The notes beneath the pieces are model-generated. The model did not search any database. It was not told the DNA's origin and worked only from the letters and a program-made list of their open reading frames with translations. A stretch of DNA of 64,000 bases, taken from contig CAXIPT010000002.1 in the NCBI GenBank assembly GCA_964030475.1, forward strand, positions 14,099,950 to 14,163,949, written 5' to 3'. Source of the stretch: Tethya wilhelma (taxonomy: Eukaryota > Porifera > Demospongiae > Tethyida > Tethyidae). The first letter of the stretch is position 1. Every line of letters begins with the position of its first letter. Made by a program: the position numbers and the translations under genes. Below are positions 1 to 64,000 of the stretch, one piece after another.

Positions 1-50
1 ATGAAAAAATACACACTAGGATGAGTTACTTAACTGTGTGCTGACCACAG

Positions 51-1619
51 TCTGTTTCTGGTGAAGGTCTGTTTTCGCTTGTGCAAAGTGTACTCCAAAC
101 TCTTGGTGTTCAGTCTATTTCTTCTGGTGACTGTCAAAGATTAGTAGGATTTGGAACAGATGGGACCTCCGCTAACATAGCTGTGAGGGGACTCAAAGGT
201 CTTATCGAGAAAGTGCTTCCTTGGGTCTTCTGGATGTGGTGCTTGGCACACCGCCTAGAATTAGCAGTCAAGGACTCACTCAAAGACATAGCGTTTGACT
301 CTGTGGATGATATGTTATTGCGACTATATTACTTATACGAAAAATCTCCCAAAAAGTATAGACAATTAGTCGAAATAGTATCAGACTTGAAAGACTGTCT
401 TACCTTTGATGATGCAGGCATCAAGCCTGTCCGAGCAAATGGGTCTCGATGGATTTCTCACAAACTTAATGCTATGAAAAGAATTCTTTCTAAATATGGG
501 GCATACACAAGTCATATAGCAGCAATGTCAGAAGAAGCAAGGGGTACAGATCGTTCCAAGCTTCTTGGTTATTACAACAAGTGGACAAATGCCAAATATG
601 TACTGGGCTGTGCTGTTTTTACGGATCTCCTGAGTCCATGTGCAGTTTTTTCAAAGTCAATGCAAAATGATGAAATTGATATTTTAGGTGCACTTACCTG
701 CCTTTTGAAAACAGTCACTGAAACTGATAAACTAAGTCAAAAACCATTGGAAGAGTGGAATATGTACTCAACAACCGTGAACAAGATTATTGAAGAAGAT
801 GGTGTTAAAGTATACCAAGGTCAAGAACTCAAACGATTTGATGCTGCTGACACTTTCTATAAAGCTCATTATGCAGAGTATTGTTCACGTGTTACTGAGT
901 GTATAAAATCGCGACTTTCTTGGTCAGATTTTCAACTAATGAGAGACATAATTTTCACTCTAAGCACACATGGCTGGGAGAAAGCAGTAGAAGAAAAAGA
1001 TGACCTTCAAGCTGTGGAGAGATTGGCAGTACAATTCACAGTACCACTGGAAGAAGCTGGTGCCAACGTAGCAGACATTAAATCTGAATTTGCTGAGATT
1101 ATGCAGTATGCTTGACAATACTTTTCTCTGTCTACAATGGACTACAAAACAGTATGGTGGCGGCTCTTTCATGCATTTAATTTGACAGAGTGGGTGAATG
1201 CATTACTCCTTGCACAAATCTTGTTTTCCCTTCCAGCCTCTAATGGTAAACTAGAGAGGGTTTTCTCCACAGTCAATGTCATCAAAGTAGAGAAACGAGC
1301 TAGACTCTCGAATGAATCTTTGGACGATCTGTTAGTAGTGAATGCAGACAAAACTGCCCTCAAAGATTTTAATCCTGACCCAAGCATTGACAAGTGGTGG
1401 GACTCCAAAATAAGGAGACCTCAGCAGAGACCAAGAAAGAAGTATGCTCAACGTCAGTACAGTAACAGTTCTAGTGTAACTACTACTAGCAGTGCTGCAT
1501 CATCATCAGATATTACTACTACCAGAGAAGAGGATAGTGGTAATTCTGACCTGGAAAGTCATAACATTCTAGATAGATGGGATAAGTGGATGGCATCAGA
1601 TGATTCAGACACTGACTAA
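51..1619 (+). pseudogene. hAT transposase (ZNF862-like), C-terminal part, one internal stop
   Basis: DNA transposase of the hAT superfamily, which cuts and pastes its own element. The frame opens after a likely splice acceptor (ccacag, about 45-50) and runs through the RNase H-like core: GFGTDGTSANIAVRG near residue 25, then the CLAHRLELAVKDSL segment. It ends with the hAT C-terminal dimerisation domain (LPASNGKLERVFSTVN..KVEKRARLS at 1230-1310). The tail is Ser/Thr-rich and acidic. The reading frame is continuous except for one TGA at 1113-1115; both halves lie in the same frame, so this is a point lesion and not a frameshift. The 5' part (BED finger, first catalytic Asp) lies outside the window or in an upstream exon. 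No terminal inverted repeat was identified on the right side. Confidence 0.85.
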
Positions 1620-1925
1620 TTATTGTATATGGTAAATATATGTATCTTTACACTGTTTCTCTGTAAAAAAAAAGACTAATAAATCGTATTTTCAATGGCA
1701 GTACACTTTGAGAGAATGACCACACAAAATGGCATTTGTACTGCGATTTGACCACACACTCTAAAATAATTATTTTGAACTCTGAGTTTAGTGATCCAAT
1801 TGCTACAACTCCAATTGAGCTTCTCGCTCTACGTCATCTTCTAATGACCTTGATCTCCTAAATACAAATACAAATACAAATACTGATTCCCCAAGCCAGT
1901 CAGTGCCTCATTTTTTGGGGGTAGC

Positions 1926-2658
1926 ATGAGTCCCTGTCTGGACTCTGCAAGCTCATCCCCTGATCCACATTCTCACAATAATCACAATAGGGACAGCATC
2001 TATCTCCTTCACTACAATGCTCGTAGTTTGCTTTCCAAACTTGACTCTCTAAAGTCGGAATGCTTACTGCACAGCCCTCATGTTGTTTGCATAACAGAAA
2101 GTTGGTTGGACAATCAAATATCAGACAATGAAATTGCTATACCCAATTACAACATCCTTAGATTGGACAGAAGCAGGCATGGAGGAGGTGTTGCCATGTA
2201 TGTTCACTCTATGTTCACACACAACATTATTTTCACTGGTAATTCAAGCCTTGAATGTGTCATTGTTTCTCTTTGTTCTAAACATAGTAAGTTTTATGTT
2301 TGTGTAGTATACAGGCCACCAAACAGTAATGTTACTATGCTCGATAACTTGTTTGCTACCTTGTGTTCACTAGATGTTCATTCTTTTTTTTATTATGGTA
2401 GGTGATTTTAATATAGACTTTTCTAACCCAAACCACCCTTTATTTTCTAAGCTTTTTTCTATTACATCAAGTTTTTTATTGTACCAAGTTGTTAAGGAAC
2501 ACACACACATTAATCCCTCTGGTAACCATACAACTATTGATCTTGCGTTTGTGTCATCACCTGAATTACTCATTTCTTGTACCACTGTCCCTCCCCTTAG
2601 TTCTTCTGACCATCTAGGTACAAAGCTCTGTTCTTATGTGTCTTTGCCCAGAAGTTAG
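1926..2658 (+). pseudogene. LINE endonuclease domain (exonuclease-endonuclease-phosphatase fold)
   Basis: Nicks target DNA for target-primed reverse transcription. Visible motifs are HYNARSLLSKLD, CITESWLD (catalytic Glu), RSRHGGGVAMYV, VYRPPNS, GDFNID (Asp-x-Asn) and the terminal SSDH. A frameshift lies in the T-run at 2385-2393: the first frame ends at 2405 and the GDFNIDFSN segment continues one frame over to 2658. It belongs to the same LINE as the reverse transcriptase downstream. Confidence 0.85.
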
Positions 2659-2820
2659 CAGCCTTCAAATGCTGCTTGCAAAGAAGTATGGTGCTACCAA
2701 TATGCTGATTATGAGAAAGCTTGCAATTGTTTGAATCTTCTTGACTGGGACTCTCTTGTGAATGACCAATTAGGAGTAGATGAGTCCTGGAGCAATTGGT
2801 AAGAGAATTTCTCCAATATT

Positions 2821-4783
2821 ATGTCTGAATGTATTCCAAAAAAGAAAATTGTCGACAACAATCTTCCTCCATGGATCACCGATGACATCTTGAAAACAAT
2901 TCGCAGAAGAATCAGGCTTTTTGCTGCATACAAGAAAACTGGTTGTGTGAATACGTTGGCAGAATACAGGTATACAAGAAATGCCATTGACAATTTGTGT
3001 CAGCACTAAGGACCTCTAAAGCTCAATACCTCCAGAAGCTGCACACAGCTGATGCAAAGACATTTTGGAAAATGGTTAAACTGCTCTCTAATAGCCGTTC
3101 ATCAATTCCAACCTTAGAACACAATGGAAAACAAATATCGGATGATGTTTTGAAGGCTGAGATCTTAAATGAAGAATTCTATAACAATTTCAACCATACA
3201 GCACAGCTCTCTGCAAATGTACTGTCTCGTATTGTCATTGATTGTAATGACTGTCCAGATGAGCTCTTGTGTACAGAAGACGAGGTTTTCAAGCTGATTG
3301 CCAGCTTAGAGGTAAACAAATCCTCAGGAACAGATGATGTGTCGGCCAAAATGCTCAGGGCAACAGCTGGTACAATATCCCCAATAGTTGCAAAGCTGTT
3401 CAACCTGTCTATTCATTCAGGCACCTTTCCAACTTGTTGGAAAACTGCTCGAGTTGTACCCATCCCAAAAAAGGGAAATAATTCCAATACAGACCCATTT
3501 CAATCCTTCCAATCCTAGGCAAGGTGTTTGAAAGAATTCTACATGCTATCCTCTCTGATCACCTTGAGTGAGGTACATGCACTTATTTCATCATGTCAAT
3601 TTGGATTCTCTCCAGGAAAGTCTACAACCTCAGCCTTACTTGCCCTATCCAATGGCATACTTGAGGCTTTGGATCAAGGTCATGAAGTGGCCTCTGTTTT
3701 CTTTGACCTGAGTAAAGCTTTTGATTCAGTACCCCATGCTCTCTTGCTACAAAAGTTGCGTGACATCAATGTGAATCCCTACATTTTCAATCTCGTTCAT
3801 AGTTACCTTAGTGAAAGGAAGCAATTTGTTGTGGTTAACGGAAATCAGTCAAATGAACTGGTGGCAACGTCTGGAGTCCCTCAGGGATCTGTATTAGGGC
3901 CATTGTTGTTTCTAATCTATATTAATGGAGTTACTACTATCTCCTTAAATGGTCAGGTGTCAATATATGCAGACGACATAGCTCTCTACAAAGTAATTCT
4001 TTCCCCACTGGACTATCAACTTCTCCAAGGGGACATTGATGCCATTAGTGTGTGGACCAAGGACCATGAGTTGAAACTTCATACTACCAAATGTTGTTAT
4101 ATGTTATTTTCGAGGAAACTGCAACCAAGTTTACCAGATGCTCAACTTATGGTGAATGATCATGCACTTCAGAGTGTGACTTCTTTTAAGTACCTCGGTG
4201 TAACTTTCAGCAGTAATGGCTCCTGGTCTGCTCATGTTAACAATGTCTTCTAGAATGCTAGGAGGGTTCTTGGTCTTCTTTACCGGAGATTCTCTCATGG
4301 CTCTCACCCAGACACTCTCCTTTATCTATATAAAATGCTAGTTCGTCCCCATCTTGAATATGCTTGTTGCCATACCTCAAAAGGGACATGGACAAGCTCG
4401 AGAGAGTACAGAACTTCGCTTTGAAGATCTGTCTGAAGCAATGGGATAAGATTGGCAACTACAGTGATCTCCTGGAGAAAGCAGAGCTCCAGTCCCTTGC
4501 AGTCAGGAGACGGCATCTGAAACAATACCAGCTATATAGTACAGTAAATGGCATTTCATTCTGCTCCTCCCTTCCATCCTCTCGAGAGGATATAGCACCT
4601 GCTGCTGGAAGAACAAGATCAGTTGCACAGTCTACACTGCTGCTGCCATTTGCTAGGACTGACTTGTATTTTTACTCTTTCTACCCGTCCTCAATTCGTG
4701 TCTGGAATTCCCTTCCTCATGCAATAACCAGCAGTGAAACATTGCAAGCCTTCAAAAAAGCTTTCAAGAACTATTATGGTTGA
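2821..4783 (+). pseudogene. LINE reverse transcriptase, several frameshifts and stops
   Basis: RNA-directed DNA polymerase of the LINE. Motifs in order: NKSSGTDDVSAKML (about 3318-3355), RPISILPILGKVFERIL across a frame break near 3500, QFGFSPGKSTTSAL, FDLSKAFDSVPH (motif A), SGVPQGSVLGPLLF (motif B), YADD at 3966-3977 (catalytic motif C) and FKYLGVTFSS (motif E-like). The C-terminal part continues out of frame to 4783. All catalytic residues remain, but at least five frame breaks prevent translation. Confidence 0.88.
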
Positions 4784-4965
4784 GAGGATCATTCGTAACA
4801 CTTTTAATAATATTATACTTGTCATTTCTTAGTTTTTATGTCATTTGTTCACCTTTGACAGTTATTGTATTGTGTCAACCGTATTAATATTGTGTGTATG
4901 TAGGATGCAAGACTAGTATTAGCTCTATATTTCACTATTTCTTGTAATCCTGAATTTGGCTATTG

Positions 4966-4990
4966 AAAAAAAAAAAAAAAAAAAAAAAAA
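4966..4990 (+). repeat. Poly-A tail of the LINE
   Basis: Uninterrupted run of 25 A directly after the LINE 3' sequence; marks the 3' end and orientation of the insertion. Confidence 0.9.
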
Positions 4991-5180
4991 CATCTGTCTT
5001 TCAATGGCACCACTCCTTTTGCCGCTGCTTCGTTGGCCTCTTTCTCTGAAACTGGAGCAGCAAACCTAGATGTCAGGCTACTCTTGGCAATGTACTGACT
5101 TGAGCCTCTCTTTGAAGGGCTATCTAGCTCCAAAACTTTGTTTCAAAAACACAGAACTGTACTCAAATTGCTCAGCCATT
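4991..5180 (-). pseudogene. Possible exon fragment of a Crypton/DUF3504-related protein
   Basis: On the minus strand the bases next to the LINE tail read SRFAAPVSEKEANEAAAKG. This resembles the N-terminal region of animal proteins derived from Crypton tyrosine recombinases. An in-frame stop lies upstream of it. The LINE inserted directly at the downstream edge. The evidence is one short stretch, so the identity is tentative. Confidence 0.3.
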
Positions 5181-6629
5181 CTAGTCAACGAAGAAATGTT
5201 AGACTTTTCATACTACAAACCACCGTAAACTTCACCTCGTGCTACATGACCTTCTTGAACTTCCCCTCACCCAATAATTTACGTAGAGTACTCGCGACGG
5301 TGCATTAACTATTGTCTTTCCACGTTGACCTTGCTACTGCAGAAGAATCCTTACTAAGGTAACCACATCGGTTCATGTTAACTACATTTTTTTGGCCGTG
5401 ACCTACTGTTATATTATGACTTGCGCATTGTGAAAAGCCGTGAGAAGGCTCTAGGATATACAAAGCAAGCAGCTTCTAGCAGCTATACATGCAGCAGGTA
5501 ACTAAAGTAACAAAACTTTAGCATGTCGAGGAGCGCGTGTTTGAGCAAGGTCAAAGTGCAAAAGTTTTGTGGTCAAAAATATGCGAAGTATGCCCATACA
5601 CTCTGTACAGGAATTTCCTATCTCTGAAACTGTATGCGCGATTTTTATCCAACAAACGCCAAACTATCTGGAGGTGCAGTATGAGCCCTCACAGCAAGTA
5701 TGAAGTGCAGCGGACAAAACGCTCGCGATCTATTCACAAAAAACAAAAAGCGAGGTCAACGTGGAAAGACTATAATACATAATATCTCTTCTGCAAATTC
5801 AGGTTTTACACGTTTGCAAGGAACAATTGACTTGTTCCTCAGTGTTCAATTATTCACTGGTATTTGACACACAATTCAGGAACTTTATAGCAATGATTTA
5901 TGTAAGGATACATTTACGCTATAATATTATGGTTTATACAATTTAGTCTACATGCATTGAATTAACTATACATGTGTGCTATATAATGAAGCTGCTGTAT
6001 TATAGTTGTTGTTGTAATAGATTCGACATCACTTTACGCCAACATGTACATGGCATGCATGTACTCTCACCATTTAGGTTAAGCAATTCATTGAGAGATT
6101 GGATTGATGACCATACATACACTTGCATCGAATTGGAGGCTGTGGTTGGACGAATGGCTTGTACAGGATGGTTGTGGATGTGTCATGTAAGAACAATGAA
6201 GTGAATCATCACCAACTGCTTTTGCTTGTAGTTTATGATCCAGTTGGCCATGTGCACAAAGCAATGTAATGACTATAATGTTTATGACTACAATTACTAG
6301 TTAGGACACATGTTATTGATCTAATTTTTGGGGGTATGTGAAGTATTGTCACAACAATGATGTGCCTGAGAGCTGAGCCTGCATGAGGAACTAAACGAAG
6401 CAGTGAACAATTCAGTAATTAGTTTACAACTGTTTTGAATGATTGCAAACCCAGAGGCAAGTGTAAATCCATGCTGGTAACAAGTTTCAATGCATTGACT
6501 AATTCAGTAACTGTTATTGTAATGATTTTCAAGACAAAGTTCTGCTTGATAATTATTATAATTTTGTATAGAGAAAAACAGCTAAAAGGTCAAAGTTCAA
6601 CACAGCAACATTTCTGTCCCTAGCCACAT
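5181..6629. other. Non-coding stretch, nothing recognised
   Basis: AT-rich sequence with only short ORFs (for example 5537-5782, 81 codons, Arg/Lys-rich) that lack recognisable motifs. No repeat family of this window was seen in it. Confidence 0.5.
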
Positions 6630-6770
6630 TTCTTCTCCGTATGGCTGCTATTAATATCTACACTCATGCAAAATTCTTAAAGCTACTGGAGAATTCAAAT
6701 TGATAACCCTTTCCACACACAAAAGTATGCATTATTTGGAATTCAAATGCAAGTAATCTCGTGCCCAGAG
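6630..6770 (+). repeat. HP-repeat, inner end only
   Basis: Matches the 3' inner end shared by the HP-repeat copies: CCGTATGGCTGC, then TTCAAATTGA, CCCTTTCCACAC and GCATTATTTGGAATTC. The hairpin end is missing. Confidence 0.65.
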
Positions 6771-7212
6771 CCCACCCTCACACACAAGGAAAAGGGGGTC
6801 TGGCACACTTTGAAGGATTTTTGGGTCTTTCTGATTCAGCATGTCAGGATTTCGATGCACCAATCAGAGAACTTCCATGTGACTGCCACGCACTCAATGA
6901 TTCCATACTTGGAGCGTGCAGCAGCTGCTTGGGCATTGTTGCTAGACAACGAAGCTCACACGTGAGAATTAAACCAGATATCAGCTAACTATAGCTGAGT
7001 CAGCAAAATCCCAAAAATTGTTCAAAGTGTACCAGACCTATTTTTCCTCGGGAGAGGGTTGGGTCTGGTCTAGGCACGAGATTAAAATGCAAGTTGCCTG
7101 GAACTATATTTTGTAATACCTGGTTGTTTTTTGGAGGTGAATACTTTCTTAGATTAGCCTCTAAATGACTTGGACACTTACTTAATATGATTTGTAGAAT
7201 TATGAAATAATT

Positions 7213-7334
7213 AGAACAAGTAACAAAAACATTGGAAATGTAATGAGACACAGGAATGGCTAAATTGTAAAAAGGTGGGCAAAGTGAGAGATATGGAGAG
7301 GGAGGAAATTTAGCCATTCATTACATTTCCAGGA
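7213..7334. repeat. FB-MITE relic
   Basis: Left arm (acaagtaacaaaaacatt, aatgtaatgagacacagg, aatggctaaat) followed by a short remnant of the right arm (tttagccatt...cattacatttcc). The core is deleted. The same relic recurs at 8887-9008. Confidence 0.6.
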
Positions 7335-7848
7335 CGCATAGCGCTGGCCTGAGGGCTGAGATCAATAAGTGACATAATATAAATAGTTTACATCCTTAGG
7401 CATTTTACCATGGCGACATTTATGCTTAATAACAAACATCTGCCAAGTCAAAACTATCAGTGGATTTTGAATCATTGTATGGCAACTTTGACTCCTGAAC
7501 ACATAACTATTTCTCCTTCGTTGCTAGAAAACAGTTTTACCTGCTCTCTGACAACACAAAGCAATTTTTTTATTTTGGGCCCAGTTTTTCATGGAAACCC
7601 GTAAAACTCTAGACACATCATGCAAACTCACATCATTCAACCCTCCCTGGCTTTCCTGCCAAGTACAAATAACAGTGCAGCTGTTAGATTTTAGCTTGCT
7701 TACTTATTTGTGTGGTACCAAGTATAAGAGTCAACACAACTCTTCAACATGTTCAACATGGCGTGCAGGTTAATTAGTAATTTTTAACTCCTGTGACTAG
7801 ATTTATATGTACGGACTGTATAATAAAATAATTGATTTAATAGGTGTT

Positions 7849-8115
7849 ACAAGTGAAAAACAATAAGGAATATAATGAGAACATATGAATGGTAAAATCA
7901 TAGAAAGCAAGCAAAGAAGATATATATAGAAATAGTGGTCAGATTGAGTGATGACTTCATTTCTGTGTGCAGGCCTAATGTTCATATCTCTCTAGCTCAA
8001 TGAAATTGTAGACACAGGAATAAACTTTCACTCAATCTGACCACCATTCCTATCTTGGGTTTGCTTACTTTTTGCGATTTTACTATTCCTATGTTCTCAT
8101 TACATTTTCACTTGT
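7849..8115. repeat. FB-MITE, GGTCAGATTGAG core type
   Basis: Foldback element: the arm acaagtgaaaaacaat...gaatggtaaaatc...aagcaagcaaag returns inverted at 8050-8115. The inner arms are gtggtcagattgagtga and its inverted counterpart tcactcaatctgaccacc. Confidence 0.75.
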
Positions 8116-8251
8116 TTGTTCTATTTTTTCTGAATAATAAATTTTTTGCATGTACCCTAGCAAATTTTACAAAGCAACTAATAGCCATGGTGGTGTTTTG
8201 TATCCAGTAGTAGGGTGAACAGCCTGAATCTGTACTTGTCACGAAATATAT

Positions 8252-8456
8252 GAATTCTAAATAACTCACGCTTGTATGAATGAAAGGGTGGTCAATTTGA
8301 TTTTCCAAGTAGCTAATGAATTATTTATGAGTAGATAAATAATGGCTACCATACAGAGAAGGTGCTTTTCGTCTTCTATCTAGTGACTTAGCTAGAGAGA
8401 CAAATAAACGATGCCAAAAGCAATTAAAGACAAAGAAACCAAGTTTACTTGTTCAA
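8252..8456 (-). repeat. HP-repeat, inverted, truncated at the adapter-like junction
   Basis: Reverse complement of the HP-repeat inner end (gaattctaaataactcacgc...), broken off at 8456 exactly where the adapter-like spacer begins. In the second copy the same repeat continues to its hairpin end. Confidence 0.75.
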
Positions 8457-8489
8457 GCGTCAGATGTGTATGAGACAGTACGCTTGCAT
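8457..8489 (+). other. Adapter-like spacer (Nextera Read 1 / Tn5 mosaic end)
   Basis: The 33-bp spacer between the two duplicated segments contains agcgtc followed by agatgtgtatgagacag (beginning with the last a of copy 1). This is the 3' part of the Nextera Read 1 adapter, whose Tn5 mosaic end reads AGATGTGTATAAGAGACAG, with two A missing. The mosaic end is established knowledge; contamination is the inference. Confidence 0.85.
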
Positions 8490-10130
8490 GATTTTTGGGT
8501 CTTTCTGATTCAGCATGTCAGGATTTCGATGCACCAATCAGAGAACTTCCATGTGACTGCCACGCACTCAATGATTCCATACTTGGAGCGTGCAGCAGCT
8601 GCTTGGGCATTGTTGCTAGACAACGAAGCTCACACGTGAGAATTAAACCAGATATCAGCTAACTATAGCTGAGTCAGCAAAATCCCAAAAATTGTTCAAA
8701 GTGTACCAGACCTATTTTTCCTCGGGAGAGGGTTGGGTCTGGTCTAGGCACGAGATTAAAATGCAAGTTGCCTGGAACTATATTTTGTAATACCTGGTTG
8801 TTTTTTGGAGGTGAATACTTTCTTAGATTAGCCTCTAAATGACTTGGACACTTACTTAATATGATTTGTAGAATTATGAAATAATTAGAACAAGTAACAA
8901 AAACATTGGAAATGTAATGAGACACAGGAATGGCTAAATTGTAAAAAGGTGGGCAAAGTGAGAGATATGGAGAGGGAGGAAATTTAGCCATTCATTACAT
9001 TTCCAGGACGCATAGCGCTGGCCTGAGGGCTGAGATCAATAAGTGACATAATATAAATAGTTTACATCCTTAGGCATTTTACCATGGCGACATTTATGCT
9101 TAATAACAAACATCTGCCAAGTCAAAACTATCAGTGGATTTTGAATCATTGTATGGCAACTTTGACTCCTGAACACATAACTATTTCTCCTTCGTTGCTA
9201 GAAAACAGTTTTACCTGCTCTCTGACAACACAAAGCAATTTTTTTATTTTGGGCCCAGTTTTTCATGGAAACCCGTAAAACTCTAGACACATCATGCAAA
9301 CTCACATCATTCAACCCTCCCTGGCTTTCCTGCCAAGTACAAATAACAGTGCAGCTGTTAGATTTTAGCTTGCTTACTTATTTGTGTGGTACCAAGTATA
9401 AGAGTCAACACAACTCTTCAACATGTTCAACATGGCGTGCAGGTTAATTAGTAATTTTTAACTCCTGTGACTAGATTTATATGTACGGACTGTATAATAA
9501 AATAATTGATTTAATAGGTGTTACAAGTGAAAAACAATAAGGAATATAATGAGAACATATGAATGGTAAAATCATAGAAAGCAAGCAAAGAAGATATATA
9601 TAGAAATAGTGGTCAGATTGAGTGATGACTTCATTTCTGTGTGCAGGCCTAATGTTCATATCTCTCTAGCTCAATGAAATTGTAGACACAGGAATAAACT
9701 TTCACTCAATCTGACCACCATTCCTATCTTGGGTTTGCTTACTTTTTGCGATTTTACTATTCCTATGTTCTCATTACATTTTCACTTGTTTGTTCTATTT
9801 TTTCTGAATAATAAATTTTTTGCATGTACCCTAGCAAATTTTACAAAGCAACTAATAGCCATGGTGGTGTTTTGTATCCAGTAGTAGGGTGAACAGCCTG
9901 AATCTGTACTTGTCACGAAATATATGAATTCTAAATAACTCACGCTTGTATGAATGAAAGGGTGGTCAATTTGATTTTCCAAGTAGCTAATGAATTATTT
10001 ATGAGTAGATAAATAATGGCTACCATACAGAGAAGGTGCTTTTCGTCTTCTATCTAGTGACTTAGCTAGAGAGACAAATAAACGATGCCAAAAGCAATTA
10101 AAGACAAAGAAACCAAGTTTACTTGTTCAA
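8490..10130. repeat. 1641-bp direct duplication, copy 2
   Basis: Second copy of 6816-8456. Unlike copy 1, it continues on the right into the rest of the inverted HP-repeat, so this copy has the natural right flank and copy 1 the natural left flank. Confidence 0.9.
9523..9789. repeat. FB-MITE, second copy within the duplication
   Basis: Same element as 7849-8115, at +1674. Confidence 0.75.
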
Positions 10131-10411
10131 TAATTAGCTTCTGAAAGTGAGGGCTCTCAGAGAAAAGTGGGCGCAAGATAGAAGAAAAAGAAGAAGATGG
10201 AGAAAATTGGAGGTTTGGCATATTTTAGTTTGGTACTTTAGAAATGGTGTTAGGCCAAGTTTTTGGGCTCACTAGAAACTAAATAGTAGCTTAAGAAGCC
10301 TTTTAGAGCCAAGCATCCAGTTTTTGCCGAGTTATTCACGTGAATATTTGTATTGCGCTAATGGGCCATCTGTGCCATTCCTATGTACCCAGTACTACCG
10401 TATTGGGAATA
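9926..10411 (-). repeat. HP-repeat, inverted, full length with terminal hairpin
   Basis: Runs from the inner end gaattctaaataactc to the hairpin cccagtactaccgtattggg (10388-10407). It carries the characteristic gaagaaaaagaagaagatgg tract and the block gcgctaatgggccat near the outer end. With the partial HP-repeat at 6630 and the FB-MITEs between them it forms one large inverted-repeat composite. Confidence 0.8.
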
Positions 10412-10679
10412 TGACTGAACTGTGAACTATGCTGTAAAATTATTATTGTGAATGCATATGTGTATTGTATATTCTGTGCTTTGTGTCATTATGCAATTGA
10501 CACGCCTTTTTCTGGGCATGCGCAGTTCTTGATTAAGTTGGAGTACTAGCAGAGTTAGGAAAGTAATAGGAAGTGTAGACCGAATACTTCTTTAGCAGCT
10601 GATAGCTAGAGCGAAAGTGTAGTTAGACCGAGTTGGAGCCATAGTCATCACAGTAGTACAGCACATGGACAGTGGACAA
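10412..10679 (+). other. Possible LTR or leader of the gypsy element
   Basis: Non-coding sequence between the HP-repeat hairpin and the gypsy gag region. It ends in tggacagtggac, a style seen in Ty3/gypsy leaders. No matching copy was found at the 3' end of the element, so an LTR cannot be shown. Confidence 0.3.
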
Positions 10680-10999
10680 AAACTTTAGGGGAGACGGTCC
10701 GGTCAGGAGAACGGCTAAAGGACCTGCAAGTAAACACCCTGGAGTGTGTGCTTTTGGCTGTCGCGTGTTGTTGGAGTTTAGCTCTAGCTTGAGTTTATCA
10801 AGAAGTTTGTGATACGGTGACTTGGTCTACCCGATGATGCCATCCCACGAGGAAAGTGAGGGAGAGTCCCCATTTCTGAGCTACCCGTAACTGACCAGGC
10901 GTGCAGTACTGGTTGACCCTTACCGCGCAACTAAAGGAAATTAACGACTGTGCTGTTGAGGCAGATTGCTAGAGGTCCACTACATCATTAGGTGATGTG

Positions 11000-11344
11000 T
11001 TGAGACAGCTTGTAGAGGGTAAGCTGAGAGAAGTGGGACAATGAGGTTGAGTATGGTGTATGGATTGAGCTCGTGGGAGCAGATGGTGCCTTCTTGACAG
11101 TTGACCAGAAGGTGGAGGCCTACCTCCTATAGCAGATCATGATGGGGATCAAGAAGACTACCCCAGTGCTTGAGGATGCTGAGGCTTGACAAGATGAGTT
11201 ATGTGGTGAAGTCACTCGTCTGCAAGAGGCATTAACTGCAGAAAAGTAGAGATACAAGGCCTTATGGCAGCTAAATTGTAGGCAGCTCGCTGAGTTTGAT
11301 GCAATGATTGACATTAAAGAAGATGAGATACAGAGCCTCAGGGT
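11000..11344 (+). pseudogene. Gypsy gag N-terminal coiled-coil fragment
   Basis: From about 11180 the frame reads DELCGEVTRLQEALTAEK, a stop, RYKALWQLNCRQLAEFDAM and then KEDEIQSLRV. The stretch is charged and heptad-like, as in the N-terminal part of gypsy Gag proteins. It ends abruptly at 11344, where the opposite strand starts to encode protease sequence. Confidence 0.45.
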
Positions 11345-12720
11345 ATCATTCCACTCCACTTCAGCCACAACACTCTCATCTGAGCAGGGTGGTAGCTTCA
11401 CACTGTGCACCAGCTTCACAGCAACAGGAGCACTCTTCTGAGGCTTCCTAGCTTGGACTTCGGGATGATACTGAACAATGCCCAGTTGACAGCAAAGTCC
11501 CTCGGACAATAGTAATGGCTCATCTTGACATATATGGCTGTCCTCATGGTTCGCTCACCAAATGTCACATCCAGTTGAAGCTTACAATCCAACTTGAATG
11601 GTCTCTGATTATAACTGTGAGGGATCCTAAGCGCAAAGGAGATCTCTCTTGTGTAGCTTGGCCACAGCAGCAACACACTTGAACAGCTCCCCACCAATAA
11701 TTGTCAGATCAGCACCAGTGTTGATAACTCCTTTCAGCCAGCTATCACAACTGTGGCATACCTCCCTTATCTTCAACTCGAACGTGGTTTATGCCACCTT
11801 CCTCCTCCTCAATCGGACAATAGATACTGCAGTGGATCCTCCAACAACTCACGAGTCAACATCATGCTATTTTTGAAGAACCCCCAGTGTTCTCCTTTTT
11901 CGGCTTTGGGCAATTGACGGACAGATGTCCGAGACTGTTACAGTTCCAGCATTTCTTTCCCTTCAAATTTGTTTTTTGTGGCTGGCTAGACCTCGTAGTG
12001 GGACTGTGAGACTCATTTGACAGTGGAGCTGCAGTTTTACCACTTGACTTCTTAGCCTTTAGAGCTCTACGCTTGTGCAGCTCTGCAAGCCTCCTTTAGC
12101 TGCGACACATAATGCCTGCTCACATGAGCTTATACTTTAAACCTTCTTGGAGAGGAAGGCATCTCTGGTTTCTGGTTTCATTCCATCTTTCCCATACGCA
12201 TTCTGAAAAATCTTCTCAGGATGGGTGATGAAGTAACTAACTTTCTCCTCTTTATCCTGTGCAGCATGGCAAAAGTTTTGGGCTGCTAGGGTCTTATACC
12301 CGGAGTCCAGCCTCTGTAGTAAAGTAGCAGTTGCTTCATCAGGGATGAGGTTCCACTCTAGGCAAGCTTAATCCTTTACATTACCAGCCAATTGTAAAAG
12401 AAGCTCCTCTTCGGACCAACCACACCACTCAGCAGCTCTCTCTAATGAGGGAAGCCAATCTTCCAAAGTCACCTCTCCAGAAAACATCTCCACAGGAGGT
12501 CCCAGTCGCCTGGGGTGTGTCGATGTCAATGGGGTAGTGTCAGCCGGAGAACTAGTCCTCTCAGGGGGGTCTCACATGGCAGGTCCTGTGCTCTTGGAGT
12601 CCAAGCTTCCACTACATGAACTATGTGGAATCCAGATGGTTGATGCCCTGGTGGAAAATGTATCCCTGAGGAAACCTTAAGTCACCAGTGAACTGGTATT
12701 TACTCAGATCCTAGTTGCCG
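11345..12720 (-). pseudogene. Gypsy gag C-terminus, zinc knuckle and protease (inverted block)
   Basis: Read right to left, this starts with a capsid-like segment (EVTLEDWLPSLERAAEW, then LLQRLDSGYKTLAAQNF and EKIFQNAYG). Next is a zinc knuckle, CWNCNSLGHLSVNC (CX2CX4HX4C), at about 11900-11945, and then a retropepsin-like motif GVINTGADLTIIGG near 11690-11735, with Asn where the catalytic DTGA normally has Asp. The frame 11120-11697 continues downstream of the protease. Several stops and frameshifts make it non-functional. Confidence 0.7.
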
Positions 12721-13481
12721 GAGCTGAGATAGGCGATGCAACAAGTGGCGTAGCTACACTAGGGCACACTAGGGCACACTAGGGCATGTGCCCTACTTAC
12801 TTTATCTTGTGCCCTACCAATTTATATAGTCTAGATCTCTTCGACGGAGTCCTCGTCCTGGTCTTTGAATGTGCATAATTTGCTGCATTGCATGCAAATG
12901 ACTCAAAGTTATAAATGGGTTAATTTTAATTTTAACATGGCCACGTGGCTAAAGTGACTGCGTACCGACTAGCAACACACAGGACAACTTACCCTTTTTC
13001 AGTATAGCAAGTCAGCAAAAACTACTTCAACTGATGAGGCCACAAGAGCTTATGGATCAGATTCAGCTGACCGTCCTGGCGACCACGGTCACCACATTGC
13101 CATGGATGATGTTGACAGTGACATTGCTGATTCCTTTGGCTTGTCTTCTAATTCATCTTCTCAAGATTGTACTAACCAGGGTGTAGTTAACTACAACATG
13201 TATTAGCATTGATGGTTGTAGTGGCAATTCTTCAATAGTAATACATACTTCCGATACATCAGCACCATGTTTGGACACTACTTCTTGTGTACACAAAGAT
13301 AAAGCTTCTGCAAGTAATTCATTATCACAACCATCACCCACTCGGAGTGATATTTCTCTTGGTCCACTGACCCCACCTGTCCAACCAAAGTTAATTCACT
13401 TTCCTTCTCATGCTATTGGGTAACCCAGAGTGGTACAACAAATTCAACTGGATTGAATACTCAATTGTTGAAGATGCTGTA

Positions 13482-13710
13482 CCGTATAGCCAGAAAATTT
13501 GGCGAGAATTAAATTTGGCGGATTGAGCAAACTTCGAATTTGGCGGATTTTAATTTGGCGGAGCGAGCCGATCACGTGCACAATATGCGTACGTACGCAT
13601 ATACGTATACGTACACGCACTAAATATTGGCGGATTTTAATTTGGCGCTACTAAGTCTCATCCGCCAATCCGCCAAATTTAATTCCCCGCCAAATTTTCC
13701 GGCTATACGG
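13482..13710. mobile_element. TA-flanked MITE with CCGTATAGCC ends
   Basis: Inverted ends ccgtatagccagaaaatttg and, inverted, CCGTATAGCCGGAAAATTTG, each followed by TTTGGCGG motifs. TA dinucleotides flank both sides (13480-13481, 13711-13712). Inside lies the palindromic stretch gcgtacgtacgc. It sits exactly in the TTF-finger coding region of the hAT transposase. TA target and size suggest a Tc1/mariner-type non-autonomous element. Confidence 0.85.
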
Positions 13711-15393
13711 TATATTGTTACCCTTGCCGACATTCAGTTGCAACTGGATACTTTAAAGAAACATTTACAAGAAGTGGTTTTCGAAATTGGAAAAATGCTA
13801 TGGGTACAAATGGAGTATTAAATGCTCATGACAAGTATAGTACACATATTCAAGCAATGGCTTGCTGGAAAGATTTTTCTTTGGGTTCATCTCGAGGTTT
13901 GACTGTTGACAACAGGTTAGCTAGATTCTTCCCGCAAGTTACCAGTAAAGAACAATCGCCACTATATTGCAACCATTATTGAAATAATTTTGTTATGTGC
14001 CAAGCAAGAACTGGCCATTAGAGGGCATGATAAATCAATTTCATCTAAAAATCGTGGTAATTTTATGGAAATACTTGTGTTAGTTGCGAAACATGATATT
14101 GATGTGCAAAAAAAGTTACATGATGGTGCACAAAATGCTAAATATACTTCTCCAGATATCCAAAACTCACTAATTGAAATCATGGGTGGTATGGTTCAAG
14201 ATCTAATCACAAAAGCAATCCAAGAAGCACAAGTGTACTCAATCCTTGTTGATGAAACTAGAGATATCAGCAAAGTTGAACAGTTGGCCATCATTTTACG
14301 CTATGTGGATATTGCTAAAGTTTCTATACATGAGCGGTTCCTCACGTATGTGCCAGCTGTGAACCTTACTGCTGAGTGTTTAACTGAGTGTATACTGGAA
14401 ACCTTAAAGAAACATCCTATGAAGATGTAGCACAAGCATATGATGGTGCATCAGTAATGAGTGGTTGCATCTCTGGTGTACAAGCATGGATAAAGGAAGT
14501 AGTACCACATGCCATATATGTTCACTGCAATGCACACTGTCTGAATCTTGTTCTTGTAGACAGTGTTAAAGCAGTTCATGATGCATCTGAATTTTTTGCA
14601 TTAATGGAGAAGCTGTATGTGTTTCTAACTACTTCTAAATCTCATTCTATATTTTGTGCTAAACAAAAGGAGTTATATCCCAACAAACAGCCAAGACAGC
14701 TACAAAGATTGTCTGACACAAGGTGGGCTTACCGGTACAATGCAGTGAACGTATTGTGTAGTACCTTTTCTGCTGTACTCTCAACACTATCTGAGTTAGC
14801 AGAAGGTGACGATAGAAACAAGGCAGTAGAAGCAAATGGTCTTCTTTTGCAAGTGAAATCCTTCAAATTTCTGCTAACTTTAGTGATTTTTGACAGACTT
14901 CTCTCTCAAACAAAATGCCTCTCTGATGCTCTTCAAGGTACTAGCCTTGATCTTTCCAAAGCAGCTGATCTCATTTTCACAACAACTGAAATACTGGAAG
15001 ATTTTCGATCTGGCTCAGAGTGGGCAAAGGTATACACATATGCAGAGAGTGTAGCCAAGCAGTATGATATTCCGATCAGATCTGAATCAACACTTCACAG
15101 AAAGGGTCCGAGTAGATTTGATGGTGGTGTTGTTTGTGAAACTACTGGTACAAGAGAGACTGTAGATGCCTTCAAAGTGAACCTCTACTACCCCATCATT
15201 GATCAAATGTTAGGTGAAATGAAACGCCGCTTCAGCAGCAAAAACATAGATATAATGAGAGGTATTCATGCTTGCAACCCTTCATCAAAAACCTTCGTTG
15301 AACCAGAATTACTGCAACCCCTGAGCCATATGTATGGTTTGAATTATAGCATTATTGAGTTGGAAGCTCCTGTAGCTAAACGCACTTTAGCTC

Positions 15394-15616
15394 ATTCCCA
15401 GTACGGTAGTACTGGGTACACAGGAATGGCACGGATGGCCCATTAGCGCAATACAAATATTCACGCGAATAACTCTGCAAAAACTGAGCGCTTGGCACTA
15501 AAAGGCTTCTCAAGCTACTATTTAGCTCATTCTCTTTCTAACAAGCCTAAAAACATGGCCTAAAACCATCGCTAAAGTACCAAACTAAACTGTGCCAAAC
15601 CTCCAACTTTCTCCAT

Positions 15617-15647
<31 letters not shown>

Positions 15648-15903
15648 TTCTTCTATGTTGGCAAGGCTTTTCTCAGAGACCGCTCGCTTTCAGAAGCTGA
15701 TTCTTAAACGAATAAACTTGGTATTTTTGTCTTCAGTCGCTTTTGCCATCGGTTTTTCATGTCTCTCGTAGATACAAGACAGAAAGCGCCTTCTCCATAT
15801 GGCTGCCATTAATTTCTAAACTCATGCATTATTCATGAATACTTGGGAATTCAAGTTGAAGACCCTTTCCACATAGGCAAGTGTGCGTTATTTGGAATTC
15901 ACA
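15394..15903 (+). repeat. HP-repeat, full length
   Basis: Starts attcccagtacggtagtact with a perfect 8-bp-arm hairpin at 15397-15416, carries a (TCT)n tract at 15621-15652, and ends gtgcgttatttggaattc. Inserted in the hAT transposase frame; together with 15904-16448 it forms one insertion. Confidence 0.85.
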
Positions 15904-16182
15904 GCTTACCTGACTAGTGCTGAACTCCAGAGCTCTGGCTGAACTCTACCTTCTTCAATAACTATCTTGCTACTATTGAATAAGCAACTTAGCACTGAAG
16001 AGGCAACAAAGTTTTGTGATGCCACTGCTCCACCTGCAGTGATGCCAGGTCCTGCAAATTCAGTAAGCTATTGAGCAGCTAGGACTGACATGTACCATCA
16101 CACATTTCAGCATTCAGTCGGACACACACACTGATACACACAGCACAAACTCATTGATAGAATTATGAAAAAATTAGAGCAA

Positions 16183-16448
16183 ACAAGAATAAAAAACATT
16201 GAAATGTAATGGGACACAGGAATGGCCAAATCATAAAAAAGAAAGCAAACAAGTGGAATGCCTGTTAGAATGTTTAAAGAATTCTTCCTGTGGGCGAAAT
16301 GAAGGACTTGACACAATAAAAAGACTATTACATGCAGCCCATAGAAGGATTCTGCACACACTCTAACAGCCATTCCACTTGTTTGCTTTCTTTTTTATGA
16401 TTTGGCCATTCCTGTGTCCCATTACATTTCAATGTTTTTTATTCTTGT
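16183..16448. repeat. FB-MITE, GGCTGTTAGAGTGTG core type
   Basis: Long inverted arms: acaagaataaaaaacattga...caggaatggccaaatcat...gcaaacaagtggaatg returns inverted to 16448. The inner part is gaatgcctgttagaatgt against acactctaacagccattc. The transposase frame resumes directly after it. Confidence 0.85.
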
Positions 16449-17014
16449 AGACAACTTAATTATCTCACTGATGTGATAACTGAGCTGGTACCTCTAAAAG
16501 ATGCATTCCCTGCACTTTTACACTTGTTGAAGATCGGCTTAACTATCCCTGTTAGTACTGCTCAATGTGAGAGGTCATTTTCTGCCTTGAAGAGAATTAA
16601 AGGTTACCTACGTTCGACTATGTCAGACATACGTCTTTCAACTTTGTTAATTCTTTCTATTGAACAAGAGCTAGCTGATAGCATGAAGTTAGATGATATT
16701 ATTAATAGATTTGCACAAAAACACAAAAACAGCAGAATAGTATTGTATTTAACAATGTCATGTAAAGGTGACCTGAATGGAAGCTAAACTGAGACCATGC
16801 ATGAACATGAATTGTGCTACATTTTATCTGCATTAGAATGTACATTTAGAACTTCTAGATTACACCAGAACGCATCTCAGAGCATGTAAATTTCAAAAAA
16901 TTTATGGGGGGCATGCCCCTAGATAAGCTGTGCAAGCGTGGCCAGCACGCCGCCTTCAACAGCAGCGGTGTGCCCTACCAACGTTAAATGGTTGGCTATG
17001 CCACTGGATGCAAC

Positions 17015-18500
17015 TCCAGTCACATTTGTTTCCAAAGTTGAGTCTACCACAAACCTATGCGAGACTTTGAGAATCCCAACTGATCCCCACCAGCAACTGA
17101 GAGTCTCTACCTCAAGATCTGCCAGAGTTGTTAGCATTGCTACAGGATTGACACCACGTCTTTAGCCTGGAGAAGGACGAGCATGGAGAGACTGACAAGG
17201 TTGAGCTCCACATTGACACAGGAGAAGCTCATCCAATGAAGTACCCTGTCAGGCGTGTGCCGTTTGCAGTTCGAAGTGAAATTGCCAACAAATTGGAGGA
17301 AATGCAGAGTGCTGAAGTCATCCAACCTTCAAGTAGTCCCTGGGAAAGCCCTGTAGTGTTGGTGAGGAAGCGGGATGGTAGCTTAAGGTTTTGTGTCAAC
17401 TACTGAGGACTCAATTCTGTGATGAAGCTGGACTAGTTTCTGCTCCTTCGCATCGATGATATGTTGGCAAAGCCAAATACCTTTCCATCCTTGATCTCGC
17501 GTCTGGTTACTGGCAGATAAGAGTTAATTTATAAGGAATCCAGAGAGAAAATAGCGCTTGTCACCCATTAAGGACTTTTTGAATTTAGAGTGATGCTGTT
17601 TGGACTGACTAATTCCCCTGTGGTCTTCCAGAGACTAATGCAGCAGGTGTTGAATGGTATCAAAACCAAGGATGGCAGGTAGTGTGTTGGTGCCTATATA
17701 CATCGATGATGTCATAATCTTCTCCAAGACAATGTAAGAGCACTTGGACAACATTCAAAGGGTTCTAGAGTGGCTGGCTCAAGCCCATGCAGCTGAAGCT
17801 TAAACCACCTAAGTCACTTGACTTAGGTTGCATGTCCAAGACACTCCACCTCCCGTCTCAAAAAGTGGCACTGAACCACGTGAGACACTTTCTCAGATTC
17901 ACTTCTTATTATCGCTGCTTTGTAGCCCAGTTTGCAAGGATTGCTGCACCTCTTCACCATCTGACCAAGAAGGATGTCAAGTTTGACTGGACTGAGGAGT
18001 ACCAGACAGCATTCGACAAACTAAAGAGGCAGATTACTGAAACACTTGTGTTAGTGTATCCTAAGGATTAGACTGATGCATCTGGGAAGGGCTTTGGAGC
18101 TATTCTGTCACAGTACCAGGAGAGTGGAGCACTCTTGCCTGTTGCCTTTGCCAGCTGTTTGTTGTCTCCTGTAGAGAGTAACTACAGCATCACTGAACTG
18201 GAGACCCTTGCTGTGGTCTGGGGAATCCAGCACTTTCCTCCCTACTGATATGGTCATGTTAAAGTCTTGACTGACCACTCTGCTGTTCATGCAATCCTAG
18301 GAGCTTCACAGCCCAATGGTAAACACGCAAGATGGTGACTCAAGGTGTTTGCTAGTGGTGCGAAGGACATGCGGATTGCTTACCGAGCGAATGATTAAGC
18401 GGACACCCTGTCTCGGAATGCTACCGAAGATGCTGAATATCTCCAAGTCGATTCTCATGTGTCGGCATCCAGAGTGAGACCATTTTATCCTTGTTTTCAG
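17015..18500 (+). pseudogene. Ty3/gypsy reverse transcriptase and RNase H
   Basis: Begins with the pre-RT linker (YPVRRVPFAVRSEIANKLEE, then SSSPWESPVVLVRKRDGS), continues through LFEFRVMLFGLTNSPVVFQR and has the catalytic YIDD at 17699-17710. The RT connection reads HVRHFLRFTSYYRCFV, and RNase H shows TDASGKGFGAIL and ITELETLAVVWGIQHF. At least eight in-frame stops and frame changes are visible. No integrase follows; the sequence fades at about 18500 before an HP-repeat fragment. Confidence 0.85.
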
Positions 18501-18599
18501 AGGACGCTCTATCAGATGTCTTGGCCCCTGTATTATCTGAGGAACAAAGGAAAGATCCCCCTACTTACAGTCACTGATGACCTATCTGTAGGAAGGGAA

Positions 18600-18695
18600 G
18601 CTCCTATACTCATGAATAATTGATTCACTACTGGGAAAATCAAACTGACGACCCTTTCCATACATAGAAGTGTGCGCTATTTAGAATTCATGTAA
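18600..18695 (+). repeat. HP-repeat, inner end only
   Basis: tactcatgaataattgattc, then gacgaccctttccatacata and gtgcgctatttagaattc match the inner end of the other copies. The rest of the repeat is absent. Confidence 0.65.
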
Positions 18696-18815
18696 GTTCA
18701 TTACAAGTACAGATTTTGCTATTCCCTCTACTACTGGATACAGAACTCCACCATAGCTTTGGATAATTTGCTAGGGTATATACAGATATTAATTATTCAG
18801 GAAAAAATAAAACAA

Positions 18816-19072
18816 ACTAGTGAAACAAAAACATTAGAAATGTAATGAGAATGTAGGAATGGCAAAATCGTAAAAAGTAAGCAAAACAAGATAGGAATGG
18901 TGGATACATTCAGTAAAGAGTTAATTCCTATGCCCACTATGTCATTGAGAAAGGAATATGAGACAAACAAAATAACTGAATCTGACCACCATTAATATAC
19001 CTATCTTGTTTTACTTTCTTTTTACTATTTGTCATTCTTATATTCTCAACATTTCTAATGTTATTCACTTGT
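18816..19072. repeat. FB-MITE, GGTCAGATT-related core
   Basis: Arms actagtgaaacaaaaacatt...gtaggaatggcaaaatcg...gcaaaacaagataggaatgg and the inverted counterpart ending attcacttgt. It lies about 120 bp from the HP-repeat end, the usual neighbour order. Confidence 0.75.
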
Positions 19073-19229
19073 AACTTGTTTCAGTTTATTACTACTACCA
19101 TACAAGCATATTTCAATACCTGGCTGCTTCACACAGTTGTTTTCATCCTAGTATCTCCCTACGATACAAAGCTATTGAGTAAATATAGTGAAAGTAAGAG
19201 ACCCAAATTAATATATTTTATAATTTAGC

Positions 19230-19524
19230 AACTTCCCAAGGTAGTGGAGTTAGAGTACTTTGTCACTCAATGTGATATTGGGACATGCCCTTGTTCATAG
19301 GTAGCAGCATGCAAACATCAAGCTGCTGTGGCTAAACGTTTCAATCTTGCGGCCGTGAATATTCCACCAGTTTACTCCAAAGAGGCAAGGATGGCATATG
19401 CTAGAATTGCCACTGGCAAGACAATGTCTTTGAACTTTATGCAGACCTGTGGCAACAAACTTCATAGTAGCACCATAGATAATATAGTACCCCCAGGTGG
19501 ATATGAAACGTTTCCGCATACGTA
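19230..19524 (+). pseudogene. SWIM zinc-finger protein fragment
   Basis: The frame reads TQCDIGTCPCS, stop, VAACKHQAAVAKRFNLAAV. CxC...CxH followed by a conserved basic stretch is the SWIM signature, found in MULE transposases and ZSWIM proteins. It continues to PPVYSKEARMAYARIATGK and ends at 19524. A TAG inside the finger at about 19300 and the missing N-terminus make it a relic. Whether it came from a MULE or a host gene is not decidable here. Confidence 0.5.
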
Positions 19525-19674
19525 ATTTTAACCTGAAGTAGGGACTGAGCCGCGTGCAACGGAGTAAGTGTACAAAATTAGTATACTTGACCTTTGAACC
19601 ACTACAACGAGGCGACAAATCATGTGCCAAGCCTCTCTCTTTGGTAGACTGCACTGGCGAAATTTACTCATCAT

Positions 19675-21061
19675 GGATCTAGATTATGTGTGTAGCTCAT
19701 CAAGTGGTGAAAGCATATCCGATGAAAGTAAATCCAAACCATTGTTCAAGAAGATGGAGAGAGACAGATAGTTTTGGAACCAAGAAAGGTAAGCTTGTCA
19801 GTACTAAATTATTTCTGTGTGAAGCCTTAAGGGTATTACACTTTGTGGATTGAGTTTATGGCCAAATTATCTTTCAAACTACTTCAGGTTTGCGAGTTGC
19901 AAGACAGCAGTGCCAGTAACAGTCTTGGCTTAGATCTGTGCCCTGATCAACTGAATATAGAATTGGTCATGGGTGGAAAAGGGTATACTGGATTCTTTTT
20001 GGATTGTGTTTCGACACTGATAGAAGAGGAGGTAGTCAGACGATCACCAAGAGGAAAGAGAATGAAACCCTTGCTGGAAGAATTGCTGAGAACTGAACAG
20101 GAGAAGCTAGCTCAAATTGCTGTACCAATTATTGACATGGTACATTCCTGCTTGGTTTCTGGGAGTAAGCAAAAGTTACCTTCAGCCTCAATAGCCTGTG
20201 TTTGGTCTGCCTTCCACAAGATGCGTCAAAGCCAACAACTGAAATCTATCTGGAGAACATTCATCACAAGCCAGATAGCTGAGTCGAAGAGATGCGAGTC
20301 TGAGGTAGCTGTTCAGCTTCTTGTTGATAGGTTACTGAAGAAACTCATCAAGAACAAAGCTGATACTGTTCAGTCAGACAATTTATCACAACAAACTAGA
20401 CCATTAACATCACTAGAATGCAATGCCGTGAGATATATGGCTGGATACGTTGCTGTTACTCTTCTCAAATGAAATAAGAAGCCAACCAAGAAGCAGCTGT
20501 TGTGAAGGTACTCACTGCTATGAAAGCTGAGCAACAACCTGGAGAACCACGCTCACCTCTTGAGTACACGACACTCTGGTCGGAACTTATCGATCGTGGT
20601 GGATTATACCACATCGATGATAAGGTAAATGTCATGCTCCCTCAACACATTGCACATGCATGCATTGTAGACTTTGACCTTTAACTTCAACTGTATAGTG
20701 TTCAAAATACTTACTATAGCAAACCATTGTTGCATTGATACAGGTCTTTGCATTGATGGAAGCAATAGAAATGGTGGTCAGACGTCACCTCAACACTGTT
20801 AATGTTAGATCTTTCACTCCAACAACTGATGTATGAAAATTAATCATGCAAGATATTCTTCAAACCCAGAAGATTCTACAGTACTGGGAGAGAATAGCTC
20901 ACCCTATTCCTGATCATCTTGAGGTGTATAGCATTGAATTACTCCAGAACATTGCTAATCAATGGATCACAGTACGTGGGCACTCATTTGCCAAAAATTG
21001 GACCATGAACTTTGCACCTAAGTATACTAAGGGAACAAGAAAATCACTCAAACAAAAGTAG
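19675..21061 (+). pseudogene. Unrecognised transposase-like gene with one intron
   Basis: Possible first exon at 19675 (MDLDYVCSSSSGESISDE). The main part runs 19840-20472 (IELVMGGKGYTGFFLDCVS, later LTSLECNAVRYMAGYVAVTLLK), then shifts frame and continues (VVKVLTAMKAEQQPGEP, LWSELIDRGGLYHIDDK). A GT-AG intron at 20625-20743 joins DDK to VFALMEAIEMVVRRHLN. The last part has WITVRGHSFAKNW. The GYV and WITVRGxSFA motifs recall a family of repeated, uncharacterised proteins in sponges and cnidarians. A stop at 20470 and a frameshift break it. No catalytic triad could be assigned. Confidence 0.45.
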
Positions 21062-21189
21062 CATACCCATTAATCTGTGTTCATTTTCATGATAACTTTT
21101 GAAACTTAATAATTAATAATACTGATGATAATAAAAAATGAATGATAGTAATAATTTTATTATTATGACAAGATCTTAATAAGATAAAA

Positions 21190-21700
21190 TTATAGTTTTT
21201 TCCTTGGACGTTTTGGTAACGGTTGCGAGACAGCACTAAGCTGTAGGGGGCCATCCTGTTGGCTTTCAACATTCATGCCTCTCTTCAAGTCTTGATATAC
21301 AGACTGCTGCTGTACCAGTGTTGCTGCATTGTACGGAACCTGTGCAGCAGTTGGATTCTCGTTGCTACCACCTCTGTGGCGTTGCCGTGAAAAATAACGT
21401 TCAAGGGGGTCTTGTGAAAAAACTTCACTGAGTAAGTATTCCACTCCTGGCAACTTCAAAAGCTTTGGTCCCAATTCAACAAATGACAGCACTACATTAC
21501 AACACAACAAGTTGCAATCAAATTGGGGTAAAAAACTAAAAATGAGTAACTACCATACCTGTGATTCTTAAGCCTTCCCTAGTTTCCCTGCTCAACATCA
21601 TCCTTTGTCTCTCTTTTGGTCGGAGGTCTGACATACTTTCAACTTCATTCTCCCACTCAGATATGTAGGCCAGAAAATTGTGCACTAACCACTGCATAAA
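21190..21700 (-). pseudogene. P-element/THAP9-like transposase, C-terminal exons
   Basis: Upstream exon (about 21700-21556): WLVHNFLAYISEWENEVESM, then KERQRMMLSRETREGLRIT. A GT-AG intron of about 60 bp follows, then an exon with VELGPKLLKLPGVEYLLSE and FSQDPLERYFSRQRHRGGSN-ENPT. The QDPLE-x-(Y/F)F...G-x-N-x-NP signature is typical of the C-terminal domain of P-element/THAP9-type transposases. No frame break lies within these exons, but the catalytic core and THAP finger are absent. It converges tail to tail with the previous locus. Confidence 0.55.
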
Positions 21701-21904
21701 TACAATACTAATAACATGAACACTATGTGTTCAAAGAAGATATATTAGTACCTTAAAGNTGTAGTATGAGCTGACTTGTTAGTAATATTATTGTATGTGT
21801 TGTTGCCGACCTTTACCGTATATTGTCATGTGATATGATTACCATGTGTTGTCAAGAGGACTGATAAAAAGTATCTGTTTGCATCCTGAAGAGAACATAT
21901 TACA

Positions 21905-21920
21905 TGGTGTCAGGAGTGGG
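21905..21920 (+). other. Retroelement primer-binding site
   Basis: tggtgtcaggagtggg directly after the LTR end ACA; this TGGTGTCAGxAGTGGG form is common in animal gypsy-type elements as the tRNA primer site. Confidence 0.6.
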
Positions 21921-21932
21921 ATCCTAACTAAA

Positions 21933-22349
21933 ATGGCTACTCCTTCTGCCCTTGGAACACCTTCCGCCTTTAATTTCAACAAACCCGAAGAATGGGGAAA
22001 ATGGAAAAATCGCTTCCAGCAATACCGCATGGCGTCGGGCCTCTCAAAAGAAGATGCAGAACGACAAGTAAGCACGTTATATTGCATGGGGGAAGGTTCC
22101 GGAGATGTTTTAGGTATGACGGGCATTTCAGAAGATGATAAAAAAGATTATGACAAAGTTGTTAAAAAATTTGATGATCATTTCGAAGTGCGAAAGAATG
22201 TAATTTTCGAGAGAGCTTGCTTTAACCAAAGAAAACAAGAAGCGGGTGAATCAGCAGAGCTGTACATTACAGTTAACACTCACAGAGCGGCTTATGGTTG
22301 TACTAAAATTGCTACTTTACGTGCTTCACCCCATGAGGTGGGGGAATGA
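21933..22349 (+). pseudogene. Gypsy-type gag (capsid) N-terminal part
   Basis: Starts MATPSALGTPSAFNFNKPEE. Next come WGKWKNRFQQYRMASGLSKE, the conserved core VSTLYCMGEGSGDVL, KVVKKFDDHFEVRKNVIFER and ACFNQRKQEAGESAELYI. This is the retrotransposon gag capsid domain that assembles the virus-like particle. It loses similarity after about residue 125; zinc knuckle and pol are missing. The chosen start follows the primer site. Confidence 0.7.
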
Positions 22350-22381
22350 TGGTTGGTAGCACTGCTGGGGCCACCTCCCCA

Positions 22382-22536
22382 CCTCTGCACAAAGCCAGAA
22401 CACACAAGCATAGGCCACAGCTAACGGCCACATACAGCGTGCATGTACAGCATGCATGCAGCGGCCTCTGCACAAAGCCAGAACACACAAGCATAGGCCA
22501 CAGCTAACGGCCATATACAGCATGCATGCAGCAGCC
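22382..22536. repeat. Two tandem units of 83 bp
   Basis: cctctgcacaaagccagaac begins at 22382 and again at 22465; both units contain cacagctaacggcca and end in gcatgcatgcagc. Confidence 0.8.
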
Positions 22537-22639
22537 AGGTCAGATCAAATAATGGAGGGAGTGTATGTCGATGACATCCTCCAAGTTGGTGTGTGCAGCA
22601 CACCACACTCCCTCCAAACCAGTACTTATAAAGTAGTAT

Positions 22640-22970
22640 TTAATTGTGGGAAATCTTCTCAGTCAAACTACATTGATTGTTAGCCTGAGACGGCTGCGAA
22701 AACCCTTGCAAGCCGAAAACCCCATTGGCCTGCCACAGACACCCCGTGACAGCGATGAAACCGCAAAGATATCTCAACACAGGAAAATTAATTATATAAA
22801 TTATCTTTTTATTTTATTTTTTTTTTTTATTATTATTATTATTTATTTATTGTATTTTAACACAAAGTCCTCCAAAATTATGGTATATATTTGCTAGTAA
22901 AGTGCGATATCTGAGACGGTAGTGCATATAGGACAAGCAAGAGTACAACAAAGGGTAGATCTATGACAGG
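22640..22970. other. Non-coding, simple-sequence stretch
   Basis: Contains T-rich and (ATT)n sequence at 22806-22855. It may include the 3' terminal repeat of the DIRS/Ngaro-like element, but no repeated terminus was found. Confidence 0.4.
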
Positions 22971-23966
22971 TCACTGTAGACAATGATATCGGTTGCTGTG
23001 CACGGGTGTGTTTGCCATAATAGGGGCTGACTGTAGTACATCCTCTTGAGGTGTCCTAATATACCGTTTGAAGGCAGTTGACTTCCATCTCCCTAGCATT
23101 TGTATATAGCGATCGCTTAACCCAGCCCTGGCGGCTGTGGAGGCGGCCCCTATGCGAAAACTGTGGCCTTTAAAGCTTTCTGGGTTGACTCCTAACTCGC
23201 GGAGAGTGTCCCGGAGTGCTGCGGTTAGGTGTGACTGGGATAGAGGTGTGCCGTTCTGGAAAAGGAAAAGAGGACCCTGCTTCGCTGGTCTGATGGCTAG
23301 GTATGCGAGCATCGAGGATACTGGACACAAAATAGAATTAGTCTTGCTAAGAAGCCGGTCATCCCCTTCTCCATATGGGTCTGTTTTGCTACTGCGAAGG
23401 TGAACACATAGGATCTGCGGATTGGTTCTAGAATCGATTGAGATGTCTGCAAGAGTGAGCACATGTTCAAGTCTCTGGGCGGAGGAAACTGTAAATTCAC
23501 CCGGTCTCAAGAATGCAAAAAATCCTAAGCAGAAGGCTGCCCACAGCATCGTTTTACGATAGTCAATTGTGTTTTGTGACCAGTAGGAGTGAATTTTCTT
23601 GAGGATGTCTGAAGTGATTGGGTGCCGCCTGGGGCGCTGGTGCTCAGGTGATTTTTTGTGAATGCTTTTTAATACGTAGGTCAGTCTAGGCATTGGTTGC
23701 GAGGAAGGGTCAGGGTGATGAAAACGAATGTGGTAGAAACGAACGGCTGATAGATAGGACTTCACGGTCTGCCAGCTGACCGTCTCTGAGAGGTATGCGG
23801 CGAAAGCACAAAGTTGATCCTCTACTGCTGGTAGGGGCATCAGTGAGAAGTATGAGCAAAACTGCATGTAACGTTTCCATCCCGACTGATAGGTGGACCT
23901 GGTTGAGGGTGAGAGTCCTTGATCAACGAGTTCAGAAACAGTCTTGTCCAAGTGTGAGATCCCCAT
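22971..23966 (-). CDS. Tyrosine recombinase of the DIRS/Ngaro-like element
   Basis: 331 residues. Integrates the circular cDNA by site-specific strand exchange. The N-terminal core-binding domain is residues 8-95 (LSPSTRSTYQSGWKRYMQFC, CAFAAYLSETVSWQTVKSYL). The catalytic set is complete: Arg154 (FLRPGEF), Lys194 (RSSKTD), His268 and Arg271 (GHSFRIGAA), Trp294 (GRW) and Tyr302 (FKRYIRT). The frame is fully open, and the start overlaps the end of RT-RH by 127 bp. An in-frame Met at 23966 was used; the real start could be internal. Confidence 0.9.
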   Translation of the reverse strand: MGISHLDKTVSELVDQGLSPSTRSTYQSGWKRYMQFCSYFSLMPLPAVEDQLCAFAAYLSETVSWQTVKSYLSAVRFYHIRFHHPDPSSQPMPRLTYVLKSIHKKSPEHQRPRRHPITSDILKKIHSYWSQNTIDYRKTMLWAAFCLGFFAFLRPGEFTVSSAQRLEHVLTLADISIDSRTNPQILCVHLRSSKTDPYGEGDDRLLSKTNSILCPVSSMLAYLAIRPAKQGPLFLFQNGTPLSQSHLTAALRDTLRELGVNPESFKGHSFRIGAASTAARAGLSDRYIQMLGRWKSTAFKRYIRTPQEDVLQSAPIMANTPVHSNRYHCLQ

Positions 23967-25654
23967 TGCGGCTGCTGCGTCACCACGATGTCTAGGATGG
24001 CAGTTGGGATTTGGGTGCGGGCAACCTGTGGCATTAGAGAATGGAAGAGAGGGAGATTATTGCGGGAAATCGCGTCAGCCGCGACGTTAAGCTTGCCAGG
24101 TACATGGTGGCAGTCAAAGTGAAAGCGAAAATATGCCGCGTAAAATGACAGGCATCGCAGCAGATGCATTAACAGTCCGTCTTTAGCTGTGCGGCTCTTG
24201 AGAACCTGTACGACTGCCATGTTGTCTGATTTAAAGCGAACACATCTTCCTGCCCAAAAAGGACCCCATAGTGCGGCGGCGATAACAATGGGAACCATTT
24301 CCTTAGCAGCAATATGGGTAGCCTGCCAGTGATGAGGCCAGGACAGTTGAAACCAGCCGTATGGCTCCGAGAAGGCCCCGCAACCAAAGGCACCCGATGC
24401 GTCTGACACCACGTCTGCGGATGGCTCAGCTACTGGGAAAAAGGACTTTCCGTTCCAGTCTTGCAAAAAGGTACTCCACCACAGCAGGTCAGCCTTCGCG
24501 CAGGCATTGAGGCGTATGTGATGATGCTTTGGTCGATCTCCCCCTAGCAGGCAAAACAATTCCCTTAAGAAGGACCGGCCTGGGGTGATCACTGTTGCTG
24601 CGTGTGATAAATGTCCCAGCAGGGACTCCAGCTCGCGAACAGTACAGGACTTCCTACCAATCCATTGCCGTATCATCTGTTGCAAGCGGGTAAGCTTCTC
24701 AGCTGGGAGCTTCAGTTCGTAGGTGCGGGTGTCAATCTGAATGCCGAGAAAGATAATACACGTCTGCGGACCCTCTGTTTTGTGTGTCGCAACAGAGATG
24801 CCCAGAAAGTTAAGGGTCTGTAGAGCTATCTGCAGCACGTCTGCTGCGTGACTCGACTCCGGTGCAACCAAGAGCAAAAAATCATCCAGGTAGTGCAACT
24901 GGTGTTGTATGCCCTGCTGTGCCAGCACCCACGCGATAAAATCAGCGACCGCGGTGAAGAGCTTTGGGGCAGACCTCAAGCCAAACGGCAGTGCCCTGTC
25001 TATATACACCTGGTCTCTCCATCTGATACCTAGGAGACGAGCATCCGTTGGGTGGACAGGGACAATGCGGTATGCATCTTTTAGATCGAATTTAATCAGC
25101 TGAGTTTCCCTGCCTAGATTGCGGATGAGTGCCACCGCCTCGTCCACAGATGCATATTGCAGTGAACACAGTTCAGAGGATATGCCATCGTTAACGCTGT
25201 GTCCTCTCGGGCAGGAGAGGTCAACAATTAGACGGTACTTATTGTGCTGGTGGGGTTTAGGGATTACGCCAATGGGGCTAGTGTGCACTAACCTAGCTTG
25301 GTCTAGTGGCAGCGGTCCAAGGAGCCTCCCTGCCAGGAGTTCCTCTGTAAGGCGTTCGTCCACTACTGAAGCCTTTTCAAGCGCCGAGGGATGATTCTTT
25401 AATCTTGACTTCAGTAGTCTTGGCTGCTCATTGTACCCTATTCGAAAGCCGTGGGTAAGCCCTTGGTGTATGAAAGCTGCAAAATCTCGGTCGGGGTGGG
25501 ACTCGAGGAAGGGAGCCAACCTCTCCAGGTTTATGGGTGACTGGTATTGTCGCCACGGGACAGCAACATGTGGGGTGGATGATGTCTGCAATCTTTGGAG
25601 ATCCCGAAGGTATCTATACTTGCCATGAACGATGTTAGCCGCAGGAAGAGACAC
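23840..25654 (-). CDS. Reverse transcriptase-RNase H of the DIRS/Ngaro-like element
   Basis: 604 residues. RT: GVIPKPHQHNKYRLIVDLS (residue 129 on), motif A FDLKDAY with Asp190, ALPFGLRSAPKLF, motif C YLDD at 255-258 and FLGIQIDT. RNase H: SDAS Asp418, KEMVPIV Glu452, SDN Asp477, and VAAD Asp527 in the terminal HxPGKLNVAADAISR stretch. All catalytic carboxylates are present and no internal stop exists. The frame may extend upstream through a splice acceptor (cctag) near 25670, because the gag and pol frames are separated by 362 bp of non-coding DNA. Confidence 0.92.
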   Translation of the reverse strand: MSLPAANIVHGKYRYLRDLQRLQTSSTPHVAVPWRQYQSPINLERLAPFLESHPDRDFAAFIHQGLTHGFRIGYNEQPRLLKSRLKNHPSALEKASVVDERLTEELLAGRLLGPLPLDQARLVHTSPIGVIPKPHQHNKYRLIVDLSCPRGHSVNDGISSELCSLQYASVDEAVALIRNLGRETQLIKFDLKDAYRIVPVHPTDARLLGIRWRDQVYIDRALPFGLRSAPKLFTAVADFIAWVLAQQGIQHQLHYLDDFLLLVAPESSHAADVLQIALQTLNFLGISVATHKTEGPQTCIIFLGIQIDTRTYELKLPAEKLTRLQQMIRQWIGRKSCTVRELESLLGHLSHAATVITPGRSFLRELFCLLGGDRPKHHHIRLNACAKADLLWWSTFLQDWNGKSFFPVAEPSADVVSDASGAFGCGAFSEPYGWFQLSWPHHWQATHIAAKEMVPIVIAAALWGPFWAGRCVRFKSDNMAVVQVLKSRTAKDGLLMHLLRCLSFYAAYFRFHFDCHHVPGKLNVAADAISRNNLPLFHSLMPQVARTQIPTAILDIVVTQQPQWGSHTWTRLFLNSLIKDSHPQPGPPISRDGNVTCSFAHTSH

Positions 25655-26016
25655 CAGGCCTTGGTTACCTAGGTATGTAACAAGGAGGGGAGGGGGTATA
25701 AAAATGGAATAAAATGAAGGGGGGGGGCATGCACTTCCGCTGTAAGTGGATACGTTTATATGACCTCGTCTGCAGAGTGACTAGTATATGACTCATTGTG
25801 TGTGCGCGCGTGGTGTGGCTCTTGCCTGCGGATACTTTGTATTGGTGCTATGAGCATACACCTGTGGCAATCGCTCTAACTACATGCATGTGAGGGTTTA
25901 GGTTGTAACAGGTTATCATTGAGCAGCAAGCAAGTTAGAGTACAGAAAATGACAAGACTAATCAGCTGAGCAATGCATAGTTAAGTTACGCGACACAATG
26001 TCTGTTCTTGTACTGG
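25655..26016 (-). other. Inter-ORF region of the DIRS/Ngaro-like element
   Basis: Holds a G-run (25719-25728), a tataaaa-like motif on the plus strand, and no conserved coding frame. It may be an intron or an internal promoter region; splice signals are plausible but not decisive. Confidence 0.35.
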
Positions 26017-27375
26017 CTAGACCAATCGCACTCCCTGTTGCTGTGGGTATGGCTGAGTGGGTAACGGCGCCGGCCTGGAGAAGGGTTGCCTGTACTGCTG
26101 GCTGTTCCTGGGGCAGTCCCTCGCCTTGTGGTCCTGACGACAGATAGAGCAAACGTGGCTGTACACGCACAATCCGGGAAAGGAACATGGTCCGCGGTTC
26201 CAAGACAGGCAAATATTGGCGCGCCTTGGACGAGGGGAAAATGATGATGGCCCTTCCTTCGACAATGACGTAGCCTCCCTCGTATTGAGTGGGTGTAGAT
26301 AAAGGAGTGCGCAATGCGGCCTTGTGTGGTCCACACCTCTACAGAGGGTACAGAATTGTGTCCTGGGGTCTGACCGCTGGCAAAGGACTGTTGCTGCTTG
26401 AAGTCCATCGTTAAGTGTATTCCACCGTGTATTTGGGTCGACTGCGGCTTGCTGACGGAATGCTCGATCATAGTCTAACCAGCCAAAGCCACCATATTGT
26501 TGTGCCTGTCGGATGATGAGTCTTGCATAGGCTAGCTGGTCCCTCGTTACCGGGTCTGACGTCAGGATAGCCATGTACCCGATGAAGCAGTAGCACCAGG
26601 AGGCCAGTGATTTGACCTCTCTCAAATGTGGGCGGTTGATCCCAAGTTGGTGGACGCTAATGGTGTTATGCACTGCTTCCAGCTGCTGTACAAGGCTAAT
26701 GTTGTCTGCCAGCAACTCCTTCATCTCGACAAATTGCTTCGACTTGACCTTTTCCACCAACTTCCTTGGGAATGGGGCTGCTGATGGTGAGATGACCATC
26801 CCGGAATGGGGTGTGCTTGTGGACTGCAGTGGTTGGCAGGTTGAGATAGGGCCCGCCAGAGAGGAGGGGGTGGTGATCATGGTGCTGCTAGGCATGCTGC
26901 TCTGGACGAGTGAGAACGGGTCTGTACAGAGCGTCTGGCTGAGCAGAGGGATTGAGATCAGTGATGCTGGTGGAGGCAACAAGCCCAGTCCCACCGGGGG
27001 TGAAGTGTGGTTCGCTGCGGGAGTGGTGCCTGCGGAGGAAGACGCCTCGCCTCCCTGTCCTGTCTCTCCTTGGGTCGTCTGTATCCTGATCTCGGCTCTA
27101 ACCTGCTCGCGCACCATGTCCATGAGCTGGGTTAGTAATTGTGCCCCGGATGCTGGCGGGTCCTGTTCAATCGTCGTGGGAAGGTTGGGTGGTACACCTG
27201 GGGCGAGACAGGAAGAGCTTTGTCCAGATTCAGGTTGAGAACTCCGGGTAGCTGCCTGCGTGGAGGCTCGACCTGACCGTCTAGGAGCGGTGGGTCTTGG
27301 CTTGGCTGCAGCGCTCGTGGTGCCCCGAGATGCTCGCTTGCCTGCTGCTGTGGATCTCTTCGCTGCCTTTGGCAT
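26017..27375 (-). CDS. Gag-like protein of the DIRS/Ngaro-like element
   Basis: 452 residues. The N-terminal 70 residues are Ala/Arg/Ser-rich and basic, followed by a low-complexity Ser/Pro linker. The central conserved part (about 200-310) includes KLVEKVKSKQFVEMKELLAD and KSLASWCYCFIGYMAIL. The C-terminal end has three zinc-binding patterns: CTLCRGVDHTRPHC (CX2CX4HX4C), CLSWNRGPCSFPGLCVYSH (CX7CX5CX3H, a CCCH finger) and CSICRQDHKARDC (CX2CX3HX4C). This suggests RNA binding and particle formation. The frame is open throughout; the start Met lies just downstream of a pyrimidine-rich leader. Confidence 0.8.
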   Translation of the reverse strand: MPKAAKRSTAAGKRASRGTTSAAAKPRPTAPRRSGRASTQAATRSSQPESGQSSSCLAPGVPPNLPTTIEQDPPASGAQLLTQLMDMVREQVRAEIRIQTTQGETGQGGEASSSAGTTPAANHTSPPVGLGLLPPPASLISIPLLSQTLCTDPFSLVQSSMPSSTMITTPSSLAGPISTCQPLQSTSTPHSGMVISPSAAPFPRKLVEKVKSKQFVEMKELLADNISLVQQLEAVHNTISVHQLGINRPHLREVKSLASWCYCFIGYMAILTSDPVTRDQLAYARLIIRQAQQYGGFGWLDYDRAFRQQAAVDPNTRWNTLNDGLQAATVLCQRSDPRTQFCTLCRGVDHTRPHCALLYLHPLNTREATSLSKEGPSSFSPRPRRANICLSWNRGPCSFPGLCVYSHVCSICRQDHKARDCPRNSQQYRQPFSRPAPLPTQPYPQQQGVRLV

Positions 27376-27670
27376 CGTTTTTTATCGTAGTAAACGGTGG
27401 GAGGAGAGCAGAGAGAGAAGAACTTACACCCAAATTCGCTTAGTACCGTATACTTCTTATCTGCCAACACAAGGTAGGAAACTCCCTCACGTGCTTTCTG
27501 CTAAATAAATGCGTATATTGCATGAACAGCTAACAACCCTTACCCAATAACTATTGAATACGCGCCTCGCGAGCGCACAGAGCACTGGGCCCAGGTGAGC
27601 CTCTCCCTTGTTAACTGTATTTAAATAGGTATTTAAATACTATGTAAAACCAAAGGCAGGGCAGCGAATA

Positions 27671-28155
27671 TTCGGATTCCAAATAACGCACACTTGTCTA
27701 ACTGGAAAAGGGTCGTCAACTTGATTTCCACGGTAGCTAATGAATTATTAATGAGTATAGAAATGAATGGCTGCCATACGGAGAAGGCGCTTTTCGTCTT
27801 GTATCTAGCGACTCAGCTAGAGAGACGAATAACCGATACAAAAAGCACATGAAGACAAAGAAACCAAGTTTATTCATTCAAGAATCAGCTTCTGAAAGCG
27901 AGTGGTCTTCGAGAAAAGTCGTTCCAAGATAGAAGAAGAAGATGGAGAAAATTGGAGGTTTGGCATACTTTAGTTTGTTATGGTTTTAGGCTATGTTTTT
28001 AGGCTCAATAGAAAAAGAAAAGGCTAAATAGTAGCTTAAGAAGCCTTTTAGTGCTAAGCGCTCAGTTTTTGCAGAGTTATTCGCGTGAATATTTGTATTG
28101 CGCTAATGGGCCATCCGTGCCATTCCTATGTACCCAGTACTACCGTACTGGGAAT
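27671..28155 (-). repeat. HP-repeat, inverted, full length, solitary
   Basis: ttcggattccaaataacgca...to the hairpin cccagtactaccgtactggg at 28133-28152. No FB-MITE is next to it. Confidence 0.85.
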
Positions 28156-29356
28156 AATGAATAAATGCATAATTAATGAGATATGGTAACTTAAAGAATT
28201 TTAAATGAAGGTGTGCATTATTTAGAAAATGCGCCATTAATTATTTATTTATTCATTATGTGCATCTGCAATTTAATTTGTACACATTATTAACAATGTG
28301 TAACCATGACAACAGCCCTGTAGCACCATAGGAACAAATCCTCTTCCAAATATTTGTGGTCACATGACATTGAAAATCCAAACATGAAAACTAAAAAGAG
28401 ATCTTTAAGTTAATTAGGCCTTATTATTCGTCCCGTGCCTTTAATTCCCTGAATTGCGTAAACCGTCAATTATCGGCCAGTACGTGTTATCGACCACTTA
28501 CCTATCATTTATTGTCAATAGTATCACAGACAAGTGTGCAGACAACTTACGGGAAATTATGGAAAGTATCAGGTAAGAAACTAGCCATCAATTGAAACTT
28601 TAGATCTCTGTAATAAAAAAATTGCTCTATACTCCCCCAGCACTCTGTAGCGCAATATGCCTTGTGCAAAATGGTTGAAAAAGCACTTAATCTCCAAAGT
28701 TTCCTCAAGGTTACGGGCTAGTATTTTAATATGAATAATTCATGAACCAGCCATAATTAGGCTTTTATGGCAACACTACCACTTGGACCAACTTCTACTG
28801 CTAGAAAAGCACAGTCATCGCCTGCTTATTCTTAGATAATGGAAAATGTGGATTATTACAGCGCGTCTCTCAAGTGCTACAGTGGAAGTCAGGCTTAAAC
28901 ATAATTTTGGTGTCAGCCTGGTGAGTTGTTCTAGCTAGAGTTGAAAGAAAGTCTTGTCGAGCCACCCTTGAGAACCTGCATAGGTTTTCTCTGCCACAGC
29001 GTTCAGGAAAGAAACTCTTTGAGCAGCTAAAAAGTGTTCAGTAGAAGCGCTCCAGGCACATACCATGCAGCTACCAAAGAGCGCTTCGATAATCCAGCTG
29101 TAAAAACTCTTCGAGCCACCCTTTACCTTCCAGTGTGCAGTACTTTAGTTGCCAATATACGGTAAGATTTTTGCAAGCTCTGCAAAAATTGATGCCAAAA
29201 ATTAACTATCTGCTTCCGCATCTAAAATAACTAGCGTGTGCTCATTAGCATATTCATATTCAAACACTAGCCTGTAAGGCCAACTGTTGCCAGTAGACCA
29301 TCAAAAAGAAAGCAATGTACTGACCAACAGATGCTAATGGCAATAATGAATAAATG
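28156..29356. other. Non-coding stretch, nothing recognised
   Basis: AT-rich, no ORF with recognisable motifs and no repeat family of this window. Confidence 0.5.
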
Positions 29357-29550
29357 AACTTGACGGAATTACATTACGAACTGTTCTAAACCAAAAGGAA
29401 AAAACAAAGCAAAAAACTTGACGGAATAGACAATTACATTATGAACTCTTCTAGAACCAGAAGGAAAAAAACAAAAACAAAAACTTAACGGAATAGAGAA
29501 TTACATCATGAACTCTTCTATATAAACCAGAAGGAAAAGCAAAAAAAAGA
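29357..29550. repeat. Three imperfect tandem units of 58-69 bp
   Basis: aacttgacggaatt/aacttgacggaata/aacttaacggaata start at 29357, 29415 and 29482. Each unit goes on through attaca-tatgaactcttct and ends in an A-rich aaccagaaggaaaa block whose length varies. Confidence 0.8.
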
Positions 29551-29619
29551 AACTGAAATGCCTGGGTCTGTTCAGAAGAGTAAATGATTCATATCAACTG
29601 AAGGTAACTAAATTAATTG

Positions 29620-31510
29620 TCACTGAGCTTTCCACATTTGAAGAACCTATAACACAATGTCATGTAGTGCATGACGGTTAAAGAGACAGCTGCTATATTA
29701 TTATACAGCTGTACCTCAGCACTCTTGGGCCTTCTGCTATGACTTCGTGTGCAGCATTTGAAGATAGAAAAATACTTTGAGACAGTATCTTCAGGGAATG
29801 TTTGGGATGGGTCAGCAATAGAATCAAATCCACTCAATGTAGCAACTTCTTCACCAACATGATCAATCTGTTGATAACCACAGCTATAGTACATAACTAC
29901 ATGTACATAGCATGACATACTGCTTTGACTTACAAGCTTTGGATCTGGCCTCTTAGCGTCAAACACCATCTGTCCACAAAATGTCTCAAGAACTACCTGT
30001 GTGTTAGTACTTCATTAACAATATAGATGTAAAGTTAATACTTACAATTTCATAACTATACACATCGCTCCTATCTGAGTACTGGCCTGTCGTAATCTCA
30101 GATGGATAGTTACCTTCTGACCTAGCAAAATCAATAGCTGAAAACATAGTCCTCCCTGCCGACAACCTAGAGAGAACCCAAAATCCCCCAACTTAGCATT
30201 GAAGTTAGCATCTAGAAGAATGTTTGCCCTATAAGTGCAAAAAATGATGGATTCGTAGTTGACAAGGTACAATAAATTGCATACGATTTTATGTCTTGAT
30301 GGCAACAAGGAAGTTGAGCTCCATGTATAAGTATGTGATTCCACAACATGTTTGAACAAGATTGTTGGTTCTCTGCTCAACTGTTAGTGATTTCACCCCT
30401 TTATGTAGTAGATCGTACAGGCTACCATTGGAGAGATACTCATATACAAGACTAGGTGGTTTGACACAGAAACCATACAAAGGTACAATGTTTGGATGGC
30501 GAAACCTATAGAACAAGATGCCAACTTACATTCTTGAGCATTTCAACAGCTAGCATGAAACAATTCAATACCTTGACAATGATGAAATTTCAGTAGCCAT
30601 TTGGCTACTTGGTTTACAGCATCTTTTCCCTCCTAGAGAAAAAGTTATATTAGTAAGTTTTGTGACAAGTAATCATACATATTTACCTTTGTCAAAACCT
30701 TAATAGCCACTTTCATACAGTTTCAGATCATACCCTTGTATACTATCAAATAGCCACCTCATTATTTCGAGAAAAGTTCCTAGTAGCAGTCTGTAGCTGT
30801 GAAACTTTGTACTCCATGCATTTCGCTGTAAAATAATCACTATAAGCACACTTGAGAATGCTTTAAATGAATCACTTACATGTGGCATCAATTGTGACAC
30901 TTGGCTGTCTGGTGGTACGTCCAAATGGACTCGAAATAGCTGGTTCCTTTTTCTTCTTGATGGCACTACTAGCCGTAGCAGATTCATTTCTTCCGGGACT
31001 ATCACCTTTAAAATTGATCATTCCATCTCACTCTCTCCCTCTCACAGACTCACACACACAGACATACACACAATCTGACACCCACCTTGATCATTACTAT
31101 CACACAATTCTACAGTAAACACTGCGGAATCAGCAACTTTGCTCCCACATTCAACATGACAATTGTATAACCCTGGTTTAGTAACAAAGATGACTGGGCA
31201 GATGGAAAGCTCAAACTTGCTTCCCTAAGGCACAACCACTGATACTTCTCCACCTCAGGTCCGTGCACAGTTGATACACAAAACAGAGGTACTGGTGGCA
31301 TAAATCCCCACACTGGAATATTGGTTTCACTCTGATGCTCAATTTCAAAGCGATCTGAGCCTACAGCAAGTACACAAAAGATATCAATAATTTCATAATA
31401 ATATTATTAATGGTTAAATCTTACCTGAATGAACATCATTGGACATTTCAACAGAAAAACCACCATGCACCTGAGGTCTCAGTAGTTCCACACCATCTAA
31501 ATATATGCAA
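29620..31510 (-). pseudogene. Ig-like and IRAK/receptor-like kinase exons of a broken gene
   Basis: Multi-exon gene read right to left. An Ig-like stretch at 31345-31095 carries GPEVEKYQWLCLG, then after a frame change GLYNCHVECGSKVADSAVF. A linker exon is rich in Lys and Ser. Then come YKVSQLQTATRNFSRNNE (typical juxtamembrane sequence of IRAK/RLK kinases), VAIKVLTK (ATP-binding Lys), HPNIVPLYGFC, VYEYLSNGSLYDLL, HQDIKS...NILLD (catalytic loop with Gln for Arg), LGDFGFS and SDVYSYEI. The last exon ends near 29620. At least one stop (after KGMI) and frameshifts near 30745, 30315 and 31200 break it. The signalling role is known for the family only. Confidence 0.65.
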
Positions 31511-31608
31511 CATAAAATATTAAAATAATACCACTATAATATATCTATACAAATGTAACAAGTTGACAACTATAATAGAATACCATACCTTTGATTATAC
31601 AGACTACT

Positions 31609-34191
31609 CAGGGCCGGCTCACTGTGGATGGGAATGGGTGGGCCAATTACATCAGGTAGCTAGTACTTATACTATAACAAGAAATTTTAATAATAACAGT
31701 TGTAGCTATTTACATTGAAACTTATGAGAAGTTACTAAACAAACTAAACTTGAAATTCAATGACATACAAAAGTACCAAATATTCTCAGTCTATGTTCTG
31801 AGCCTGTAACAAATTCATTTCCAATTTCTTCCAGTTGAACTTTGTCTAAAGCTTCCCTGTGAACATTTAATATCATGAGATTGTTAAGTTGTTGCTGGGT
31901 CATTGTAGTTCGAAGGTAGGTTTTGATCATTCGAAGGGTACTGAATGATCTCTCACTGGTTGAATTAGTTGCAGGCATTACCAGGATTAATTTCACGAGT
32001 GTCACTATTTCTGAAAACAGAGATCTAGCTGTAGTGGAAAAACTTTGCAAATACTGTACAACAGTTGAGAGTGACAGGTCTTTCTTGTCAAGGTATCCTG
32101 TTATGATTGTGAATTGGAGTTCAAAATTATCTTTATCAAGATCTTCATGGTACACTTCCATTACAGCTTTGATTTCATCTTCATGAGATAACCCTTTGCA
32201 TCCTTTCAGAAGTAGACACTCAAGACTGGCATATATTCTATAATCTTGCTGGTCAAATCGATCTGTTATGCATTGAATCAAGAGGTCTAGAGCTTCATAA
32301 TACACTACCTTGTAATGGTTGGCTGGAGTAGAGTGAAATTCAGGTGAAGCTTCACCAACCTCATATCGTCTAGGCACCTTTCTATTTCTTGGAAGACTTG
32401 GCTCATTAACATCCACTTGTTGAGCCCTGGAGGTAACAGATTGCCAAAATAGATCATATGAGGGATCTGTACGTAAAGCTTGAAGGGTACCCTTGACCAT
32501 TGTTGCAAGGCGTTGACCTTCGGCTGCAGACAAATCTTTCTTTTGCAAGACTTTGCTTAGATTATCAGTGTGTCTCAAAAGCATCTCACCGAAGTAAACA
32601 CCGAAATAGAAGTCAAAATAACTCGTTTGAAATGCCACACCATTAATTCTGGCTCTCATTTCACTCTCATTGGTAGCTTCAGCAGCCTCTTCCCATAACT
32701 CAATTAGAACTGAATAGTTTTCTAACACACTTTTCAAGGATTCTGCTCGGACAGTCCAATGGGTTGGGCACAGCACACGCATTCCAGGACCCTCTGGTTG
32801 TAACTCTTCCTTCAACTTTTGAAACATTGCATCTCGTTTTGGTGATAACTTTATTAACTTGGACATTTCTAATGTGATATCCAGAGCATTCTTCAGTACT
32901 TTGCAACATTTCATTGTGTCTCCAGCTGCTAGGTTCAAGGAGTGACCATAGTACATGGCCCTAGGCTCTTCTTCCTTAATTTGTTTTGCAACACCTGTTT
33001 TCATACCAGACATGGTACTGGCACCATCATAGCACTGTCCTCTAACTTTGTGAATGTCTAAATTGAAAGCTAACAGAACACTTTTGATAACTTGAACAAT
33101 TGTGGAGGCACTAGTGTTTTCAACTTCATGAAGACCAACAAAACTTTCGTGTACATTCATCCACCCAACGAAATACCAACACAACCTGCTCTCTGTTACC
33201 TTTGTCTGTGGTCTCATCAGCCATTATTGTATAGAATTTGGTATGTTGAATTTGCATTCCAATATCACGTAAAATTTTAAGCGCTAGCAATTTTATTAGC
33301 TCATTCTGAATATCCTTTGACATGTATGTGTCATTGTGTCGTCTCAACCATTCTTGAAGTTTGATGTCATTTCTTGATTCAAAAAGAAGTAATTGTTTAA
33401 AGTTTGAATCTTGCTCATTGCCATCTCCTCGAAGCGGAAGTCCTTGCCTAGCAAGGAACCGAATGCATCCTATAATTGTCAACAAAATGATGCGATTGTC
33501 ACTCTTCTTTGTTGCATGTCCTATATCCAATTGTTCAGCTATGTCTTTGGTCTGCTTTGGGAGGATATAGAGAGCCTCATTTGCTTCTATGTGATGGTCT
33601 GACTTGGCATGCTTGCCAATTTTGGATGTTCCATCTTTCCAGTTACAAAATCCTGAAGAAATGTATACAATATTATTACCATAAATTATTTACTAATAGT
33701 AGAAAGTTAACTGAATCTAACATAGGCCACATGCATATAATAATACTAGATACTGACTGAACTTACAAATGCAGGATCTGGACGAGATGCTTTGAGTATT
33801 TTTTTCTGTTTAATTGCTTGAACACAAGTTTGACAGAAAAGAACATCTTTCTCAGTATCATAGTGAAGGAAATCATACTCTTTAAACCATGCATGTTGGC
33901 AAGCGCGTTCTCTCTTTCCAAAGGTCCTCTTAGGAAATTTAAAAGTTTTAGGAGCATGAAATGGCTTAGAAGAACTTTCTGCCATTTTCTTGTTGCTAAC
34001 TCTATTTATCAGAAATGATTACATCACTTGAAAAATATTAGAATAATTATATCTCATTGCAGTCGGATCGTGATCGTGACAAAGAGCTTTCAGGAAGTTT
34101 GAAGCTAGACCTCAAAGATCAGTCAAGACTGTACAGCCAAATTATTGGGTGGGCCATGGCCCACCTGGCCCATACAGCTGAGCCGGCCCTG
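31609..34191 (-). mobile_element. hAT transposon inserted in the kinase gene
   Basis: Inverted ends cagggccggctca on the left and, inverted, CAGGGCCGGCTCA on the right. The flanking direct repeat is ctact (31604-31608 and 34192-34196), 5 bp where hAT usually shows 8. Length is 2583 bp. Joining the flanks gives a continuous exon (DLSSSFS then VVCIIK) followed by a GT donor. The transposase reads on the minus strand. Confidence 0.88.
31757..33985 (-). pseudogene. hAT transposase (ZMYM1-like), nearly intact, one intron and one frameshift
   Basis: The first exon (33985-33767) holds FPKRTFGKRERACQHAWFKE and a TTF-type Cys pair (FCQTC). A GT-AG intron at 33653-33766 leads to GFCNWKDGTSKIGKHAKSD-HH. 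The core follows: MADETTDKGNREQVVLVFRWVD (catalytic Asp). A one-base frameshift near 33170 leads to ESFVGLHEVENTSASTI, then QCYDGASTMSGMKTG, YYGHSLNLA and CPTHWTVRAESL. The dimerisation domain is MPATNSTSERSFSTLRMIKT. Only one lesion is obvious, which suggests recent activity. Confidence 0.85.
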
Positions 34192-34196
34192 CTACT

Positions 34197-35082
34197 GAAA
34201 ATGAACTACTAAGGTCAGACATGATTTCTTCATAAGAGTATTCTCTATCACTCTCATTTTCACTCTCATCTTCATTCTTCTTGTATTTCACTACATACAC
34301 ATACATGCATGTACTGAATACGTATGTATAAAATTTGCATGGTATTATACCCTCTAAGTGGCTATCTGGCATGTGTCTGATCTCTGATGAAGTCCTGCTG
34401 GACATGTGTCTGGATTTTGAGTGGCCTTACCAGCTGATTGTTGTGACAACTGAGAAACATATAGCTATGAAATCATAGTACTATGTATTAATCATATTAA
34501 TAATCTTACATTGGAACTCGAGACGACACCAATTCCCAACTTCAGTGCATCTGCAGACTTCTTGCGCAACCGTAGGTAGTCTCCCAAACACCAAGGCTCT
34601 CCATCATCATTTGGCTCATCGAGTATCACAGCACCACGTATCATGAACAATTTGAGTTAATATTCTTCCTTCCTATCTAGCTGAAAGACATCAACTGCTC
34701 AACTGATGAGAGTATCATAGTTTGCTTGGCCTTGATGCTAACTGGAGGGGTATTGATATCCTTAACAAAAACGCCAGCTTTTTTCTCAATCATAAGTTGC
34801 ATTGATATCTACACATGCAGTTCACAATTAAAATAATAACATTTCTGTAGCATATGAAAAGACCGTTTACCACAACTTTGTCATCCTCTTTAGCATGTGC
34901 ACGCCCCTTCATTTTCTTCTTTTTCTGGGCATGCTTTGACATCTCTAAAATATCAACATCACCAATATCACTGACATCAGAATCAGACAGATTTCCACCT
35001 GTCTCTTTGACCCTTTCAGAGGGAAGTCTCTCTTCATGCCAAACTTGCATCATGTGTAGAGCCTATGTTTTGTGTGCAGGAT
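34197..35082 (-). pseudogene. N-terminal exons of the interrupted kinase gene
   Basis: Exons on the minus strand: about 35055-34870 (LHMMQVWHEERLPSERVKE, then an acidic and a Lys-rich stretch), about 34812-34683 (ISMQLMIEKKAGVFVKDIN), about 34660-34512 (LFMIRGAVILDEPNDDGEPW and LGDYLRLRKKSADALKLGI) and about 34300-34197 (KYKKNEDESENESDREYSY). Each is bordered by plausible GT/AG sites. No family was recognised for this part. The last exon is cut by the hAT and continues at 31608. Strand, spacing and a restored exon link it to the kinase exons; a separate gene cannot be excluded. Confidence 0.45.
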
Positions 35083-35809
35083 AAATCAACTAACAAGGGA
35101 CATTAAGGAAGAAAACGTTACATTGAGATTAACTTTCATGGCATGGTCAACTTATAGCTACAACAGTGCCACTGGATACTAGCAGCTTTTCATCTTACTT
35201 GTTGTGGGGCTAGAATCAACCTGTTCTTTTATTTTAGCCCCTAATTGTACCGTAAGATCCAAACATTCTTTTGTTTTCCTGGCCTTTTCTGCCATACTTT
35301 CGAGTTCCAAGTGTGCATGGCATGCACCACGTGGCAGTGGCCAAACTATTAACTTTGACGACCATTACCCCCTTTAAGTGAAGTTTTTGGGCCGGCTCAT
35401 TTTCTATTCCCCAAGCATGTGAAAACGATCTATAGCTTTGACCTCGGTTTAGGTTACCCACCAGAACTGTCACTGTCAGCTTCTGATCCAGGAGCGCGAG
35501 TCTCCAGCATATACATTATCTTCTCAGCCTTCAAATAGAGCCTCAACTTACAGGAATGAACTATACGGCAGTTCTGAAAGATTCTGTCCACACTGTACAT
35601 CAGTTCTATTGTCTTGTACATACATTATTTCTGTTCCCCGATTTTAAAACTGTTGTATGTTTATTGTTATATAGAAATTATATATAATATGAAACTCTTA
35701 TATAGGGAAACAGATATCAAAAATAATGGTTATATTCCCTCCGAAGACAGCTACCTACAGTTTATTTTGAACTACTTAGGCCACTTGTCAGCATGGGCAT
35801 TAATGTTAA
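35083..35809. other. Non-coding stretch, nothing recognised
   Basis: Short ORFs without motifs; may hold the promoter or first exon of the kinase gene, but no signal decides it. Confidence 0.4.
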
Positions 35810-35885
35810 GCACTGACTCTGTGAACAAACAAAACATACATAATTTTATGCATATTATAACTTTGTGTGTTCACAGAGTCAGTGC
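35810..35885. repeat. Perfect 18-bp inverted repeat with a 40-base AT-rich loop
   Basis: gcactgactctgtgaaca at 35810-35827 and its exact inverse at 35868-35885. Confidence 0.9.
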
Positions 35886-36429
35886 ACTTTGGATAACCAT
35901 AGTACACCACACATAACCATAGGAAACCTAGGTAACCTGTACGATAAATTAATTCTCCTATTCCTATTAGGCAAATTGAAGGAATAAGACTACATAGTCA
36001 ACCATTACCTATAGCAGCCTGTATATAAACAGCCACAATTTATTTATTGGAAAAAGTTTATAAAATAATTAGTCTTAATATGAATATAGAAAACTTGAAA
36101 ACTGGTTATCTGTAAAATGTTATTGGACTTCAGGTATCCCTATTTCGGACCATGTCTATTACAAATTGTGTTCAATAAGTGGTGTTGTACGCTTCGTCTT
36201 CTTTGCAATAGCTGGGAATGGTGAAAAGTGGCTTTATATAGATGAGGCAGTCTGATACGTGCTCTCTCATTTCCTTCTGAGTGTATATCAGACTACCATG
36301 CAATCAAAGCATTGATTAGGTGTTGATTGTAATTTTCCAGTGCCAAGAAATGGCTACATACTCCAGATCCATTGCACATATCTCTTTACCCTTAGCCACC
36401 TACTATACTTACTACTAAATCTTGCCTAT
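35886..36429. other. Non-coding stretch, nothing recognised
   Basis: AT-rich DNA with no coding or repeat signal of this window. Confidence 0.4.
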
Positions 36430-36776
36430 TTTAATAATAGGGAGCATTTAGTGCTATAGGTGCACTAAATCTTTCCTATATAACTGTAGACAGCTATTAG
36501 TGTTGTGCGGCACTAAATCTTCCGTATGTACCTTTAGGGAAGATTTAGTGCTACCCACACTATTTCTTTCCTATTAGAGTAGGGGAGATTTTGTGTGGGT
36601 GGCATTAAATCTTCCCTAAAGGTACATAGGGAAGATTTAGTGTCCCACTGCACTATTTGTTTCCTACATAGAGAGGGAATACTTTGTGCACCTATTTAGT
36701 GCAGGTGCCCTCAGGTGATTCAGGAGAGATTTAGTGTCAAGAGGCACTAAATCTCTCCTATAATATTATACTAGGG
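36430..36776. repeat. Nested palindromic array built on AGATTTAGTG
   Basis: The motif ttTAGTG and its inverse CACTAAA(t) alternate about every 30-60 bp. An outer pair, tacctttagggaagatttag (36530-36549) and its inverse ctaaatcttccctaaaggta with one change (36608-36628), encloses inner pairs. A last pair, aggagagatttagtg and cactaaatctctcct, ends near 36770. Confidence 0.75.
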
Positions 36777-36816
36777 GATGTTTTTTAAAACAGTGTTAAC
36801 TTATCTTGGTCCCATA

Positions 36817-37030
36817 ACAAGTAAGCAAACAAGAGAGGAATGGTGGTCAGATTGAGAGAAGAGTTCGTTCCTGTGTCCATTATGTCATTGAACTGGGCAT
36901 ATGATCATAAGTGAGACACACAAAATGAACTCTTCTCTCAATCTGACCACCATTCCTATCTTGTTTGCCTACTTATTACGATTTGGCCATTCCTATGTTC
37001 TCATTACAGTTCTAATGTTTTTTCACTTGT
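36817..37030. repeat. FB-MITE, GGTCAGATTGAG core, shortened left arm
   Basis: The inner arms gaatggtggtcagattgaga and tctcaatctgaccaccattc are perfect. The left outer arm has lost the aacattagaaatgtaatg segment that is present on the right. Confidence 0.75.
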
Positions 37031-37134
37031 TTCATTATGAAACAACACGAAGATATGCAACCAGATAATTTGATTATGAAACAATACAAAGATAATCATG
37101 ACACAATACAGAGTTATTGGACAAGAAGACAATA

Positions 37135-37339
37135 TCGTATAGTGGGTATTTTTTGTGGAGTAAAATTTTCGTGCTTTTCGTGGTTGACTGACAAACCACG
37201 AAATATTTACCACGAATAAAGGCTGGGGTGTGGTTAATCCATACGTGCCGTATACATGACCACGAAATTTTTTCCACGAATCAGTGACATTTTCAAAGAC
37301 CAAGAAAATTTTACCCCCCAAAAAATACCCGCTATACGG
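37135..37339. mobile_element. TA-flanked MITE with CCGTATAGCGGGT ends
   Basis: Ends tcgtatagtgggtatttttt and, inverted, CCGTATAGCGGGTATTTTTT, then a shared gtaaaattttc. TA lies at 37133-37134 and 37340-37341. An inner inverted repeat (cgtggtt...aaccacg) is present. Confidence 0.85.
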
Positions 37340-37341
37340 TA

Positions 37342-37675
37342 CTCAAAATGAAGGAATTCAACACAAAAACAATGAACAATAGATATTCAGAGAAACACGA
37401 TGGTCAGAGAGAGGAAAGTACGGAACATTCTCACGAGTCTACAGATTACAGGGATGATACTTGGTTATCTAAATGATTACACTACTCAATGAACTCTAAA
37501 AGGCAAACGTATCGACACTAATACAAGTGTATTCATTAGTACAATAATGACAAGTATACGGAGGGTGATGTGATATAAAGATCATAGGAAGGGGGTAGGG
37601 TCTGTGAAAGGAAGTGACATAACCGTATGCAAAAAAATGTGAGTATGATCATGAAATGTGGGGGGGGGGATGCTG
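37342..37675. other. Non-coding stretch, nothing recognised
   Basis: Holds a G-run at 37661-37669; no coding signal. Confidence 0.4.
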
Positions 37676-37885
37676 TTATTTCTTCTGGAACAGGTTCTCA
37701 TATTCTGATGTGAGTGTTCCAATGTCCCTGTTCAGAGTGTCACTAATCTGGCGGACGAATACTGCTTCTTCTACCATACTGGTGAAGTAATCTCTAGGAC
37801 CTGTGCACTAGACCAATCAACAGAGTGATCATGTGTCCAGGCATGTTTAGCTAGTGCTGAGGTGTTGAAATTGGCCTGTCTGAGG
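37676..37885 (-). pseudogene. 3' tail of a retroelement ORF with GIY-YIG-type nuclease ending
   Basis: Minus strand: NTSALAKHAWTHDHSVDW in one frame, then after a frame change EEAVFVRQISDTLNRDIGTL and a stop at 37676. The pattern SALAxHAW...DW...EAxxIR...xxNRDxG is the usual C-terminal end of GIY-YIG-type nuclease domains attached to Penelope-like and some other reverse transcriptases. The RT itself is not present. Confidence 0.5.
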
Positions 37886-38078
37886 GATGCAGATCAAGAA
37901 CTCACCAGATGACTGGAGGAAGTAAGTAAGCGAATGTACATCACTTTAATAATCTTAACTAAAGCAAATAACAACAAGAAATTCATGGAAATTGGTATCC
38001 AGAAAGCCACCACTCCATATCCATATGGTGCCAATCTCATATTTACATTCAAACACAGAGGAATAGTGCAAAATCCAN

Positions 38079-38282
38079 TTATGATACAGCTCCTGCCTCC
38101 AAATGACTGAGATGTGTGTTTCACTTCAGTATCAATCAAGCTACACAACTTGTGACTTCAAGTACCAGCTCTGCAGCCCGCCGCTGGCTCAGTGAGTCTG
38201 GCTTGCCTGACTACTAGCTCAGTAGCTAGATACACACATCAACTCAAATGTAATTTGTAGAAATATGTGAAAATGAGAACAA
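38079..38282 (+). repeat. Linker segment of the HP-repeat/FB-MITE composite
   Basis: ctcctgcctccaaatgactg, then gagatgtgtgtttcac and ctcaaatgtaatttgtag match 53980-54110. It begins right after a single N at 38078. Confidence 0.6.
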
Positions 38283-38540
38283 ACAAGTAAAAAAACATTG
38301 GAAATGTACAGGAATGGCTAAATCGTAAAAAGAACGCAAACAAGATGGAATGGCTGTTAGAGTGTGTAAGGAAATCTTCCTGTGGGCAAAATGAGAGAAT
38401 CAATAAGGAGATTGTTAAATGCAGCCCATACAGGAAGAATTCTGCACACACTCTAACAGCCATTCCATCTTGTTTGCATTCTTTTTACGATTTAGCCATT
38501 CCTGTGTCTCATTACATTTCCAATGTTTTTTTTTACTTGT
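38283..38540. repeat. FB-MITE, GGCTGTTAGAGTGTG core
   Basis: acaagtaaaaaaacattgga...gatggaatggctgttagagt, inverted back to 38540. Confidence 0.85.
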
Positions 38541-38805
38541 TTATAATTACGTCATGAAGAATAAGGTGGTTGCCTAGTTACCTGCTGCATTATGTAATTC
38601 AATGTTTAACGAGGCGTGCACGAGTTCTAGTGTGACAAGCCTTTAAGTGCCCTGAGTAACTACATATTTGACAGTCCTTTTTAGCAATATCGAGCATAGC
38701 AGGCTACACTACTGAAAAACAATGGCAAATGGACAAACTAACATAATGCTTTCTAGTAAATGAAATATTAAAATATATGCTAATGATGATGATCAGTTAG
38801 GATTT

Positions 38806-38935
38806 TTGAAAGGGGGTTTCCAACAATAGTGTGTGCAGAACGCGAAAAATGTTGGGGGTAGCCATGCCCACTTTTGCTAAAGCATGCCCATTTATGTGTT
38901 ACGGCCCTACCTATTTTTCACTTGCATAAGCTTCG
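38806..38935 (+). repeat. Terminal segment of an unidentified (hAT-like) element
   Basis: gttaggatttttgaaagggg, then caacaatagtgtgtgcagaa and ggtagccatgcccacttttg recur inverted at 53165-53305, where the outer end reads CAGTGGTGGATC (a hAT-style terminus). Confidence 0.45.
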
Positions 38936-39248
38936 CACTTTACCACAAGCGTTGATCACACTAGGGAGCTGACTAGCTAGCTGTTTTGTGCAAGTATCTA
39001 AGCTTTCTAGGTCATATTTCTTGTCTTAAATTCTCTGTCAAGGCTCTCAAAGTAAGTATTTTCTACTAGTAAGAGTCCATCAGTTAGCTTTCTGTTGTAA
39101 AAAAAATTGTAAGGCCTGGACAAAAGCGGAAACTATGGAAGTAAACCTCCCACACAGGCCCCAACTCCAACTTCCTCCACCTCAGCTGCTGATAGGAAGC
39201 TGAGTAAATCATCATACTTTTTACTTCAAAAGTATGACTGGTGATAAA

Positions 39249-40020
39249 CAGGAGTTAGACGGTAGACCATGACCTTAAAAAATTTGAGTGGAAATGGAGT
39301 AAGAACTAAAAGGTTTCCAGACATGCCTTATTGGAAGGTAAGAAGTGTCATGGTTTCATTGCATAAGAAGAAGGGATTGATGACCTACCCATTCATCTCT
39401 AGTGGTTGTCACAACAAAACATACATTCCATTCGAACAGGTGGGTTCCAGTAAGAAGTTTGAAATCGATCAGAAATTTGTCTTTGCCAACAAGTAAATAG
39501 CACAATTACACAGTTTGCAAGACTTGCTGCTATCAGGTGAGCATCTAGAGAGAAAGGCCTCCTTCAAACTGAAGCTAGTATGATGAAAGCTTGTACAGAA
39601 GTTAGGCAGCACTACAATGACAGGAGACATCCTCATCAGCTGTGATGGAATGTGGCAAAAATGTGGTTTCACTTCATTGTATGGGGCAGTATTTATAATT
39701 GTACATGAAAAAGGAAAAGTGGCCGATTACACTGTTATGTCGAAATACTGTGCTGGATGCAAGAATTGGAAAAAACAGGGATCAGACCAGCCAAGCATAC
39801 TTAGAGTGGAAGAAAAATCATGTTTAAGCCTGGAAGTTCAGGGGGGTATTGGAGCCACATGGCACCGTTTGGCTGTTCAATTGCTTTACGAATGAAATGA
39901 TCAGGTACAAGTACTTGATATTTGATGGTGATAACAAGTCCCACCCACCCCTTATCCTTGAACAACCACATGGGTCTTCTTGTGTGGTTGAAAAACAGAC
40001 TGTTTTGGGAATGTGCGAAA
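39249..40020 (+). pseudogene. Mutator-like (DDE) transposase fragment, third lineage
   Basis: TGDILISCDGMWQKCGFTSL (first catalytic Asp in CDGxW), YGAVFIIVHEKGKVADYTVM, SKYCAGC (zinc pair), then after frame changes IRYKYLIFDGDNKS (second Asp). The order agrees with the transposases at 52, 56 and 60 kb, but sequence similarity is low, so it is an older relative. The Glu-containing part is missing. Confidence 0.65.
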
Positions 40021-40572
40021 AAGAATGGGGAGTGTACCCTCATTCCCAGGCTCCTCCCTCGCAAAATATTTCCTACGAAATAAGGAGGGAGAGAGCCTGG
40101 AATCAAATATCACGTGCGTGATGTAGAAGCCCACCCTGTTTTCCTGCATTATGCAAAATTTTTTACCACAATTGTGTTGATGACCACGCAATTTGGTGCC
40201 ACAGTTTGTGGCTGAACTTTTTTTTACACATACACAAGTTGGACCAGAAGGCACTTACCTTGTTGGATAAGAATCTCAGAGCTATTCAGCGCTTAAACGA
40301 ACAGTGATGTCAAAAGTGGCGGCCCCATGCACTGACGTGACTGAGTCCACACTCAGAGTCAGACTGCAGCTACTGAGGTAAGTCATGAAAACTCAGCTCA
40401 TAGTTTTTTGGTAGCTAGACCAGACCATGCTCTACCGTTTCATAATAATTTTTATTTCATTAAGATGAATATCAAACTGTCTGAAGTGCTATTTGTAAGT
40501 AACTAACCTGTGTTTTTGTGATAGAAAACTGTCTCATTTTAATATGTATGTACTGACTTAGTTGACTCATGA

Positions 40573-41502
40573 TTGGGCTATTCAAATTCAAACCAAGTTG
40601 GCAGAACGCTATGTAAAAGAGAATGTTCAGTATTGGCTACTATTGAATGTGAAAGGCCCATTCCAGATGATACTAATTGTATAGCTATAGAAAAGGCAAA
40701 GACTTCTCTCAAGAAGTATTTTGATTTTGACAGTTACTGCTTGAGGCTGTTGTTGCATTTCTTCATGGACGTGATGCATTTGTGAGAATGTCCACCAGGA
40801 CCCTTTGTATGTTCCTTGGTCCATTGGTTGTAAGCAATAATGCTTGTGCCATCATTATTAGTCCCCTTATTGCTTTGATGGATCAGCAGGTATGACTAGC
40901 TAGTAATCATTACTGAAATAAATAATGCATATCTAAATCATCATGTAGTGTCTGTTTGAAAATGATAGGTTACGCTCTTGAAACGGGCTAAACTAGCTGC
41001 TATCTGAATTTGATTCTGATGATTGATTTTCCACTGTATCTACATGAGTGTACCAATTTGGTTAGCTGTGATGGAACAGTATTCGGCCAGCTATATTCCC
41101 TGTCAAATTAATATCTGTGTATATAGTTTTCATATTCCTGAGAAAGTGGTTTCATCTCCATGGAGAAATCTTTTTAAAAGCAAGAATTTCCTAGACAAGT
41201 TATGTTTAGTGGCATTTGATGAAGCCTACTGTGTTTGTGAATGGTGTTTCATGAAATTGAAATTATCTGATATAGGGATGTTATAATGTTATAATTTTGT
41301 GTTATTCAGGGGAAGAAGAGCTTTCACTGAGATAGGAGGTTCAAGGGCTCTAACCAATGTCCCATTCCTAGCTCTTAGTGCGTCAGCTACTGCTAGCATG
41401 CAGCAGAAAATTGTATTATCTGAACAAGTCTATCGTATCTAGTAACTTAGATTGGCCAAATATTTTCATATCTGCATCTACGGCCGTTTCACTCAAAGTA
41501 AG
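40573..41502 (+). pseudogene. RecQ-like DEAH helicase fragment
   Basis: Pieces in order: SLKKYFDFDS then AVVAFLHGRDAFVRM (the P-loop region, with the GxGKS element lost), LGPLVVSNNACAIIISPLIAL followed by MDQQ (motif Ia), a possible intron, YIPCQI...IPEKVVSSPWRNLFKS, VAFDEAYCVCEW (motif II, DEAH changed to DEAY) and VPFLALSASATAS (motif III). Stops and the lost Walker A make it inactive. Whether it is a host gene relic or transposon cargo (for example Helitron-like) is open. Confidence 0.6.
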
Positions 41503-42102
41503 CTAGTATCGGAATCCTTGACACTAACAATAATTTGTGTATAATTATTTTTCACTAGTGTAATATATATATGTCAGTGGCGGATCCATGGGTAGTTGGA
41601 TGAACCCCCCTTTTTGGCCAGCTCACCAAAAAATTTTTTAGAAGAAAGAGTTGAAGATTAACTGATAGACACTTATAATATTGTTTAAACTGAGTTAACG
41701 CGAGCAAGCAACGTCACGCCCGTCCCCCCCATTTGGGACGGGCAGCCTAATTGGTCAGTTCAGGTGACACTTATACACTCATGTGCACTTCCCGAGTTCT
41801 GTCTACCTCGTGGCATCAAAGAAGAGATCAGTCTGTTTCTAAACTCTGCTTTGCGTTGTTTTTTCTTCGTCGAACTTACCTAAACCCTGTCAAACGTGAC
41901 CAAGGCCTATCCTTCAGAATGGCGGAATAGAAGACTTCCGAAGACCCGGCTGACCCAGGGGAGGGCTCTTCATCTGGCCTATCCAAGGCTGACAAAGATA
42001 ACATCATTGAAGGGCTTTTCAAGCGGCTCACGGAGTCTACCCCCGGTACTTCTGCCTCAGCCTCGGGAGCCTCGCTAGGAGAGTGAACTCTAACCAGAGC
42101 TC

Positions 42103-42122
42103 AAAAAAAAAAAAAAAAAAAA
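42103..42122 (+). repeat. A-run
   Basis: About 20 A after a short coding-like stretch (about 41920-42080); may be a retroposed 3' end. Confidence 0.7.
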
Positions 42123-42214
42123 TTAACTACTTCCACCCACTTGAGCCCATGGCCTGCAGAAGTAGCAACCCAGCTTGTTACCCAACTCAACTCCACGGCC
42201 AGAGCTGCCAGTGA

Positions 42215-42420
42215 TTGTGTGCTTGCCAGCACCTTGCACTACCAGCAACCACACTTGTGCCACATGCACCAACAACCAGCCTGCCAGTGCCACGCACTGC
42301 CAGCATCCACACTCGTGCCACATGCATTAAAAACCGACCTGCCACTGTAGCAACTACACCCGTGCCACACCAACAATCAGCCTGCCAGTGCCCTGCACTG
42401 CCAGCCAACAACCCCATGCA
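42215..42420. repeat. Imperfect tandem repeat, CCTGCCAGTGCC/CCACAC-rich
   Basis: About three units of roughly 60-65 bp with ccacactcgtgccacatgca and cagcctgccagtgcc variants. Confidence 0.65.
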
Positions 42421-43859
42421 CCCGACTGCTGGCTAGCAATGGCGCCCTCACCAATGGCAGATATTCATTTTTGTAGTTAATGCAAGTGTGCTCATTAGCT
42501 TATTCATTAGTATTGCTGCAGTACATTAGCAATGAACACAGAAGCCCTGAAACTTCAGGAAATCGTGGGCGAGCTAAGCAGCATCAGGAAAACATTTACA
42601 GAAGAGGTGTGGGAGGGTCTAGCTGAGCCATGCCCATCATTTCAGCTGCTGTGCCACGTGTGGATCTTGCATTTGAAGTAGGGATGAATATCCAGCTATT
42701 TTGGTTACTTTTTGCAAGTAATAATCAAAAGTTTCACATTATTGGGTGTAATGCTACCTATTGTTGTTGGTTTAGTTGCTTTTTAAATAATTTATATAAA
42801 GAAAATAAAAGCTAAACTCTAAGAACAGTAAAATTAACATGACCATGACATTTATCTGGTAAGCTGTCCTGCCCAGCCAGTTTGCAGTTATGGTTGGTAT
42901 TTAGCACTATCAGTATAAGTTAGGCAATGTAATAAATTGCTCTATCTATTGTGTACCATCCTGCAAAAGCCAAAAATATGTGTAACTTTCACACATGAAC
43001 ATAATGTGATATGTTTGCAGTTTCACCACCATGTATGATGCAATAACACACACACAGTACAAACCAACAAGTAGATCAGAGTGGAGGACTATCCAGATAT
43101 GGATTTATTGAGCAATAGTCTAAAAGCTAACAAATAGCTCAGTACTTGACAGTGCAGAGTAGATTGTATCAAATATTTCACTTGATCTCTTTGGCTGCCC
43201 AATGTTAGCTGGTACACAGTAGATACTTGCTCTGTAGGATGTACGTAAGTGACAGTTTAATGTAACAAAAGTTTTCACAAGCTGCTGGTTGTTCTCTCTA
43301 AGTTCTTGGCAGATGACACAGTAAAAGAAGTCATACATGAAGCCTCCAGAGCATGTCAGAATCACCGCAAGTGTTCTTGATAAGAGCTGCTGTAGTTTGA
43401 TCTATGGTTATGGAGTAGTTGTACAAACAGTAGTTTCCTTGATCCTTCACCAAAGCGACTTTTAGGAAGCTTGTAGTACTTTATGATACACGTAGGTATT
43501 CTAATTAACGCACTTGCCCTCCATCTAATTTAACGAAGTACAAGTAATGAATATCTGCCATTAACCGGCCTGCAGAGCCATGCCCCCCACATTAAAAAAG
43601 CACTACACTGCACTCCCCATGCATAATACCTCATACTTTCCCTTCCAGGTGTCGCTGTATGCCCAAGATCCAAACAAGGCGGCTGATCCCCACCACCCAC
43701 TCTGGATCCGCCGCCTCCACCAAGTCTGAACGAAGCACTTGCCAGCATGCTTGAACAGCACCTTCTGAAACAAAAGCCTTCTTAACAGACTTACATTGGG
43801 TCAGGGCTCCTGGCACTCCCAAAATGTGTGCATGATCGATAAAGTGCTAAACTGGGAGT
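42421..43859. other. Mostly non-coding stretch
   Basis: Contains a minus-strand ORF at 43120-43365 (81 codons) without recognisable motifs. No repeat family of this window was seen. Confidence 0.4.
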
Positions 43860-43879
43860 ACATCAATTTCAACGAACTG

Positions 43880-44350
43880 ATCCCCTTCTGCGATCCCTTA
43901 TGAGACGACGAACGGTGCAATCTCTTTCCTGGCCTGGGCCTGGTTCAACATGGCCACCAGATCAAATATTCCTTCCTTCAATGGGTAAGCTGCTTCGTCA
44001 CATACATGGCAGTCATGGCCTCCAAAGGCAACAACACAGTACACATGTGTGCATACTTTGGCGTCATTCTCAGGGCGTACAGGGAATACACAGGTAACAT
44101 GTGGTCTTTCTATGATGCCAACTATCGGAAACGAGCAGCGGCAAACCGCAGCAAAGACTGGTCGGTACTGGACAACACTCTCTACAGTCAGTGCTTCACA
44201 GGGTGTGCCAAGAAAGTTCAAAGCTGCACCAACTATGACTCACTCAAACACGATGCGTCCGACTGCCCCAGGAAGAAAGGCAAACGTCAGGCCAAAGAGA
44301 ACAAAGCCAGACCCTCCAAACGTCAGAAATCAGAAGTCTGCTCTAACTGA
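43880..44350 (+). pseudogene. Gag-like fragment of the second element
   Basis: ASKGNNTVHMCAYFGVILRA, then WSFYDANYRKRAAANRSKDW and DNTLYSQCF. A degraded zinc knuckle, CTNYDSLKHDASDC, lacks one of the two leading Cys. A basic tail KKGKRQAKENKARPSKRQK follows. The arrangement matches gag-like ORFs of DIRS-type elements. Confidence 0.55.
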
Positions 44351-44959
44351 CACCCATGTCACTCCACTCCATATGCCCATACAAGCACGGGTGCATCAAG
44401 TGCTTGCCAGAAGAACTATGCGGAGTGCCCGAAACACACCCAAGTGGGAAAAAAGGACTGAGTGTCGGCCACCCAGTCCCCCCCTCCCCTCGAACTCTCA
44501 GCCTTTAGTATTCAACTTCAGGAACTCTAGCTGTACTCAGTCAGCAACTCATTATATTACCCCTCATCAGTTACTCATGCACTCTCAATTAACCAGCCAA
44601 CTAGCTACAGTTTGATTCTCATGTAATTACTAATGATTCAATCCAACATGCGAAATGTCTTTAATTTGGTCCCAAGTCAAGTATAGACAATGTAACAATT
44701 ATAATCGGGATAATATATAGGGTGATAACAACCATAATAATATAACTAGCACTATATCAGTCCACCATAGTTCCACCTACAGGCTCACAGTCCAATCCCC
44801 AATACCACTACACTAACCTCAAGGCTCTGGCAGGCAAAGCCCCTGAAACATCACAGAGTCACCCGATACTAACTCAACCTGCCCAAATCTCCACTTCAAC
44901 TCAAAGTCTGGGCTGAGGTACTCAGGTCGCAACCAGATTCTGACTTTGCTGGCTACATC

Positions 44960-45987
44960 TTGAGGGTATCCAACAGGGGTTTAGAATTGGGTATAATCGA
45001 ACCAACCACACCTGCACTCGAGCTCGGAAAAACCTTTCCAGTGCAACTGAGCACCCAGATATTATATCAAAATATCTGTCAAGTGAAGTGGTGAAAGGCA
45101 GGATGTTAGGACCATTACCAACCTGCTCCATCCCGGATGTTCAGATCAGTCGTATTGGGGTCATCCCTAAAAAATCAACACCAGGAAAATAGAGACTGAT
45201 CATGGACTTGTCCGTCCCCCCGACCCAGAGTGTAAACAACGAAATAGATCCAGAAACCTCCTCCTTCACCTACGTCAGAGTCGGTGAGGTGGCTAACAAA
45301 ATAGCAAAAACAGGTAACGGATCATACCTAGCAAAGATGGACATATCTGAAGCATATCAAATCGTGCCTGTCCACCTAGATGACAAACATCTCCAACTGG
45401 ATGGGTCAAGTGTACATCGATGCTACACTGCCATTCGACCTCCAAAGTACCCCTCTTATATTTACAGCCCTAGCCGACAGGCTACAGTGGATCCTTGAAA
45501 AACCGGGAGTCTCATATGTAGCACAATACTTAGACTACTTCATCACCGTCGGCCCTCCAGATTCAGACTAATGGGCAAGGAATCTACAGATATAATCATT
45601 GAAACCTGCAGAGAACTGGGGATCCCCCTTGCCCCACATAAGCTGGTAGCTCCTACCACCTGCATTATCTTCCTTGGTATCTAGATCGATACGGTTGCCA
45701 TGGAACTAAGACTCCCCAAAGACAAACTGGGGACCTTGTGTCTAAATGGATATTCAACAAGCACTGCACAAAGCATGAACTCGAGTCTCTCCTGGGTCAT
45801 TTGAACCACCCATGCAGTGTGGTCAAACCAGGTACATCATTAATTGGCAGACTTATCTAGCAGCCAAAAAGAGACACTGGCACACAATCCGTATCAATAA
45901 AGAGGCTTGGTCAGGTATTAGGTGGTGGCACACGTTCCTTGAGTCATGGAATGGCGTATTTATCCTAAAGCGGCCTCATACTGAGAT
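44960..45987 (+). pseudogene. Reverse transcriptase-RNase H of the second element, inactivated
   Basis: SRIGVIPKKSTPGK-stop-RLIMDLSVPP, KMDISEAYQIVPVH (motif A Asp kept), a frameshift, YIDATLPFDLQSTPLIFTAL, then YLDYF where active enzymes have YLDD: the second catalytic Asp is Tyr. The connection region is HWHTIRINKEAWSGIRWW. It ends at the N at 45988. Confidence 0.8.
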
Positions 45988-45988
45988 N

Positions 45989-46056
45989 TTTGCGTTCTTT
46001 TTACGATTTAGCCATTCCTGTGTCTCATTACATTTCCAATGTTTTTTTTACTTGTT
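45989..46056. repeat. FB-MITE, right arm only
   Basis: ttttacgatttagccattcc through catttccaatgttttttt and acttgt. It starts abruptly after the N at 45988, so the join to the retroelement is not a natural border. Confidence 0.75.
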
Positions 46057-46120
46057 GAAAAATATCTAGCTCTATTTATTTCATTGACAATTGTATCGAT
46101 TATAACCTCTGCTGAAGCTT

Positions 46121-47085
46121 TTAGTAGGTCATTTTGAGTGTCTTTTGACTGTCTTCCAATCGTCTCTTTAGTGAATCGTTCACTAATTCAAGGATTTCAA
46201 GAAAATTCCCTCTATACAAAGATCCTTTACCTTCAAGATGCCCTCGCAGACCTATGTCTTGCCTGGCACATAGAACAGCAACTTGACAGATTAATTTGAT
46301 ATACTTCCTGTTCTCCTCAATTATTTTCGCTCTTTCACTACTAAGAATGGTATCAATCGTGCCATGAGATTTTGTTTGTTTGTATCCTGTCCAGATTGTC
46401 ATACTACACTTATGAGAGTCAGAATTGCTGTGTTTCCTCAACTTAGATCTAATCTTTTTCCAATCACACATTCCTTTAGTAGTAAATGTTGTTTCAGCTT
46501 TGTAAGTAGGAGAAGGAAACAAACGGCATGCAAAGCAATACACAGCATCATTCTGGACTGAGTACTCAATGAAGGGATAGTTGGTATACCATCGTGAATT
46601 AAAGCTGTGTTGTTGGCCTTTCATTGCACGTAATGGAAATGATTTCAGTTTGGGCTGGACAGCACACTGGTCTCTTCCTTGAGCAATATCAGCAGGAGGC
46701 TGACTGTGGCTTGCAGTCCAAGATAACAATGAACCAGGCAGCCTTGAACTATCTTCTGAAGATTCCCTGCTACTGCTTGATTCACGTTCCTACAGTTGTA
46801 ATGAAACAGTAAAGCTACACTGTACGCTTTTATTTTGATAGAATCTAGTCTGTACATGGTTTAATAGTCAGTCTGGGCGCTTACCGTACTACTAGGCAGT
46901 GTGGTTGATTTACTGTGATCATCAATGCCACTGGAGGATGAGGTAGATTCTTCTCTGGCACTTCTCTTTTGTGAATCACTGGCCTCAGACATTCCATGAC
47001 AAAAATCATCTAAAGTCTTTTGTCTCTTCATAATGAAGAGACATTGAAGAGAGACTTGTAAATTTCTTGTGGTTTTTGTCTCCAC
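46121..47085 (-). pseudogene. hAT transposase (ZMYM1-like), N-terminal part
   Basis: MKRQKTLDDFCHGM start motif and a Ser-rich linker. After a gap near 46800-46870 comes the TTF region: FNSRWYTNYPFIEYSVQND-AVYCFACRLF with the Cys pair and WKKIRSKLRKHSNSDSH. The beginning of DUF4371 is VAVLCARQDIGLRGHLEGKG and GNFLEILELVND. The core and dimerisation domain are missing. Confidence 0.75.
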
Positions 47086-47304
47086 GTGTTAAAGTGCAAA
47101 GTTTAATGTTCCCAATTACATGAAAAAATAGAAATTTTAAAATATTTCAAGTATAATATTCAGGCTGCTTCTAGCGCGTGCAGACGATAAACCGAGGCGA
47201 TGAAGCTCTGAAGGAGAAATTTGAGACTAAACTGAATGGTTACTATTTCTCTAAAAGTTTGGGGGGGCTGTAGCCCCTCCAAACCCCCCTTTTGAACCGC
47301 CACT
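46121..47304 (-). mobile_element. hAT element, 5' part only
   Basis: The outer end at 47304 reads, inverted, CAGTGGCGGTTCAAAAGGGG. The transposase starts near 47043 and runs leftwards until it stops matching near 46121. The other end was not found. Confidence 0.65.
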
Positions 47305-48243
47305 GATCAGAAAACTGAGAAACACTTGGTCGTAGCTTGGAAAGAGACATAATCAGTCTTACACTTGAGTACAGCAGCCTTTAGCTTAATCAAGATGGTA
47401 TGCCATGTGGCTTACTGATTATTAATTCGATGTCACCATGGTCACCTTGAATAGTATAGATCTGGCATGCACTATTATAATCATGACTAGTATTAACCCA
47501 TAGCATTAACACTTAAGTATCATATGCCACAGTAAGATATATTACTGTTATTAGCCTACCTTATAATACCTCTTACTCTTGTGGGAGCTGTTTTCTTGTT
47601 AGCTACCTGGACGAGTTGCAAGTCAACTTCTCTTGTAGCTTGATAAAAAACCTCGACGTTATGAATAGAGGTACACGCCTACTTATGCCCGGATTTTAAT
47701 TTTAACTGGAAGTAAACATTGGAGGTAGCGCTCGAGCGCTCGTTCGAGTTACTAAGTTTTATATGATTTCCAGCTTCAGTACTTGGTGTTAATGTCAAAC
47801 AAAGTATAAATTGTATCTAAAAGACTTTCAAAAAAAAGTGGTCAGGTTTTGACCGGACCGGCTCCGCCGGCCTTGAGCCTTGTAATGTGTACTTTGGACT
47901 TGAAGTTGTGTGACAGTCACATGACTTGTGTAGCCACGCCTATTCAGTGTTGCTAGATCAGGTGGGACCTGACTGCTCAGACCGTAGGTGCTGGAGTGAA
48001 AGTCTATCTATAACCTTTATGGGATAAATGCGTGAGTTTTGATGTTGCATGCGTGTGAGCGTGAGAATAAGCTCAAATGCGTATGTCTCATGCAACACGC
48101 GTGAGAGTTGGTAGGTCTGTGACCCTGGACTAACTTTCACATTATGAGAACTAAACTTAATTGAAGACCAGTGAACTGTCCCCACGATATATATTGGGAA
48201 GCAATGGGTAAGGAATACCACACATTGTCAAATAATTCGGTGT
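47305..48243. other. Non-coding stretch, nothing recognised
   Basis: Contains a small GC palindrome (ccggaccggctccgccggcc, about 47856). No coding signal. Confidence 0.45.
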
Positions 48244-48737
48244 ATTCCCAGTGCGGTAGTACTGGGTACATAGGAATGGCACGGATGGCACATTAGCGCA
48301 ATACAAATATTCACACTAATAACTCTGCAAAAAAACGAGCGCTTGGCACTATAAGGCTTCTTGAGCTACGTTTTAGCTCATTCTCTTTGTAATGAGCCCA
48401 AAAACATGGCCTAAAACCATCGCTAAAGTATTTAACTAAAATATGCCAAACCTCCATCTTCTTCTTATTCTTCTATGTTGGCAAGACTTTTCTCAAAGAC
48501 TGCTCACTTTCAGAAGCTGATTCTTGAACGAATTTACTTGGTTTCTTTGTCTTCACGTGCTTTATGCATCAGTTGTTCGTCTCTCTAGCTGAGTCTCTAG
48601 ATACAAGACGAAAAGTGCCTTTTCCGTATGGCAGCCATTCATTTCTATATTCATTAATAATTCATCAGCTACTTAAGAAATCAAGTTGACGACCCTTTTT
48701 CAGATAGACAAGTGTGCATTATTTGGAATCCGAACGT
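48244..48737 (+). repeat. HP-repeat, full length
   Basis: Hairpin cccagtgcggtagtactggg at 48247-48266; inner end gtgcattatttggaatcc. Confidence 0.85.
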
Positions 48738-49005
48738 TACCTGCCTGCTTTACCTGAAGATTTCTGGTTGTACTGAAGTCTCTGTACCCTTTCAGTCTTC
48801 AGTATTTAGGAGATAAATAGACTACTTTCAGGTTTGTTATGTAGTTGTCATTATAAGAAGATGAGTAAATTTTGTTAGATACGTATATACAGCTCCAGAC
48901 TCCTGAGATGCTTCACTGAATATCCATGCTGATAGTGTACATGTAACTAACATATCCACACAAACTCAAATATGATTCATAAAATAATGAAAAAGTGAGA
49001 ATTAA

Positions 49006-49279
49006 ACAAGTATAAAAAAAACATTGGAAATGTATTAAGACATAGGAATGGCAAATCGTAAAAAGAATGCAAACAAGATGGAATGGCTGTTTGAGTGTGT
49101 AAAGAATTATTCCTATGGGCAACATGAGGGACTCAAACATGGAAAGAGAGTACTACATGCAGCCCACACAGGAAGAATTCTGCACACACTCAAACAGCCA
49201 TTCCATCTTGTTTGCAATCTTTTTACGATTTGCCATTCCTATGTCTTAATACATTTCCAATGTTTTTTATTAAACTTGT
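49006..49279. repeat. FB-MITE, GGCTGTTTGAGTGTG core
   Basis: acaagtataaaaaaaacatt...gatggaatggctgtttgagt, returning inverted as actcaaacagccattccatc to 49279. It follows the HP-repeat after a 268-bp linker. Confidence 0.85.
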
Positions 49280-49283
49280 ATAT

Positions 49284-49768
49284 ATTCCCAGTATGGTAGT
49301 ACTGGGTACATAGGAATGGCACGGATGGCCCATTAGCGCAATACAAATATTCACACGAATAACTGCAAAAACTGAGCGCTTGGCACTAAAAGGCTTCTCA
49401 AGCTACTATTTAGCTCTTTCTCTTTCTAATCAGCCCTAAAACATGGCTTAAAACCATCGCTAAAGTACCAAACTAAAATATGCCAAACCTCCAATTTTCT
49501 CCATCTTCTTCTTCTTCTTCTATCTTGGCTCAACTTTTCTCAGAGACTATTTACTTTTAGAAGCTGATTCTTGAACGAAAGAACTTGGTTTCTTTGGGGA
49601 CAGTCGCTTTTGCCATTGGTTTTTTGGATCTCTCATTCAGTCGCTAGATACGAGGCGAAAAGCGCCTTCTCCATATGGCGGCCATTAATTTCTAATTATG
49701 CATTTTTCATTAGCTAGCTAGCCTAACGACCCTTTCCATATTCAAGTGCGCGTTATTTGGAACTCAGG
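49284..49768 (+). repeat. HP-repeat, full length, adjoining the FB-MITE
   Basis: Hairpin cccagtatggtagtactggg at 49287-49306; ends gcgcgttatttggaactc. Four bases separate it from the FB-MITE end. Confidence 0.85.
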
Positions 49769-50607
49769 TACATTAAGGACTGGGACCACGAATTATTGCT
49801 GAGTCAGCAAAAACGGCGCACGCCCCGTAAGGATCTATAGTACACGCCCTTTTTTGTCATATGATCATTGCGTGACTGTTCATTTATTGACTCATTTAGA
49901 AAAGAAAGTGAGCTGCCTGTGAAAGTTTGTGAGAGGTATTTTTAGTTCTGCTGCTAATTTAGCTTCTTTTTGCTAGTTATTTCTAAGCTATCGCTCATAT
50001 TGGTGTGTACAGCGTTTGTAGTGATCACGTGGTCTTGAGATGACATGGCAAGTAGCCTCACTAAAGTCAAGAATCTTTGAACGGAATTCTTACGACGCTT
50101 GTGAAGGTCAGTAAATGAGGTAAGTATGATCTAAACTAGGCTGTAAACAAGTATATTTCTTTACTTTTCAGAAAATAAACATAGTTACGCTCGTACAGCG
50201 CAAAATATGTTAATTAGCTTCATAAAAAAACAACTTTTTGTCTCATAATTGGCATTCTGTGTATTTTTAGCTAAAACGCAGTAGAGGCTATTGTCCACAT
50301 TAACTGCAGAGTCTGCTGAGCACAGTGAAACCGCTCTAGCTTAGGCGCTTATACTCCGTGTTGTGTAAATTTGCCTATAGACCTCCATCGCTTTATAGTG
50401 CCACACCAACTCATCCTTGTGGTGGGCGTGGCTAATTAAATCAATTTTCTAATTATTAAACATTCCCTTTTTATATAATGTTTGAAAGAAGTCTAAATAA
50501 TGTATATATTTTCTGATATAGCACCATGAATAACCACCTTGATGTCAAAATTTTAGCTCCTTAATGCACCTGAGAATCTATAGCAGCATGCAGTGCTCTG
50601 AGTTCTG
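49769..50607. other. Non-coding stretch, nothing recognised
   Basis: No ORF over 60 codons and no repeat of this window. Confidence 0.45.
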
Positions 50608-51060
50608 TCCTATTAGCGCAATACAAATATTCACATGAATAACTCTGCAAAAACTGAGCGCCTAGCACTAAAAGGCTTCTTAAGCTATTTAGCTCTTTCC
50701 CTTTCTAATGAGCCCAAAAACATGACCTAAAACCATCGCTAAAGTACCAAACTACAATTTGCCAAACCTCCAATTTTCTCCATCTTCTTCTTCTTCTTCT
50801 TCTTCTATCTTCTCACGCCATGTCTCAAAGATCTTCACTTTTAGAAGCTGATTCTTGAACGGATGAAGTTGGTTTCTTTGTCTTCAATCGCTTTTGCCAT
50901 CGGTTTTTAGCGCCTCTCATTGAGTAGCCAGATACAAAGCGAAAAGCGCCTCCTCCATATGGCCGCCATTAATTTCTACACTCATGCATAATCTTTTAGA
51001 AAATTCAAATTGATGACCCTTTCCACACAAAGTGTGCATTATTTGGAATTTATAATGAAT
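50608..51060 (+). repeat. HP-repeat without the hairpin end, plus start of linker
   Basis: Starts attagcgcaatacaaatatt, carries (TCT)n at about 50785-50808, ends gtgcattatttggaattt. The linker (gcaagttgcctggaactatt) follows to 51108. Confidence 0.8.
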
Positions 51061-51647
51061 GCAAGTTGCCTGGAACTATTTTGTGATACCTGGATGCTCT
51101 TGCTCTTCTTAAGGGAGACTTTTACCATGCATTTTTTCATAAATTTCACCAAAATTTTTTTATTGCTCAGTTCTATACCTTGATGCATGTATTAGTTATA
51201 GTTAAAGTTTCAGAGCATTTTAATACTCCTCCTTGAACCATTTTGTGCATGCTATTTCACACTATCAAGCTACGAAGTACTATTCCTGTAAAAAGTAGTA
51301 ACATAAACTATCTCCATAATTGTTCGTGGTAGAAATAATTGATCTAGCCTGATTTCCAGGCCTAACCTGTTGCTTTTCTCTTTGGCAATCTTTACCACAG
51401 AAACTACAAGGCCATGCCACACAGGTTTTATTATTTGTCAATGGTGAATAAGAAAAAGAAAAGAGAGCAGTTCATCAATCAGAGTATAATTACACAGTAG
51501 GAAAAGTGGATGATGAGCTTGATTTGGTACAATGAGTAAAGCCTGAAGGGTCCGGCCTAATTGTAACTACCTTTCAGCTGCATGAATCAGATGAAGTTGA
51601 TAGTTGTATGAAAGTACTAAGAGTTTAGGTGATGACTAGTGATCATG

Positions 51648-52205
51648 TTATAATATCGTACAACATTGCTGCTTAGTTTCATGTTCCTTTTGCTTGGTCT
51701 TGTCTTGCATAAGTTGATCGACAATCAGAGCAAATGGGTCTTGGATCCCTACAGCCGTCTTAGCTGATGTTTGTAGAAGTGGAATCCCATGTCTTGAAGA
51801 ACAGTATAGACCCGCAGTAAGACTGACTTTCCATTCTTGAGGCAATAAGTCACACTTGGTGCAAACAAGCACCACTGGTGCTTGAGGCTTGAGAAGACGA
51901 ATTTTGAGGAGATAGTTGTCGATCAGTTCGTATGACTGATGATCGTCTACTGAATAAGCACATATAAATGCATCTCCAGATTTCACTCCTTGCTCCAAAA
52001 GGAAAGGATATTGTTCATTCGCAGATCCACATGTGTCCATTATGTTCAGAAGACAGGACTTACCATCAACAGTCGTATACTGCCTTCGATACACATCTTC
52101 TAAGGTAGGTTCATAAAATTCTGGGAATATATTTTGAACAAAAACCCTGATCAATGATGTCTTCCCAGTGCAGCAGCCCCCTAACACCACTATCTTGTAC
52201 TCCAT
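51648..52205 (-). CDS. Ras-like small GTPase with non-canonical P-loop and switch II
   Basis: 185 residues in a single exon; the start at MEYK was chosen because it matches the Ras N-terminus (an upstream in-frame Met would add 38 unrelated residues). P-loop is GGCCTGKT at 9-16, with Cys11-Cys12 where Ras has Gly12-Gly13. The effector-like loop is YEPTLEDVYRRQ (31-42). Switch II is DTCGSANE (57-64), with Ser61 for Gln61. Guanine specificity comes from TKCD (116-119) and SAK (147-149). It ends CCTIL: a CaaX box (Leu, predicted geranylgeranylation) preceded by Cys, so membrane attachment is likely. The family acts as a GTP-dependent switch; the replaced residues are those needed for GTP hydrolysis. 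It is divergently paired with a transposase 55 bp away. Confidence 0.88.
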   Translation of the reverse strand: MEYKIVVLGGCCTGKTSLIRVFVQNIFPEFYEPTLEDVYRRQYTTVDGKSCLLNIMDTCGSANEQYPFLLEQGVKSGDAFICAYSVDDHQSYELIDNYLLKIRLLKPQAPVVLVCTKCDLLPQEWKVSLTAGLYCSSRHGIPLLQTSAKTAVGIQDPFALIVDQLMQDKTKQKEHETKQQCCTIL

Positions 52206-52260
52206 GCTTGTCAAGGAGGCTCTAAATAGAATCAGGGGTTTACATAATATAATTGTCAAG
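52206..52260. promoter_or_regulatory. 55-bp divergent intergenic region
   Basis: Separates the GTPase and transposase start codons. The same 55-bp spacing is kept in the second copy (62005-62059). It contains ttgtcaag next to each start and an AT-rich centre (acataatataatt). Any shared promoter must lie here or inside the 5' coding parts. Function is inferred from position only. Confidence 0.4.
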
Positions 52261-52962
52261 ATGCCAGTTGCTAAGTTCAAGGCAAAGAAGCATCCAAAGC
52301 GTTTTTTTGGAACCCCCAACCTTCATCTTGGTAGCAGGCCAAGGCCACTTCCAAGCTCTCATGGGGCTGAGAAAGTGAAGGAGACTCCAAAAGAGAGGCC
52401 AATCCCCTTGCAGACAGCCAAAGCTAAGAAGATGGCAATCTCTCATGCAGCACAGCCCAGCACTAGCATTGCTGCTGGTGAATCTGGCTCTGAGTCTGAC
52501 TCTGAGCTTCAGGAGTCAGTGAAGATGAAGGGTTACCGTACTGTCCAATGTGAAACCCTTGGCAAGGTAGTGAGTGAGGCGTGTGTGTGCTCTATGTGTA
52601 CCTCTCCCCTTGTTGTCATGGAGGACTTGGCTCAGAGAAGGGGTTTGGTATCGACCCTGAAGATCTGCTGCACCAATGCCGAGTGTGGCAGAGAGATCAA
52701 AATATCAGACCCCTATTCTTCGGACACAAAGTCTCTGAACAGCAGGTCAGTGTTGGCAATGAGGGAGATAGGTAGAGGTGGCAAGTACATGCAGACTTTC
52801 TTTGGAATGATGAATATGCTCCCTCCAGTTAGCACCCGCTCCTATATGTTACACAACCAGGCTCTGGCTGCTGCTGCAATGTCCGCAGCTCAGACCAACA
52901 TGAATGCTGCCTCCGAGTACCTCCATCATCTCAATGGCATTGACCCACAAGAAATCCTTGAT
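52261..52962 (+). CDS. Mutator-like DDE transposase, N-terminal part (copy L)
   Basis: MPVAKFKAKKHPKRFFGTPN start, a basic linker and an acidic Ser-rich stretch. A Cys cluster resembling a zinc ribbon follows: CVCSMCTSPLVV (about 115-126), then CCTNAECGREIKISDPYSSD. The conserved block is GRGGKYMQTFFGMMNMLPPV. The frame is open until the N at 52963, just before the catalytic CDGTW that follows in the other copies (61310 region). The N-terminal fingers probably bind the transposon ends. Confidence 0.8.
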
Positions 52963-52963
52963 N

Positions 52964-53124
52964 CCCCTTTTGGCCAGGCCTGCTTACAATTTTTTAAAAC
53001 AAACAACAGAAAGCTAACTTATGGACTCTTACAAATAGAAAATACTTACTTTGAGAGCCTTGATAGAGAATTCAAGATAAGAAATATGAGCTATAAAGCT
53101 TGGATACTTGCACAAAACAGCTAG
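52964..53124 (+). other. ORF tail after an assembly join
   Basis: Reads FGQACLQFFKTNNRKLTYGL and on to a stop at 53124. No family recognised. It is in frame with the transposase only across an N, so the fusion is not real evidence of one protein. Confidence 0.4.
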
Positions 53125-53164
53125 CTAGTCAGCTTCTTAGTGCGATCCATGCTCATTGTAAAGT

Positions 53165-53305
53165 GAAAAATTGGTGGGGCTGTATCACGTAATATGGGCG
53201 TGTTTTAGCAAAAGTGGGGATGGCTACCCCAAAAATTTTCGCGCGCTCTGTGCACACTATTGTTAGAAAACCCCTTTCTAAAATCCTAGATCCACCACTG
53301 ATGCA
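53165..53305 (-). repeat. Terminal segment of an unidentified (hAT-like) element
   Basis: Inverted copy of 38806-38935, with outer end CAGTGGTGGATCTAGG. Confidence 0.5.
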
Positions 53306-53492
53306 GGTCAAAGAAGTGTAACTTAAAACAAAGCAATTGATCATTCCTGTGTCTGTCTTCAAGTTGTGATGATGATGATTCAAAGATGTAGATTCAGAAG
53401 ACAATGAAAAATTGGATTCAGTTTGACAGGTGTGTTCAACAAAGAATTTACTGATACCATCAGTGTTATTAAAGTTTTTTGAGATGTATATA

Positions 53493-53892
53493 CATGGATG
53501 GCCCATTAGTGCATTATAAATGTTCATGTGAATAACTCTGTAAAAACTGAGCGCTTAGCACTAAAAGGCTTCTTATTTAATTCTTTCTCTAATTAGTAAC
53601 AAACACAAGCAAGCCTATAACCTCCAATTTTCTCAATCTTACTATCAACTTTTTTCAGAGACTATTCATGATAACTTTCAGAAACTCGTTATTGAAGGAA
53701 CGAACTTGGTTTCTTCCAGGTCAGTTGCTTTTGCCATCAGTTTTTAGCACAGTAGCTAGCTACGAGGCAAAAAAGCACCTTCTCCATATGGCCGCCATTA
53801 ATTTCTACACTTATGCATAATTCATTAGCTACTAGAAAATTCAAATTGACAACCCTTTCCACACACCAAAGTGTGCGTTATTTAGAATTTAA
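53493..53892 (+). repeat. HP-repeat without the hairpin end
   Basis: Starts atggatggcccattagtgc, ends gtgcgttatttagaattt; linker follows to about 54124. Confidence 0.8.
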
Positions 53893-54124
53893 ATGCAAGT
53901 TGATACCTGGTTGCTCTTCTTTAGAGTTGAATCATGACTTTGATTATCATAACATATAGCAAGGCAAGTAAATCTTATGATATAGCTCCTGCCTCCAAAT
54001 TACTGAGATGTGTGTTTCACTTTAGTATCAAGCAGGCTACACAACTTACATCTGTAGCTCAGTAGCTAGCTACACACACCAATTCAAATGTGATTTGTAG
54101 AATTATAAAAAAAAATGAGAACAA

Positions 54125-54196
54125 ACAAGTAAAAAAATGTTGGAAATGTAATGAAACACAGGAATAGCAAAATTGTAGAAAGAAAACAAACGAGAT
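54125..54196. repeat. FB-MITE, left arm only
   Basis: acaagtaaaaaaatgttgga through ggaatagcaaaattgtag to acaaacgagatg. After it the linker returns in inverted orientation. Confidence 0.65.
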
Positions 54197-54426
54197 GAAG
54201 TAAAACACACATCTCAGTCAGTTGGAGGCAGAAGCTGCATCATAAGATAAGTTATGATAATCAAAGTCCAGATTCATCTGTTAACAAGAGCAACCAGGTA
54301 TCACAAAATAGTTCCAGGCAACTTCAGTGCATATATTTCCAAATAAAGCACACTTTTGTGTGTGGAAAGGGTCGTCAATTCAAATTTTCTAGAAGCTAAT
54401 GAATTATACATGAGTGTAGAAATTAA
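54197..54426 (-). repeat. Inverted linker and inverted HP-repeat inner end
   Basis: acacatctcagtcagttgga and ccaggtatcac (inverse of 53905-54020), then ccaaataaagcacacttttg to gtgtagaaattaa. It closes the palindromic composite and is cut at TTAA by the next transposon. Confidence 0.75.
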
Positions 54427-54732
54427 GGGTGGCTTTAACCAGAAAAATTGAATTTTTTTTGTAATTTTTTTATTATTTATTTCAAAACAATATCACATGT
54501 AAAAGTAATATTCTAAGGTACAAAGAATTCACTCTTTCTTTTGTGGAGATATAGACTTTTACTAGCAATATGTACAGAGTAGTAATATACAATGGTAGCA
54601 CAAAGGACAGCATTTTGCTTGAACAAAGTTCACTCCATCATAATGACACTGCTCAATTACAGTCTAAAATGAATTTAAAAAAAACTATCATTTCTGCCAG
54701 CTGTTGCAGAGATCTTCCGAGATTAGACTTGC

Positions 54733-55620
54733 TCAAAGATAAAGAAGGTAGAGGGTAACAAGTAATGTTTTTCTCATGGAATACAAGTATCTGTGGTAAA
54801 ATTTTGGTTGGGTACACAACCAATCCCTCTGATCTTTCTGGAACAACCCAACCATCTGTTCTAAATTCTGGTACAGTCCTCCAGTACCTTTACTTTTGAT
54901 TTCACCCACAGTAGTATAAATACCTTGGTCTACGACAACAAAATCAGCCACTCTATCTTGAGTTACTACTACAATACCATATCCATCAATTTCAGGATCA
55001 GGAATAACCCATTTCACAGATAAAGAACCAGGCTGATAGATGCCATTTGGATTTGTGCTAATTAGACAATCACGGTGTGGTTCAAGGAATTTACAAAATT
55101 CCATGAAAAAGAGTTTTGCAAACGCATTTTGAAAATGGGCCATGCAAGCTTGATGGAACTTTTTGTATACTTCCTTGTGCTGATTCCTCAACACACATAA
55201 CTCTGCATCTGAAAACACAGCTGGAACTTCTGCATCAGGTGGACCCTCATCGTCTGAGTCTGACGTTGCCATTGCAGCTTGTTGCACGTAAGGATCAACC
55301 TCTATGTATGGTGATTCTGCAAATAGACTTGCACTGGCACAGCGTATATGTGCAGCCCGATTGGATTTCACAGATAGTGGCCATACAGAAGGTAAGTCAA
55401 AAGACGGGTTTATTGTCTTTGAGGGGTACAAGCGAATGTCACAGGACATTATGATTGGTTGCATTCGAAAGGAAAACTTTGTGCCACTTATATCCACAGC
55501 ATAATCAGATTCCCATTTATCCTTTTCAGTGGCATATATTTTGTTACTCTTCACTGTGGTGGTCACAAAAATATTGTCCACCTTGAGTTGACTGGAGCCC
55601 ACTTGGCTACTCTCTACCAT
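54733..55620 (-). CDS. Uncharacterised 295-residue protein with a D...ExK (nuclease-like) motif
   Basis: Open, single exon. N-terminal half without known domain (VDNIFVTTTVKSNKIYATEK; CDIRLYPSKTINPSFDLPSV). An acidic linker lies at residues 119-130 (TSDSDDEGPP). The C-terminal half (about 135-275) has a Phe-rich helix (FAKLFFMEFCKFLE), then RVADFVVVDQGIYTTVGEIK: Asp226...Glu240-x-Lys242, the pattern of PD-(D/E)XK nucleases, and GLYQNLEQMVGLF. It occupies the position that the Ras-like GTPase has in the sister copies. A host gene is possible but the location within the element argues against it. The nuclease assignment is by motif only. Confidence 0.6.
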   Translation of the reverse strand: MVESSQVGSSQLKVDNIFVTTTVKSNKIYATEKDKWESDYAVDISGTKFSFRMQPIIMSCDIRLYPSKTINPSFDLPSVWPLSVKSNRAAHIRCASASLFAESPYIEVDPYVQQAAMATSDSDDEGPPDAEVPAVFSDAELCVLRNQHKEVYKKFHQACMAHFQNAFAKLFFMEFCKFLEPHRDCLISTNPNGIYQPGSLSVKWVIPDPEIDGYGIVVVTQDRVADFVVVDQGIYTTVGEIKSKGTGGLYQNLEQMVGLFQKDQRDWLCTQPKFYHRYLYSMRKTLLVTLYLLYL

Positions 55621-55898
55621 CCAGATACTAGAAAGAAACTCGGAGAGAGAAAGAGAGAGAGGGGGAGGGGGGAGGAATTGTTAGATAGGCAGAGGTTGTA
55701 AGAATGGTGCCAAGTGTATACCAATTTAGTATTTTTGGTACTTACCAGTATAAATAGATATAGAACTTGTCATGTACACCATCAGATCCTACACGTACAC
55801 GTGGACTCTTTACAGTCACGTGACAGTGGCCTAGGTTAGGGGATCCCCAAGTCACAAGTCAGCTGGCCGTGAACTGCTACAGTTCTAGAAAAGTGTCA

Positions 55899-58080
55899 TG
55901 CCGCGTACCTAGGCATTCGGCAAGAGGCCCAAAGGCTTCCATGGTATACTCCAGCACTTGCTGAACCCAGTTAGGTCTACCCCACAGTCTACTGGAGTGG
56001 AAGCACCAGCTGAATCTCCAGTTGTGAGACCAACCCCTGTGGAGACAGCTAGCGGTAAGAAGCTGGCTATCTCTCCACGATGTACATCAATGAGTGAACC
56101 CTCTAGAGGAGGCCTGAGGTCATCAGTACCTCCAGTGCTATAAATGAGAATAGTGAGTCTGGTGACTCTACGTATGTGGGGGAGCTGAAAGGCTACCGTC
56201 TTGTCAGCTGTGAGAGACTTTCTGAAGCAGCCAGTGAGATTGGTGTGTGCTCTATTTGTGGCTCTCCCATCACCGTCAGGGAGGACCTAGTTATTAGGAG
56301 AGGGCTAATGTCCAAGTTACATGATGATATGTTGCACCAATAGTGTGTGTAACAGGGAGGTGAAGATATCAGATCCTTATGCCTCCAATGCAAAGTCTCT
56401 GAATGCCATGGCAATGCGAACAATAGGAAGAGGGCATGCTAGCCTGGAATCCTTCTGTGGTATGATTGATATGCTTCCTCCAGTGACCCCTGCCTCCTTC
56501 AGTGAACACAATAAGGTTCTGGCCATGTTCTCTACAGAGGCAGCATCTGAAAATATGCGTACTGCTTCTGCACACCTTCATGAACCGCGTGGAGTCGGAC
56601 TCACAAATGTCATTGATGTTGCTGTCACTTGTGACGGAACGTGGTTGAAGCGTGGCTTTACTGCTACATATGGAGTCGTGGTGATTATTACCTGGGAGAC
56701 TTGCCAGAAGAGGAATCCTGAGTCGGAGGAGTTTGCTAAGTGGTGGGGGGGCCATCAGGAGGAGTGTGCCTGCAACCATCACAGTTCTTCACCTGCTATG
56801 GAATGGGAGGCAGCAACAGAGATATTCAACAGATCAATTGAAAGCCTTAATGTGAGGTAAGAGGAAATGATAATTTTGTTTGAATATTCAGTTTATTTTT
56901 CTTTGTCCATCTATACTCACCAGGTACACTTCAGTCATCAGTGACGGCAATTCGAAGACAATCCAGCACCTAAATGAAGTGAAACCTTATGGTGAAGATG
57001 TGACCATAGTAAAATACGAGTGTGTAGGTCATGTACAAAAACGATGTCAGCGTGATGTCAAGAAAGTAAGCATTGCCAATCATTTTTGGACATTCATGGC
57101 TAACTTCATACTATAATTATACTACACATTAGTGCATTGTGCTATGATAATCATTCTTCTTTATCCCTTTTTTGAAGGTAATAGGGATTGAGAAGAAGGC
57201 AGCAAGGAACAAGGTGACCAAGCTGAAGGAGATGCTTAAGGAAGCACAGGCAGAGGTGCAGGGGAAGTGCCAAAAGAAGGGTAAAAAAGGGGGAAGAGCG
57301 AACCATTTGCTTCTGATAAGGTTGTGGATCTGAAAACTGAGATAGTCGAGGCAGAAGAAAAGTGCATTCGTGGGACAATCAATGATAAGACAGTAGATCT
57401 CCTTCAGGTTTGTTTACAAAGAACAATTTCTACTTTCTATTTCATGCTACTGCATGTATGCACACCTGCAGGTTTACTATGGGAATGCTATTCGCAGCCA
57501 CACAAATGACCTTGCTGGAATGAAAAAGGCTTGTTGGGCAGCATTCTATCACTCTCTCTAATCTGATTAAAGACCTCAGCACCATTGTTGCCCAGAGGGA
57601 GCTGATAGCTGGTGCAAGTATTAACGGGCACTAGCACTCAGTCAGGGTGAAATTCCACCACATAGACCTAAGATTCCTGCTGACTTTGAGAAGTACCTCA
57701 AGCCCATTTTTGAGGATCTATGCAAGGAAGAACTGCTACGGAAATGTTTACTTGGGGCCACTCAAAATAGAAATGAAAGCTTTAACAAATTGGTTTGGGC
57801 TCGGGCACCCAAGACCGAATTTGTTGGCAGGGCCACCATTGATATCGCTACCAGTCATGCTGTCCTTGTGTTCAACAGTGGCAGGAAGGCTCTACTGTCT
57901 ATTCTGGAGCGTATGGGCATTCATGCTGGTCCTCTTTGCACTACTTATCTTGAGCAGAGGGATTCTACTCGTTGCTACAGGATCAAGCAGCAGAGGAAAT
58001 TGAAGCGGGCAGCAGAGAAAGGTGCAGAGGAGGCACATGTTATAAAAGAGGGCATCACTTATGAAGCAGGGGGGTTCTAG
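55899..58080 (+). pseudogene. Mutator-like DDE transposase with three introns, frame breaks (element K)
   Basis: Same domain order as the copies at 52 and 60 kb. N-terminus near 55899 with an early stop, then FGKRPKGFHG, the Cys cluster (CSICGSPITV, ICCTNSVCNREVKISDPYAS), SFCGMIDMLPPVTPASF, VTCDGTWLKRGFTATYGVVV (first Asp), YTSVISDGNSKT (second Asp), YECVGHVQKRC and GATQNRNESFN (Glu). GT-AG introns lie at 56857-56923, 57066-57177 and 57408-57471; each splices back to the intronless paralogues' protein. The block around SKSCPAC is deleted, and frameshifts occur near 55915, 56150, 56320 and 57560. Confidence 0.8.
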
Positions 58081-58254
58081 GCATACACAAGAGACTGCAT
58101 AGCCAAATCCTCAAAGGAAAAAGAAAATATTGCTTAAAAAACATGTACATTCATACTCTGTATCTTCTACAGCTGTTTTCTAGAAATCTAAAAATTCACG
58201 TTGTTGGTACATGTAACTAGGCCATAATTTGTAATAAATTTACTGTTAATTAAG

Positions 58255-58949
58255 GGAGGCTTTTACCAATCTGGGGCTCCATGATATAATATGTCAATTT
58301 CTTTATAGTTTTTACTTTAGGTGGTTGAAACTTTATCAGAATGTAGTGTGTAGACTTTTGATATGCTCAGATTTAGCATACCTACTACCCAGGTGAAGGA
58401 TCCCACATGAACATCACTGAGGGCCAGGTGTTCTAACTCAGAGCTAACAACTTCCCACTTAGGAAGTGCTTAAAGTAACCATAAAAGTGTAAAGTGAGTG
58501 GCAAGTAAGGTCATTAGATCAACAATGTATTTTTAACATAGGTCAACCTGATGAAACAGGATAGCTTGTGTTTACTAGCCCATATTCCAAGCCATACCTC
58601 CACCACTGATGGATTTTAGAAAATATTTGCCACTCACTTAATAGAGCAGGGAAAGGGCTTTAAAATGATATATTAATATCTTAAATACATAAACTATAAG
58701 CAAGTTAGAACACTTCCAGACTTAGGAAATAGTGATTATCAAAAGAAGCAATAAAAAGTGGGAAAAGTGTTTTCAAGAAAGTTCTTCTCGGTTTCTTCGA
58801 TCCATAATATATATGCTGCACATGTGCATAAAACAAAGCAGGGAGAGGGTAAATAACACACACAGTAACTTCCCTATTAGACTGACCTTTGAACTTGGAG
58901 TAGAATATTATGAATTCTCCCTGTGAGTGAAAAGAACCGAAAGCCCTAG
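58255..58949. other. Probable 3' untranslated and sub-terminal part of element R
   Basis: About 700 bp between the left end and the transposase stop; no coding signal. Confidence 0.4.
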
Positions 58950-60548
58950 CTAGAACCCTCCAGCTTCATACATTACACCCTCCACCTCTATATTAGCCTC
59001 CTCTACACTCTTCTTCTTCCTTCTTGTCGACTTCCTCCTCTGCTTCACCTCCTCTGATGACACATAACTTGCTGCATGAAGCTGAGTCCTGTCTCGCAAA
59101 GCGAGGTGAGCACTACAGAGAGGACCAGCTTCAATACCAATCTTGTCCATGACTTGGGTCAATGCCTGACTCCCGCTATTGAATACCACCACAGCAAGAC
59201 TGGCAGCTAGTTGAACAGTAGACGTGCCACAGAAGTCTGTCTTTGAACATCGTGCCCAGATCATGGCATTGAAAGCTTCATTTCTGTTCTGGGTGGCTCC
59301 AAGTAAACACCTGCTAAGCAAAGACTCGTGACACAAGTCTTCAAAAATCTTTCCAACAGCTTCCCGGTAGTCAGGAGGAACTAAGGTGTGGGCACTTGGT
59401 GTATCCTGACCAGTGGCCAGTGCTTGCTGATATTTACACCAACTATCTTCACCATCAGGGCAAAAATCATGATGGGGATCCTCATCAGTTGAAATGTAAT
59501 GATAGTAGACCGCCCAGCATGCTGTGGTCATACCAGCAAGATTTCCAGGGTTATCAACTATAGCCTTTCTGTAGAGGCTCTGCAGGGTGTCAATGTCGGA
59601 ATCGAACATCTTCCCCTGCACAATTTTCATCTGCTGAGACTTGATTTCCTCCTCAAGTGCTTCCATCTCCACTTCACAAGCCACAATCATCATCTCTGAA
59701 TCAGTGCAAGGTTCCCTCCACCATGACTGCAACTCTGCCTCTTCCTCCACCTCTCCCTCTTCTTTTTCCTCCACCCCTCCTCCTATCCATTCCTCTGCCT
59801 TGTATCGCCTCAGCCTTGGCACTTTTCAGAATCTTGCGCACATTCTTCAACTTTGATGTGAGCACCTTGATGCGTTCCTTGGGGGCCTTGTTGGCCTTGT
59901 TGGCAGATGCAAGCTCCTTCTTCAGTGCTCGCACACGCTTGCCTAATCGCTTCTGCACATGCCCCACACATTCGTGCTTTGTTATGCTCACTTCACTTCC
60001 ATAGGGCTGATGTTCATTCAGGACAGATATAGTCTTTGAGTCACCATCTGAGATGATCTCAGTGTATCTTAGGTGGCGAGTCTCCACGGAACGTTTCCAG
60101 AGAATGAGAGCTCCAGCACACTCCATTGCAGGTGAAGATCCTTCGTGGTTTGCAAGGCACTTTTCCCTGTGTCCATCCAGCCAGACATCAAAGTCCTCTG
60201 CTCCCAGTCTTGTCTTCTGCTGTGAGCATGCTGGGCAGGACTTTGACATCACTTCAAAGTCTAGAACTTGTCCTGTGTCCCAGGAGATGACCACAACAAC
60301 ACCGTGTATGGCTGTGAACCCACGTCTTGACCATGTACCATCACAAGTGACCTTGATATCAAGGATTTCTTGTGGGTCAATGCCATTGAGATGATGGAGG
60401 TACTCGGAGGCAGCATTCATGTTGGTCTGAGCTGCGGACATTGCAGCAGCAGCCAGAGCCTGGTTGTGTAACATATAGGAGCGGGTGCTAACTGGAGGGA
60501 GCATGTTCATCATTCCAAAGAAAGTCTGCATGTACTTGCCACCTCTAC
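58950..60548 (-). pseudogene. Mutator-like DDE transposase, middle and C-terminal part (left of gap)
   Basis: From right to left: GKYMQTFFGMMNMLPPV, VTCDGTWSRRGFTAIHGVVV (first Asp), SKSCPACS, CLANHEGSSPAMECAGA, YTEIISDGDSKTISVL (second Asp), HECVGHVQKRLGKRV, a Lys/Arg/Gly-rich basic stretch, and CLLGATQNRNEAFNAMIWAR (catalytic Glu). It ends VMYEAGGF, the same C-terminus as element K. No introns at the positions where element K has them. A 5-bp deletion near 59712 causes one frameshift; otherwise open. Confidence 0.85.
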
Positions 60549-60570
60549 NNNNNNNNNNNNNNNNNNNNNN
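60549..60570. other. Assembly gap of 22 N
   Basis: Unknown bases between two versions of the same transposase segment. Confidence 0.99.
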
Positions 60571-62004
60571 GCTCTGCAGGGTGTCAATGTCGGAATCGAA
60601 CATCTTCCCCTGCACAATTTTCATCTGCTGAGACTTGATTTCCTCCTCAAGTGCTTCCATCTCCACTTCACAAGCCACAATCATCATCTCTGAATCAGTG
60701 CAAGGTTCTCCATCCTCCACCATGACTGCAACTCTGCCTCTTCCTCCACCTCTCCCTCTTCTTTTTCCTCCACCCCTCCTCCTATCCATTCCTCTGCCTT
60801 GTATCGCCTCAGCCTTGGCACTTTTCAGAATCTTGCGCACATTCTTCAACTTTGATGTGAGCACCTTGATGCGTTCCTTGGGGGCCTTGTTGGCAGATGC
60901 AAGCTCCTTCTTCAGTGCTTGCACACGCTTGCCTAATCGCTTCTGCACATGCCCCACACACTCATGCTTTGTTATGCTCACTTCACTTCCATAGGGCTGA
61001 TGTTCATTCAGGACAGATATAGTCTTTGAGTCACCATCTGAGATGATCTCAGTGTATCTGAGGTGGCGAGTCTCCACGGAACGAATGAGAGCTCCAGCAC
61101 ACTCCATTGCAGGTGAAGATCCTTCGTGGTTTGCAAGGCACTTTTCCCTGTGTCCATCCAGCCAGACATCAAAGTCCTCTGCTCCCAGTCGCTGTGAGCA
61201 TGCTGGGCAGGACTTTGACATCACTTCAAAGTCTAGAACTTGTCCTGTGTCCCAGGAGATGACCACAACAACACCGTGTATGGCTGTGAACCCACGTGTA
61301 CCATCACAAGTGACCTTGATATCAAGGATTTCTTGTGGGTCAATGCCATTAAGATGATGGAGGTACTCGGAGGCAGCATTCATGTTGGTCTGAGCTGCGG
61401 ACATTGCAGCAGCAGCCAGAGCCTGGTTGTGTAACATATAGGAGCGGGTGCTAACTGGTTCATCATTCCAAAGAAAGTCTGCATGTACTTGCCACCTCTA
61501 CCTATCTCCCTCATTGCCAACACTGACCTGCTGTTCAGAGACTTTGTGTCCGAAGAATAGGGGTCTGATATTTTGATCTCTCTGCCACACTCGGCATTGG
61601 TGCAGCAGATCTTCAGGGTCGATACCAAACCCCTTCTCTGAGCCAAGTCCTCTATGACAACAAGGGGAGAGGTACACATAGAGCACACACACGCCTCACT
61701 CACTACCTTGCCAAGGGTTTCACATTGGACAGTACGGTAACCCTTCATCTTCACTGACTCCTGAAGCTCAGAGTCAGACTCAGAGCCAGATTCACCTGCT
61801 AGTGCTGGGCTGTGCTGCATGAGAGATTGCCATCTTCTTAGCTTTGGCTGTCTGCAAGGGGATTGGCCTCTCTTTTGGAGTCTCCTTCACTTTCTCAGCC
61901 CCATGAAAGCTTGGAAGAGGCCTTGGCCTGCTACCAAGATGAAGGTTGGGGGTTCCAAAAAAACGCTTTGGACGCTTCTTTGCCTTGAACTTAGCAACTG
62001 GCAT
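60571..62004 (-). pseudogene. Mutator-like DDE transposase, N-terminal and middle part (right of gap)
   Basis: Starts at 62004 (MPVAKFKAKKRPKRFFGTPN), continues through the Cys cluster and CDGT to the basic stretch, and reaches the gap. Nearly identical to copies L and R-left but with seven deletions of 8-10 bp; one near 61796 shifts the frame at the acidic linker, and another near 61459 (10 bp) shifts it at the MLPPV block. The middle part is duplicated with 59571-60548. Confidence 0.85.
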
Positions 62005-62059
62005 CTTGACAATTATATTATGTAAACCCCTGATTCTATTTAGAGCCTCCTTGACAAGC

Positions 62060-62611
62060 ATGGAGTACAAGATAGTGGTGTTAGGGGGCTGCTGCACTGG
62101 GAAGACATCATCGATCAGGGTTTTTGTTCAAAATATATTCCCAGAATTTTATGAACCTACATGTGTATCGAAGGCAGTATGCGACTGTTGATGGTAAGTC
62201 CTGTCTTCTGAACATAATGGACACATGTGGATCTGCGAATGAACAATATCCTTTCCTTTTGGAGCAAGGAGTGAAATCTGGAGATGCATTTATATGTGCT
62301 TATTCAGTAGACGATCATCAGTCATACGAACTGATCGACAACTATCTCCTCAAAATTCGTCTTCTCAAGCCTCAAGCACCAGTGGTGCTTGTTTGCACCA
62401 AGTGTGACTTATTGCCTCAAGAATGGAAAGTCAGTCTTACTGCGGGTATCTATACTGTTCTTCAAGACATGGGATTCCACTTCTACAAACATCAGCTAAG
62501 ACGGCTGTAGGGATCCAAGACCCATTTGCTCTGATTGTCGATCAACTTATGCAAGACAAGACCAAGCAAAAGGAACATGAAACTAAGCAGCAATGTTGTA
62601 CGATATTGTAA
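62060..62611 (+). pseudogene. Ras-like GTPase, second copy with two compensating indels
   Basis: Same protein as the 51.6-kb gene: GGCCTGKTS P-loop, DTCGSANE, TKCD, SAK and CCTIL are all present. An 8-bp deletion at about 62161 removes part of the effector loop and shifts the frame. A 2-bp insertion at about 62446 returns it, so the middle is out of frame. If the indels are sequence errors, the gene is intact. Confidence 0.85.
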
Positions 62612-63146
62612 CATGATCACTAGTCATCACCTAAACTCTTAGTACTTTCATACAACTATCAACTTCATCTGATTCATGCAGCTGAAAGGCAGTTACAATT
62701 AGGCCCGACCCTTCATGCTTTACTCATTGTACCAAATCAAGCTCATCATCCACTTTTCCTACTGTGTAATTATACTCTGATTGATGAACTGCTCTCTTTT
62801 CTTTTTCTTATTCACCATTGACAAATAATAAAACCTGTGTGGCATGGCCTTGTAGTTTCTGTGGTAAAGATTGCCAAAGAGAAAAGCAACAGGTTAGGCC
62901 TGGAAATCAGGCTAGATCAATTATTTCTACCACGAACAATTATGGAGATAGTTTATGTTACTACTTTTTACAGGAATAGTACTTCGTAGCTTGATAGTGT
63001 GAAATAGCATGCACAAAATGGTTCAAGGAGGAGTATTAAAATGCTCTAAAACTTTAACTATAACTAATACATGCATCAAGGTATAGAACTGAGCAATAAA
63101 AAAATTTTGATGAAATTAATGAAAAAATGGTAAAAGTCTCCCTTAA

Positions 63147-63503
63147 TTGGCAGACTTATCTAGCAGACACTGGCACACAATCCGTATCAATAAAAAGGCT
63201 TGGTCAGGTATTAGGTGGTGGCACACGTTCCTTGAGTCATGGAATGGCGTATCTATCCTAAAGCGGCCTCATACTGAGATCCCGAACCATGAGATGTGGA
63301 CAGTCGCATCTGAGTCATGGGGAGCCGGAGCATTCTGGGACTCAAAATTGTTCCAATTGCAATGGCCGCCAACATTTCAACAGCATCAAATTGCAGTTAA
63401 AGAGCTGGCCCCAATCACAGTTGCCTGCACTCTATGGGGATCACGCTGGGCAGGTTCAGTAATCCGCGACAACGATGCAGTTGTGAAAGTCATTAACTTG
63501 TGA
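63147..63503 (+). pseudogene. RNase H connection and domain of the second element
   Basis: HWHTIRINKKAWSGIRWWHT, then ASESWGAGAFWDSKLFQLQW and QIAVKELAPITVACTLWGS, then DNDAVVKV. The Asp of the usual SDAS is not present in VASESWG, so one metal ligand seems lost. The frame stops at 63503 and the domain continues in another frame. Confidence 0.75.
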
Positions 63504-63536
63504 TATTCCCGACACTCCATTATGATGCACCTCCAT

Positions 63537-64000
63537 TCTTTTTCAAGGCAAAATTTGATATCGTCCTGTTATCGATTCATATACCTGGTCACTTCAATAC
63601 ACTTGCAGAAGCCTTATCAAGAAATAACGCTTTCCTTTTTCTATCCTCATACCCACAGGCCTCCTCATCCCCTACTGCGATACCTCAAGACACGATCAGA
63701 ATACTAATCACTGAAAAAACCAGACTGGACATCCAACGACTGGACACTCTGGTTTCATTCTACTTTCGTGATTCAATAGCACCTTCTACAACTCGTTCCT
63801 ATGAATCTGCTAAGAAAACGTACATCGAGTTCTGTGCAGATAGCAGGAATGACCCTTTACCAGCTTCAGAAGATAAACTTTGTAGTTTTGTTGCATATCT
63901 AGCTGACTCAAATTTAGCACATCAGACAATTAAATGTTATCTTTCTGCTGTGCATCACCTTCAAATAGTGATGAATCAAGGAGACCCACGAATGCCCAAG
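63537..64000 (+). CDS. RNase H end fused to tyrosine recombinase N-terminus, runs off the window
   Basis: An open frame reaching the last base. It starts with the RNase H end (IHIPGHFNTLAEALSRNN) and continues without a stop through a linker into the recombinase core-binding domain: DSIAPSTTRSYESAKKTYIE, LCSFVAYLADSNLAHQTIKC, YLSAVHHLQIV. Here RNase H and recombinase share one frame, unlike the overlapping frames of the 23-kb element. The catalytic Arg-His-Arg-Tyr part lies beyond the window. Confidence 0.75.

What the first reader, a model, noticed from the sequence alone, without database searches (positions are those of the whole stretch)
51113..52962. A Ras-like GTPase travels with a DDE transposon
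Seen: the GTPase and the transposase lie head to head, 55 bp apart, at 51.6-52.96 kb and again (inverted) at 60.6-62.6 kb. The shared block ends at TTAA-gggagacttttacca on the GTPase side in both places. The flanks differ: HP-repeat linker at 51.1 kb, RNase H of a DIRS-like element at 63.14 kb. So the GTPase is inside the mobile unit. I know of no described DDE transposon that carries a Ras-family GTPase as a partner gene. A cellular signalling gene captured and kept with intact motifs is notable.
Basis: partly seen in the sequence, partly recalled or inferred. Interest (0 to 1): 0.88.

Follow-up and report, generated by a model that had tools for sequence, protein, structure and literature searches.

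The report
Jumping gene carrying a Ras switch
A cut-and-paste jumping gene in this eukaryotic, probably animal, genome carries its own copy of Ras, the cell-growth switch known from cancer, and in the window's branch that Ras is changed at the spots that normally let the cell turn it off.

Summary
The core of the finding holds. A Ras-family GTPase lies inside a TTAA-flanked DNA transposon, head to head with its transposase. The transposase has the features of the Kolobok superfamily. The window family has three near-identical copies with the GTPase; all are incomplete or split by assembly gaps. The decisive copy is a distant relative on contig C12: 3,751 bp without a gap, 14/14 matching inverted termini, TTAA on both sides, an open transposase frame and an intact, intronless Ras. 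Two older relics (C11, C8) keep the pairing. The Ras genes fall in the classical H/K/N-Ras clade. In the window's branch Gly12 and Gly13 are replaced in 9 of 9 members counted and Gln61 in 9 of 10, while the effector loop and the membrane-anchor end are mostly kept; C12 keeps all three residues. My best mechanism, inferred and untested, is a membrane-anchored Ras, insensitive to GTPase-activating proteins in the window branch, that tilts host growth signalling in the element's favour. 'Intact motifs' is only partly right, and copy B is probably two copies joined at a gap. The Kolobok paper I read names no GTPase partner, and my library searches listed no such report. New variant of a known kind.

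The parts
51109..51127 (+). Copy A: TTAA plus inverted terminus, GTPase side
51651..52205 (-). Copy A: Ras-family GTPase, 185 codons, intact frame, ends CCTIL
52206..52260 (.). Copy A: 55-bp spacer between the two divergent start codons
52261..52962 (+). Copy A: transposase, N-terminal part, cut by the N at 52963
58250..58268 (+). Copy B: TTAA plus inverted terminus, transposase side
58953..60548 (-). Copy B, left piece: C-terminal and middle part of the transposase
60549..60570 (.). Run of N; sequence on its two sides repeats for about 970 bp (probable false join)
60571..62004 (-). Copy B, right piece: N-terminal and middle part of the transposase, with small gaps against copy A
62060..62608 (+). 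Copy B: Ras-family GTPase, frame broken by an 8-base gap and a 2-base insertion
63128..63146 (-). Copy B: TTAA plus inverted terminus, GTPase side
45840..45987 (+). Other copy of the repeat that flanks copy B on the right; runs uninterrupted through the TTAA (one-sided empty site)

Best explanation
This is a Kolobok-type cut-and-paste DNA transposon that took up an intron-free copy of a classical Ras gene and kept it as a partner gene. Shown: the Ras gene sits inside the TTAA-flanked inverted termini (C12) and points away from the transposase across a short spacer; the pairing recurs in elements whose transposases are 32% (window and C11) to 56% (window and C12) identical. Inferred: both genes are expressed from the spacer region; the Ras protein is lipidated at its CAAX end, sits at membranes and binds Ras effectors through the kept effector loop. 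Inferred: in the window's branch host GTPase-activating proteins can hardly switch it off, because positions 12, 13 and usually 61 are changed. Inferred: by tilting growth or survival signalling of the cells in which the transposon jumps (stem or germ-line cells), it raises the number of cells that carry new copies.
For: Anatomy. A small-GTPase hit lies within 3 kb of 5 of 23 merged transposase loci, against 0.08 expected by chance, head to head in 5 of 5; the C8 relic is a sixth, seen by DNA similarity. Classical Ras origin: the 60 best PDB hits shown are K/H-Ras for the window and C12 proteins; tree support 97/97 for one clade with host Ras and HRAS. The host Ras on C9 is split, by inference by an intron, while the transposon genes are single frames. 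Of 35 near-invariant Ras-family sites only G12, G13 and L56 are replaced in all 9 window-branch members counted; G10, G15, K16, Y32, P34, T35, E37, D38, D57, T58, K117 and D119 are kept in 9 of 9. CAAX-type ends. Confident G-domain model, pLDDT 91.8, nearest K-Ras Q61H with a GTP analogue. Changes at codons 12, 13 and 61 lose intrinsic and/or GAP-stimulated hydrolysis (PMC6813200, passages).
Against: No expression or biochemical data. The C12 Ras keeps G12, G13 and Q61 and has only A59S among these sites, so predicted hyperactivity is not a feature of every element. No empty site was found for C12; the one in the window is one-sided. No copy of the window family is complete without a gap in this assembly. 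The database relatives in the site count have no known genomic context. In 18 of 23 merged transposase loci no GTPase hit lies within 3 kb. One capture versus several is unresolved. Changed positions 12, 13 and 61 could also mark a protein with another role.
Confidence: 0.5

Rival explanations
1. The Ras protein is a GTP-dependent switch for transposition itself: it recruits or times the transposase.
For: Kolobok lineages often carry one extra protein (KolX, RecQ helicase, three nuclease types; PMC9587614 sections 3, 10, 11, 12). The divergent layout with a 55-bp spacer would give joint expression. Recurrent pairing.
Against: A CAAX end argues for membranes. In 18 of 23 merged transposase loci of this genome no GTPase hit lies near.
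Confidence: 0.15
2. The Ras protein is a decoy that titrates Ras effectors or GAPs and dampens a host response such as arrest, death or silencing.
For: Effector loop kept while turnover residues are gone; N116 is T in 5 of 9 members, which may weaken nucleotide binding (consequence inferred).
Against: Nothing here separates titration from activation; no host target identified.
Confidence: 0.15
3. Passenger cargo: Ras copies were swept in once or several times and do nothing for the element.
For: 5 of 23 merged transposase loci carry it. The Ras frames of copy B, C8 and C11 are damaged. Several captures are not excluded.
Against: Window and C12 Ras proteins are 39% identical, yet both keep full frames, effector loop and CAAX end; an unconstrained 185-codon frame would lack a stop with probability about 1e-4 by the simple reckoning (61/64)^185. 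Database relatives keep the same pattern.
Confidence: 0.15
4. Assembly artefact or segmental duplication: a Ras gene lies by chance next to a transposon and was duplicated with it.
For: The window has several gaps, and copy B is probably a false join.
Against: The same pairing on contigs C2, C3, C12, C11 and C8; three different flanks at the GTPase-side end, which stops at TTAA; gap-free C12 element with matching termini.
Confidence: 0.03

Closest known systems
Kolobok superfamily (Kol0 with KolX, KolobokE, KolobokH, KolobokD, KolobokP; PMC9587614, sections 3 and 9-12 read)
   Same: TTAA target, 5'-RR termini, DDE transposase with CxxH and zinc fingers; several lineages carry one extra protein, in KolobokP on the strand opposite to the transposase.
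   Different: The extra proteins named there are KolX, PD-D/ExK nuclease, RecQ helicase, DEDDh nuclease and His-Me nuclease. Here it is a Ras GTPase, head to head. The words GTPase and Ras occur zero times in that text.
Classical Ras (H/K/N-Ras)
   Same: Fold, effector loop, CAAX end, tree position.
   Different: Single frame inside a transposon; the window branch lacks G12, G13 and (9 of 10) Q61, and reads TKxD for NKxD in the window protein and P0001-P0004. C12 is closer to the canonical sequence.
Retroviral ras oncogenes (recalled; that A59T is a viral HRAS change is in a passage of PMC6813200)
   Same: A mobile element that took up a host Ras and differs at positions 12 and 59.
   Different: The carrier is a DNA transposon, and the Ras proteins of two elements have diverged to 39% identity. 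No disease link is known or implied.

Membership tests
Kolobok superfamily | TTAA target-site duplication | tested here: met
   C12: TTAA at L037 1442-1445 and 5189-5192. Window family: the searched terminus includes TTAA at A, B (both ends), C3 and C5.
Kolobok superfamily | 5'-RR ... YY-3' termini | tested here: met
   TTAA-GGGAG in the window family and C12.
Kolobok superfamily | Paired inverted termini on one element | tested here: met
   C12 14/14 over 3,751 bp with no N. Window copy B 18 of 19, but across an N gap. Not found for C11 or C8.
Kolobok superfamily | DDE transposase with C/DxxH between second D and E, zinc finger before E | tested here: met
   C12: TCDGTW 222, CCHC finger 259-291, SDGDSKT 323, CVGH 350, C...WCK finger from 486, NESFN 546. 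Roles assigned by eye from PMC9587614.
Kolobok superfamily | Place in the published Kolobok tree | not tested
   The published alignments were not available to me.
Ras family GTPase | G-box motifs and G-domain fold | tested here: met
   PF00071 E 9.8e-32 (window) and 1.3e-53 (C12); model pLDDT 91.8. G4 reads TKCD, not NKCD, in the window.
Ras family GTPase | Residues for GAP-stimulated hydrolysis (G12, G13, Q61) | tested here: not met
   Window branch: G12 and G13 kept in 0 of 9; Q61 possibly kept in 1 of 10, P0003 (read by eye). C12 keeps all three.
Ras family GTPase | CAAX end | tested here: met
   CTIL in window, C3 and C12, CSIC in P0001-P0004; CSIC in the C8 relic. P0036, P0065 and C11 are incomplete or broken there.
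Ras family GTPase | GTP binding and hydrolysis in vitro | not testable with these tools
   Needs purified protein.
KolobokP | Long terminal direct repeats (450-660 bp) and a His-Me nuclease | tested here: inconclusive
   C12 has short inverted termini and its only other frame identified between them is Ras, but I ran no direct-repeat search or nuclease profile search.

The most novel reading that the evidence does not exclude
A lineage of DNA transposons that lives by a captured oncogene-like Ras: a GAP-blind, membrane-bound Ras that pushes host stem or germ-line cells to grow, so that selection on the transposon, not on the host, has maintained an activated Ras.
Probability: 0.3. Interest if true: 0.94.

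Novelty: new variant of a known kind. Interest (0 to 1): 0.83.

Why it matters
Eukaryotic DNA transposons are usually described as living by their transposase, with or without helpers that act on DNA (my general knowledge, and the Kolobok partners in PMC9587614). A transposon that keeps a cell-signalling gene would mean that such elements can act on host physiology. If the window-branch Ras is active, it is a natural case in which changes at the Ras hot spots were fixed and kept. The question is directly testable with a small protein and standard Ras assays.

Tried and rejected
Searches for the pair in other public DNA gave no locus: viral contigs with the GTPase alignment and the C12 transposase, genome contigs, which holds bacteria and archaea, with the GTPase alignment. 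Database relatives of the GTPase and the transposase come without neighbours, so pairing in other genomes is only hinted at: P0004 reads ILFRASLTSM before its G domain, like the window frame, and the C8 relic reads ILFKASLTSI.

An empty site for C12 was sought with its joined flanks (40 of 262 candidates scored). The left flank belongs to a many-copy repeat, and the 38 other matches stop by query position 210, 6 bases past the TTAA; uninformative. One capture versus several: window branch plus C12 as one clade is not rejected (p-AU 0.478; with P0037 and C11 0.343; smaller set with C11 0.243), so neither is shown. The transposase tree has carriers and non-carriers in both deep clades. No paired termini were found for C11 or C8. 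The frame 54733-55620 beside the window's second Kolobok was considered as another partner gene and set aside: its 95% copies on C19 and C4 are not near the Kolobok loci listed; its model is too poor to use (pLDDT 33.9).

Rows dropped: P0005 and P0034 (short) from trees and counts; P0065 from the site count; C3, P0010 and one Rab row from the second tree; C8 from the transposase tree, as tblastn found no fragment. Trees used a chosen part of the database hits: 9 window-branch proteins plus 11 others, out of 613 hits of which 120 were listed. The 23 transposase loci and 61 GTPase places were merged by hand, whose lists are lower bounds by the tool's own words.

Full report
What is there. The window lies on contig C2 of a 124.6 Mb genome of 204 contigs. 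Its organism is not given and I did not determine it; classical Ras, Rap-like and Ral-like genes suggest an animal (labels of the host rows are mine, partly). At 51651-52205 (-) is a 185-aa Ras-family GTPase (PF00071, E 9.8e-32), and at 52261 (+) begins a transposase (PF20700). They diverge from a 55-bp spacer. The block 51109-52962 returns inverted at 61321-63146, 97.5% identical, and both end at TTAAGGGAGACTTTTACCA. The other terminus of the family is at 58250-58268; a further copy of that end lies on contig C5 and a 99% identical transposase piece on C23. The noncoding GTPase-side end occurs in A, B and C3, with a 73% relic on C8.

Limits of the window copies. Copy A is cut by an N at 52963. 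Copy B is split by Ns at 60549-60570 with about 970 bp repeated on both sides. Its right flank is a DIRS-like repeat, of which another copy at 45840 runs uninterrupted through the TTAA; the left flank of copy B does not match that repeat. So copy B is probably two copies joined. The C3 copy lacks most of the transposase. None of these is a clean full element.

The clean element. On contig C12 a distant relative was found with the GTPase query (39% identical). L037 1442-5192 is 3,751 bp, has no N, and begins and ends with TTAAGGGAGGAATT, inverted, 14 of 14. The same scan of six other loci gave no pair above 10 of 14; C8 gave at best 11 and C11 none of 10 or more. The 14-base terminus itself is not rare: 3 matches in the genome and 3 for its reversed control; it is the inverted pairing around both genes that counts. 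Inside are an open 643-codon transposase frame and, head to head, an intact Ras frame ending CCTIL. The transposase has the features given for Kolobok in PMC9587614: first D in TCDGTW, a CCHC finger after it, SDGDSKT, CVGH, a finger before NESFN. So the Ras gene is inside the mobile unit.

How widespread. Of 23 merged transposase loci in this genome, 5 have a small-GTPase hit within 3 kb (A, B, C3, C12, C11), against 0.08 expected by chance; the five are head to head. The C8 relic is a sixth, seen by DNA similarity only. The transposase tree of 9 rows has two deep clades, 32-43% identical to each other; carriers and non-carriers occur in both. Either the pair is old and was lost repeatedly, or Ras was captured more than once.

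What the Ras is. The 60 best PDB hits shown are K-Ras and H-Ras chains for both the window and the C12 protein. In the tree the window branch (window, P0001-P0004, P0035, P0036, P0038, P0041, P0065) forms one clade (100/99). It falls with C12, C11, P0037, the host Ras of contig C9 and HRAS in a clade of support 97/97, apart from the Rap, Ral, Rit and Rho rows. In the earlier tree without the extra relatives the place of the window branch was unresolved. A clade of window branch plus C12 is not rejected (p-AU 0.478). The host Ras on C9 is split, by inference by an intron; the transposon genes are not.

The unusual residues. Of 35 sites kept in at least 12 of 13 reference rows, three are replaced in all 9 window-branch members counted: G12 (to C, S or P), G13 and L56. 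A59 is kept in 1 of 9. Y32, P34, T35, E37 and D38 are kept in 9 of 9 and Y40 in 8. Q61, read by eye, is lost in 9 of 10; P0003 reads DTAGQ and may keep it. The C8 relic also reads CC at 12/13 and ends CSIC. C12 keeps G12, G13 and Q61 but has A59S; the C11 relic has P, T and V at 12, 13 and 59. The model of the window protein is confident (pLDDT 91.8) and nearest to K-Ras Q61H with a GTP analogue. In human Ras, canonical changes at 12, 13 and 61 lose intrinsic and/or GAP-stimulated hydrolysis; KRAS G12C barely changes intrinsic hydrolysis but, like the other KRAS mutants measured, loses 97-99% of GAP-stimulated hydrolysis (PMC6813200, passages). Whether this carries over to a protein 39% identical to HRAS is inference.

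Most likely working. Shown: a mobile unit with two divergent genes, recurring pairing, kept effector loop and CAAX end. Inferred: expression from the spacer, membrane anchoring, GTP-locked signalling in the window branch, and benefit through more cells that carry the element. The rivals are a transposition switch, a decoy and passenger cargo; no data here separate the first two from the best reading.

Known or new. PMC9587614 (outline, sections 3 and 9-12) names KolX, PD-D/ExK nuclease, RecQ helicase, DEDDh nuclease and His-Me nuclease as Kolobok partners; the words GTPase and Ras do not occur in its text. Nine library searches on transposons listed no report of a DNA transposon with a Ras gene. 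Three of them returned nothing, and one search listed only 15 of 3,787 papers. Besides PMC9587614 I opened only PMC10799480 (passages; GTPase and Ras absent) and, PMC6813200 (passages). Repbase and most subscription journals were not searchable, so a description there is possible.

Noticed in passing
window 54423-58077: A second Kolobok-like transposase (about 55904-58077, +), 48% identical to the first and 89% to one on contig C19, near a terminus TTAAGGGTGGCTTTAACCA at 54423; no GTPase hit beside it.
   Followed up: partly
window 54733-55620 (-): A 295-aa frame with no Pfam match at E 0.01 and no PDB match at E 5; 95% identical copies on contigs C19 and C4 away from the listed Kolobok loci, so probably part of a repeat of its own.
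   Followed up: partly
window 6810-8456 and 8484-10130: A 1,647-bp direct repeat, 99.9% identical, 27 bp apart: recent tandem duplication or assembly duplication.
   Followed up: no
The 45840 copy is cut by an N.
   Followed up: partly
L037 1242-1445 (left flank of the C12 element): A many-copy repeat (38 further places scored, 86-91% identical) ends at or just past the TTAA where the C12 element begins.
   Followed up: partly
P0035, P0036, P0038, P0041, P0065 (database proteins): Further Ras-like proteins from unnamed contigs; the four with a readable P-loop lack G12 and G13, and all five read DTSG. Whether they lie in transposons is unknown.
   Followed up: partly
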